Virus record (IMG/VR): IMGVR_UViG_3300043409_001550
Span: 1 to 35,861 of that record
Direction: 5' to 3' (one strand)
Source of the DNA: a virus
Length of the DNA stretch: 35,861 nt
Numbering within the stretch: the stretch's first letter is position 1; every line of letters starts with the position of its first letter. The notes under the pieces were generated by a model. The model saw only the letters and a program-made list of their open reading frames with translations, did no database searches and was not told the origin of the DNA. Positions 1 through 35,861 of this stretch are shown here, in pieces. A program made the translations under genes and the position numbers.

Positions 1-650
1 TTTATCAGCCGATTTTCGAAATCAACGCTGGACCATTTTAGGGCTATAAGCTCCTGCTTTCTTAAGCCGGCCATGATTAAGATCGATGCAACGAGCAGGT
101 GATTTTCGTTAATTGATTTTGCGGTCCTTATAAACTCCAGGCAATCCTCTGAGGTCTCTAAAAAGGACGGGGTGTATTCAGCTACCCTCTTGCCCTTAAA
201 TCGAATCCCTGACACCGGGTTAGAGCCTACAAGGGGTATGCTTCTATTAAGGGCGTCGTTGAACATAATTGAAAGCAAAGCCCTTACCCTGTTCCTTGTT
301 TGCGGTGATAGGCCGTTCTTTTCAGTTAAGTCTAAAAGTAAAGCCCTGACGTGATTGGCTTTAATCATAGCCATTTTAAAATTGCCCAAGACAGGTCGGA
401 CGTAATCATTAAACCTTTGCTGGTCGGGTTTGTGAGTTGCTGGTCTGTGTGACCTCTGACGTTGTGGGAACCACTCGTTGTCGAAATAGCTCTCAAGGGT
501 CTCGCTTGTGTTCACGAAACCATTGAGGCCAGCCTCTTTGTCGGCCGACATTTTGTGATACCATCTGTCGGCCAAGGCTTTTGTTCTAAACCTCTTCACT
601 ATTTGCCGTCCGTTTATTCGGATAGTTTTTCTGAAGAGTTTTTTTTGCAT
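1..650 (-). CDS. int: Tyrosine recombinase (phage integrase), C-terminus cut by window edge
   Basis: Site-specific recombinase for integration and excision. The first 216 residues are present and the frame runs off the left edge. An N-terminal basic segment (about 1-45) looks like an arm-type DNA-binding domain, and residues 50-140 fit a SAM-like core-binding domain. The catalytic domain begins near 160. The first catalytic arginine is Arg197 in the box I motif GLRKQEL. The H-x-x-R box and the nucleophilic tyrosine lie outside the window. The ATG at 650-648 follows the stop of the excisionase-like gene by one base, so the two are probably co-translated. The gene reads outward, so the attachment site is expected just beyond the left edge. 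Confidence 0.9.
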   Translation of the reverse strand, partial: MQKKLFRKTIRINGRQIVKRFRTKALADRWYHKMSADKEAGLNGFVNTSETLESYFDNEWFPQRQRSHRPATHKPDQQRFNDYVRPVLGNFKMAMIKANHVRALLLDLTEKNGLSPQTRNRVRALLSIMFNDALNRSIPLVGSNPVSGIRFKGKRVAEYTPSFLETSEDCLEFIRTAKSINENHLLVASILIMAGLRKQELIALKWSSVDFENRLI

Positions 651-651
651 T

Positions 652-858
652 TTATGAACTCATTTTTAGGTTCAAATATTGATTCAACATTTCACGAGTC
701 GAAGCGCGAAGTCGTGCCGTAACCGTAAATGACCGCAATTCGCCAGATTGCCAAAGGCGCTCAATCGTCTTCGTTGAGCACTTAAGCTCTTTGGCCAGGT
801 CTTCTTTTTTTAAAATCTCAGGCGTGTTTGTCATCGTGACAACTTTTTGCTTTTTCAT
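652..858 (-). CDS. Excisionase-like small HTH protein
   Basis: A 68-residue basic protein with a winged-helix/MerR-type helix-turn-helix (about residues 14-60; core motif EDLAKELKCSTKTIERLW), as in excisionase and AlpA-like proteins. It ends one base before the integrase start. The usual job of such a protein is to bend DNA at the attachment site and set the direction of recombination; it can also act as a regulator. The ATG at 858 is preceded by AGAGGAC, a good ribosome-binding site. A later in-frame ATG (residue 9) is possible but has no such site. The family call rests on the motif and the location. Confidence 0.7.
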   Translation of the reverse strand: MKKQKVVTMTNTPEILKKEDLAKELKCSTKTIERLWQSGELRSFTVTARLRASTREMLNQYLNLKMSS

Positions 859-870
859 TTTTTGTCCTCT

Positions 871-1125
871 CTAAAAAATAATGTCGCCATCTTCGTAGTT
901 GAAAAAAGGATCACTTGAAGAGTTTGATTGGTCTTGATTTTCGCGTTTTACTTTTTCATCAACGTACATAAAGTGAGTTGGGCTCTTTTCGTTTTTCGGG
1001 TTCTTATTTTTAAAGACCTTAATCGCTAGTCCGTTTAAGCTACCTGTAAAATAGCTGTTGCCGTTTTTGTCTTTACGTTCCCAAAGGCTCGATAAAAGTA
1101 ATTGTTTACTGTTTTGTTGATTCAT
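871..1125 (-). CDS. Small hypothetical protein of the recombination operon
   Basis: 84 residues, not assigned to a family with confidence. The N-terminal half (WERKDKNGNSYFTGSLNG) resembles small beta-rich phage proteins often coded beside recT or single-strand-binding genes (DUF736-like). The C-terminal third is acidic and low in complexity (NQDQSNSSSD, ending EDGDIIF), a little like the acidic tail of SSB proteins. Its ATG overlaps the stop of the upstream gene as ATGA, so translational coupling is likely. A role in recombination is inferred from position only. Confidence 0.65.
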   Translation of the reverse strand: MNQQNSKQLLLSSLWERKDKNGNSYFTGSLNGLAIKVFKNKNPKNEKSPTHFMYVDEKVKRENQDQSNSSSDPFFNYEDGDIIF

Positions 1126-1817
1126 AGAGATACGCTCGTTTCTTGATAAATTTTAACTCCAGGTATTTCTCTAACACCTGCTTTAATGGCTTCACGGATT
1201 GCTTTTTCGTTTACGACTAAGAACTCTCTTGGCACCTTAGCGTTCTCAGTGATTTCAAATGTCCAAACTTTTCTGGTGCCAGCCACTTTCATCGAGGCAA
1301 TTTCTTTTTCTTGCGCCTTAGCCTGTAATGCAATTTCGTTTTTAACACGCTCGGCTTCAGCTTGAGCAACGATCTCGGCGCGAGTCGCGTCAGCATCACT
1401 CATAAATAGCGCCAGTGTTTCGGCTTCAGCTTTTTGTTCCTCTAGCTTTTTAGCTGCCTCGGCTTCGGCTTTGGCTCTTTCTTCTGCAAGTCTTCTCATT
1501 TCGATTTCGCGCGCCTTAGCCAGTTCAATTTCAAAGCTGCGCATTTGCTTTTTAATGTGTGCTTCAGCTGCGTCTAAAGGCTCGCTGATTTGTTTTGCGT
1601 ACGCATTTATCGTTTTCACATATTCATTGTACGGCTTAACAAGTTCTGTTCTTTTCTCTTCAACCTTTTTAGACCACTGCTTAACTTGCTTTCCGATCTC
1701 AACCGCAGACTTTAAGCTGTCTTGGTCTTTGATAATAACATCTAGGCATGGCTTTACGAACAGAGTGATATCAGCCTTTAACTGATCAAACTGTGTGAGT
1801 GATTTATTTTGTTCCAT
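1122..1817 (-). CDS. Coiled-coil protein associated with RecT
   Basis: 231 residues. Residues 20-180 are highly charged and helical, rich in Ala, Glu, Lys and Arg, and form a long predicted coiled coil (AEERAKAEAEAAKKLEEQKA and similar). The C-terminal 60 residues form a compact segment around GTRKVWTFEI and REIPGVKIYQE. I recognise this type as a common phage protein beside RecT-like annealases; its function is not established as far as I know. Its start overlaps the recT end by 14 bases and it shares an ATGA overlap with the next gene, so all belong to one operon. A structural or accessory role in recombination is a guess. Confidence 0.75.
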   Translation of the reverse strand: MEQNKSLTQFDQLKADITLFVKPCLDVIIKDQDSLKSAVEIGKQVKQWSKKVEEKRTELVKPYNEYVKTINAYAKQISEPLDAAEAHIKKQMRSFEIELAKAREIEMRRLAEERAKAEAEAAKKLEEQKAEAETLALFMSDADATRAEIVAQAEAERVKNEIALQAKAQEKEIASMKVAGTRKVWTFEITENAKVPREFLVVNEKAIREAIKAGVREIPGVKIYQETSVSL

Positions 1818-2703
1818 TTGCTTTTTCGCTTTCTAGCTTATCAACTAAGCTCATCATTTCTTCAGTTGTTAGTTCGTTCGGCTTTTTACTGAACCAAGTA
1901 TCAACCGCGCTCAATAAAACTTTACCAGTCCACTTTAAATCTTTTTGAAGCGTAGCAATTTTCTTCCCTAGGTCTTCGCGTGATGGCTCTTGAGATATTA
2001 CCTCTGGCTCACCTTTAATTTCAGCTTCAACGATTTCTTCCTGCTTCTGTTCGCTCTGGCGTCTATCCAATATGTCGGCGTTCATTGCTTTTGCTTCTTC
2101 AGGTGTTTGTGGTGCGAAATTCTTAATTGATTTTGGCTGTGCAATTGCTTCGGTTACTTCAGCGTTGACTGACCGTGGCGCCAAAGGGGTGACGTCTTTA
2201 ATGTCTTCTAATTCGTCGGCTGTGTAATCAATCCCCATTAAAACTTCTGGGAAAATTGCACGCTTCATTTCTGTAATACAGCGCCAGAACATCATCGTGC
2301 CCGGTTGTTTTTTCCAGTTATCTTTATTTAACAGCTCCATTTTTCTGGCGCGGTCTAAGTTCCATTCAAACGTTGCAAGCTTATCAACTCCAGGGCGTGC
2401 AGCTTTTAGAATGCATTTAGTTTCTGATCGCTCTTCAATAATAATTGTGGCCTTCGGGTGAGCCTTATAAATTGAGGCCAACATAATTTCTGCTGACATT
2501 GCTGGTTTACCTTGAATCACGTTGATGTGACTAAAAGCTACCATTGGCGGCAAGCCTAGTTCGAAGCCCTTAAGAGCAATAATCATTGCAGCCTCTGGTG
2601 TTCTAATTGCACTTGGCAATAGACCCGATTTGATTGCCATCTGCGCAATTTCTTTCATTTGTGAAAACTGCGATTCGCTAGGCAAAAGTGCTAGTTCGTT
2701 CAT
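1804..2703 (-). CDS. recT: RecT-family single-strand annealing protein
   Basis: Annealase that binds single-stranded DNA left by the partner exonuclease and pairs it with complementary strands. Family features: FELGLPPMVAFSHINVIQGKP near residue 55, followed by a beta-rich core, W.KQPGTMMFWRCITE and the GIDYTADEL motif near 195. The C-terminal 100 residues are more variable and acidic. I chose the ATG at 2703, about 299 residues, because it has a strong site (AGGGGGA) and starts 14 bases after the nuclease stop. A longer frame back to 2760 would overlap the nuclease gene. Confidence 0.9.
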   Translation of the reverse strand: MNELALLPSESQFSQMKEIAQMAIKSGLLPSAIRTPEAAMIIALKGFELGLPPMVAFSHINVIQGKPAMSAEIMLASIYKAHPKATIIIEERSETKCILKAARPGVDKLATFEWNLDRARKMELLNKDNWKKQPGTMMFWRCITEMKRAIFPEVLMGIDYTADELEDIKDVTPLAPRSVNAEVTEAIAQPKSIKNFAPQTPEEAKAMNADILDRRQSEQKQEEIVEAEIKGEPEVISQEPSREDLGKKIATLQKDLKWTGKVLLSAVDTWFSKKPNELTTEEMMSLVDKLESEKANGTK

Positions 2704-2717
2704 TCTTTTTTCCCCCT

Positions 2718-3536
2718 TCAAATTTCGATAGGTTGTTGATTGAGCTTGTACCCGGTCCATGCCTTGTCTCTTTGCTCGTTAAATTTTTGTAGCTGATCTA
2801 GTACGTCGCGAATCTCAGTGCTCGCTTTAATTAAAGAGCGCTGAGAAACTGGCAACACATTCACGTCATAAGGCTCTTGTTTTTCACAAGCGATTAATCT
2901 GAAGTCTGTAAGCGTTTGTCCTAAGACTTCGCTGCCAACCTCGAGATAAAAGGCAGCCGATATTCTATAGAGCCATTTTTTAGCGTCATAAGTAAAAGAG
3001 CCTTCGCTGGCATCCTCACAAGTTTTAAAATCACCAACGACAATTCTACTCTCAAGCTGATTCCATAAGTCCCAGCGACATTTTTTAAGAATACCAGTGC
3101 GTGAATCACGAGAAAAAAATGATGTCTCAAATCGCGCACCGTTCATAAGAATAGAGGCCTCTGGGTGCTCGGAGAGTTTCGTTTGCATTTTAGTTAGTAA
3201 CGTAAGTTCTGAGTCGCTTACTGCAATCTTGCCCTCGGGTGCTTTTGTTCTGTGATTTGGGACAATGACATACTCTTCTTTAAATATATGTGGCTCGCTG
3301 ACAAAACAGTGATAGGCGTTGCCAAAGCGAGTTGCGTTGTTGCCAGTGAATTTCTCAGTTTTCCATCTACGAATTGAGTTCTTGTGAATCGCCTTAATAG
3401 CGCTCGAAGAAATACCTGGACATAATGGGTGGTGATAAACCTGGATCGGTATATCGGTGAAAGAAGCAGAATCCAAAGTGCCTGCTACTTCCATTGAGCG
3501 TAATGTTTCTAAAATATCTAAGTGCTCTTTTTTCAA
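2718..3536 (-). CDS. RecE-like PD-(D/E)XK exonuclease
   Basis: 272-residue nuclease of the RecE C-terminal (DUF3799-like) type. It degrades one strand of duplex DNA to give the tails used by RecT. The expected catalytic pattern is visible: His76 in GNAYH, Glu137 in FETSF, Asp156 in KCRWDLW, and Asp169 with Lys171 in GDFKT. It is the first gene of the leftward early operon, directly beyond the GTAC operator tract. The start is a TTG at 3536 with GAGG seven bases upstream; the next in-frame ATG, at residue 15, has no better site. Confidence 0.88.
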   Translation of the reverse strand: MKKEHLDILETLRSMEVAGTLDSASFTDIPIQVYHHPLCPGISSSAIKAIHKNSIRRWKTEKFTGNNATRFGNAYHCFVSEPHIFKEEYVIVPNHRTKAPEGKIAVSDSELTLLTKMQTKLSEHPEASILMNGARFETSFFSRDSRTGILKKCRWDLWNQLESRIVVGDFKTCEDASEGSFTYDAKKWLYRISAAFYLEVGSEVLGQTLTDFRLIACEKQEPYDVNVLPVSQRSLIKASTEIRDVLDQLQKFNEQRDKAWTGYKLNQQPIEI

Positions 3537-3594
3537 GCTAGCCTCTTGCCGATTTTTTGCTATAAGCTCTTTTTGTCCCTTGATTGGGCTTTAT

Positions 3595-3628
3595 GTACTG
3601 TAAAGTACTATCTTGTACTCTTTTGTAC
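3595..3628. promoter_or_regulatory. Candidate operator: four GTAC cores phased at 10 bp
   Basis: GTAC occurs at 3595, 3605, 3615 and 3625, exactly one helical turn apart, between the divergent HTH gene and the recE-like operon. The first two form a perfect dyad (GTACT, 4 bp, AGTAC). The last two form a similar but imperfect one, with centres 20 bp apart. This fits two dimers of the neighbouring HTH protein bound side by side on one DNA face. Divergent promoters must overlap it, but I could not fix their -10 and -35 boxes. Confidence 0.65.
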
Positions 3629-3655
3629 GCTGGTAGTAAATAGGTAATTTTTACA

Positions 3656-3991
3656 ATGTCGAAGACGGTCAGTAAAATTAAACGCGCCATGATAGCTAAG
3701 GGCTTGAATCAAACAGACTTATCGAAATTGTCTGGCGTTAGACGCGCCACAATTAACGACCTGCTGGCTGGGCGTACAGAGCCAAGAACCGACACCCTTG
3801 GCCCTCTCTTTAAGGTTTTAGAAATTGATCTAGATGACTTTGAAGACGACAGTCTTAATCGTCTTATTAAACTAGCTGGCGAGCTAACATCTGAAGAGCG
3901 TGATACCGTTGCGCTTTCAATAGAAAGCCTTTTAAAGGCGCGTGAGAAGTCGTCGAATGTGCGATCGACGAAAAAATCAAGAGGCCGATAA
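3656..3991 (+). CDS. Cro/CI-like XRE-family repressor
   Basis: 111 residues and the only confident rightward gene. Residues 5-60 are a five-helix XRE-type helix-turn-helix (MIAKGLNQTDLSKLSGVRRA, then TINDLLAGRTEPR). An acidic linker follows (DLDDFEDD), then a short helical segment (about 70-100) likely to dimerise, and a basic tail. There is no LexA-like peptidase domain. It diverges from the recE-like operon across the GTAC tract, so it most likely represses that operon and itself. TAGGT at 3641 is a modest ribosome-binding site. Whether it maintains lysogeny (CI role) or promotes lysis (Cro role) cannot be told. Confidence 0.85.
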   Translation: MSKTVSKIKRAMIAKGLNQTDLSKLSGVRRATINDLLAGRTEPRTDTLGPLFKVLEIDLDDFEDDSLNRLIKLAGELTSEERDTVALSIESLLKAREKSSNVRSTKKSRGR

Positions 3992-4139
3992 TTTTCTTCT
4001 TTAGTTTAAAGTCGACTCGCAAGAGGTTCTCGCTCTTTCGTTGTTGTAACTGCTGAGTGTTGTTTTGTTTTTCTATCTCTGAAACTATATCTTCTAAAAT
4101 TGCGACGACATACCTAAGTCTTGACAGCTTTGTATGCAC
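3867..4139 (-). CDS. Possible small coiled-coil protein overlapping the repressor gene
   Basis: Uncertain. From a GTG at 4139 the frame codes 90 residues. It is preceded at the right distance by a perfect GGAGG, which is the main reason to list it. Its first 45 residues (LSRLRYVVAILEDIVSEIEK and on) look like a genuine amphipathic helix. The last third lies antisense to the end of the rightward HTH gene and reads less like a protein. A longer frame from ATG 4184 lacks a ribosome-binding site. If real, it could be a small regulator convergent with the repressor gene. No family recognised. Confidence 0.35.
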   Translation of the reverse strand: MHTKLSRLRYVVAILEDIVSEIEKQNNTQQLQQRKSENLLRVDFKLKKKIIGLLIFSSIAHSTTSHAPLKGFLLKAQRYHALQMLARQLV

Positions 4140-4269
4140 TACATCCTCCATCGTTGATCGTCTTTGGCGTGTAGCAAATAACATTCAAGTCTCTAGCTTG
4201 GTCTAGATAAAATGCTAAAATATTTTGTTTTCTAAATTATTTTGAGACTTAAATGTCACAAGACTTTTT

Positions 4270-4914
4270 CTAATAATCTTTTTTGAACAACTTGCCACTT
4301 ATAGACCGTTTAATCTGATTGTACTGACTCGAAATTAAACCAAAGTTGTACGGTGTAACAAAACCGACTACAGCAATCATTTTGTATTCTTCGTTAAAAC
4401 AAGGAACAGCTGAAGCCGTAAATCGAGTCGTGCCCTTTGGTGTTTTGTAGTTAGCAGACACTTCTAAGCTGTGCCCATTTTTGAAATGCACGTTATTGCG
4501 AATAGCAAAACGGAAAGCCTCTTTGTCTACAATTTCGCTGACATTCTTTCCGGATAAATAACTGCTTTTTAATCCAAACAAATAGTCATAGTTTTTCGAC
4601 GCATCAAAAACAATGTTGTGACTTGTTCGAACTAGCGAGCCGTAGCCCTCACCCGTAATCAAAAGTTTCTCAAAATCTTTTTCGGCATTTGGAAGGATTA
4701 GCCTGTTCATCGTAACAAGGTCGTTAAATGAGACATCTAGAGCAATTGCTATTAAGCACAAAGTTTCTACCGTTGCGTTTGCCTTTTCACTTTCAATCCG
4801 GGCAAGAGCGCGTCTAGATATTTTGGCTTTAGTAGCTAGCTCATCTTGCGATAGCTTGGCGCGAGCCCTAAAGAACTTGATACTCTGTGCAATGGTGTGA
4901 GTCAGAAAGTCCAT
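4270..4914 (-). CDS. XRE-type regulator with PAS-like C-terminal domain
   Basis: 214 residues. Residues 8-68 are an XRE helix-turn-helix (LSQDELATKAKISRRALARI). Residues 95-188 read as a PAS-like fold: a short beta start (RTSHNIVFDAS), helices (YLFGLKSSYLSGK, VSEIVD) and a closing sheet (EVSANYKTP, TRFTASAVPCF, KMIAVVGFVTPY). Repressors with LexA-like self-cleaving domains are the usual type; a PAS-like domain would instead bind a small ligand or dimerise. It is the last gene of the long leftward operon, 26 bases after rusA, with no clear ribosome-binding site. It may be a late or lysogeny regulator. The HTH call is firm; the PAS call is by pattern only. Confidence 0.8.
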   Translation of the reverse strand: MDFLTHTIAQSIKFFRARAKLSQDELATKAKISRRALARIESEKANATVETLCLIAIALDVSFNDLVTMNRLILPNAEKDFEKLLITGEGYGSLVRTSHNIVFDASKNYDYLFGLKSSYLSGKNVSEIVDKEAFRFAIRNNVHFKNGHSLEVSANYKTPKGTTRFTASAVPCFNEEYKMIAVVGFVTPYNFGLISSQYNQIKRSISGKLFKKDY

Positions 4915-4940
4915 TTAGAACTGATAGACTTTTCTAAAAT

Positions 4941-5336
4941 TTATATCGGGTCAAGTTTTGTTATTTTAATTTCTAAATAATCGGTCTCAGCACCAAATAT
5001 TTTTCTGCTGCCATCGTATGAGTGAAACAGCTTGTCGTTAGATATAACACCCACATCTTCGAGAACATCAGCAACCGATGATATGACGTTTTCTAAATCC
5101 TGCTCGTGGGCGTGATTTACGAAATAACAACGAACTTCAAGATTTACGGGATAGTCTATGGTCTCAAGAGTTTTTGCTCTTCTAAAAAATAATCCAGCAA
5201 ACGTAGCCCACTTTAAAAACTCTGAGCTTGATCCAATAAACATGCGACCAGTCTTAAAGTTTTTTCTTATCTGCTTGTTGTTTTTCTTTGTTCGGGCTCG
5301 GCCGTTAAGACGACACTTAAATAGAACTTCACTCAT
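4941..5336 (-). CDS. rusA: RusA-family Holliday junction resolvase
   Basis: 131 residues. RusA enzymes cut four-way DNA junctions as dimers with metal-bound aspartates. The signature is visible in HEQDLENVISSVADVLED followed by GVISNDK: an Asp and Glu pair, the Asp of DVLED and the final Asp all match the acidic pattern. The basic N-terminus (RARTKKNNKQIRKN) fits DNA binding. It starts with an ATGA overlap with the lipoprotein gene and is followed by the PAS-type regulator. It could resolve branched DNA from RecET recombination before packaging, although it lies at the end of the late operon rather than with recET. Confidence 0.8.
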   Translation of the reverse strand: MSEVLFKCRLNGRARTKKNNKQIRKNFKTGRMFIGSSSEFLKWATFAGLFFRRAKTLETIDYPVNLEVRCYFVNHAHEQDLENVISSVADVLEDVGVISNDKLFHSYDGSRKIFGAETDYLEIKITKLDPI

Positions 5337-5701
5337 GGCGTTGGCATTTTCGAGTCAATGGCATTAACCGTGCGTTCCCAGTTTGTGATTTCTGAACACT
5401 CGTTTGATTTCTTACACATCTTAATGACGAACTCTTTGATTTTTTCCCACGACTGGCGAGGCACTCTAATCATGGCTGGCCTAAGTTCCCACCAGGTCCA
5501 CTTCTTGCCCTTGTCGTCTACAAATGGGTGTTCGTCGTCGACATAATATTCTTTGTTTGAAATCGTATTTGTGCACCAACCCTTAGAGAGGGTGATCTCT
5601 ACACAGACGGGCGTATCTGGAGGGGTCGCACAACTAGTTAGAAAATTTAGCGAAAGCACGAAAAGCATTAATAAGATTTTGTTCAGCTTTTTTCTTCTCA
5701 T
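5333..5701 (-). CDS. Lipoprotein, possible outer-membrane spanin
   Basis: 122 residues. The N-terminus is a typical lipoprotein signal: MRRKKLNK, a hydrophobic stretch, then LTSC with the lipidated Cys24. The mature part has four further cysteines and Trp-rich stretches (KKWTWWELRP), so it is probably a folded periplasmic domain rather than a short proline-rich Rz1. Its signal-peptide region overlaps the end of the upstream gene by 68 bases in another frame, which recalls the nested Rz/Rz1 layout. Outer-membrane spanin is one reading; a lipoprotein that blocks superinfection or is expressed in lysogeny is another. Confidence 0.8.
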   Translation of the reverse strand: MRRKKLNKILLMLFVLSLNFLTSCATPPDTPVCVEITLSKGWCTNTISNKEYYVDDEHPFVDDKGKKWTWWELRPAMIRVPRQSWEKIKEFVIKMCKKSNECSEITNWERTVNAIDSKMPTP

Positions 5702-5981
5702 CAGGAGTTCCGTTCATTTGTGCAATTTGATTTGCTAAAGCAGCTTTCTCGAAGTCTTTACCTTGAGCTGCTGTCCTTAAGTCGATGTACCAAAAGAAAG
5801 CGGCCATCTCCGTCTGCTCGATTGCAATTTTTAAAACTGTGTTAATAACCATTGAAGTGATCGAGGAAAATAGAGCAGAACCAAGCCAAGGAATGCGGCC
5901 AACGATATAATCGAAGACCGCCTTCTTTGTTGCAGTCAGCAAGCTAGATTTTAATAAATCAACGTACTGCTGCTGATTCAT
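5634..5981 (-). CDS. Hypothetical phage protein with hydrophobic middle
   Basis: 115 residues, no assigned function. Residues 25-55 are hydrophobic (IPWLGSALFSSITSMVINTV and beyond) and may cross or sit on the membrane. The remainder is helical, with a charged C-terminus ending in FRAFAKFSN. I believe similar proteins are common in phages of Gram-negative hosts, next to lysis-type genes. AAGGTAAC precedes the ATG. It lies in a group of six small genes between the fibres and rusA, which looks like a lysis or membrane cassette. Confidence 0.7.
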   Translation of the reverse strand: MNQQQYVDLLKSSLLTATKKAVFDYIVGRIPWLGSALFSSITSMVINTVLKIAIEQTEMAAFFWYIDLRTAAQGKDFEKAALANQIAQMNGTPDEKKKAEQNLINAFRAFAKFSN

Positions 5982-5983
5982 TC

Positions 5984-6220
5984 TTAGTTACCTTCAACGC
6001 CGTCAATTTTGTCGATGGCTTTAAAAGCAATTTCTTTAACCGTTCCGATAACCGGAATTGCAATTGCGTAAAGCGGTTGCTCTTTAGCTGCCAACGCAAG
6101 AGAGTCACCAGCCCAGCCGAAAACAACTTCAGCAATAACTTTTGCGTCTTTCTCTAAAATAGGTAGTCCTGCTGCTTTAATGCGCTCGCCTAACTCTGCT
6201 GCATCAAACGGTTTTGTCAT
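5984..6220 (-). CDS. Small hypothetical phage protein
   Basis: 78 residues of helical character. It opens MTKPFDAAELGERIKAAG and ends in a helix with acidic residues (DKIDGVEGN). The middle (LYAIAIPVIGTVKEIAFKAI) is hydrophobic enough to associate with membrane but is not a clear transmembrane helix. The start has a very good ribosome-binding site (AAAGGAGA, about seven bases away), so the gene is well supported. Its start overlaps the upstream gene by 17 bases. The function is unknown; the neighbours suggest a lysis-region protein. Confidence 0.75.
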   Translation of the reverse strand: MTKPFDAAELGERIKAAGLPILEKDAKVIAEVVFGWAGDSLALAAKEQPLYAIAIPVIGTVKEIAFKAIDKIDGVEGN

Positions 6221-6404
6221 TTTTGTCTCCTTTTGTTTTGCTCCACAAAATGCGGAGCATGGTTAAAATTAACTCGATAGTTGAGTTAGCTTTGACTCTC
6301 TTTGTGCGCGGCAACCACCACTCAAAAACTAGTTGAATGACAACATAGATAACGAAGAAAACTGTCTTCTCAAAAGACAGACCAGAACCACACTCAAAGG
6401 GCAT
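6204..6404 (-). CDS. Small membrane protein of the lysis-type cluster
   Basis: 66 residues with one clear membrane segment (about residues 12-32, VFFVIYVVIQLVFEWWLP), followed by a basic, helical cytoplasmic-type tail (RTKRVKANSTIELILTMLRI). This size and layout fit a single-span holin-like or accessory membrane protein, but no family was recognised. AAAGAGG sits eight bases upstream of the ATG. The upstream gene has one membrane span and a coiled coil, so the pair could act together on the inner membrane. Confidence 0.7.
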   Translation of the reverse strand: MPFECGSGLSFEKTVFFVIYVVIQLVFEWWLPRTKRVKANSTIELILTMLRILWSKTKGDKNDKTV

Positions 6405-6452
6405 AGCTACCTCTTTGAGAGTTTTCGACGGGCGAGCATTTGCTGGTAATAT

Positions 6453-6707
6453 TTATTTATTTTTCTCGAGACCGCGAATGCGAATTTCGTGGTCATTAAT
6501 TTCTACACGCTGTTCGTCTAGACTTTGCTTTTGATAGCTAATGTCAGCAACAACGCGAGCGACTGTCTGATTTAATTCTTGAATGCTAAGAGTAGCCGAT
6601 CTCATTGATTCATCAATTTGATTCAGTGTTCTGATGGCCAAAAAAGCAACAACCGACATAAGAATCGCTATAAAATTGTTAATGTATTTTTCTATATGTT
6701 TAGGCAT
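6453..6707 (-). CDS. Single-span coiled-coil membrane protein (inner-membrane spanin-like)
   Basis: 84 residues. A hydrophobic segment near the N-terminus (about 11-27, FIAILMSVVAFLAI) is followed by a long charged helix with coiled-coil character to the end (QELNQTVARVVADISYQKQS and on). That is the usual shape of an Rz-type inner-membrane spanin, which reaches across the periplasm to an outer-membrane lipoprotein. A lipoprotein gene does exist, but about 750 bases downstream rather than nested. AAGGAG stands before the ATG. The spanin role is inferred from topology only. Confidence 0.65.
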   Translation of the reverse strand: MPKHIEKYINNFIAILMSVVAFLAIRTLNQIDESMRSATLSIQELNQTVARVVADISYQKQSLDEQRVEINDHEIRIRGLEKNK

Positions 6708-6722
6708 AGCGCACTCCTTGAG

Positions 6723-7394
6723 CTAGCATTCAAAAACCACTCGAAAGCCTTTGAAATCTCGATAAACCTGAGGGTCTATATTTTTTAATTTTTCTTTGTA
6801 TTCGATAAGCTCTTTAAAGCTGTCTTCGGCGTTTGAAACGCTGATCATATACAGAACAAACTCAACGCATGACATTTCTGTCTGGTCTCCAAGATCAAAT
6901 TTAAAGTCATACGGAGTTCCAATTTTTATTAAAGCTTTGTCGGCGGTAGGTTGCCAGTGACTATCACCAGAAGAAATAGGCTCTAATAAGCAAGCACGAT
7001 CGCAATTAAATATTTTATCAAATGGCGTAGACACTACACCCTTGCTGATAGCCTCGACTAACTCAAAGTCGGAAGGATCAAGAGGTGTGTCTGTTTCTTC
7101 GATATTAATTAATGCGTGAGAGTACTTTCCAAACTTTGGGCGTGGCCCTTTGAATCCAGACAGAACCCAAAGACGTAGAGTCAAAAGAAAGTGACCAAAA
7201 GAAATAAAGTAACTTGATAAATGAGCAGATCGCCACACCAGAATAATGTAACGACCGCTAGATAAAAGCTTCCAAATTTCGTCCTGCTGCTCTTTGGTTA
7301 AAGAATACTCTTTACCTGTAAAAAGCTTTCTTAGCTTAGTGAAATCCACTAAGCCGATAAGACGCAAAACCTTCTCTGCGATAAAAGACAACAC
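6723..7394 (-). CDS. Permuted papain-like (YiiX/NlpC-P60-type) protein
   Basis: About 223 residues. It has the circularly permuted NlpC/P60 pattern: an N-terminal-half histidine in KYSHALINIE, then GTPYDFKFD and a cysteine in EMSCVEFVLY. In this family the Cys and His form a protease, amidase or acyltransferase site. Hydrophobic stretches (about residues 40-85 of the longest frame) may bind membrane. The gene lies between the fibre genes and the small membrane proteins, so it could be a second cell-wall enzyme or a lipid- or peptide-modifying enzyme. I prefer the GTG at 7394, which has GGGGGT upstream; a TTG at 7415 is the alternative. Confidence 0.65.
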   Translation of the reverse strand: MLSFIAEKVLRLIGLVDFTKLRKLFTGKEYSLTKEQQDEIWKLLSSGRYIILVWRSAHLSSYFISFGHFLLTLRLWVLSGFKGPRPKFGKYSHALINIEETDTPLDPSDFELVEAISKGVVSTPFDKIFNCDRACLLEPISSGDSHWQPTADKALIKIGTPYDFKFDLGDQTEMSCVEFVLYMISVSNAEDSFKELIEYKEKLKNIDPQVYRDFKGFRVVFEC

Positions 7395-7420
7395 GTAGAC
7401 CCCCGACTGAAGCAAGAGGG

Positions 7421-7561
7421 CTATTGCCCTGCTTGCTCATCGCTTTCGATCTGTACTTGCACAGTCGAAACAACACCATCTTGGTCTACATAAGAAATTG
7501 CCAACCAAAGAAGTCCGTTTTCGTCTCTAAAATAACACTCACCCGTTTTAACTTTTTCCAT
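7421..7561 (-). CDS. 46-residue conserved-looking phage protein
   Basis: A short gene from ATG 7561 to TAG 7421 that begins one base after the stop of the 820-residue virion gene. Its ribosome-binding site AAAGGGA lies in the end of that gene, at ideal spacing. The product starts MEKVKTGECYFRDENG, continues with a beta-like stretch (LWLAISYVDQDG) and ends acidic. It has no membrane segment or signal. Close coupling suggests it is made with the large fibre-like protein and might assist or bind it, but that is inference. No family recognised. Confidence 0.6.
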   Translation of the reverse strand: MEKVKTGECYFRDENGLLWLAISYVDQDGVVSTVQVQIESDEQAGQ

Positions 7562-7562
7562 C

Positions 7563-10025
7563 TTAAAATCCCTTTACTTGAACAAAACCAGCAGTTACGC
7601 CAACGCCAGCAGTTGTTACGATTGCTCGTGCAAACTTAGCAGTTACGTTGCTGACGACTGCGTACACCGTAGAGCTTGCAACCGCTGTTAATGGCGAACC
7701 AACATTTACATAGTTCGTTCCATCCTCAGAAATCTGCATTTGTAAAGCTGGAGCTGTTGTTGTGATCGCGCCGACGTTAATCGTTAGCTGTAAGTTACGA
7801 CAACCCTCTACTAAAAGAGACGGTGTTGTTGAGCTTAGAGTAGTCAACACAACAGAGCGGTCGAAGAGCTGACGATAAGGTAAGGCGCTCGTAGTAGACA
7901 TTTGCGATCTATTTACAGCACGAGTGAAAGATGGCGAAGTACCGCCAACAGTCTGAACATAACGAACACGGTTACCCTGAAGAGGTAAGATTGGAGATCT
8001 GTACATACCAATTGCAGTAATGCGTGGGAAGTCATAGACCTTATACCAGTTAGTGCCCGAATCGTCAGATTCCTCAATAGAAAAATCAAGCGTTGGAGTC
8101 GTTCCTGTTACAGCAGTGACTGGAATATTAACTTGATAGTTAGGTCCAGCAGTCGGCGTAATAGCCGATGTTGTAGTCGTCGTTGTAATCGCAGCAGAAG
8201 CCACATCAGCAACAGTGCCAGGAATACCTAAGTTGGCCGCAGTGATTGCCGTAACAGTACTAACAGTACCAACAGTGACTGAGTTCGTGATTAATGCAGG
8301 CATAGCTTTAACAGCATCAGCTGCACCATTTTGTGTAGACAGCTCGGCAATTAAGCGTGTGTATTCGATTTCTGATACAAAGTGAACACGAACATCTGTG
8401 CGTCTAATAACAGAACCACCGCAGTTGATTGAACCAAAGTCAGCTCCAATGCTTTCAAGCTCAAGCGTAGTTGTATTTACTCTAAGCACTTTATATGAGC
8501 CATCGTAAAGCCCAATTGAGGTAGCATCACAACCATATAAGTGAACATTCTCACCTGGAAGTGGTGTTGCCCACGTAGTGTTACCAATTAATGTTAATAC
8601 ATTGTTAGTTCTTGAAATTGATTGAACAACTTGAGAAAAAACTCCTGGAGCTAAAACGCCACCATGATTTAACCAAACAGCACCACCAGCACTAGAAGCA
8701 GTTACAGCGCTACCAATTAAAATTGTAAATTGGGTTGGAGAAATGATTGAAGCAACTTGAGTTGCAGCAGCTAAGTTTGAAAAGTTAGTTTGATCGCGAA
8801 CGCCATAGATTTGAACCCATGATGAAGTAGTTAAATTATGAGCTACATCTGTCGTAACTGTCGCAGTTGTTGTTCCTGATTTAGAAATCGCAGTAATGCG
8901 AGCTACTGGTCTTGCTAAGTTGTTTAAGTTCTTAGCGCGAATACGAATTTTATATTCTTTTTCTTCATCTGGAATACCTTGAGACCAACGATAACTACCA
9001 GATGATGCCGCAGAAGTTGAATCTTGTGATCTTGAGATTACAAATGCCTCTTCTTGATTAAACGTAAACTCGTGTCTTGCTACTGCATTAAAAGCATCAG
9101 AATAAGGCGAAGTGCTTGACTGAGTTGCAGTAGAAGATGCAACGCCCTGACCTGTAAGCATACGAGTATTGTAACCGTTGCGACGTGTTGCCCATGTTGC
9201 GCCAGTAACAGTCGTAGATTCATTTATAAACCCAACAGCATTTTTAGCATAATCAAATGGATCAACCCATTCACAAAAACCGCCCGCTGTATATGTAGCA
9301 CTTGTTAACGATGTAATAACTGTGATTTGTGTTGGCGAAGTAACAGTAACGAGAACAGGACCAATATTTAACCTTGGGTCTGTATTACCCTTTAGAATAA
9401 TTCTGTCACCGCCCTTGTATGGATGAGGTGTTGCAAAGTTAATTGTGGCTATTGTTGCTGATACTACAACAGTTCCAGAAATAGCCATATCAGCAACTGC
9501 TGTAAGCGTTTCCACATTGCCATTAGCGTCTGTTCCGACAATAGTCATCTCAACTTCTTGTCCTTGTACGCGTTGAGACATCGAATGACCAATCATAAAA
9601 CGCATTGGATATTTAAAGCGTCTTATCGTTTCCATTTCGTATTGGAAACCTGGTGTAAAAGGACACATAGAGACTTGCATATAAGCAGATCCTGCAGCGT
9701 TACCTCTACGACCACGAAAACCAGTTCCTTGATTTTGAAATGACTCTGTCCAAATAGTTGTATCTGGACCAGCATCTTGTGCTAGAGATGAAAACCCGTC
9801 TCGAAATTTTTTATAAGCATTACCTACGCTAGTCGCGCCGTTCTCAGTCGCTTGCTGTGGAACACTAACGCCGTCACTGTTAACCAAAGATGGCGCACCC
9901 GAGCCCGCGATTACATTCCCATTACCGTCAGTTGAGTAAGTGACTACAGCAGGCCAATACTTGCCGCTTGTATCCTTTACGACTGCCTTATGATCACCCT
10001 CTAAAACAACTCTTTCTTCTGCCAT
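7563..10025 (-). CDS. Large virion protein, candidate tail tip or receptor-binding protein with internal repeats
   Basis: 820 residues, no signal peptide, beta-rich and high in Thr, Ser and Ala. Residues 80-180 form a unique domain (TGFRGRRGNAAGSAYMQVSM). Three related small beta domains follow near 185-250, 374-455 and 465-540; each has a 'HPYKGGDRI' or 'HNLTTSSWVQIYG' type opening and a 'SPTQFTI' type close. Residues 625-705 and 735-820 are two copies of another beta-sandwich (TPTLDFSIEESDDSG and APALQMQISEDGTN). Such repeats are typical of tail-tip and fibre proteins. AAGGTGG precedes the ATG, and a terminator lies just upstream, so it may have separate expression. A role in host recognition is inferred. 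Confidence 0.7.
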   Translation of the reverse strand: MAEERVVLEGDHKAVVKDTSGKYWPAVVTYSTDGNGNVIAGSGAPSLVNSDGVSVPQQATENGATSVGNAYKKFRDGFSSLAQDAGPDTTIWTESFQNQGTGFRGRRGNAAGSAYMQVSMCPFTPGFQYEMETIRRFKYPMRFMIGHSMSQRVQGQEVEMTIVGTDANGNVETLTAVADMAISGTVVVSATIATINFATPHPYKGGDRIILKGNTDPRLNIGPVLVTVTSPTQITVITSLTSATYTAGGFCEWVDPFDYAKNAVGFINESTTVTGATWATRRNGYNTRMLTGQGVASSTATQSSTSPYSDAFNAVARHEFTFNQEEAFVISRSQDSTSAASSGSYRWSQGIPDEEKEYKIRIRAKNLNNLARPVARITAISKSGTTTATVTTDVAHNLTTSSWVQIYGVRDQTNFSNLAAATQVASIISPTQFTILIGSAVTASSAGGAVWLNHGGVLAPGVFSQVVQSISRTNNVLTLIGNTTWATPLPGENVHLYGCDATSIGLYDGSYKVLRVNTTTLELESIGADFGSINCGGSVIRRTDVRVHFVSEIEYTRLIAELSTQNGAADAVKAMPALITNSVTVGTVSTVTAITAANLGIPGTVADVASAAITTTTTTSAITPTAGPNYQVNIPVTAVTGTTPTLDFSIEESDDSGTNWYKVYDFPRITAIGMYRSPILPLQGNRVRYVQTVGGTSPSFTRAVNRSQMSTTSALPYRQLFDRSVVLTTLSSTTPSLLVEGCRNLQLTINVGAITTTAPALQMQISEDGTNYVNVGSPLTAVASSTVYAVVSNVTAKFARAIVTTAGVGVTAGFVQVKGF

Positions 10026-10070
10026 TGATCCACCTTTTCTTTAAAAACCAGGAGCTTATTATTATGAATA

Positions 10071-10110
10071 AATAAAAATGAGCGCGGAGTTTTTTATTCC
10101 ACGCTCATTT
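10071..10110 (-). terminator. Rho-independent terminator between fibre-region genes
   Basis: On the minus strand a stem of 9 bp (AAATGAGCG with CGCTCATTT) is extended by 3 bp beyond one mismatch. It is followed by TTTTTATTT. It lies 27 bases after the stop of the 170-residue gene and ahead of the 820-residue gene. It would end or reduce transcription from the late operon, so the downstream genes may need read-through or their own promoter; no clear promoter was found in the 50 bases that follow. Confidence 0.75.
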
Positions 10111-10136
10111 GGTTTTCGAAGATAGGTTGAAAAATG

Positions 10137-10649
10137 TTAGTTTTGACTAAAGAAATCGTCGATGCACGCGATCAGTTTAGCTTTGTCATCAGGCGTATAA
10201 AAAGGACCAGAGTAAGCGATAATTGATTGCTTCAATAAATCCAGAGAACCGCTCCAAGCCAAACGCTCGATAGCAAAAAGACCAGTGTCATTTAATAAAG
10301 CCTGAAGCTGTGACGCTGAATAGTTTTTCGAAGAATTAATTTCTGTAACCATAGCGATTACTTTTGCGCCAACCTCTTGTTTAGCAAGTCGGCGATCGAT
10401 TTTATTTTGCTCTTCAATTTCAGAGGTGATGTCAGTAAAAATAATTTCGTAATCAGCAGGGTGTTGAATTTGATGAGCTGGCTCTAGTTCAGCTCCTTGT
10501 TCGTCTACAACAGCAGGGATAGTTTCTGTCCACGCTTCTTTTCCGAAGAAACTTTTGTTGGCTTCAATCCAAATATCTGCCGCCTCTTGGTCGTCAAATC
10601 TGCCGCCGAATTTAACTTCGCCTTGTTTTTTTATATCAACCTTAATCAT
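10137..10649 (-). CDS. Tail fibre assembly-like protein
   Basis: 170 residues, acidic. The N-terminal part (GRFDDQEAADIWIEANKSF) and the segment YEIIFTDITSEIEEQNKIDR resemble small phage proteins found after fibre genes, often ending in a helical domain. Its ATG overlaps the fibre stop as TAATG, which suggests coupled translation with the exported fibre-like protein upstream. No signal peptide, so it would stay in the cytoplasm even though its neighbour has one. It could act as a chaperone for fibre folding, or be a minor structural protein. The call rests mainly on position. Confidence 0.55.
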   Translation of the reverse strand: MIKVDIKKQGEVKFGGRFDDQEAADIWIEANKSFFGKEAWTETIPAVVDEQGAELEPAHQIQHPADYEIIFTDITSEIEEQNKIDRRLAKQEVGAKVIAMVTEINSSKNYSASQLQALLNDTGLFAIERLAWSGSLDLLKQSIIAYSGPFYTPDDKAKLIACIDDFFSQN

Positions 10650-12754
10650 TAGTTCCCCACTTTGTTAATAGTGAATCTCACGTTATTCGCGGCAGTTGAT
10701 AGCGTTCTAGTAACGCCGCCAGCATTTTGAATAAGTCCAATTTCAATTCGTTCACCTGCTGCGCAGTTTACATTCCCAGTTACATTGTGTTGGAAGAAAC
10801 CTGAAGCACCTGTTGAAATACCGTCAAAGCGAGTGCCTTGTTGAATTTGTGAGCCTTGTTTGAATATAGCTATATATGTTCCAGCACCGCCAGGATTCGA
10901 AACAGACGGGGCAGCGTAACCAGCAGTCGCACTCACCGCGTATTTACCAGAAATCGGACAAACATATCTCCATCCTGTTCCCGAGGTTGTAACTGGACCA
11001 GACCCCGCACCTTGAACCGCAGCGTGAGAATCAGTTTCTCTTGTTCCAAAATCAAGGAACGTCATCACATTGTTCGCAACAGATTGTCCAGTAGTTGAGT
11101 TGTATTCAGCTGTTATAGATTCACTCGCTGCGATTTGCGAAGGTCCCTGAACTTTATTAATAGAAAGAGTGCCGTAAGTAGCTGTGTCCGTAGAGCTTCC
11201 GGTCATAGAAACGCTGTTCACTAGTGTGATAAACCTAAGAGAAATTTGATCACCAGCTTTTAGATTTTCTAAAATAGTTGAGCCCGTAATAATACCATTC
11301 TCTACAGCACCGTAAGACTTGTTACGACCGATAACTTCTTTTAGTGTGCCATTAACATATACTAAATATTCGGCAATTCCATTGGTATTATAAGTTAGAG
11401 TGATTGATGATGATACTTGATAGTCACCTGGAACCTGAACAACGTATCCTGTTTTTCCAGCGTTTAATCCACCATGAGTATCTCTAGAAACCGACTGCCA
11501 AACAATATCAGACGCAGGTGCAGTTGCAGCAGTAGCTCTTGCTTTTAGCGCCACAACTCGCGTATCAGCCGAGTCAGACATAGTAACTGTTGAACCCCAG
11601 CCTTGAATGGGGATAATCAATCTAACATTTGCAGTAACAGCACCTGAAAATGGGATACCGCTAGAACTCCAAAAGTTTACACCTGCTTGATTGCCTGAAG
11701 CTGTTAATGAACAGTTAAATTTAATTTGTGTTGTGCTGTAAACTACAGCCGCACACGAATAAAAACTTGTTCCAGTTTGAATATAAGCATGACCAACTAC
11801 CGATCTAATATCAGTTGATACGGCAGAGACTCCGGCGTCAACGGGCTTCAAAGTAGTGTTTATTGAAAAACTACCTAAAGCAGAAATATCAAATAAATAA
11901 AGACCGCTTCCAGCTGTACCGCCCGTTGTTTGCTGAAAATCCCAATCAATCAACATATTTTGACCGTTGCGAGCATATTTTAAGTTATTAATCGCTATAG
12001 TTCCAAATGTCGGATTTGTGGTTACAGCTTTAATTAAAGTTCCCGCAGCCGTATTTGTTGACGTGGTCCAATCGGTAATCGCTGGACCTATTGATTTACG
12101 TTGTAAAGAAACTTTAAAAGAATCAATTTTTAAAACAAACGCCGATGTAGTTGTCGTAGCAGAGTGCAAGATTAAGCGATAGTTTGTGCTCGTTGTATTT
12201 GTCTGAAATGTTGCAGCGATAGAATACTGAATACCCTGTACACCACCATCTAACTTATAACCCGCTGGCTGAATAATCTGAGCCGCATCAACGTCGTAAA
12301 TGTAAGCTACAACATCAGAATCGGTCGAGCTTGTGCCCCCAGAGTAAGTTCCAGATAAAATTTCGTAAGAAGCAGAAATAGTAAGAACTTTACCACGAGC
12401 CTCGCGCTCTACAGTAAATGGAATTGCGACGCCCTCACCTTGTGTATTTGAAGCAGGGTGAGTAAATAGGCCTGAAGCCTTACCAGCGATAGGCGAGCTT
12501 GTTGAGCTTGTTATTGTCGTCGTAGGTGAGCCACCAGTTCCATCAACAGGAGCTGCTGCCGCTGCATCTTTGTAGGCTTTCCATCCAGCAGTAGTGCTTT
12601 CAAAACCACCGTTGTTGACATAGTTTTTCTCAATAGATTGCTCAAGTACTGGCGTTATTTGCGCATGTACATTGATGCTAATCAACATCACTGCTGCGAT
12701 GTAAACGAACACCGCAATGAGACCCATTTTTTTAAGATTGATTTTTTTCATCAT
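10649..12754 (-). CDS. Fibre-like protein with Sec signal peptide, carbohydrate-binding and C1q-like domains
   Basis: 701 residues. The N-terminus is a full Sec signal: basic MMKKINLKK, a 16-residue hydrophobic core, and VHA as cleavage site after Ala31. Residues 40-215 resemble a carbohydrate-binding module (YVNNGGFESTTAGW). A middle beta domain follows, then two C1q/TNF-like jelly rolls (about 405-535 and 545-700); the second is clear from VMTFLDFGT, CPISGKYAVS and CAAGERIEIGL. Virion fibres normally stay in the cytoplasm, so the export signal is odd. It shares an ATGA overlap with the upstream fibre gene and TAATG with the downstream one. It may be secreted or surface-anchored rather than part of the virion. 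Confidence 0.8.
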   Translation of the reverse strand: MMKKINLKKMGLIAVFVYIAAVMLISINVHAQITPVLEQSIEKNYVNNGGFESTTAGWKAYKDAAAAAPVDGTGGSPTTTITSSTSSPIAGKASGLFTHPASNTQGEGVAIPFTVEREARGKVLTISASYEILSGTYSGGTSSTDSDVVAYIYDVDAAQIIQPAGYKLDGGVQGIQYSIAATFQTNTTSTNYRLILHSATTTTSAFVLKIDSFKVSLQRKSIGPAITDWTTSTNTAAGTLIKAVTTNPTFGTIAINNLKYARNGQNMLIDWDFQQTTGGTAGSGLYLFDISALGSFSINTTLKPVDAGVSAVSTDIRSVVGHAYIQTGTSFYSCAAVVYSTTQIKFNCSLTASGNQAGVNFWSSSGIPFSGAVTANVRLIIPIQGWGSTVTMSDSADTRVVALKARATAATAPASDIVWQSVSRDTHGGLNAGKTGYVVQVPGDYQVSSSITLTYNTNGIAEYLVYVNGTLKEVIGRNKSYGAVENGIITGSTILENLKAGDQISLRFITLVNSVSMTGSSTDTATYGTLSINKVQGPSQIAASESITAEYNSTTGQSVANNVMTFLDFGTRETDSHAAVQGAGSGPVTTSGTGWRYVCPISGKYAVSATAGYAAPSVSNPGGAGTYIAIFKQGSQIQQGTRFDGISTGASGFFQHNVTGNVNCAAGERIEIGLIQNAGGVTRTLSTAANNVRFTINKVGN

Positions 12755-13884
12755 GATTGTGTCACCTCTGTTAAGCTAGGAATAAAAACTACATCTGCAC
12801 TGTCTTCAGTTCCCGATGGAGTTACTCGAGTGAGTTGAATTTTTAGCAAGTCCGACGCACTAACCGACACGCTGTTAATTTTTCCTGCTGTATCAGTTAA
12901 GTCGTATGTCGCTTCAACGTAAGCTTTTGCTACGGTGTTAACGATGTCTGAATTTGTAGACGTGCGTTGATTTGTTGTTGAATCAATAGCATCTACACCT
13001 TTGCGGATTAATGTTGTTGTCGTTTGAAATTTATAATTGTTAGTGCTTGATGGGCTATAGTGGCCAAGTCTTAATCCAATTGGAGTGCCTGGTGAGTAAG
13101 ATACTGGGACTTTAAAAAATAGAACAATAGACTGCGAAGCGCCCTGTGAAAACTTAAATATTTTTTCGTCAAGAGTGTCATAGTCCTCAATTGGCCCAAC
13201 GCCACTAACAGGACGCCAGTTCGCGCCACCGCCACCGCCGCCACCTGCACCAACAACTGACCAGATTGCGCCGTCATGAGAAAACTGAAGCTTTCCAGAA
13301 GTGCGAGACCCGCGGAGCTTCGAACCGTTACCAAAAACGTATGGTGACACACTTAAAGCCGTGTCCTCTAAAATGCTAATATCGCCAGAGCCTAGAGTTA
13401 CCTGGCTTGGTCCTACAGTAATTAAGCCAAGAGATAAACGCCCTGAAGTTAACGCTGGTGCCACTGGACTTACCGAAGCAGTGCCTTGATTAACAACCAC
13501 AGTTCCATTTTGAAGAAACTCAAATGTGCGCGTGTTACCGTCTGTTAACTGAACCGTTGTTCCATTGTCTGCACTATAAACCAACTCAATTCGATCATAT
13601 CTAGAAACCCCACCCGCTCCGTTTGCAAGCGTAACGTTTTGGTTATCAAAAGCAACTAGCTCCCCGTTTGGGAAATAGGCTAAACCCTTAGCAACTTGAA
13701 TTTGCATTCCACCGACAAGGCTGATTTGACCACCATAGATAACGCCCGACCCTCTAGTGCCTAAAAGGTCCTCTTTCATGTAATTTAAGAGATAGGTTTG
13801 CCAAGTTCCAAAGTGCTCACTTGATTTCCAGAGTAACTTTTGAAGAACTGAAAAGTTGATTTTTGCTAATTGATTTATTGCCAT
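12751..13884 (-). CDS. Tail fibre/collar-type protein
   Basis: 377 residues. The N-terminal 190 residues look like the baseplate-attachment part of a fibre: helical start (INQLAKINFSVLQKLLWKSS), then beta-rich stretches with YDRIELVYS and SGDISILED. A run of seven glycines near residue 220 (GAGGGGGGGANW) makes a flexible hinge. A C-terminal beta domain of about 150 residues follows. It directly follows the gp48-like baseplate gene, where Mu-type phages place the tail fibre. GGGGTAG precedes the ATG. The C-terminal domain was not recognised; it may bind the receptor or anchor the next protein. Confidence 0.72.
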   Translation of the reverse strand: MAINQLAKINFSVLQKLLWKSSEHFGTWQTYLLNYMKEDLLGTRGSGVIYGGQISLVGGMQIQVAKGLAYFPNGELVAFDNQNVTLANGAGGVSRYDRIELVYSADNGTTVQLTDGNTRTFEFLQNGTVVVNQGTASVSPVAPALTSGRLSLGLITVGPSQVTLGSGDISILEDTALSVSPYVFGNGSKLRGSRTSGKLQFSHDGAIWSVVGAGGGGGGGANWRPVSGVGPIEDYDTLDEKIFKFSQGASQSIVLFFKVPVSYSPGTPIGLRLGHYSPSSTNNYKFQTTTTLIRKGVDAIDSTTNQRTSTNSDIVNTVAKAYVEATYDLTDTAGKINSVSVSASDLLKIQLTRVTPSGTEDSADVVFIPSLTEVTQS

Positions 13885-13887
13885 TTA

Positions 13888-14517
13888 CTACCCCAAATTC
13901 GTGTTAACATCTAAACTGTTTGCATCCAGCACCCAAAGGTCAGGCTGGGCGAAAATAAAATGCTTCGAGCCGCCCTTTTCTATCTTTGTCAATTCGCTAT
14001 CGAGTAAATCAAGAAGTTCGGAACTGACCGCCGTGTCGAAAATTACTAAGTACGTTGAAGCATCAGCTGCAGACGTTGACCCGATAAATATTGTGTCTAC
14101 ATCAAGAGCTGACTGATCTAAAACCCATCCGTCTTGTGCTAAACTTCTAAACACAATCGGCGTCTTACCAGTGATTGACTGCGCAAGATAAACAACGCTT
14201 GCGACGTTCATTTTTAACGAGTTGTTAAACTTAATTAAAAGCTGATCAACACGATCAGAAAGCAACTGCCCGGCTTTAATATATCCAAAATATTCCGCTT
14301 CCCACGCGTCGATTGACGTTTCATCAACCAGATGAGGGAATGAGTTTGTAGAAACAGAGTCGACAGCTAGCTTAAGCTTTATAAGTTGTTTTGCAAAAAT
14401 ACGATTGAAAATAGAGTTTAACGGCGAACTTTTATCGGTCGTTACAGAAAAGTCTTTGTTAAAAACAGGGTGATCTGTTCGGGTAAGCGTTTCGTAGTAT
14501 TTTTGTTCTATTGTCAT
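13888..14517 (-). CDS. Mu gp48-like baseplate/tail protein
   Basis: 209 residues. It lies exactly where Mu places gp48 (P2 gpI type), just after the gp47-like wedge protein and before the fibre. Visible traits fit: helical N-terminus, DETSIDAWEAEYFG, a middle helix (SLKMNVASVVYLAQSITGK) and a C-terminus of two similar short units (DGWVLDQSALDVDT and DLWVLDANSLDVNT). In this family the protein links the wedge to the fibre. The repeated tryptophan units are a small oddity. One base separates it from the upstream gene. Confidence 0.7.
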   Translation of the reverse strand: MTIEQKYYETLTRTDHPVFNKDFSVTTDKSSPLNSIFNRIFAKQLIKLKLAVDSVSTNSFPHLVDETSIDAWEAEYFGYIKAGQLLSDRVDQLLIKFNNSLKMNVASVVYLAQSITGKTPIVFRSLAQDGWVLDQSALDVDTIFIGSTSAADASTYLVIFDTAVSSELLDLLDSELTKIEKGGSKHFIFAQPDLWVLDANSLDVNTNLG

Positions 14518-14518
14518 A

Positions 14519-15661
14519 CTACACCGCTGTAATTGTTATTGTTCCCGGACTTAAGATTGCATCATCAGGAACGGTATAAGCCGCGACTAGGCCATCAAAA
14601 TTTGCAACAGTTCTTTCTTTTAAAAGATCAGCCATAAAAGTGTCGATAGATCGCTCTAAATCAGTTGGTGAAATAGTCTGCTGGCTCTGTGCCGAATAGA
14701 TGAAAATCTTGATAATTTTTAAAAGCTGCTGCTCTGCCGAAGACCGATTTGCTGGCGAATCGTTATAAAGCTTGTATGTCATCGTGACGTTAAAGCTTTG
14801 CTCTGTAGGACCTAACACAAGGACATCATCAGTAACAGGGTTTAAGCCTTCGATATAAGTTTGAACCGCAGCTATTAAATCATTACTTGGAAGTCTAGTT
14901 ACAGCTTCGTCGTTATTAACAGCCGCCGCGATGTCTGTCGTTCCTGATGTAATGACAACATCAACAGTCGAAGGTCCACGCGGTTGCTTGATAGCTTTAG
15001 CCGTTACAACTTCTGCATTTGATTCACGCGCCCAAGCCTCATAAGCAGCCAAGTTGCCGCCTGAGTTTTCATCTCGATCATGAATCTGAATACGCACAAG
15101 CATTTCGTCTGCAGTCTCAAGGTCACGACCATCGAGCAGTTGAGTTGTATTAACACAGTCTTGATCTGCGCCTGAGATTGTAGAAATTAAAGTAAAAGGT
15201 TGATTTAACTGGTCTAGGTTTTTATCGGCACCAGTTTCGGCACTCTCAACGGTGACCTCTACATAGCCAGATACCACAGACCCAATCGTGGCGCTTGCTT
15301 GCGTAACGTAGATTGCACCATCTAACAGACGTTTAATTTGAGAACCAGCCGGAACAACCGTTCCATTTGTTCCCGTGATTTTAATTTTTCCATTAGAGCT
15401 TTGTGGTTGCTTCTGATCTGCTAACTGACGAGCCGCAAGGTCTCTTCTTAAGCTTTCTTCGTCAGAGCTTGCTGGGAAAATGTTGTCATACACTTGCTGA
15501 AGCTTTGCATAGAAAGTAGAAAGAGCACCAGCAAAAGGGTAGAACTTAGCAACTCGTTCGTCTGTAACATCGTTTTTATCTAAGGTTGTGCCAGTGATTG
15601 CTTGAAAGTCATCACACATCTCTTGAACGATGTCCGATGTTTGTTTGAAATAATTAGCCAT
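14519..15661 (-). CDS. Baseplate wedge protein (Mu gp47 / P2 gpJ type)
   Basis: 380 residues. Baseplate J-like proteins join the wedge around the central hub. The match is seen in the N-terminal helices, SSDEESLRRDLAARQLADQK, the beta segment NGTVVPAGSQIKRLLDGAIY, ETADEMLVRIQIH, and the middle sequence AAYEAWARES followed by VVTAKAIKQPRGPSTVDVVI. The length suits the Mu-type form. It overlaps the gp25-like gene by 8 bases and has AGAGGAC before its ATG. The order gp46, gp47, gp48 is kept as in Mu. Confidence 0.9.
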   Translation of the reverse strand: MANYFKQTSDIVQEMCDDFQAITGTTLDKNDVTDERVAKFYPFAGALSTFYAKLQQVYDNIFPASSDEESLRRDLAARQLADQKQPQSSNGKIKITGTNGTVVPAGSQIKRLLDGAIYVTQASATIGSVVSGYVEVTVESAETGADKNLDQLNQPFTLISTISGADQDCVNTTQLLDGRDLETADEMLVRIQIHDRDENSGGNLAAYEAWARESNAEVVTAKAIKQPRGPSTVDVVITSGTTDIAAAVNNDEAVTRLPSNDLIAAVQTYIEGLNPVTDDVLVLGPTEQSFNVTMTYKLYNDSPANRSSAEQQLLKIIKIFIYSAQSQQTISPTDLERSIDTFMADLLKERTVANFDGLVAAYTVPDDAILSPGTITITAV

Positions 15662-15968
15662 TTAAAGCGTCCTCTCTGATCTCTAGTTTTTCGGTAAGAA
15701 CGCCCCTGTCTGTAAAAACGCTTACAACATCAGGACCAAAATCTTTTAAATAAAGAGCAACTGATTTTTGAAACTCACTCTTCATTGATTCACTAGCTTT
15801 GACGTTTTTGTATTGTTTTAAGTCGTGGCCAACCGTTGGAGCAAATAACCATTCGCCAATCGGTAACCCCAAAGCAATGCGAGCCTTATGAACCGGGTGT
15901 TCAGACGTAACGGGCTTAAGACTTCCATCAACAAGTTTGTAGTTGCCATTTTCGTCGACAATAATCAT
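15654..15968 (-). CDS. Baseplate wedge protein, gp25-like (Mu gp46 / P2 gpW type)
   Basis: 104 residues. Small lysozyme-related wedge proteins of the gp25 class start sheath assembly at the baseplate. Residues 25-55 fit (VHKARIALGLPIGEWLFAPT, then GHDL), with helices between 60 and 85 and a beta end (VVSVFTDRGVLTEKLEI). Its ATG overlaps the stop of the gene upstream by 4 bases, and AAGGGGAA precedes it at good spacing. It sits next to the J-like wedge gene, its normal partner. Confidence 0.78.
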   Translation of the reverse strand: MIIVDENGNYKLVDGSLKPVTSEHPVHKARIALGLPIGEWLFAPTVGHDLKQYKNVKASESMKSEFQKSVALYLKDFGPDVVSVFTDRGVLTEKLEIREDALNG

Positions 15969-16222
15969 TCCAAATTCCCCTTCGTTGTAGTCTTACCGTT
16001 TTGAAGACTATAAGTGCCGCCACTTGGCCCAGGAATAACGATGTCACCAGTTACGGTTTGACCGTCGATAACCCTTCCGTTGGTTGTGATTTCATTCACA
16101 ATAGCTGGAATAAGATAAAGAAGAATGTTTCTAGGAATTGAAATGTTTAACGTAACGCCAGGATTTGCCGCTTCGAATGCGGTTTTTGTAGCAGTTAAAA
16201 TTCTGTTTGCGTCAAGAGACAT
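15965..16222 (-). CDS. Small hypothetical baseplate-region protein
   Basis: 85 residues: a helical N-terminal half (ANRILTATKTAFEAANPG), a hydrophobic centre (NILLYLIPAIVNEITTN) and a beta-like end (GDIVIPGPSGGTYSLQNG). No family recognised. It lies between spike and gp25-like genes, where Mu itself has no extra gene but many related phages do. AAGGGGTGACTAG precedes its ATG. Overlaps at both ends show it is part of the baseplate operon. It could cap the spike, in the way PAAR proteins do, but it lacks PAAR motifs. Confidence 0.65.
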   Translation of the reverse strand: MSLDANRILTATKTAFEAANPGVTLNISIPRNILLYLIPAIVNEITTNGRVIDGQTVTGDIVIPGPSGGTYSLQNGKTTTKGNLE

Positions 16223-16398
16223 CTAGTCACCCCTTGACGAATAATCGAACGAATTAAGGCATTCGTAAACGCTGCTTTAAAACCCATGCTTAAGAGTTCA
16301 CTTTTGGCTTTTTCTAAACCGTAAATTTTAACTAACTCAGCGGCATTTCTGCGAACGTTCGGGTCAAAGTTGCACAGAATGACGTTAGAGTATTTCAC
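16195..16398 (-). CDS. Small basic protein of the baseplate operon
   Basis: 67 residues, helical and basic (NVRRNAAELVKIYGLEKAKS, then ALIRSIIRQGVTR). It starts at a GTG that overlaps the stop of the spike gene as GTGA, with AAGG upstream, and ends 28 bases inside the next gene. Such tight packing supports a real gene. No family recognised. It could be an assembly factor for the spike or hub, but nothing in the sequence shows it. Confidence 0.6.
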   Translation of the reverse strand: MKYSNVILCNFDPNVRRNAAELVKIYGLEKAKSELLSMGFKAAFTNALIRSIIRQGVTRCLLTQTEF

Positions 16399-17012
16399 TT
16401 TGCAGCCTTAACCGTATTTGAAAGATGAACGCCATCTTGTAGCGTAACTGTAGGTGTAACTGGAATACCAAATGAATCTAAAAAAGGTCCCGTATTCCAA
16501 AGCGCTTTAATGGTCTCACCGTTAAGAACTTTTTCACGCGTACCAGTTCCAACGAGAACGTTTGATGATTTTACTTCGACTGTTCCGCCAGACTCAACGG
16601 TTACATTGCCAGTGCCTTTAACTAAAACCGTACTTTTTGAATCAACCGTAATCGAGCCATCATTTTTTAAAAGGATAGTTGCCTTGATCGTATTACCTGT
16701 CGAATCGGTAGAGTAAAAAATAGCGTCGCCATCCCCAGTTGGTTTTGGTCTTGTGAAATGCATGTTGCCGATTGTAATGAGCTCTTGTGATGTGCCAAAA
16801 AGACTTAAGTAAAACCCTGTGACACCTTTAGGAATTTTTGATGCAAAACCAAAAGGGAACGCGACTTTAAATTTGTCAAGATCACCAGCCGGATAAACGT
16901 TATCCATCTCTGCACCGATGTCTTTATGCTTAACGACCTTTGAGGCCATAAGAGGCTGAACAATGCGCAAAACAAAATTTCTAAGCCAAGTTTTGTCGAT
17001 TTCTCTAAACAA
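16395..17012 (-). CDS. Baseplate spike protein (Mu gp45 / P2 gpV type)
   Basis: About 205 residues. The central spike pierces the outer membrane on contraction. An OB-like N-terminal part holds AFPFGFASKIPKG and the GNMHFTRPKPTGDGDAIFY stretch. After it come repeating short beta strands (ITVDSKSTVLVKGTGNVTVE, then SGGTVEVKSSNVLVG) as expected for a trimeric beta-helix. No His-x-His iron motif is seen at the tip. AGGGG lies nine bases before a TTG at 17012, which I take as the start; another TTG at 17021 directly abuts that site. It overlaps the hub gene slightly. Confidence 0.85.
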   Translation of the reverse strand: MFREIDKTWLRNFVLRIVQPLMASKVVKHKDIGAEMDNVYPAGDLDKFKVAFPFGFASKIPKGVTGFYLSLFGTSQELITIGNMHFTRPKPTGDGDAIFYSTDSTGNTIKATILLKNDGSITVDSKSTVLVKGTGNVTVESGGTVEVKSSNVLVGTGTREKVLNGETIKALWNTGPFLDSFGIPVTPTVTLQDGVHLSNTVKAAK

Positions 17013-18132
17013 GCGTGTCAACCCCTACAAAGTTCAGCTCTACATCTAAGTTCGATGGGTCTTGTCTGTAACCGATACCTGCGAGCTTCATTTGTTTATC
17101 AATTCCATGAACTAGGCTTTTTATTCGCCAATTTTGATTCTTTTCGTAAGGCACAGGCTTGCCACCATTTGCCGGGATATAAAAAGGCAAGCTAGTCTTA
17201 ATCACAACCTGCTCAAGAAATTGATTAGATTTTCTGATTCGCGCTTGAGCCAAAGCATCTTTTCTAGAGTTAACATCGTACTGACCATCTAAAGTTACAA
17301 GGTCAGCTTGGTTAAATACTTCTAAGTGTGGCTGAAAAATATTAGCTGCTTTTGGCTCTGTATTTTTAAAAGCTCGAGACGGAGTTAAATTGTAATCTAA
17401 ATTGCCCTCAGCCCCGGCATAATAGATTTTTGCTTCAGAAAGAACTTTCGAGAAGTTTTCGCGCAGAGTGAAATCTTTTACGTTAGGGTCACCCACATCT
17501 GAAAGTGTGTAAGGCACGTTAATATCTACCCTGTTTTCACGACCATAAACAATTACCTGGCCGTGTCTGTTCTGATAAATCATAGACTGGCAGGTGTCTG
17601 ACATTTCTTGAAGTACAGACCCAATCATTAAGTCACTTGTAGCTTTAATAAGTAAAGGCCCTTGATAAGACCCGTTGTCTACAACAACATTAGAAATTCC
17701 TCTGAATTTTGCATACTGATTAACATACAGCAGATCATAACCTAATGCGAACCTAGTAAAGTTTACAATAGAGGCGTTTTTTACAGGTGACGAGGTAACA
17801 AACGGAACCTTTAAAGTTTGACCTAAAAAGTCCCGACCATTGCCTTGAAATTTTAAAGAACTGTTCCCGGTTGCTTTAACAAAGTCCTCAACGAAACCAC
17901 ACCCAAGCTGAAATTTAGCATTGTCATAGATGTAGAAAAGTTCCCAGAAGTCATGCGACTGAAGCTCGATTCTATCTTTAAAGCGAAACGTCACTTCAAA
18001 ATCAACAACGTCAGTAAATTTAGACATGTCTTGATTCATTGAAATTTGCGACATTGCTGGGATTGCCGCAATTCTTTGACCAGTAGATCGGCTGATAAAC
18101 GCAATCTGAAGTACAGCTTTTAAATCACTCAC
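17005..18132 (-). CDS. Baseplate hub protein (Mu gp44 / P2 gpD type)
   Basis: 375 residues. Hub proteins form the trimeric or hexameric base between tail tube and spike. Supporting features: DVVDFEVTFRFKDRIELQ and FWELFYIYDNAKFQLGCGFVED near the N-terminus, GRDFLGQTLKVPF, and a central VVDNGSYQGPLLIKATSD region with GSVLQEMSD. It begins at a GTG overlapping the upstream stop as GTGA and is followed by the spike gene, the order seen in Mu. The length matches the family. Confidence 0.85.
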   Translation of the reverse strand: MSDLKAVLQIAFISRSTGQRIAAIPAMSQISMNQDMSKFTDVVDFEVTFRFKDRIELQSHDFWELFYIYDNAKFQLGCGFVEDFVKATGNSSLKFQGNGRDFLGQTLKVPFVTSSPVKNASIVNFTRFALGYDLLYVNQYAKFRGISNVVVDNGSYQGPLLIKATSDLMIGSVLQEMSDTCQSMIYQNRHGQVIVYGRENRVDINVPYTLSDVGDPNVKDFTLRENFSKVLSEAKIYYAGAEGNLDYNLTPSRAFKNTEPKAANIFQPHLEVFNQADLVTLDGQYDVNSRKDALAQARIRKSNQFLEQVVIKTSLPFYIPANGGKPVPYEKNQNWRIKSLVHGIDKQMKLAGIGYRQDPSNLDVELNFVGVDTLV

Positions 18133-19322
18133 AGATATACCACCGTTAGAGCTGGAATATTAAAAGGGTCTACGATGTGAGTATTAAGCTTGTAGATACG
18201 TTGAACCTGATCGACTGTAAGGCCGTTTCTAAACATAACTTCAAGCAAGCTTGTATCGGCTTGAGTTAAATAAGAAGTTGCGCTTTGTGAGTCGATCGAA
18301 TCAATAAGCTCACGCACGCTATTAATTAAAGAAACATTAGCAGCCGACACGTCTTTTGTTTTACCGTTGGTTGCCGACTCTAGTGATGCATTTGAAGCAA
18401 CTAGGTCATTAAGTGCGGCAGTAAGGCCCTTGATCGTGTCTGCTGTTGATGAAAAATCTTTGTTAAACGTTGGCTCTGGCTCATCAGTAACCGTCTGTGT
18501 TTTTACAAGCGATGTCGATTCAGTAAAATCAGCTGCAACTAAGTCCGAAGTGTAAGCGGTTAAAGCCGCGGAACCTGAGCTAGTGTTTGTCGGTTTTAAA
18601 GAATCCAGAAAAGAAAGAGCCGCGTTAATACTGGCCTTTAAATTAGAAACGCTTAAAGCCAAAGCCGATCTAGCTTCAGTTACGGTAAAAATTGTTTGCT
18701 TAATAGCCGAGACCTGTTGATTGATAGTCGCAGAAACGGAGTTGATTGCCGTTCTTTGGTTTTCAATTTTTTTAAGATACTCGTTGTTGCGCACCTTATT
18801 TAATAAGTCCGAAGCATTAAGGTTCGATTTAGATGCAATGTCTTGCGGTGTAGAGCCCTTTTCAAGTTGAGCATCTGCAAGTTTTAAATTGTCTACGTTT
18901 ATGCCAACGCTTGATTTTGTCGTGCGGTCTTCAATGAAGTTAACATTTAAAACGGTTACGCCACCATCTGTAGAGGTAGTCTTGCGACCGTACTTTGTGA
19001 ACTTAGCAAAAACGGCCTCGCTTAAATCAGGTAAGATAAGTTTGCCAGTAGTGCCCTCGTTTAGAACCTTATCGAAAGCATCTACACGGTCTTGATAATC
19101 ACCACCAAAAAATAAGACATCGACAGAAAACGTGCGCGCTTTTTTACCAAAGTCCTCGACGTCAGCGCCATCAAGTAAAGCTCTTTCAGTAATTTGAATG
19201 CGTCTCTCAACGGTAACATCTTGAGAGATAGCGCCAAAATTCACGTTCTTATTGGGCTTTGCTGTATGAAACGAAAAGCCTTTAAAAGAGCCGTCCGAAA
19301 TTTTCCACTCAGTTAAACTCAT
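18129..19322 (-). CDS. DNA circularisation/tail protein (Mu gp43 type)
   Basis: 397 residues. The N-terminal 95 residues match the 'DNA circularisation protein N-terminus' domain of Mu gp43-like tail proteins: WKISDGSFKGFSFHTAK, RRIQITERALLDGADVEDFG and FSVDVLFFGGDYQDRVDAF. The rest is helical with long Ser/Thr/Asn-rich stretches. Despite its name, this family belongs to the tail between tape measure and hub, probably the distal tail or hub connector. Its ATG overlaps the tape measure stop as TAATG. Confidence 0.83.
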   Translation of the reverse strand: MSLTEWKISDGSFKGFSFHTAKPNKNVNFGAISQDVTVERRIQITERALLDGADVEDFGKKARTFSVDVLFFGGDYQDRVDAFDKVLNEGTTGKLILPDLSEAVFAKFTKYGRKTTSTDGGVTVLNVNFIEDRTTKSSVGINVDNLKLADAQLEKGSTPQDIASKSNLNASDLLNKVRNNEYLKKIENQRTAINSVSATINQQVSAIKQTIFTVTEARSALALSVSNLKASINAALSFLDSLKPTNTSSGSAALTAYTSDLVAADFTESTSLVKTQTVTDEPEPTFNKDFSSTADTIKGLTAALNDLVASNASLESATNGKTKDVSAANVSLINSVRELIDSIDSQSATSYLTQADTSLLEVMFRNGLTVDQVQRIYKLNTHIVDPFNIPALTVVYL

Positions 19323-21211
19323 TATCCGCCCCTTTGTAAGTTTTGTGATCTAGGGCGAGCACTAAATTGCGGGTCTTTAACGTCAATCTCAATTGTCTGA
19401 CCACCATTGCGAAGGTAATCAACTAAGTCATAAAGAGCGCCGCCAATGCCTCCGCGGTCACCGAAGGCTGCATCGCCAGCCATGTTAATCAATTGACCTG
19501 CACCGTAACCAGCCGCACCCGCAGCCACCACACCGCCGGCAAGTGTACTAAGGCCAGCAGCTCCACCTGCCGCCAGAGTTCCAACGCTAGTCGCTCCGAT
19601 TGCGCCTAAAGAGCCAGCAGCTCCACCTAAAAGGGAACCGAAGCGCCCTAAGAAGCTACCTGCCTTTTTAGCTACCTCACCCTTGCCACCGCCTAGCATG
19701 TCTGTGATTGCTCCAAGTCCAGTTTTTCCACCGTCTCGAATATCCGCGGCATTGACCACATAGACCGGAGTGACACCAGCTTGTTGAAGTGCTTTACCAA
19801 ATGCGACATTTTTAGCCAGATCGACACCACCGCCGCCAATAACTTTACCTAGACCTCCAAGTAAAGCTCCACCGCCTGCAATAGTAGCTAGACCTGCAGC
19901 AGTTAATAACGGGTGATCGACGATAGCACGCTTTGCAGCCACGCCAGCGCCAGACACGCCCTCGGTTAGTGCGTCTAAAGGACGGCCACCGATAAGCGCC
20001 TTATAAGCACCCTTAAGCGGTGTAAAGATGTCCTCAAATCCTGTGGTGATCTTGTTTTTAAGTTTTAGAGTCGCGTCTAGGACGTTGTCCGTTGCCCGGT
20101 TGTAGGTTTTGTTGAAAGTATCCGTTTCGGTCTCTGCCTTTTTTAAGGTGCCCGAAAACTGATTCATATTGCGCGACATTGTGAGTAGCTCGTTTGACAC
20201 CTCATCCGAAGTGCCAAAAAGCGCAGAAATTTGCGAAATTTTCGCATTATCATCTTTAAATCCCGCATTGCTTAAGGCTTGATCTAAGCCACCAAGCTTT
20301 TTAATGTCGAACTTGCCACCAGTCATTAATCCGTTCTTGTCGCCCATTAAAGAGCCAAACAAGACGTTCTTTCCAAAAGTATCTCGACTTGCGTCCAGTA
20401 GTGCTTTTAAAGCTTCAGTCCCAGCCGCATTGCTCGAAGAATAGCGCGATGTCGTGCCTATTAAAGCGCCATACTCTTTTTGACTAAGGCCTGAGCTCTT
20501 TAAATTAAGAGCGCCAATTTTGCTATATTCGTCTTCGACTTCGTTAAGGCTATTGAATTTTCCTGTTTTATAAGCGGTTGCAGCGCCCTCTGCTAAGTCC
20601 TGAAGGTTTTGTTGGTTAACTACCTTGCCGGAGCCCTGAAGCGTTTCTATGGCGAATTTGGCTGCTTTGGTTGGGTCTTTATCCCCAAGGGCTGCAAGCT
20701 TTGCGATTGTATCCATTGACCCGCTTGCTTTTTCAGCATCACCGATTGCAGATGCCAGCTCAGAAAAAGCAGCGCCCATTTGATTAGCATTTACAGAAGT
20801 GTCGGCACTTACCTTTCGGATAGAGGCACCGAAACGGTCAACCTGGCTTGTGCTTAGGTTAAACTTAGCTGCAACAAGTGACATCGTTTGGTCTAGGTCA
20901 GCAACGACCTCAACAGCGGCCGACGCGCTTCTTTTAATACCTTCAAAGCCAGCGGTTAACGTAAGCGCCTTTGCACCTACAGCAAGGTTTTTAGCGAAAG
21001 ATTTGCCAAACTCTTCTGCGGCCGCAACTGCGCCAGCAGACCATTTCTTAAAATTATTTTGATTCGCATTTAGAGCGTAATTTAAGCGATCGAAGTCTTT
21101 AGACTGGTTATCAATCCCAGACTTAACCTCTTGTTGCATTTTCTTAAAGTTCTCGGTGAAGTCTTTAATGTTTAACTTCACTACCTGAACTGTAGTTTTA
21201 TTATCAGCCAT
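19322..21211 (-). CDS. Tail tape measure protein
   Basis: 629 residues; sets tail length, which at about 1.5 angstrom per residue would be near 94 nm. Typical features are seen: N-terminal helices, the conserved TMP region DLDQTMSLVAAKFNLSTSQV with NANQMGAAFSELASAIGDAE, and Gly/Ala-rich hydrophobic segments near 435-460 and 520-590 (GGGALLGGLGKVIGGGG). It is fairly short for a myovirus. The ATG at 21211 has no clear ribosome-binding site, and 33 bases separate it from the end of the frameshifted chaperone product, so coupling to that frame is possible. A later in-frame ATG at residue 25 is an alternative. Confidence 0.9.
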   Translation of the reverse strand: MADNKTTVQVVKLNIKDFTENFKKMQQEVKSGIDNQSKDFDRLNYALNANQNNFKKWSAGAVAAAEEFGKSFAKNLAVGAKALTLTAGFEGIKRSASAAVEVVADLDQTMSLVAAKFNLSTSQVDRFGASIRKVSADTSVNANQMGAAFSELASAIGDAEKASGSMDTIAKLAALGDKDPTKAAKFAIETLQGSGKVVNQQNLQDLAEGAATAYKTGKFNSLNEVEDEYSKIGALNLKSSGLSQKEYGALIGTTSRYSSSNAAGTEALKALLDASRDTFGKNVLFGSLMGDKNGLMTGGKFDIKKLGGLDQALSNAGFKDDNAKISQISALFGTSDEVSNELLTMSRNMNQFSGTLKKAETETDTFNKTYNRATDNVLDATLKLKNKITTGFEDIFTPLKGAYKALIGGRPLDALTEGVSGAGVAAKRAIVDHPLLTAAGLATIAGGGALLGGLGKVIGGGGVDLAKNVAFGKALQQAGVTPVYVVNAADIRDGGKTGLGAITDMLGGGKGEVAKKAGSFLGRFGSLLGGAAGSLGAIGATSVGTLAAGGAAGLSTLAGGVVAAGAAGYGAGQLINMAGDAAFGDRGGIGGALYDLVDYLRNGGQTIEIDVKDPQFSARPRSQNLQRGG

Positions 21212-21244
21212 CGAATAGGATTATCGACGGCTTAGAAAGTCTTG

Positions 21245-21825
21245 TTACAAATTCAGCTTGGTCTTTTCACCGAAAGCTAAATTCATAATGCCTAGCCATG
21301 TTCTTTGACCGTCTGTTGGAGTGCCGGAACGACTGTCATTAAAAAGTATTTGCCCAGAGCTTGCAGTTGCCAGCCATATAAGCCATTCACTATCGAAGTC
21401 GGACTTTTTTTTTGAACTTCAGAAACGACCTGTAGAATTTCATCTTGGGTCATAGTCTCTAAAGATGGGTTTATTGTTTTACAAAGAGTTTTGTAGCGAT
21501 CATAAATGTCGGTGATTTCTTCAGAAGTTAAGCCGTTCCAGAAATCAACTGGCATAAAAGAATCGCCTACAGTGGTCGCGGCGATCATCGTTGCTTTCAT
21601 GCTTTCAAGTGATTCGAAAACTTCTTGATTAATACCTTGAGGATTTTTCTTTTTCGCTTCAAGTTTGGCCTTTACGATAAGAACGGCCTCTTCTTGAGCG
21701 TTAAGTAATCGCACTGGGATTTTAAAATCACCAATAACAATTTCAAGTTGTTGATTATTGCCTTTACGCAAAGCCGCCAAAAGATCGGCGGCTGTCGTGA
21801 TTTGGTCTGCGGAATTGAGGGACAT
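21245..21825 (-). CDS. Predicted -1 frameshift extension of the tail chaperone
   Basis: At 21405-21413 the coding strand has nine consecutive A (codons CAA AAA AAA AGT). Slipping back one base after Lys140 opens a frame of 53 further codons (begins KSDFDSEWLIWLATASS) that ends at TAA 21247-21245. The product would be 193 residues. The extension fills most of the 80-base gap before the tape measure gene. The +1 frame stops within five codons. Programmed frameshifting here is known for lambda G/GT, P2 E/E' and Mu. A homopolymer sequencing error is the main alternative. Confidence 0.5.
21292..21825 (-). CDS. Tail assembly chaperone, unshifted product (Mu gp41 type)
   Basis: 177 residues. It lies between tube and tape measure genes, the invariable place of tail chaperones, which coat the tape measure before tube assembly. 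The sequence is acidic and helical, with FKIPVRLLNAQEEAVLIVKA near 35-54 and SEEITDIYDRYKTL near 101. An A9 run at codons 138-141 is a likely site for a -1 frameshift, so this would be the shorter, more abundant form. CAAAGGTG-like sequence lies near the ATG, and no other start is better. Confidence 0.8.
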   Translation of the reverse strand: MSLNSADQITTAADLLAALRKGNNQQLEIVIGDFKIPVRLLNAQEEAVLIVKAKLEAKKKNPQGINQEVFESLESMKATMIAATTVGDSFMPVDFWNGLTSEEITDIYDRYKTLCKTINPSLETMTQDEILQVVSEVQKKSPTSIVNGLYGWQLQALGKYFLMTVVPALQQTVKEHG

Positions 21826-21840
21826 GTTTCACCTTTTAAA

Positions 21841-22245
21841 TTATAAACCGTAAGTTGAGTTTGCTACTGCGCTATTTTCAGGAACATAATCAAGCGCCAT
21901 AAAGTTCAACGTTTTTCCTGCGTCACCAACGCTTGCGCTGATGTCTTGAGATGATTGAACTAGGTCTTTGATTGTTCCCTTATCGCCACCAACCGTTAAC
22001 GTAACAGCAACAGATTGACCAAGCTTAATAGCCATGTCGATTTGAGCTGCAAGTTGTGGAATATCTAACTCAAAAGAGCCAGACACTTTACGGTTGCCAC
22101 GTTTAAAGCCAGAACCACGATAGTCAGATGACATGTGGTCTACTTGTGCAACAGAGTCGTCAACTGTGCATTTCACAGATTTGCAAGCAGTTAACTCTTT
22201 ACCGTTGATTGTTACAATGCCTCGGTCAGCATAGAAATTTGCCAT
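21841..22245 (-). CDS. Tail tube protein (Mu gpM type)
   Basis: 134 residues; it forms the inner tube through which DNA passes. It has the expected beta-sandwich pattern: GIVTINGKELTACKSVKCTV, VDHMSSDYRGSGFKRGNRKV with SGSFELDIPQ, and a closing VTLTVGGDKG with TLNFMALDYVPENS. It lies 20 bases after the sheath gene with GAAAGGA before the ATG, as in Mu and other myoviruses. The two cysteines near residues 20-26 are unusual for a tube protein but not informative on their own. Confidence 0.85.
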   Translation of the reverse strand: MANFYADRGIVTINGKELTACKSVKCTVDDSVAQVDHMSSDYRGSGFKRGNRKVSGSFELDIPQLAAQIDMAIKLGQSVAVTLTVGGDKGTIKDLVQSSQDISASVGDAGKTLNFMALDYVPENSAVANSTYGL

Positions 22246-22265
22246 TTAAAAATCCTTTCAAAAAA

Positions 22266-23474
22266 TTAAGCCGTAATATCGAAAAGTGTTGTTCCCACTA
22301 AGTCGATGCCTTTGTTATGGAAGCCTGGCACTACGTTCATCGGAATGTAGTACACGCCAGCATGTCTATTCGCCGTAGATCTACCAGCCGTCATCAACGG
22401 TAAGAAGTCCTCAACGTGTTGAACCATCTCAAAAGGCGCTTTCTCAAGCGTTTTTAATAGGTCGATGATTTCAGACTTAAGTGACTGGATTTTTCTGTCA
22501 GTCGCTTTAGCAATTTTGTAACGCGGCTGAATTGAAATCGCGTAAACGTTTTTGCGAATGTAGTAAAGCACTTGCCAGTCTTGTAGATCGTAGTAAGCAG
22601 TTTCTTCAATCGCTTGCGAAGCTCTACGAGTTGTAATCGAACGCGAAATAGTAACTGCACCAGTTGTGTCAACTGCAAGCGGTGTTAAACCAGCCGCAAG
22701 ACCTAGGGCTACAGTTCCAGTATCGCCTGGAGTATGCCAATCAACAGCACTCACCGGAGCGACTAAGCCGCCGATTTTAACGCCATCAAGAGGGTTAAAT
22801 GGAACACCATTTGCCGCACACACAGCCGCGTAAGCAGAAGCAACTGCATGAATTTTATTTGCTTTCGTTGTCGCTGTGTCACGTAACCAAGCAATCAACA
22901 TGCCTTCTGTTGCAGCTGCAAGACCTTCAGTTGTCGCTGGGCTTGTTGCTTCATCAGTAGCCATAACCGCGAATGAACCAAACTGACCATTTAAACCACG
23001 GTCAGACGCAGTGATCGCCGATACGTGAGCTTTTAAGGCTGTCATCGCAGCCGTATCACTTGCAGGGTAGCAAGATACGATAAACGGCATTGGCACAGAT
23101 AAGAAGTTTGCTAATGTCGCTGCAAGAGTCGAGCTTGTCGCGTTGTTTGCTAACAATAAAACTTTAATTACCGGGTAAGATTTAGGGTCTAAGCTTGAAT
23201 AAAGAACTGCATTAATAGCAGCCAAAACCATTTCCGTAGCTTCGCAGCTTGCAGTAGAGTTAAGACCAAACTTTGTATCACACTCAGTTTTTGCAGCTAC
23301 CGGGTCACCAAAGCTGTCGATTGTGTTTAAAGTTCCTGCTGTAGCAGAACCAGCCGTTGATCCCATGCGGCCGATTAAAATCAACGTGTTATCGGCAGTC
23401 ACTAAGCCAGACAGCTCAGTCGACACCTTAATTTTCACGCTTGGATTTCTTGTGAAAGTGAAATTTGTTGCCAT
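22266..23474 (-). CDS. Tail sheath protein (Mu gpL type)
   Basis: 402 residues. It polymerises around the tube and contracts at infection. Signs are NPSVKIKVSTELSGLVTADN near the start, the middle region TALKAHVSAITASDRGLNGQ, the conserved DWHTPGDTGTVALGLAAGLTP loop area and a C-terminal domain with TTRRASQAIEETAYYDLQDW and VLYYIRKNVY. It is a little shorter than Mu gpL. CAGGAGA precedes its ATG and the tube gene follows. The sheath makes this a contractile-tailed phage. Confidence 0.9.
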   Translation of the reverse strand: MATNFTFTRNPSVKIKVSTELSGLVTADNTLILIGRMGSTAGSATAGTLNTIDSFGDPVAAKTECDTKFGLNSTASCEATEMVLAAINAVLYSSLDPKSYPVIKVLLLANNATSSTLAATLANFLSVPMPFIVSCYPASDTAAMTALKAHVSAITASDRGLNGQFGSFAVMATDEATSPATTEGLAAATEGMLIAWLRDTATTKANKIHAVASAYAAVCAANGVPFNPLDGVKIGGLVAPVSAVDWHTPGDTGTVALGLAAGLTPLAVDTTGAVTISRSITTRRASQAIEETAYYDLQDWQVLYYIRKNVYAISIQPRYKIAKATDRKIQSLKSEIIDLLKTLEKAPFEMVQHVEDFLPLMTAGRSTANRHAGVYYIPMNVVPGFHNKGIDLVGTTLFDITA

Positions 23475-23478
23475 TTAA

Positions 23479-23691
23479 TTATTCTCCTGTTTCAAAGATA
23501 AATTTGTCGTGAAGCGCCTGTTTTAGCTGAGACTTTCCTTCGTAACTAAGAATAGAAAGATCAATTTCAGTCGACTTCGTGTCTACAATCATGATGATCG
23601 AGCCTTTGTAAAAGATTGGTAACACAAGACCTTTTGCAGCTTTAAAATGCTTAATCCCGACGTCTGTTTTAGTTTGTTTGCCCTGTTTCAC
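23479..23691 (-). CDS. Small protein ahead of the sheath gene (Mu gp38-like position)
   Basis: 70 residues, basic at the N-terminus (MKQGKQTKTDVGIKHFKAA) and with short beta stretches (GLVLPIFYKGSIIMIVDT). Mu has a small gene, gp38 (DUF2635), in the same place between gp37 and sheath, but no clear motif match is seen here. It starts at GTG with GAGG upstream and overlaps the previous gene by 23 bases. The function in Mu itself is unclear. Confidence 0.65.
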   Translation of the reverse strand: MKQGKQTKTDVGIKHFKAAKGLVLPIFYKGSIIMIVDTKSTEIDLSILSYEGKSQLKQALHDKFIFETGE

Positions 23692-24328
23692 TCAATACCT
23701 CAATTTCTGTAACCACTTGCTGATTATCATCTTCAGCAGCTAGCTTAATAAGATGACTTTCAATCCAGCCGATCTCATCTGAATCGAGTGGTCCGTCAAT
23801 ATCGTAACTTGTGTCATCGTTTTGAAGCTTAAGCATGTCGATTCTAAAAGGCAGAATGATTTCGATAAAAGGCAAAGCAAAACCAGTCATCTGCAACACT
23901 TTGTCGTAAGAAAATTCGCTCTCGTAGCCAAGACTGATAAGCCCTGGAACCTTAGGAAAAATGTTTGCGTTAAAATAAGAGCTACCTAAAAAACGTTGAA
24001 AGATGGCGCCAACACGTCTCATCTCTTGAAGCTTACCTTGAACACTTGTCGGTAAAACAATACGCGCCAAAAGAGTTCCATCAAAATAAGCCGTGTTAGA
24101 TCGAAAGGTCTCTTTCTGATAGTACATCTCGAAAAGCGGCACGATTGTCTCGTTGTAGCTCGGAACGTCACTGATAAAGATGCGTGAGCCATCCTGTGCA
24201 AATAGGGTCTTCATAACCTCATCTAAAAGCATGCACTCTTTGATTGCTTCCATGATGTTGCCAGCAATTAAGTGTCCGTTGTTAAGGTTTAAGGCTTGTA
24301 CTGTTCTTGTATCGTGATTGCCGCTCAT
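23669..24328 (-). CDS. Head-tail joining or tail terminator protein (Mu gp37-like position)
   Basis: 219 residues. It stands between the gpG-like protein and the small pre-sheath gene, where Mu codes gp37, the tail terminator. Residues 45-110 contain IFISDVPSYNETIVPLFEMY and FDGTLLARIVLPTSVQGKLQ; the C-terminus is acidic. I cannot confirm the family by motif, and the length is near that of gp37, so the call is chiefly by order. It begins immediately after the gpG-like stop and is co-translated with its neighbours. Confidence 0.6.
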   Translation of the reverse strand: MSGNHDTRTVQALNLNNGHLIAGNIMEAIKECMLLDEVMKTLFAQDGSRIFISDVPSYNETIVPLFEMYYQKETFRSNTAYFDGTLLARIVLPTSVQGKLQEMRRVGAIFQRFLGSSYFNANIFPKVPGLISLGYESEFSYDKVLQMTGFALPFIEIILPFRIDMLKLQNDDTSYDIDGPLDSDEIGWIESHLIKLAAEDDNQQVVTEIEVLSETGQTN

Positions 24329-24907
24329 CTATTTCACCAAATAATTTGTTACGTGTCGTTGAATGATTTTTTGAATTTCTTGTTCGTCCTTGCCGTCTGA
24401 GCTGAAACCCAAAAAAGGTCTAGACGGAATGCGAACGTGCTTAGCAAACACAACGCCACCGCCAGCCATAGGTATAGCAAGAGCTTTTGCCTTTGTTGGT
24501 CTAATGTCTGCTCCATACTGATGAGTGGCTGCGTAGTTTAAATTTGTCCCGACCTGAACCTCATCACCAATCGTAGAACGAATACCGTGAGGCGCAACAG
24601 GAGCAGAAACTGAGTTTCTTAAAGTTCCTGTGTCTTGTAGAACTTTATGAAATGCGTATTTAACTTCACCGTTTTCATTTTTAACTGGGTTTTTGCTTCG
24701 CTTTTCATTTCGGCGCTCTTCGGCCATCTGAGAAAGTTTAGCCCACTGGTTACCATCGGGCGAGACCTCGCGCTGAAACACCATGTCTTTTTGGCGGATA
24801 ATCTGCGCCATTATAGATCGCTTCATCTTCTCATAATTCTGCGACTCAAGAGGGTTCTTAAGGTCTGCAAGAATATCTTTCAATGAAGAAATCTCAAGTT
24901 TTGCCAT
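24329..24907 (-). CDS. Virion morphogenesis protein (Mu gpG / P2 gpS type)
   Basis: About 192 residues. The family helps finish the tail or join it to the head. The typical pattern is visible: SPDGNQWAKLSQMAEER, LQDTGTLRNSVSA, VQVGTNLNYAATHQYG and, near the end, RIPSRPFLGFSSD. The ATG at 24907 with AGG upstream and 8 bases after the upstream stop is preferred; the frame runs open to 24955, but that start would overlap the previous gene by 40 bases and has no site. Confidence 0.85.
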   Translation of the reverse strand: MAKLEISSLKDILADLKNPLESQNYEKMKRSIMAQIIRQKDMVFQREVSPDGNQWAKLSQMAEERRNEKRSKNPVKNENGEVKYAFHKVLQDTGTLRNSVSAPVAPHGIRSTIGDEVQVGTNLNYAATHQYGADIRPTKAKALAIPMAGGGVVFAKHVRIPSRPFLGFSSDGKDEQEIQKIIQRHVTNYLVK

Positions 24908-24915
24908 TAACCAGC

Positions 24916-25383
24916 CTAGATGTAAGGGTCGTCTATTAATTCCGTTTGATGACATGCTTTAGAAAGAGCTAAATGCTGAACCGGGGTCTGTGCATCTTGC
25001 GCTTGATTTAAAAGCATAAAACCGAAGTCGATCATCGGGTCTAGTAACGTTTTAACATTGTCGTTATACTCAATCTTGTGCGTGTCGATGTAACGCTCTG
25101 TTGATTCAATTACTAAATTGCGGTTCTTATCAACCCCGATAAGTTGGCGAACCTTTGCTTTTACAGCATTTAAAACTTTATTCTGAGCAAAGGCAGGCGC
25201 GCTTGTGTAAGCTACACCTGTTTTATCAATTAAAGGGACAATGTACTTTTTAGACATGTCCGCCTCGAAATCACCAATGGCTCGCTTTAACAAGTCATCC
25301 TTTTTGTCCTGATCGTAAGCAATGTTTAAGTCACTTAGTAACCAGTTAAATTCGGTGTCGGTGATATAAATCGAGGTGTACAT
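24916..25383 (-). CDS. Head-tail connector (Mu gp36/DUF1320-like)
   Basis: 155 residues, mostly helical. It begins MYTSIYITDTEFNWLLSDLN and contains LLKRAIGDFEADMSKKYIVP, which parallels the 'AI..A...I..YL...Y..PL' pattern of Mu gp36-type adaptor proteins that sit under the portal. It is in the same place as in Mu, before the gpG-like gene. The C-terminal half (DNVKTLLDPMIDFGFMLLNQ) is longer than usual. AGG lies nine bases before the ATG. Confidence 0.7.
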   Translation of the reverse strand: MYTSIYITDTEFNWLLSDLNIAYDQDKKDDLLKRAIGDFEADMSKKYIVPLIDKTGVAYTSAPAFAQNKVLNAVKAKVRQLIGVDKNRNLVIESTERYIDTHKIEYNDNVKTLLDPMIDFGFMLLNQAQDAQTPVQHLALSKACHQTELIDDPYI

Positions 25384-25391
25384 ATAAAAAC

Positions 25392-25745
25392 CTATTTCTC
25401 AAATAAACGTGATTCGATGTCTTTGCCGTGTGCTGCAATTAAAGCATCAAGCTCGTGTCTTTTTAGTTCAACTGGTTTGCCAATTTCTAAGTGCGTGCCA
25501 GATAAAAGAGTCATGTTTTTAAGAGCTTTTTTATATTTAATAATGTCCTTAGAAGACTTTGCTTGTTCTTCTTGAGCTTTAATAGCTGGTTGAACAACAG
25601 CAGGCTCTTCGGCTTTTTCTTCTGTTGCTGCTTCAACTTCGGCTTCAACAGGTGCATCTATAGTCGGCACGATAACATCATCGTGTTTTAACTCTTCTGG
25701 TTTAACCTCTGGTTTTTGTGGTTGTGCTTTTGTCTTTTTTGACAT
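25392..25745 (-). CDS. Acidic protein after the capsid gene
   Basis: 117 residues. The first 70 are a disordered, Pro/Glu/Ala/Val-rich segment (VEAEVEAATEEKAEEPAVVQ). The last 45 form a compact domain (LLSGTHLEIGKPVELKRHEL then DALIAAHGKDIESRLFEK). Mu and related phages have small proteins of this kind (gp35-like) between capsid and connector. The ATG at 25745 has GAGGA eight bases before it; an in-frame GTG five codons earlier overlaps that site. It follows a terminator, so its expression is likely lower than that of the capsid. Confidence 0.65.
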   Translation of the reverse strand: MSKKTKAQPQKPEVKPEELKHDDVIVPTIDAPVEAEVEAATEEKAEEPAVVQPAIKAQEEQAKSSKDIIKYKKALKNMTLLSGTHLEIGKPVELKRHELDALIAAHGKDIESRLFEK

Positions 25746-25778
25746 TGTAAAAGTCCTCACTTTCTTTTTTTGTGACTC

Positions 25779-25812
25779 AAAAAGAGGGACAAGCTTTCTA
25801 GACTTGCCCTCT
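25779..25812 (-). terminator. Terminator after the major capsid gene
   Basis: On the minus strand: AGAGGG and CAAG pair with CTTG and CCCTCT (10 bp with one bulged base), with a nine-base loop, and then five T. It lies 63-96 bases beyond the capsid stop. A partly effective terminator here would allow high capsid output while lowering the connector and tail genes. Confidence 0.75.
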
Positions 25813-25874
25813 CCGAGCCATCACGCCCTCAATTCCGTCGAATGCAAATGAAGGCTCTTAAATTTCGCTATTAA

Positions 25875-26951
25875 CTACGGTCCAGTGCTGTCTACGACAA
25901 ACACATCTTCGTTACGCATTAAGTTCGGCGCGCCGTTAAAACCCGCAACGATGTCTACGTAAACATTTTTCTTCTGACGTAAACCCTCTTCATCTACGAA
26001 AATGTAGATACCTTGAGCTGGTTTTTCGATAGAAGCTTCAGGTGCATTCATGTTCTCAGCGATTTGAAATTGACCAAAAGATTGGAAAATTTGAGCGCCG
26101 AAATCAGGAATCAATAACACCTTATTGTCTGGAACGAAGAAAGCCGCGTTGCCAAGAGTAACGTTGCCTTCAGCATCGTAAGACTCATCTTGGTAAGCAT
26201 CTTTGCAGATTTTGATTGGCGGTAAGCCAGGAACTGCAAGTTGTGCAACTTCGTTGATATCCGCAGAACGTAAGTTGTAGTTCTTTAAGAAATCACGAGT
26301 TTGTTGCGACAACATGATGTCAGACATCGTTTTCGGATTGATAACGATCTCTTTGATTTTGTACTTAATTAAGTATGGGTTGTAAGTTACAAGCGCAAAC
26401 AAGTCGTCAAACGGCTTAGAAGTTGCGTGGTTAGTCCAGTCAGTTGCAGACGTTAAAGAGTTCGCAACAGGAACGCCGAAGTCAAAGTCAACAGCTTGAT
26501 AAGCGTATTTGCCTGTGAAAAAAGAATCCCAAATTAATTGAGACATTCTGTTTTCAATACGACCTTTTAGCTTTTGAGCAGCCATTTCCATTTCAGAAAG
26601 TTGACCGTTATTTAAGCCAGTAACACCACGCTCAGATAAAGTTCCAAGCTTCGCGTATTTTAAAAGGTCACGCTCATTGAAACGGATAAACTCTTGGTAA
26701 GAGCCCGGTTCAAAGAACTTAGTTTTACGGCTGCGACCGTTGATCGCTTTACCTTGACCGTCTAGTGTACGCTCACCAGTTTTACCGCCGTAAGACGATA
26801 CTGTTTGGTGAATCAAGATTGAAGCCGGAACGTCTACGATTGGCATCAATTCTTTTGCTTTGTTTTCGTTTGTAGCTTTCACTTGGTCAACAACCGCAGT
26901 GATCACTTGTCTTTCGCGTTGGCCGATCAAGCCAGCTAATGCATGTTTCAT
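25875..26951 (-). CDS. Major capsid protein (lambda E-like)
   Basis: 358 residues with the layout of lambda gpE-type capsid proteins (HK97 fold): N-terminal helix, VDVPASILIHQTVSSYGGKT, RKTKFFEPGSYQEFIRFNER near 75-95, AAQKLKGRIENRMSQLIWDS, the IVINPKTMSDIMLSQQTRDF segment and a C-terminal KNVYVDIVAGFNGAPNLMRN. The length matches. A strong site (ATAGGAGC) and a terminator after the gene fit very high expression. It follows the decoration protein gene, as in lambda D then E. Confidence 0.9.
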   Translation of the reverse strand: MKHALAGLIGQRERQVITAVVDQVKATNENKAKELMPIVDVPASILIHQTVSSYGGKTGERTLDGQGKAINGRSRKTKFFEPGSYQEFIRFNERDLLKYAKLGTLSERGVTGLNNGQLSEMEMAAQKLKGRIENRMSQLIWDSFFTGKYAYQAVDFDFGVPVANSLTSATDWTNHATSKPFDDLFALVTYNPYLIKYKIKEIVINPKTMSDIMLSQQTRDFLKNYNLRSADINEVAQLAVPGLPPIKICKDAYQDESYDAEGNVTLGNAAFFVPDNKVLLIPDFGAQIFQSFGQFQIAENMNAPEASIEKPAQGIYIFVDEEGLRQKKNVYVDIVAGFNGAPNLMRNEDVFVVDSTGP

Positions 26952-27000
26952 TTAAAAAGCTCCTATAAAATTGTTTTCGATAGTTAAATTAAAATCGTTA

Positions 27001-27393
27001 TTACCATTGTTTAAGAACAACAACGTCGTCTTCAACATCTTTAGAGATAACACCGATTTGAGTAGACGTACCGATTAACGCCGACTTAATCATGTAACCG
27101 CCGTAGAAAGCAGAAACGTTTGTTTTGTCTTCGCCATCAAGAGTGATTGACTGAGCTAAAACAACAGTCGTGCCGATTGCTGCAACGTCAGGTGTTCCAG
27201 AAGTTACGATTGGCAAATATTTGCCAGCGTCACCGCCAGATGCGATTTTTTGCAATAGTTGACCAGCAGACAAACGTGCTCCGTTTACTCCTGCTGATGC
27301 CGCGATAACCACTGGCTTAGTTACTGCCAATTGTGGATATTTAGCGATCACTTGTTTTTGTGCTACTGTTCCGTGAGATAGTGCTCCAGACAT
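27001..27393 (-). CDS. Head decoration protein (lambda D-like)
   Basis: 130 residues. It resembles lambda gpD and Shp-type trimers that lock the expanded capsid: a flexible N-terminus (MSGALSHGTVAQKQVIAK), then VVIAASAGVNGARLSAGQLL, GKYLPIV, and VVLAQSITLDGED followed by VSAFYGGYMIKSALI. It stands between the protease/scaffold and the capsid genes. AAAGGG lies eight bases before its ATG. Confidence 0.83.
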   Translation of the reverse strand: MSGALSHGTVAQKQVIAKYPQLAVTKPVVIAASAGVNGARLSAGQLLQKIASGGDAGKYLPIVTSGTPDVAAIGTTVVLAQSITLDGEDKTNVSAFYGGYMIKSALIGTSTQIGVISKDVEDDVVVLKQW

Positions 27394-27431
27394 TTTAAAA
27401 CCCTTTCTTTAAAAGTTTTTGTTTATTAAAT

Positions 27432-28154
27432 TTATTCAGCTGAATCTTTTTCAGCTTCTTTTTCTTTTTCTTCGTCTTCAGCTTCTGCTGCTAGCTCTTT
27501 TTTCTCTTCTTCGTCTTCAGATTGAGCTAACTTATCAACTTCGCCCTTATAACCAGTCATGTCAGACATAACTTTAGAAAGCTTCTCGATAAGGTCTTTC
27601 ATTTCAGACATGCACTTGTCGGCAAGCTCTTTATCAACACCAGCTTCAAGTTCATTCTTAGGTTCAACACCAGACTGAAGTTCGTTTTGAGGTAATACAC
27701 CAGTTTGAAGGGCAACACCTTTTTTCTGAGCTTCCATACGTTTTAAGATTTCATCGTTAGAAAGCTTCACGTCTTTAGCTTCAACAGACGTACCTTTTTG
27801 GCCGTAAGTGATAATGTCTTTAGACGGAGTGCGAGACTCGTAAGATTTTAAAACGATTGCAAAAGATTTCTCATCCATCGCTGCTAGAGCCGTGAAATCT
27901 AAAGCATCAATCTCGGCCTTAACGATTTTGCCTTGCATAGCTAAGTCGTTAAACTGACCTTTGATCGTTGCAGCTTTAAAGCCTAGTTGAGTTTTTGCCA
28001 ACGCAGCTGAAAGACTTGTCATCTCTGTTTCTGCTGTCGTCATTTTTTGAGCTAACGCTACGAAAGTTTTTTTTCTTTCATCACGTGCAGCCTTCACTCT
28101 TTGCGCTAAAGCCTTTTTGCTTTCTTTAGCTAAAGCAAGAACCTTTTTGTTCAT
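27432..28154 (-). CDS. Internal start: scaffold protein nested in the protease gene
   Basis: Within the protease-scaffold gene, ATG 28154-28152 (Met164) is preceded by AAAGGAG with seven bases between. This is one of the best ribosome-binding sites in the window and lies exactly at the junction of the protease and scaffold parts. It would make a 240-residue scaffold in excess over the protease, as for Mu gpZ inside gpI and lambda Nu3 inside gpC. The product begins MNKKVLALAKESKKALAQ. Confidence 0.7.
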   Translation of the reverse strand: MNKKVLALAKESKKALAQRVKAARDERKKTFVALAQKMTTAETEMTSLSAALAKTQLGFKAATIKGQFNDLAMQGKIVKAEIDALDFTALAAMDEKSFAIVLKSYESRTPSKDIITYGQKGTSVEAKDVKLSNDEILKRMEAQKKGVALQTGVLPQNELQSGVEPKNELEAGVDKELADKCMSEMKDLIEKLSKVMSDMTGYKGEVDKLAQSEDEEEKKELAAEAEDEEKEKEAEKDSAE

Positions 28155-28643
28155 CTTGTTTTCTCCTTTAGATAGAACCATTGAGCGTCGGGCCGCTTCT
28201 ACAGCCACAAAGCTTACTTCGAAAATTTCATATTTTTCGTCATCAAACGAAATCGAGACATGAGCATAAGCTCCCGTATCAACCTTTTTCTTTGCCTCTT
28301 CGTCATCGATGCGAAGAGTTCCATACATACCGAAAGTTTGTTGATTCGTTTCGGGATCAATCCACGGTGCAATTTCAAGGTCAGCAAGAAGTCGACCCAT
28401 CACGAAATCAACTTTGCGCTCATGATCTTTTAATATAGGTGCGTAATCGTTTTCGTTTTGCGGTGACGAGCGAATGCGGTTGTAATTAGTCGCAAGAGAT
28501 TCTAACAACTCTCGGCTAACATCGACAGGACCATAAAGGCCATCAAAAGAACCAACACGACACAAAAGTGTCTTCTTGTACATTGACCCGTCTTTTTCGG
28601 CTAGGTTTACACGACCTAGGCCGATTCCTTTTTTCATGTGCAT
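27432..28643 (-). CDS. Prohead protease fused to scaffold (Mu gpI type)
   Basis: 403 residues. Residues 20-160 are a protease domain of the phage Mu I kind: YAPILKDHERKVDFVMGRLL holds the likely catalytic His74, and AYAHVSISFD the Ser130. Residues 164-300 are long charged helices typical of scaffold. The C-terminal 60 are very acidic (EDEEEKKELAAEAEDEEKEK). The protease would cut the scaffold and itself before DNA packaging. GAGGT is before the first ATG at 28643; a second ATG two codons on is less well placed. A strong internal start codes the scaffold alone. Confidence 0.85.
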   Translation of the reverse strand: MHMKKGIGLGRVNLAEKDGSMYKKTLLCRVGSFDGLYGPVDVSRELLESLATNYNRIRSSPQNENDYAPILKDHERKVDFVMGRLLADLEIAPWIDPETNQQTFGMYGTLRIDDEEAKKKVDTGAYAHVSISFDDEKYEIFEVSFVAVEAARRSMVLSKGENKMNKKVLALAKESKKALAQRVKAARDERKKTFVALAQKMTTAETEMTSLSAALAKTQLGFKAATIKGQFNDLAMQGKIVKAEIDALDFTALAAMDEKSFAIVLKSYESRTPSKDIITYGQKGTSVEAKDVKLSNDEILKRMEAQKKGVALQTGVLPQNELQSGVEPKNELEAGVDKELADKCMSEMKDLIEKLSKVMSDMTGYKGEVDKLAQSEDEEEKKELAAEAEDEEKEKEAEKDSAE

Positions 28644-28666
28644 AGATACCTCGGTCTGTATATCGA

Positions 28667-29644
28667 CTAAGCCCAGCCGACCGGAAGCGGCGTCTTTGGT
28701 GGTGAGCGTTTGCCTCTGTATTTAATTGCTTTACCCTCGGCGTCTTCAACCTCACACGTTCCGAACTCAGTTCCAAGGTTGCGCTCTATTTCTGCCTGAT
28801 CGTACAGATAAGAAATTAAAGGCGAGACAACAGTTCGACAGTTAGGGTGAAAAGGTGGTTTAAATTTTTTCTTATGTGATTCGCTTATTGGGATAATATA
28901 CTGGTGACGGTCATCACAGATTTTAGAAATACGGTTGTCAGTGATCGCAAAAATTTGAACGAAATCAACGTCAGTATTATCTTTAAAGTAGTCAATTCGA
29001 GCTTCGTTAAAGTATGCCGTCGTCTCTGTTCTAAAAACTCTTTCAGCGTTAAAGCCAACTCTATTAAAGACTTCGCGAAAGAAATCTTGAAAATCATCTA
29101 CCTTTGCAATAGCGCTTTTTCTGTCTCCGGTCCCGTAAAGAAACTCATCGGCAGCTTTTTTATAAGCGTCTTTGACTGCTTTTAAATATTGATCAAGTTG
29201 TGATTTCGCTATCTCTTTAAGAGCTTTTTCAGCGCGTTTACTGTCTTTAATTTTTTGACCTATCTTTTTAACAACTTCCCAGCGTTTTTTCTTTTGTTCT
29301 AAAGAAACGATAGAGCGCTCGATAGGAAAATCCACGCTGTAAGTAGCCCAATGACCCATAGAATTGTCTGGTCTGACCTCTTGCATACCGTCAGAGACCC
29401 CGACATAAATAACATCATCGCGGTGTTCTTTGATAACTTTCTCGATTTGCTCGAGCAGTCCTTTTGTGTCTGGTCTAAAGTCATTTTGCCACCCCTCTAA
29501 AGCTTCAAGAAAATCTTGTTCACTAGCTTTAAAATGCTGCTTAAAAATTTCAACAAGCTTACGACGATGCTTCGACGTAAGACGATCAAGTGTCTTTTTT
29601 TTCTGAGTGTTATATTTGGCGAGTAACGCAGCACTAAGCTTCAT
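28667..29644 (-). CDS. Minor head protein, Mu gpF/SPP1 gp7-like
   Basis: About 325 residues. It belongs to the phage head morphogenesis family that binds portal and travels in the head. The C-terminal signature is clear: RVGFNAERVFRTETTAYFNE, FAITDNRISKICDDRHQYI and KKKFKPPFHPNCRTVVSPLI. The N-terminal half is highly charged and helical. ATG 29644 is preferred because GAGGG lies at fair spacing; a GTG three codons earlier overlaps that site. The start is inside the end of the portal gene. Confidence 0.85.
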   Translation of the reverse strand: MKLSAALLAKYNTQKKKTLDRLTSKHRRKLVEIFKQHFKASEQDFLEALEGWQNDFRPDTKGLLEQIEKVIKEHRDDVIYVGVSDGMQEVRPDNSMGHWATYSVDFPIERSIVSLEQKKKRWEVVKKIGQKIKDSKRAEKALKEIAKSQLDQYLKAVKDAYKKAADEFLYGTGDRKSAIAKVDDFQDFFREVFNRVGFNAERVFRTETTAYFNEARIDYFKDNTDVDFVQIFAITDNRISKICDDRHQYIIPISESHKKKFKPPFHPNCRTVVSPLISYLYDQAEIERNLGTEFGTCEVEDAEGKAIKYRGKRSPPKTPLPVGWA

Positions 29645-31133
29645 CACCCTCACCTTTTAACTTGTCGTTCACGCGCTCACTAAAATCGTCAGAGTAACCC
29701 TCGTCACCCGGCTTTAAAGGGCTTTCTTCTGAGTAAAAAGACTGATCTTTTTTGTCTGGTAAATGTAAACTAGCACGCACAAACTCGACGTCTTCTTGAG
29801 CTGTGTTGTCTAGCCAGCCGCCATCTCCAAGCGTTCTAAACATGTTGGCCATGCGTTCACGCTCTTCGATATTTTGTGGTCTAGCCATGAAATGACCATA
29901 ATCGTCTTGCTCACCAAAGTTATCCACGATGGCAGGACGAATAAGCTGATTCACTAAAGACATGGTGAATTTCTTAGCATCACTCTCGGCAATACGATCA
30001 ACGACCTGAAAGTGCTTATCACCTAACGAACGAGAACCCGCGGAACCATCTGTTAAAACTAAAGACGGCAACACAAAGCTTCTAAAAATTAAGACGTTTA
30101 ATAATTGAATCACGTCGATAAAAGAGTTCATATTCGCCATGTCACCAATTACCTGAAGCTTGTAACCAGCTGATTCAGGTCCAGTAATCACGGCGTCATC
30201 GTTCTCACGAGACTTTAAGATAAGATTTAGAGCTTCAACAGGGTTAAGGTCTTCAGTCTTACCGTTCGGGTGAGTAACGCGTACTTTATTCGCGTTGTGT
30301 GGAGCTGTAGCCCATAATGTAGGCGTAGCTTGTCTTTTACCTGCAATCCCCATTTGCTTCATAAAAAAGACTTTAAGTTGCCATGCTAAGTGAGCTGTAC
30401 GCACCGAAGTCTTGCCGTATGGCGAGCCAAAAGAAAACATGCTGTGATTAACATGATGAACACATTTAGAGCGTGGAATGCGAACAGCGCCAAAGTTATT
30501 AATAAACGGGATACGATACGGCAAAATGCGATCTGTCGGCGTCTCGAATGGGTTTTTTAGATAAAAGCCATTATTTAAAAACGGGAAGTAATAGTTTGGA
30601 TTAGACTGTTGGTTGTATTGAGTCGTAAATTGAACAATTCCATCCTCAGTAATGCGCCCATCGTTGCCAGTCTCGAAGACGATTGTAGTCGGGTGATAAG
30701 TTGGAACACGAACAGGCACTTTTTCTTTTCGCTTATTTAAACCCCAGATAATTTCTGAAACAGAAAAACCGTAAGCGTAAGATGAAGACATGGCCTCAAG
30801 AGTTTCTGGCCAAGTTGGGTCTGATAATTTGCCTAAAAAGTCATTAACGAAGTCTTTGATCTTTTTATCGTTGTGATGATAGTCGCCAATTTTAGCAAGC
30901 ATCATTAAAGACTTAAACAGGATAGACGAAAAAATAGTTTCGTCCGTTTCAATCATTCTTGAGATAACACCGAGGCCAACATTTGACGGGTTAACGACAA
31001 AGGTGTCGATCGAAGTCATGAAGGTCGGAATGCTTGTACCAATCTGACCAATATGATCTTTGACGTAAGCCTCCTCGTTCGCAAGTTCTTGGCATCGTTG
31101 ATCTAGTAGTCTTGAAAATTGCTCTATGCTCAT
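29634..31133 (-). CDS. Portal protein (Mu gp29/DUF935-like)
   Basis: 499 residues; forms the dodecameric DNA channel. Portal-type stretches: MIETDETIFSSILFKSLMML near 62-80, EAMSSSYAYGFSVSEIIWGL near 112-131, VHHVNHSMFSFGSPYGKTSV and ILIFRSFV-like SFVLPSLVLTDGSAGSRSLG near 355-375, then an acidic C-terminus (SFYSEESPLKPGDEGYSDDF). It overlaps the large terminase gene by 4 bases (ATGA), and the F-like gene starts within its end. This order matches Mu. Confidence 0.85.
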   Translation of the reverse strand: MSIEQFSRLLDQRCQELANEEAYVKDHIGQIGTSIPTFMTSIDTFVVNPSNVGLGVISRMIETDETIFSSILFKSLMMLAKIGDYHHNDKKIKDFVNDFLGKLSDPTWPETLEAMSSSYAYGFSVSEIIWGLNKRKEKVPVRVPTYHPTTIVFETGNDGRITEDGIVQFTTQYNQQSNPNYYFPFLNNGFYLKNPFETPTDRILPYRIPFINNFGAVRIPRSKCVHHVNHSMFSFGSPYGKTSVRTAHLAWQLKVFFMKQMGIAGKRQATPTLWATAPHNANKVRVTHPNGKTEDLNPVEALNLILKSRENDDAVITGPESAGYKLQVIGDMANMNSFIDVIQLLNVLIFRSFVLPSLVLTDGSAGSRSLGDKHFQVVDRIAESDAKKFTMSLVNQLIRPAIVDNFGEQDDYGHFMARPQNIEERERMANMFRTLGDGGWLDNTAQEDVEFVRASLHLPDKKDQSFYSEESPLKPGDEGYSDDFSERVNDKLKGEGDEA

Positions 31134-32614
31134 TCGTAGTCCGTTTCACTTTTAATGATCGTCTGAATGCCTGCGACTGGGTTATTTTGCGCGATGTAAG
31201 TCGTCGCTTTTACCATGTCGATATGTTTGTCGGCCTTCGGTTTGATCAGTTTCATCTTTCCTTGGCTGCTGGCGTATCTTGTCCAGCCAACCTGTCTTTT
31301 GAACTCTTGATATTCGCTCGAACCATCGTCGCGAAACATTTTAACGGCATCAAAGTTCAATCTAGCTAGTAGATCGAAGCAATCGTCAGAAACGGTAGAA
31401 TTGCTTGCCACATATGCGTTAACGAGAAATTCGCCAAACGTATTGCGTAAGCCTTCACCTATTTGTCGGCCAATACCAACCGAGTCGACCGTAACCTTAG
31501 AAGGCTTCCACGCTTTAATAATCTTTTCGATGTTATCTTGCTGCTTTGGTAGATCGACTCCTGTCCACCAATAGAGATTGACCAAATGAATAACCGGAAA
31601 AAGATTGTTAGAAGCAATCTGATCAGTGATTTCGTAAATCCAAACTACAGTCGAGTCAGTTGCCGTTTCTTCTTCGCCGATTAAGAGTTGGTCAGGGTTC
31701 ATTTCTTCGTTACCACCAGCAACGTCGATTAAAATTTCGTAGCGTCTGCCTGGAATTGGAGCTAACTGTCTCTCGTGCTCTGAATTAAAGAGCGATAGTG
31801 CTTGAGTAGCGTTAATGAATGTCCCTTCATGTGAAACAGGAATAAGTCTGTACTGAGTTTTTAAAATCGGGTGTTCCCATCCTAAAGCGTCTATTCGTGA
31901 CTGAACGTGGGCGGCATATATTGGGCTGTCTTCCATCCAGATTTCACAAGGGTAATGAAGATTTAATTCTGGGCGCCCTAGCTCGATGTTCTTATCGAAG
32001 CATGTTTGAATCGTGTCTAATCCGTCAGCAGCAACACCCCAAAGAAGAGTGGCCGCATTTGTAGATGCCGTAAAAGGCATAAAGTCCTCAGAGAACTTAT
32101 TAAAATCAATCTTGTGCGCCTCATCCATGTCTAGGCATTCGGAAGCTGTAGCACCGACAACGTTTGATTGTGGGCCAGATGATAAGAACTCAACCGTTGC
32201 GTTACCGTATCGCCAAATGTAACCCTCTGACTTCTGTAGCTTCTCGTTTAAAAATAGGGGGTGATAACAAACGTTTTTCGAGTCGAGCCTTAAAAGCTCC
32301 TGAAGACGTTTCTTCGAGTTAACGATCTGTGGCGCGTACGTTGGCGCAGTTCTAATCCAAGAAGCAATGTGATTTGAGAACTGCCTGCGAAAGAGATGCC
32401 GCTTTTGTAGATTGGCGGCGGTCTCATTCTTACCCGTTTGACGTGCTGACCTTATCGTCATAATGCCGCCTTGGTGAGCAGCAACAAACTTTTCAACACG
32501 TCTTATAATCTCGGCCTGTGGACCTCGAAGCGGGCGGCGCGAAACATATCGCGCTTCAAACTCTGGGTCCTTGTAGGCCTTTTTAAAAACATCGACGGTT
32601 AAATTGTCAGACAT
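31130..32614 (-). CDS. terL: Terminase large subunit
   Basis: 494 residues; ATP-driven DNA packaging motor and nuclease. The Walker A is at 55-64 (RSARQTGKNE, Lys62), and Walker B at 161-167 (LDMDEAH) includes the catalytic Glu. The nuclease domain has Asp297 (ILIDVAG), Asp377 (VTVDSVGIG) and Asp466 (KHIDMVKA), the usual RNase H-like acidic triad. The N-terminus is the short, Mu-like type. It starts only 4 bases after the endolysin stop with no clear ribosome-binding site, so re-initiation is likely. No small subunit gene was recognised upstream. Confidence 0.93.
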   Translation of the reverse strand: MSDNLTVDVFKKAYKDPEFEARYVSRRPLRGPQAEIIRRVEKFVAAHQGGIMTIRSARQTGKNETAANLQKRHLFRRQFSNHIASWIRTAPTYAPQIVNSKKRLQELLRLDSKNVCYHPLFLNEKLQKSEGYIWRYGNATVEFLSSGPQSNVVGATASECLDMDEAHKIDFNKFSEDFMPFTASTNAATLLWGVAADGLDTIQTCFDKNIELGRPELNLHYPCEIWMEDSPIYAAHVQSRIDALGWEHPILKTQYRLIPVSHEGTFINATQALSLFNSEHERQLAPIPGRRYEILIDVAGGNEEMNPDQLLIGEEETATDSTVVWIYEITDQIASNNLFPVIHLVNLYWWTGVDLPKQQDNIEKIIKAWKPSKVTVDSVGIGRQIGEGLRNTFGEFLVNAYVASNSTVSDDCFDLLARLNFDAVKMFRDDGSSEYQEFKRQVGWTRYASSQGKMKLIKPKADKHIDMVKATTYIAQNNPVAGIQTIIKSETDYE

Positions 32615-32617
32615 GCA

Positions 32618-33895
32618 CTAAGATTTATTTTCTAAGTTGTACTGATCAATAATTGCTTGCGGATAATCTACAAACACTTTTGCGTAGTCTAAAGTCTTAA
32701 CGAAATAGCCCACACGGTTTTTAAAGTTACCTTCTGCCGTAGGGTATTCACCTTTGTCGTTAACCTTAGCCGTTGGAAAACCAGTATGACCATGAGCTTT
32801 ATCATCTGGGTTTGTATGAACAAACGGACACCAAGGTTGCGGCTGACTAAGCAAATATTTCTTATCGCAATCGTTCTTAATTGATTGTGACGACGCTGTT
32901 GCCTTTAGGCCTTTAGGGAATGCAATGCCTACGCGTTTACAAACACGCATAGTTAGCGCGGTGACAGTCAGCGCACAATACGGCCAACCAATACGACCAC
33001 CAGCTTCTTTAATGATTTTATCAATACGTCCACCATTGTCCGTATTTGTGCCAGTTTCTACGGCGCCATTAATTAAAGAAAATTCTTCGGCAAACATTTG
33101 CTCAATTTTTTCGCGTGTGATCTTCGGAGTAACTTCTGGCTTTGGCTCTGTAACGACCGGAGCGGGTGCCTGTGGCTCTTGATCGGGTAAACTACCGAGA
33201 TAGTCTAGGGCCATAATAATTGCGGCAACACCAGGGCGTTTAACGACTTTTTCAGGGTCCCAAACGTGGTCTTTCGGGTAGCCACCTTTTTCTTCAGACA
33301 AATTTGTGAAGCCAAAAACATAAGGCGAATAGACACCATGCTTACGGTAACCTAGGCCGTTATATTTTTCAGCAAATTGAAGTTGAGCAGCAAAGGTCCA
33401 GTTAGAAACTTTGTCAGAGCCTTCGCGCTTAAGAGCATCAATAGCCGAATCAATCCAGGTTTTAAATGGGCCAACGCCTACAGGAACGATGCGCGATTTA
33501 ATATTTAACGGCTCACCGTTGTGAAGCATACAAGTAAAATCAAGTGACGCCTCTTTGTGGTGAATTGCAGCCACGAGCTTCCAAGGTACGCCCGTCATAA
33601 CTTCTACTTGAGCATACTGATATTTATTCTTTAGAATTTTTAAAACGATGTCTTTTAAATACGATCTTTTGTTTTCTTCTGTGTCGACCTCTACGATTGC
33701 AGCTAGCAACTCGAAGTTAGGTGCTTCAGGTGTAGACTTAGCTCCTGGCTGAACCACTGGCTCAGCTGGCTTAATGTCAACTGGGGGTTTAATGTCAACA
33801 GGCGCTTGCGGTTCTGGTTGTTTTGGTGCTTCTACTGATGCAGAAGTTTTCTTCTTGCCGAAAATTGCGGCGAATAGGTCTTTAAGCCAATCCAT
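32618..33895 (-). CDS. Two-domain endolysin: lysozyme-like plus CHAP-like amidase
   Basis: 425 residues. An amphipathic start (MDWLKDLFAAIFGKKK) and a proline-rich linker with repeats (PVDIKPPVDIKP) lead to residues 75-235, which match phage lysozyme-like domains: AAIHHKEASLDF with the likely catalytic Glu115, LHNGEPL, and YNGLGYRKHGVYSPYVFGFT. A second proline-rich linker precedes residues 270-415, CHAP-like: ETGTNTDNGGRIDKI, Cys307 in WPYCALTV and His370 in AHGHTGF. It would cleave both glycan and peptide bonds. No classic signal peptide. It is the first large gene of the late operon, next to terL, which is unusual. Confidence 0.8.
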   Translation of the reverse strand: MDWLKDLFAAIFGKKKTSASVEAPKQPEPQAPVDIKPPVDIKPAEPVVQPGAKSTPEAPNFELLAAIVEVDTEENKRSYLKDIVLKILKNKYQYAQVEVMTGVPWKLVAAIHHKEASLDFTCMLHNGEPLNIKSRIVPVGVGPFKTWIDSAIDALKREGSDKVSNWTFAAQLQFAEKYNGLGYRKHGVYSPYVFGFTNLSEEKGGYPKDHVWDPEKVVKRPGVAAIIMALDYLGSLPDQEPQAPAPVVTEPKPEVTPKITREKIEQMFAEEFSLINGAVETGTNTDNGGRIDKIIKEAGGRIGWPYCALTVTALTMRVCKRVGIAFPKGLKATASSQSIKNDCDKKYLLSQPQPWCPFVHTNPDDKAHGHTGFPTAKVNDKGEYPTAEGNFKNRVGYFVKTLDYAKVFVDYPQAIIDQYNLENKS

Positions 33896-33957
33896 TTTAT
33901 CCTCGCTTTACTTTTAGTCTTTGATGACTAATTTCTTCGAGGACTTCTTGTTTTATG

Positions 33958-34104
33958 TTAGTCGATAAAAATCTGATTTAATCGGCGAAATTTAAAATCG
34001 TTAAACTTCTTAAGTTCGCCTTGTTGATTCGCTCCAAGGTTGTAACCAATAGAAAACGCTAGCACACAAACATTAAGCATAACGCCGAAAACTAGCCATT
34101 CCAC
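33958..34104 (-). CDS. 48-residue membrane protein, possible holin
   Basis: From GTG 34104 to TAA 33958. The product starts MEWLVFGVMLNVCVLAFSIG, one hydrophobic span, followed by a polar, basic tail (KKFNDFKFRRLNQ). It lies 62 bases ahead of the endolysin gene, the classic place for a holin, though a single short span would make it pinholin-like or an accessory. A 20-base direct repeat and a 15-codon reading frame overlap its start region. Ribosome-binding site is weak (GAG six bases before). A real gene is likely from the hydrophobic pattern; the role is inferred from place. Confidence 0.55.
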   Translation of the reverse strand: MEWLVFGVMLNVCVLAFSIGYNLGANQQGELKKFNDFKFRRLNQIFID

Positions 34105-34116
34105 TTATAGCTCATT

Positions 34117-34136
34117 TCTTTTGTGGTTAGTTTAGT
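34117..34136. repeat. Direct repeat, copy 1 (20 bp)
   Basis: TCTTTTGTGGTTAGTTTAGT, identical to the sequence at 34296-34315. On the minus strand it lies just upstream of the start of the 48-residue membrane protein gene. It codes most of a short peptide (MTKLTTKEMSYKWNG, frame 34139-34092), whose ATG overlaps the stop of the 49-residue gene. Confidence 0.9.
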
Positions 34137-34285
34137 CATTTGAGTTGTCCTGCGTTGAAAATGATTTTAAAGGCAACCTTAACTCTAAGAACAAAAGAAG
34201 AGTTGCCGCTAATTATTACTGCTCTTATTTCACCATCGCTTGAAGGCGTTAAAGTTATTTCATCACCAAATTTAAAATTACCCAT
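34136..34285 (-). CDS. 49-residue hypothetical protein
   Basis: From ATG 34285 to TGA 34136. AGAGGGG sits seven bases before the start, a strong site. The product (MGNFKFGDEITLTPSSDGE, then IRAVIISGNSSFVLRVKVAF) alternates like a small beta barrel or SH3-like fold, with no signal or membrane span. Similar tiny beta proteins occur in phage accessory regions, but I recognise no family. A 14-codon reading frame ends immediately before its ATG, and the stop overlaps the next short frame, so coupling is likely. Confidence 0.6.
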   Translation of the reverse strand: MGNFKFGDEITLTPSSDGEIRAVIISGNSSFVLRVKVAFKIIFNAGQLK

Positions 34286-34295
34286 CTACAACCCC

Positions 34296-34315
34296 TCTTT
34301 TGTGGTTAGTTTAGT
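34296..34315. repeat. Direct repeat, copy 2 (20 bp)
   Basis: Second identical copy of the 20-base element, 179 bases from the first. On the minus strand it lies inside a 14-codon frame (MEYMKTKLTTKEGL, 34330-34286) that stops directly before the 49-residue gene. Both copies thus precede a gene start and code the shared peptide TKLTTKE in a short leader frame. Confidence 0.9.
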
Positions 34316-34339
34316 TTTCATATATTCCATTTTGCTTCG

Positions 34340-34561
34340 TTAAAAATCTTTGTGAAACTCGACAATTTTTGGAGACTCTTGATCTACCTGATATTGCCAT
34401 TTTATATATTCCCTTTGCGAAGTTCCCATGCATCCACATTCACGACCATTACAGCAATAATATTCATCTAGTTCGACATTCCAAACTTGTTCCTTCCATG
34501 CTTTAAAATTATCTATTAAAGAAACAAATAAAACCTTTAGCTTAAACTTTAAATCATTCAT
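34340..34561 (-). CDS. Small cysteine-containing hypothetical protein
   Basis: 73 residues. Helical start (LKFKLKVLFVSLIDNFKAWK), a cysteine cluster YYCCNGRECGCMG in the middle and a polar end. The four close cysteines could bind zinc or an iron-sulphur cluster, but no family is recognised. It has an excellent ribosome-binding site (AAGGGGG) inside the end of the upstream gene, with an ATGA overlap. It is one of several small genes between the late promoter and the endolysin. Confidence 0.65.
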   Translation of the reverse strand: MNDLKFKLKVLFVSLIDNFKAWKEQVWNVELDEYYCCNGRECGCMGTSQREYIKWQYQVDQESPKIVEFHKDF

Positions 34562-34899
34562 TCAGCACCCCCTTGTGATTTATCAGAACGGACCAAAGAT
34601 AAAGTTTGCTTTGCTTTAGTTCCCAACTCTTCATCACCATACGTTTGTTCATTTAATTCATAGCATTTGTACTCGACAGAGTAGTTTCGGCCTTCATCTA
34701 CAAGACTGTAGTTCGATTTAAGAGAGTAAAACTCCAAAGCTTTTATGCAAATATCTAGCTTGGATTGAAGCTCTTCAATACGCTTGTCCTTAGCTTCTAA
34801 GGCTTTTTGAAGTTCCATTATTTTTCTAAAATGAGCCGTATTGTCAGCCCTGCATTCTTCATACGCCTCGAATAATCTTAAGCTATCTAAACCTTTCAC
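34558..34899 (-). CDS. Coiled-coil accessory phage protein
   Basis: About 113 residues. A central coiled coil (IMELQKALEAKDKRIEELQS) is followed by LDICIKALEFYS and, near the end, GTKAKQTLSLVRSD. This 'coiled coil, then AL..Y, then G.KAK..L' pattern is common in accessory proteins of Ead/Ea22 type in phages, whose function is poorly known. I prefer the GTG at 34899, with AGGG eight bases before; a GTG at 34908 overlaps that site. It starts at the stop of the 30-residue gene. Confidence 0.65.
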   Translation of the reverse strand: MKGLDSLRLFEAYEECRADNTAHFRKIMELQKALEAKDKRIEELQSKLDICIKALEFYSLKSNYSLVDEGRNYSVEYKCYELNEQTYGDEELGTKAKQTLSLVRSDKSQGGAE

Positions 34900-34988
34900 A
34901 CTAACCACCCTACTTTAATTAAGAACAACACTAATGCTTGAGCTGCGACTAACAATAAAAGAAATGATAAAACTTCACGGAATGTCAT
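34896..34988 (-). CDS. 30-residue membrane peptide
   Basis: From ATG 34988 to TGA 34896. Product begins MTFREVLSFLLLLVAAQALV and is a single hydrophobic helix almost from end to end. The ATG overlaps the stop of the cysteine-rich gene as ATGA, and the stop overlaps the next GTG start. Such tight linking on both sides supports a real gene. It could be a small membrane toxin or holin-type helper, or simply a regulatory peptide. Confidence 0.5.
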   Translation of the reverse strand: MTFREVLSFLLLLVAAQALVLFLIKVGWLV

Positions 34989-35182
34989 CTTAAGCTTTCG
35001 TTTATCCAGTTAATATAAGACCGGGTGTAGCCACCGCGCTCGTTGTAATCAGAGTCACCACGGTCGTCTTCTTGTTCTTCTTGTTCGTGATCGCAGTCAT
35101 CACACTCGTGTTCGATACAATGAAAGCATGGCGCAGAAAAATGGCAAGAACAGCCAGCGCACTCTTGATCTACTTTGCACAT
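34985..35182 (-). CDS. Cysteine-rich small protein with CxxC pairs
   Basis: 65 residues. The first 32 carry eight cysteines and several histidines, with three CxxC pairs (CAGC, CFHC, CDDC), a strong hint of one or two bound zinc ions. An acidic run (EQEEQEDDRGD) and a polar C-terminus (GYTRSYINWINE) follow. ATG 35182 has AAAGGGGG at good spacing; a longer frame to 35212 would start inside a leader stem. It is the first gene after the predicted late promoter and structured leader. No family is recognised; it could be a regulator or a host-takeover protein. Confidence 0.7.
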   Translation of the reverse strand: MCKVDQECAGCSCHFSAPCFHCIEHECDDCDHEQEEQEDDRGDSDYNERGGYTRSYINWINESLR

Positions 35183-35205
35183 AGAACCCCCTTTGAAAAA
35201 AATCA

Positions 35206-35369
35206 CCCACACCTGGTCGGCTTGCGCCTTTCATATCCCGAAAGAAACGTAGTGTGGGCGAAGTGAGAAGAGGCTAACACTCCGCTTTCGCAGTATCATC
35301 AGATCAACGACCTCGAGATCGTTATCATCAACCCCGCCTCGACTCAAATCACCCATGCAAGTCGGGGTT
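35206..35369 (-). promoter_or_regulatory. Structured 5' leader of the late operon
   Basis: Several stems are visible on the minus strand. CCCACAC/GTGTGGG (35252-35258 with 35206-35212) closes a 39-base interior that holds CTTTC/GAAAG and a GCAA-capped mini stem, and is followed after three bases by seven T. Upstream lie a GAAA-capped 4-bp stem (35282-35293), a 7-bp stem with a UCGA loop (35306-35323) and an AACCCCG/CGGGGTT stem (35330-35336 with 35363-35369). The 35306 stem has a G.U pair only on the minus strand. An attenuator, antitermination site or riboswitch is possible; no known class recognised. Confidence 0.45.
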
Positions 35370-35377
35370 CTAACATC

Positions 35378-35398
35378 AATTACAGGGACAATGTAATT
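35378..35398. promoter_or_regulatory. Dyad operator candidate over the late promoter
   Basis: AATTACA and TGTAATT, a perfect 7-bp inverted repeat with 7 bp between, overlap the predicted -10 box and the start of transcription. A repressor bound here would block the late promoter. It differs from the GTAC operators, so a different regulator, perhaps the PAS-type protein, could act here; that is inference. As an RNA hairpin it has no T run on the minus strand. Confidence 0.45.
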
Positions 35399-35423
35399 TT
35401 ATGACTAACATGAGTGATCTCAA
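35396..35423 (-). promoter_or_regulatory. Predicted sigma70-like late promoter
   Basis: On the minus strand TTGAGA (35423-35418) and TAAAAT (35401-35396) each match the sigma70 consensus in five of six positions, spaced 16 bp. It would start transcription near 35389, about 205 bases ahead of the first gene of the long leftward operon. It is the best promoter-like sequence I noticed in the window. Confidence 0.55.
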
Positions 35424-35466
35424 TCGAAGGTCTTAAAAACCTAAACCACAAATGACAGCTTGTAAA

Positions 35467-35754
35467 CTATTTTTGTATATCTTTAATTTTTGAAAGCAGA
35501 TAGGCGTATTGGTCCTTGCTTGCAAGGCCCTGCTTAACATCTATCCAATGATAATCTAGATCAGGATAGTTTTTATCAAGAATGAGCGGGACGTCTATAT
35601 CTGGGCTTATAAATACGTTAGCCCCGAGGTCGATTGCCTTTTCAATCCAAAGTTCGTCTGGCTCGTTATCGGCACGCAAGACGACTTCGAAGCGAATTTC
35701 GAGCTTGTCGACCGTACGTTTTGAAATTTGATTATCACAGGCGATTTTTATCAC
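35467..35754 (-). CDS. PIN-like domain protein (DUF5615-type pattern)
   Basis: 95 residues. The pattern resembles small PIN-like nucleases: MIKIACDN with Asp7, ADNEPDELWIEKAIDLGANV with acidic residues around 29-42, and FISPDIDVPLILD with Asp52 and Asp54. Such domains cut RNA and often act as toxins, but no antitoxin gene is beside it. It starts at a GTG lying in an 11-bp hairpin and without a clear ribosome-binding site. It is separated from the late operon by the predicted promoter and is transcribed from the right. The family call is by pattern only. Confidence 0.55.
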   Translation of the reverse strand: MIKIACDNQISKRTVDKLEIRFEVVLRADNEPDELWIEKAIDLGANVFISPDIDVPLILDKNYPDLDYHWIDVKQGLASKDQYAYLLSKIKDIQK

Positions 35755-35760
35755 CTGTGA
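35735..35760 (-). promoter_or_regulatory. Inverted repeat over the start codon of the PIN-like gene
   Basis: TCACAGGTGAT and ATCGCCTGTGA on the minus strand form an 11-bp stem with a four-base loop. The one mismatch becomes a U.G pair in the minus-strand RNA. The GTG start codon (35754-35752) lies in the 5' arm, so the hairpin would hide it. It could also be a DNA operator dyad. Confidence 0.5.
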
Positions 35761-35861
35761 GTTTTCGTGTTTTCTTTAACTTGTGTTAGTCGGCTATACG
35801 CTGGCGGCTTAACTCTAGAGTCTTCTTTGTGTAATTTAGAACCCAAGATTTTTGACACTTC

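Follow-up and report, generated by a model that had tools for sequence, protein, structure and literature searches.

Genes and sequence of the divergent region

The window, meaning the whole stretch of DNA that was analysed, is one IMG/VR virus record of 35,861 bp from a phage that is very divergent and little known. The phage has a contractile tail, with sheath and baseplate families among its proteins, and its large terminase had one phage relative in the collection searched (Bacillus phage vB_BboS-125, 30% identity). A divergent intergenic region of 119 bp (3537–3655, from the ORF table) is bordered on its right by the plus-strand gene of a 111-aa XRE/Cro-CI regulator of the HTH_3 family (3656–3991) and on its left by the minus-strand gene of a RecE-like exonuclease with a TTG start (2718–3536; PHROG 412, E 9.7e-44; DUF3799, E 1.2e-24). 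The latter is the first gene of a divergent operon, the second gene of which encodes a RecT-like ssDNA annealing protein (1804–2760, minus strand; PHROG 561, E 4.5e-24), and an exonuclease-like protein is also encoded further along the same strand. The initial annotation placed the region between divergent regulators, which holds for the XRE gene on the right; the gene on the left heads the recE-recT operon, such that this is not the lambdoid cI/cro layout of an operator between two divergent regulator genes. A consensus promoter scan returned no hit inside 3537–3655, where inspection by eye gave weak candidates at most and none is claimed.

Two further genes encode potential DNA-binding proteins. 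A small winged HTH protein of 68 aa (652–858, minus strand) is excisionase-like and of HTH_17 type, with a match to PHROG 66 (E 1.7e-4) and a Pfam HTH_17 match below the cut-off (E 0.0033). The other protein is a second HTH_3 regulator with 214 aa (4270–4914, minus strand; Pfam HTH_3, E 3.5e-12); its gene converges on the 111-aa gene and shares no border with the intergenic region. By eye, the C-terminal half of the 214-aa protein appears PAS-like, and a domain of that type would be uncommon among phage regulators.

The intergenic region contains four copies of GTAC at an exact 10-bp period (3595–3598, 3605–3608, 3615–3618 and 3625–3628), and the resulting array (3595–3628) is separated from the 111-aa gene by 27 bases. 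The starting positions given for the four copies in the initial annotation are exact, and the array is real and beyond chance. The pattern GTAC(N6GTAC)x3 matches at a single place in the window, and 100 dinucleotide shuffles contain no match. When all tetramers made of three or more distinct letters were screened at periods of 8–14, the GTAC array was the sole array of at least four copies in the window, while the same test on 200 dinucleotide shuffles gave a mean of 0.01 arrays. GTAC is under-represented across the window (54 copies vs 83 expected), and the clustering of four copies is therefore not a product of composition. As a separate observation, this scarcity may represent avoidance of a GTAC-specific restriction enzyme. 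Tandem repeats of GTAC-containing 10-mers are frequent in viral contigs, with spacers at least 70% alike in 16 of 40 distinct arrays, which would favor a chance array or a recent functionless tandem duplication of a 10-mer. For the window, such an origin is highly improbable: the three spacers differ (TGTAAA, TATCTT and TCTTTT) while GTAC is intact, arrays of any kind are nearly absent from the shuffles, GTAC is otherwise scarce and the array sits in a divergent intergenic region.

Symmetry of the array and the recognition helix of the adjacent regulator

GTAC is its own reverse complement, and thus the cores alone cannot choose between an inverted and a direct reading. Read as inverted repeats, sites 1 and 2 form a proposed operator dyad O1 (3595–3608, GTACTGTAAAGTAC) and sites 3 and 4 a proposed operator dyad O3 (3615–3628, GTACTCTTTTGTAC), with centres 20 bp apart and no half-site in common; a possible alternative middle dyad, O2 (3605–3618, GTACTATCTTGTAC), would use half-sites common to O1 and O3. 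Inverted symmetry that extends past the core is present in O1, where the perfect GTACT-N4-AGTAC dyad reported initially at the first two sites is found, and absent in O2 and O3 outside of the self-palindromic GTAC. The 434 repressors provide the closest geometry, a site of 14 bp in which the starts of the two 4-bp outer half-sites are separated by 10 bp, and the window has this pairing of half-sites twice, beside the regulator's own gene. The contrast drawn initially with lambdoid operators, on the grounds of their separate dyads 20 or more bp apart, consequently fails, because pairs 1+2 and 3+4 are ordinary 14-bp dyads 20 bp apart. Like the arrangement proposed for the window, the 434 Cro/CI system combines an XRE fold with tandem operators between divergent promoters, but the 434 half-site is ACAA rather than GTAC, the window recognition helix reads RRATIND and the divergent partner in 434 is a second regulator where the window has recE. 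Additionally, the dyad-to-dyad spacing in the window equals the spacing within a dyad, unlike in 434, which merges the sites into one even array.

Conversely, sites 2–4 fit direct repeats better (unit 2, GTACTATCTT; unit 3, GTACTCTTTT; then GTAC), and shifting positions 3590–3635 by 10 gives a self-match of 64%, compared to 14–16% for shifts of 9 and 11. Direct repeats about one turn apart, as used by BldC- and Xis-type proteins, are therefore present with a 10-bp period. At smeA-sffA, BldC occupies four direct repeats of regular spacing, and it forms head-to-tail oligomers on such repeats; RdfS covers ~10 bp per molecule, and the BldC, RdfS and Xis systems have in common several protein copies placed at about one turn per molecule on direct repeats or tracts (PMC5859096, PMC11963761). 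By analogy with these systems, the 68-aa excisionase-like protein could bind the array head to tail, oligomerise on the 10-bp direct repeats and control recE-recT, an operon to which its own gene may belong. The one-turn period of sites 2–4 and the protein's match to PHROG excisionases (with the weak HTH_17 match) are consistent with this, and the 68-aa protein is in principle a credible filament former. The reading is nevertheless unlikely. The HTH_17 match is below the Pfam cut-off, the gene is 2.7 kb from the array and no integrase was found among the window proteins scanned. Further, BldC, RdfS and Xis are winged HTH proteins of the MerR/Xis type with a loose, shape-based or AT-rich preference, while here GTAC is strict and the spacers are variable; the protein encoded next to the array is of the XRE family, and the sole resemblance to BldC, RdfS and Xis in this phage is that of the distant 68-aa gene.

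The 111-aa protein is a clear member of the XRE family. It matches PF01381 (HTH_3) at 44.9 bits against a curated cut-off of 23 (E 1.2e-11) as well as PHROG transcriptional repressors, and its AlphaFold model has the five-helix XRE fold at residues 3–55, with pLDDT 81–93 over residues 1–60. The best structure matches of the model, reaching E 4e-3, include HipB, DdrO, C.Esp1396I, 434 Cro (2cro) and SinR; a search of solved structures by sequence found none at E 0.01. Two C.Esp1396I dimers sit next to each other on a 35-bp operator beside the protein's own promoter (PMC4041747). This system resembles the window in its small XRE protein and in the length of its operator, 35 bp compared to the 34-bp array; it differs in its half-sites and in that no restriction-modification genes were identified beside the array, and the 111-aa protein has a greater length and a C-terminal helix in its predicted structure.

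The recognition helix of the 111-aa protein, GVRRATINDL (residues 27–36, inside SGVRRATINDLLAGR; predicted helix 30–37), provides a link between protein and array. A regulator from Sediminibacillus (L365) with the identical helix has the upstream dyads TTACGAATTTCGTAA and TTACTATTTTCGTAA, two regulators with the helix GIRRATINEL (L399 and L438) have GTACGTAATACGTAC and GTACGATATTCGTAC, respectively, and a regulator from Subdoligranulum (L465, GIRAATINEI) has TTACCTATTTCGTAA. Based on 101 distinct XRE upstream regions, and with the window itself left out of the counts, [GT]TAC-N6/7-GTA[AC] occurs upstream of all four genes of the GxR[RA]ATIN helix class and 3 of 96 other XRE genes (Fisher p = 9e-6). 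The direction is clear, but the p-value is optimistic: the motif was set after seeing L365, the class was broadened to R[RA] after L465, and of the four genes three are related to each other. The strict form, GTAC-N6/7-GTAC, occurs upstream of two of the four and none of the 96 (p = 0.0012). Close relatives with other helices (GIRPSTINDL, GIRPNTINDL, GIRRNTINDL, GLSRATVTLL and others) are without the dyad. The helix-class relatives share helix residues and upstream dyads with the window, while their overall identity to the 111-aa protein is 22–36% (three aligned), their dyads have N7 rather than the N6 of the window and they carry single or paired dyads instead of a long four-site array. No helix-class members beyond L365 were found in ~990 Bacillota genome draws (299, 399 and 291, partly overlapping). 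It is likely, from these sequence comparisons, that the helix GxR[RA]ATIN reads the half-site [GT]TAC. Because its helix class carries matching upstream dyads, the 111-aa protein is the most likely ligand, which lends indirect support to the initial proposal that this protein binds the array.

Two regulators acting on one operator region are frequent in phages, and a second XRE-type protein, the 214-aa HTH_3 regulator, is encoded 0.6 kb from the array. The array could accordingly be the operator of this protein, or of a host factor, in place of the 111-aa protein. The helix of the 214-aa protein (ISRRALARIE) is unlike those of the class associated with TAC...GTA dyads, and its gene is not adjacent to the array, making this assignment unlikely.

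Relatives of the locus and phased GTAC arrays in viral DNA

A close relative that keeps both the gene pair and the array was not found in IMG/VR, in phage and plasmid records or in the genome collection. Single-protein scans of IMG/VR with the XRE and RecE proteins yielded no relatives, and the scan of genome-collection contigs with the XRE protein yielded two distant relatives. A RecT scan identified 12 distant loci, at none of which the RecE-XRE pair was detected, the pair was not shown in six named phages with RecE relatives and a DNA similarity search of phages gave no match. A literature search for GTAC phage operators returned nothing relevant. The layout of the window does recur in one named phage, Vibrio phage D478 (OZ196413), in which a RecE/Erf operon is divergent from a small XRE gene. 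D478 has no GTAC array and AT-rich repeats of the TTAACTA type in its place. The XRE protein of D478 is 43.6% identical to that of the window within the HTH and its recognition helix differs, so the lack of GTAC in D478 would be expected if the operator follows the recognition helix.

Viral DNA often contains GTAC arrays with an even phase. Four GTAC copies at 10-bp spacing occur in at least 120 IMG/VR contigs, and 9-bp and 11-bp control arrays likewise each occur in at least 120, such that the 10-bp phase, put forward initially as significant, is not shown to be special. The 120 loci listed for the 10-bp spacing collapse to 40 distinct arrays. Many of these are near-perfect tandem repeats; the locations of others include gaps between replication- or recombination-type genes, the vicinity of terminase-small-subunit-like genes and the ends of integrase-like genes (genes read by eye). 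Non-coding GTAC pairs in the fetched viral DNA, counted with the selecting arrays masked, numbered 9, 10 and 8 at spacings of 10–12 bp compared to 1–5 at most of the remaining spacings not divisible by 3, a mild excess. With phased arrays this common and several uses likely, phase alone implies neither a filament nor an XRE ligand. A general association of GTAC arrays with XRE genes was also considered and rejected, as most of the arrays lie away from such genes: the 120 loci listed include four XRE genes at a distance of 600 bp or less from the array.

Several array types stand out in their own right. A GTACCGAAAT-type 10-bp array is conserved in 42 of the 120 listed contigs (L005, L008, L022 and 39 similar contigs; GC about 0.5), mostly between genes of ~685 aa and ~115 aa, and is possibly an origin or control region. 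The 11-bp arrays often consist of two 15-bp GTAC-N7-GTAC units, for example GTACTGTAAAAGTAC, located 22 bp apart (as at L260:3585, L270:6, L274:2365 and L320:777), and these paired units may be paired operators or iterons. One 11-bp array (L315:2871) is situated 66 bp upstream of an ERF-type annealing-like gene, which recalls the position of the window's array upstream of recE-recT. Further arrays are found beside terminase-small-subunit-like genes (L011:4366, L093:1722 and L121:10422) or at the 3' end of an integrase-like gene (L003:2410 and L024:4501), and some of them may be packaging sites or integrase arm sites.

These occurrences bear on whether the array of the window is an iteron cluster for another DNA transaction, be it a replication origin, a packaging site or a set of integrase arm sites, that is positioned upstream of recE by happenstance. 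Such a role would fit the recurrence of GTAC-N6 arrays between other gene types in IMG/VR, including the single family that makes up 42 of the 120 loci listed and the arrays at terminase-like and integrase-like genes. Within the window, however, the terminase and portal genes are ~26–29 kb from the array, neither an integrase nor a replication initiator was identified beside it and an iteron role leaves the helix-motif link unexplained. A role of this type is therefore unlikely.

A predicted operator and its consequences

The array is probably a functional operator with unusually even spacing of its half-sites, in what is otherwise a fairly ordinary arrangement, and there is good reason, from the comparison of sequences, to expect that it serves the adjacent 111-aa XRE repressor. 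The binding, stoichiometry, promoters and sign of regulation that follow are predictions. Each GTAC would be the outer contact of one half-site, and two half-sites with their 6-bp spacer would constitute one 14-bp site of the 434 type. Two XRE dimers would then most likely occupy 3595–3608 and 3615–3628 side by side, about two turns apart on one face of the DNA and probably with cooperative binding, while the middle register (3605–3618) would offer an alternative site for a single dimer. Protein bound in this manner would be located upstream of both genes, ~28–61 bp from its own start codon and 59–92 bp from recE, where it would block or tune both divergent promoters and so combine autoregulation with control of recE-recT.

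Symmetric dimers are the usual binding form of XRE proteins, and a pair of dimers on one common half-site would be expected to clash. The filament-like binding suggested initially did not gain support, as two ordinary dyads suffice and the helix-class relatives are without long arrays; a filament is not needed to explain the array. Continuous occupancy of all four sites, whether by XRE dimers in alternating registers with half-sites in common or by head-to-tail copies of the 68-aa Xis/BldC-like protein, is improbable. Should it be true, the switch between the regulator and the recE-recT operon would be steep and all-or-none.

The prevalence of evenly phased GTAC arrays in viral DNA means that an even 10-bp phase by itself is no sign of a filament. 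For a very divergent phage, the two-dyad operator predicted for the 111-aa protein provides a concrete candidate. If the proposed half-site code holds, the operators of other small XRE regulators with a GxR[RA]ATIN helix would be predictable from sequence.
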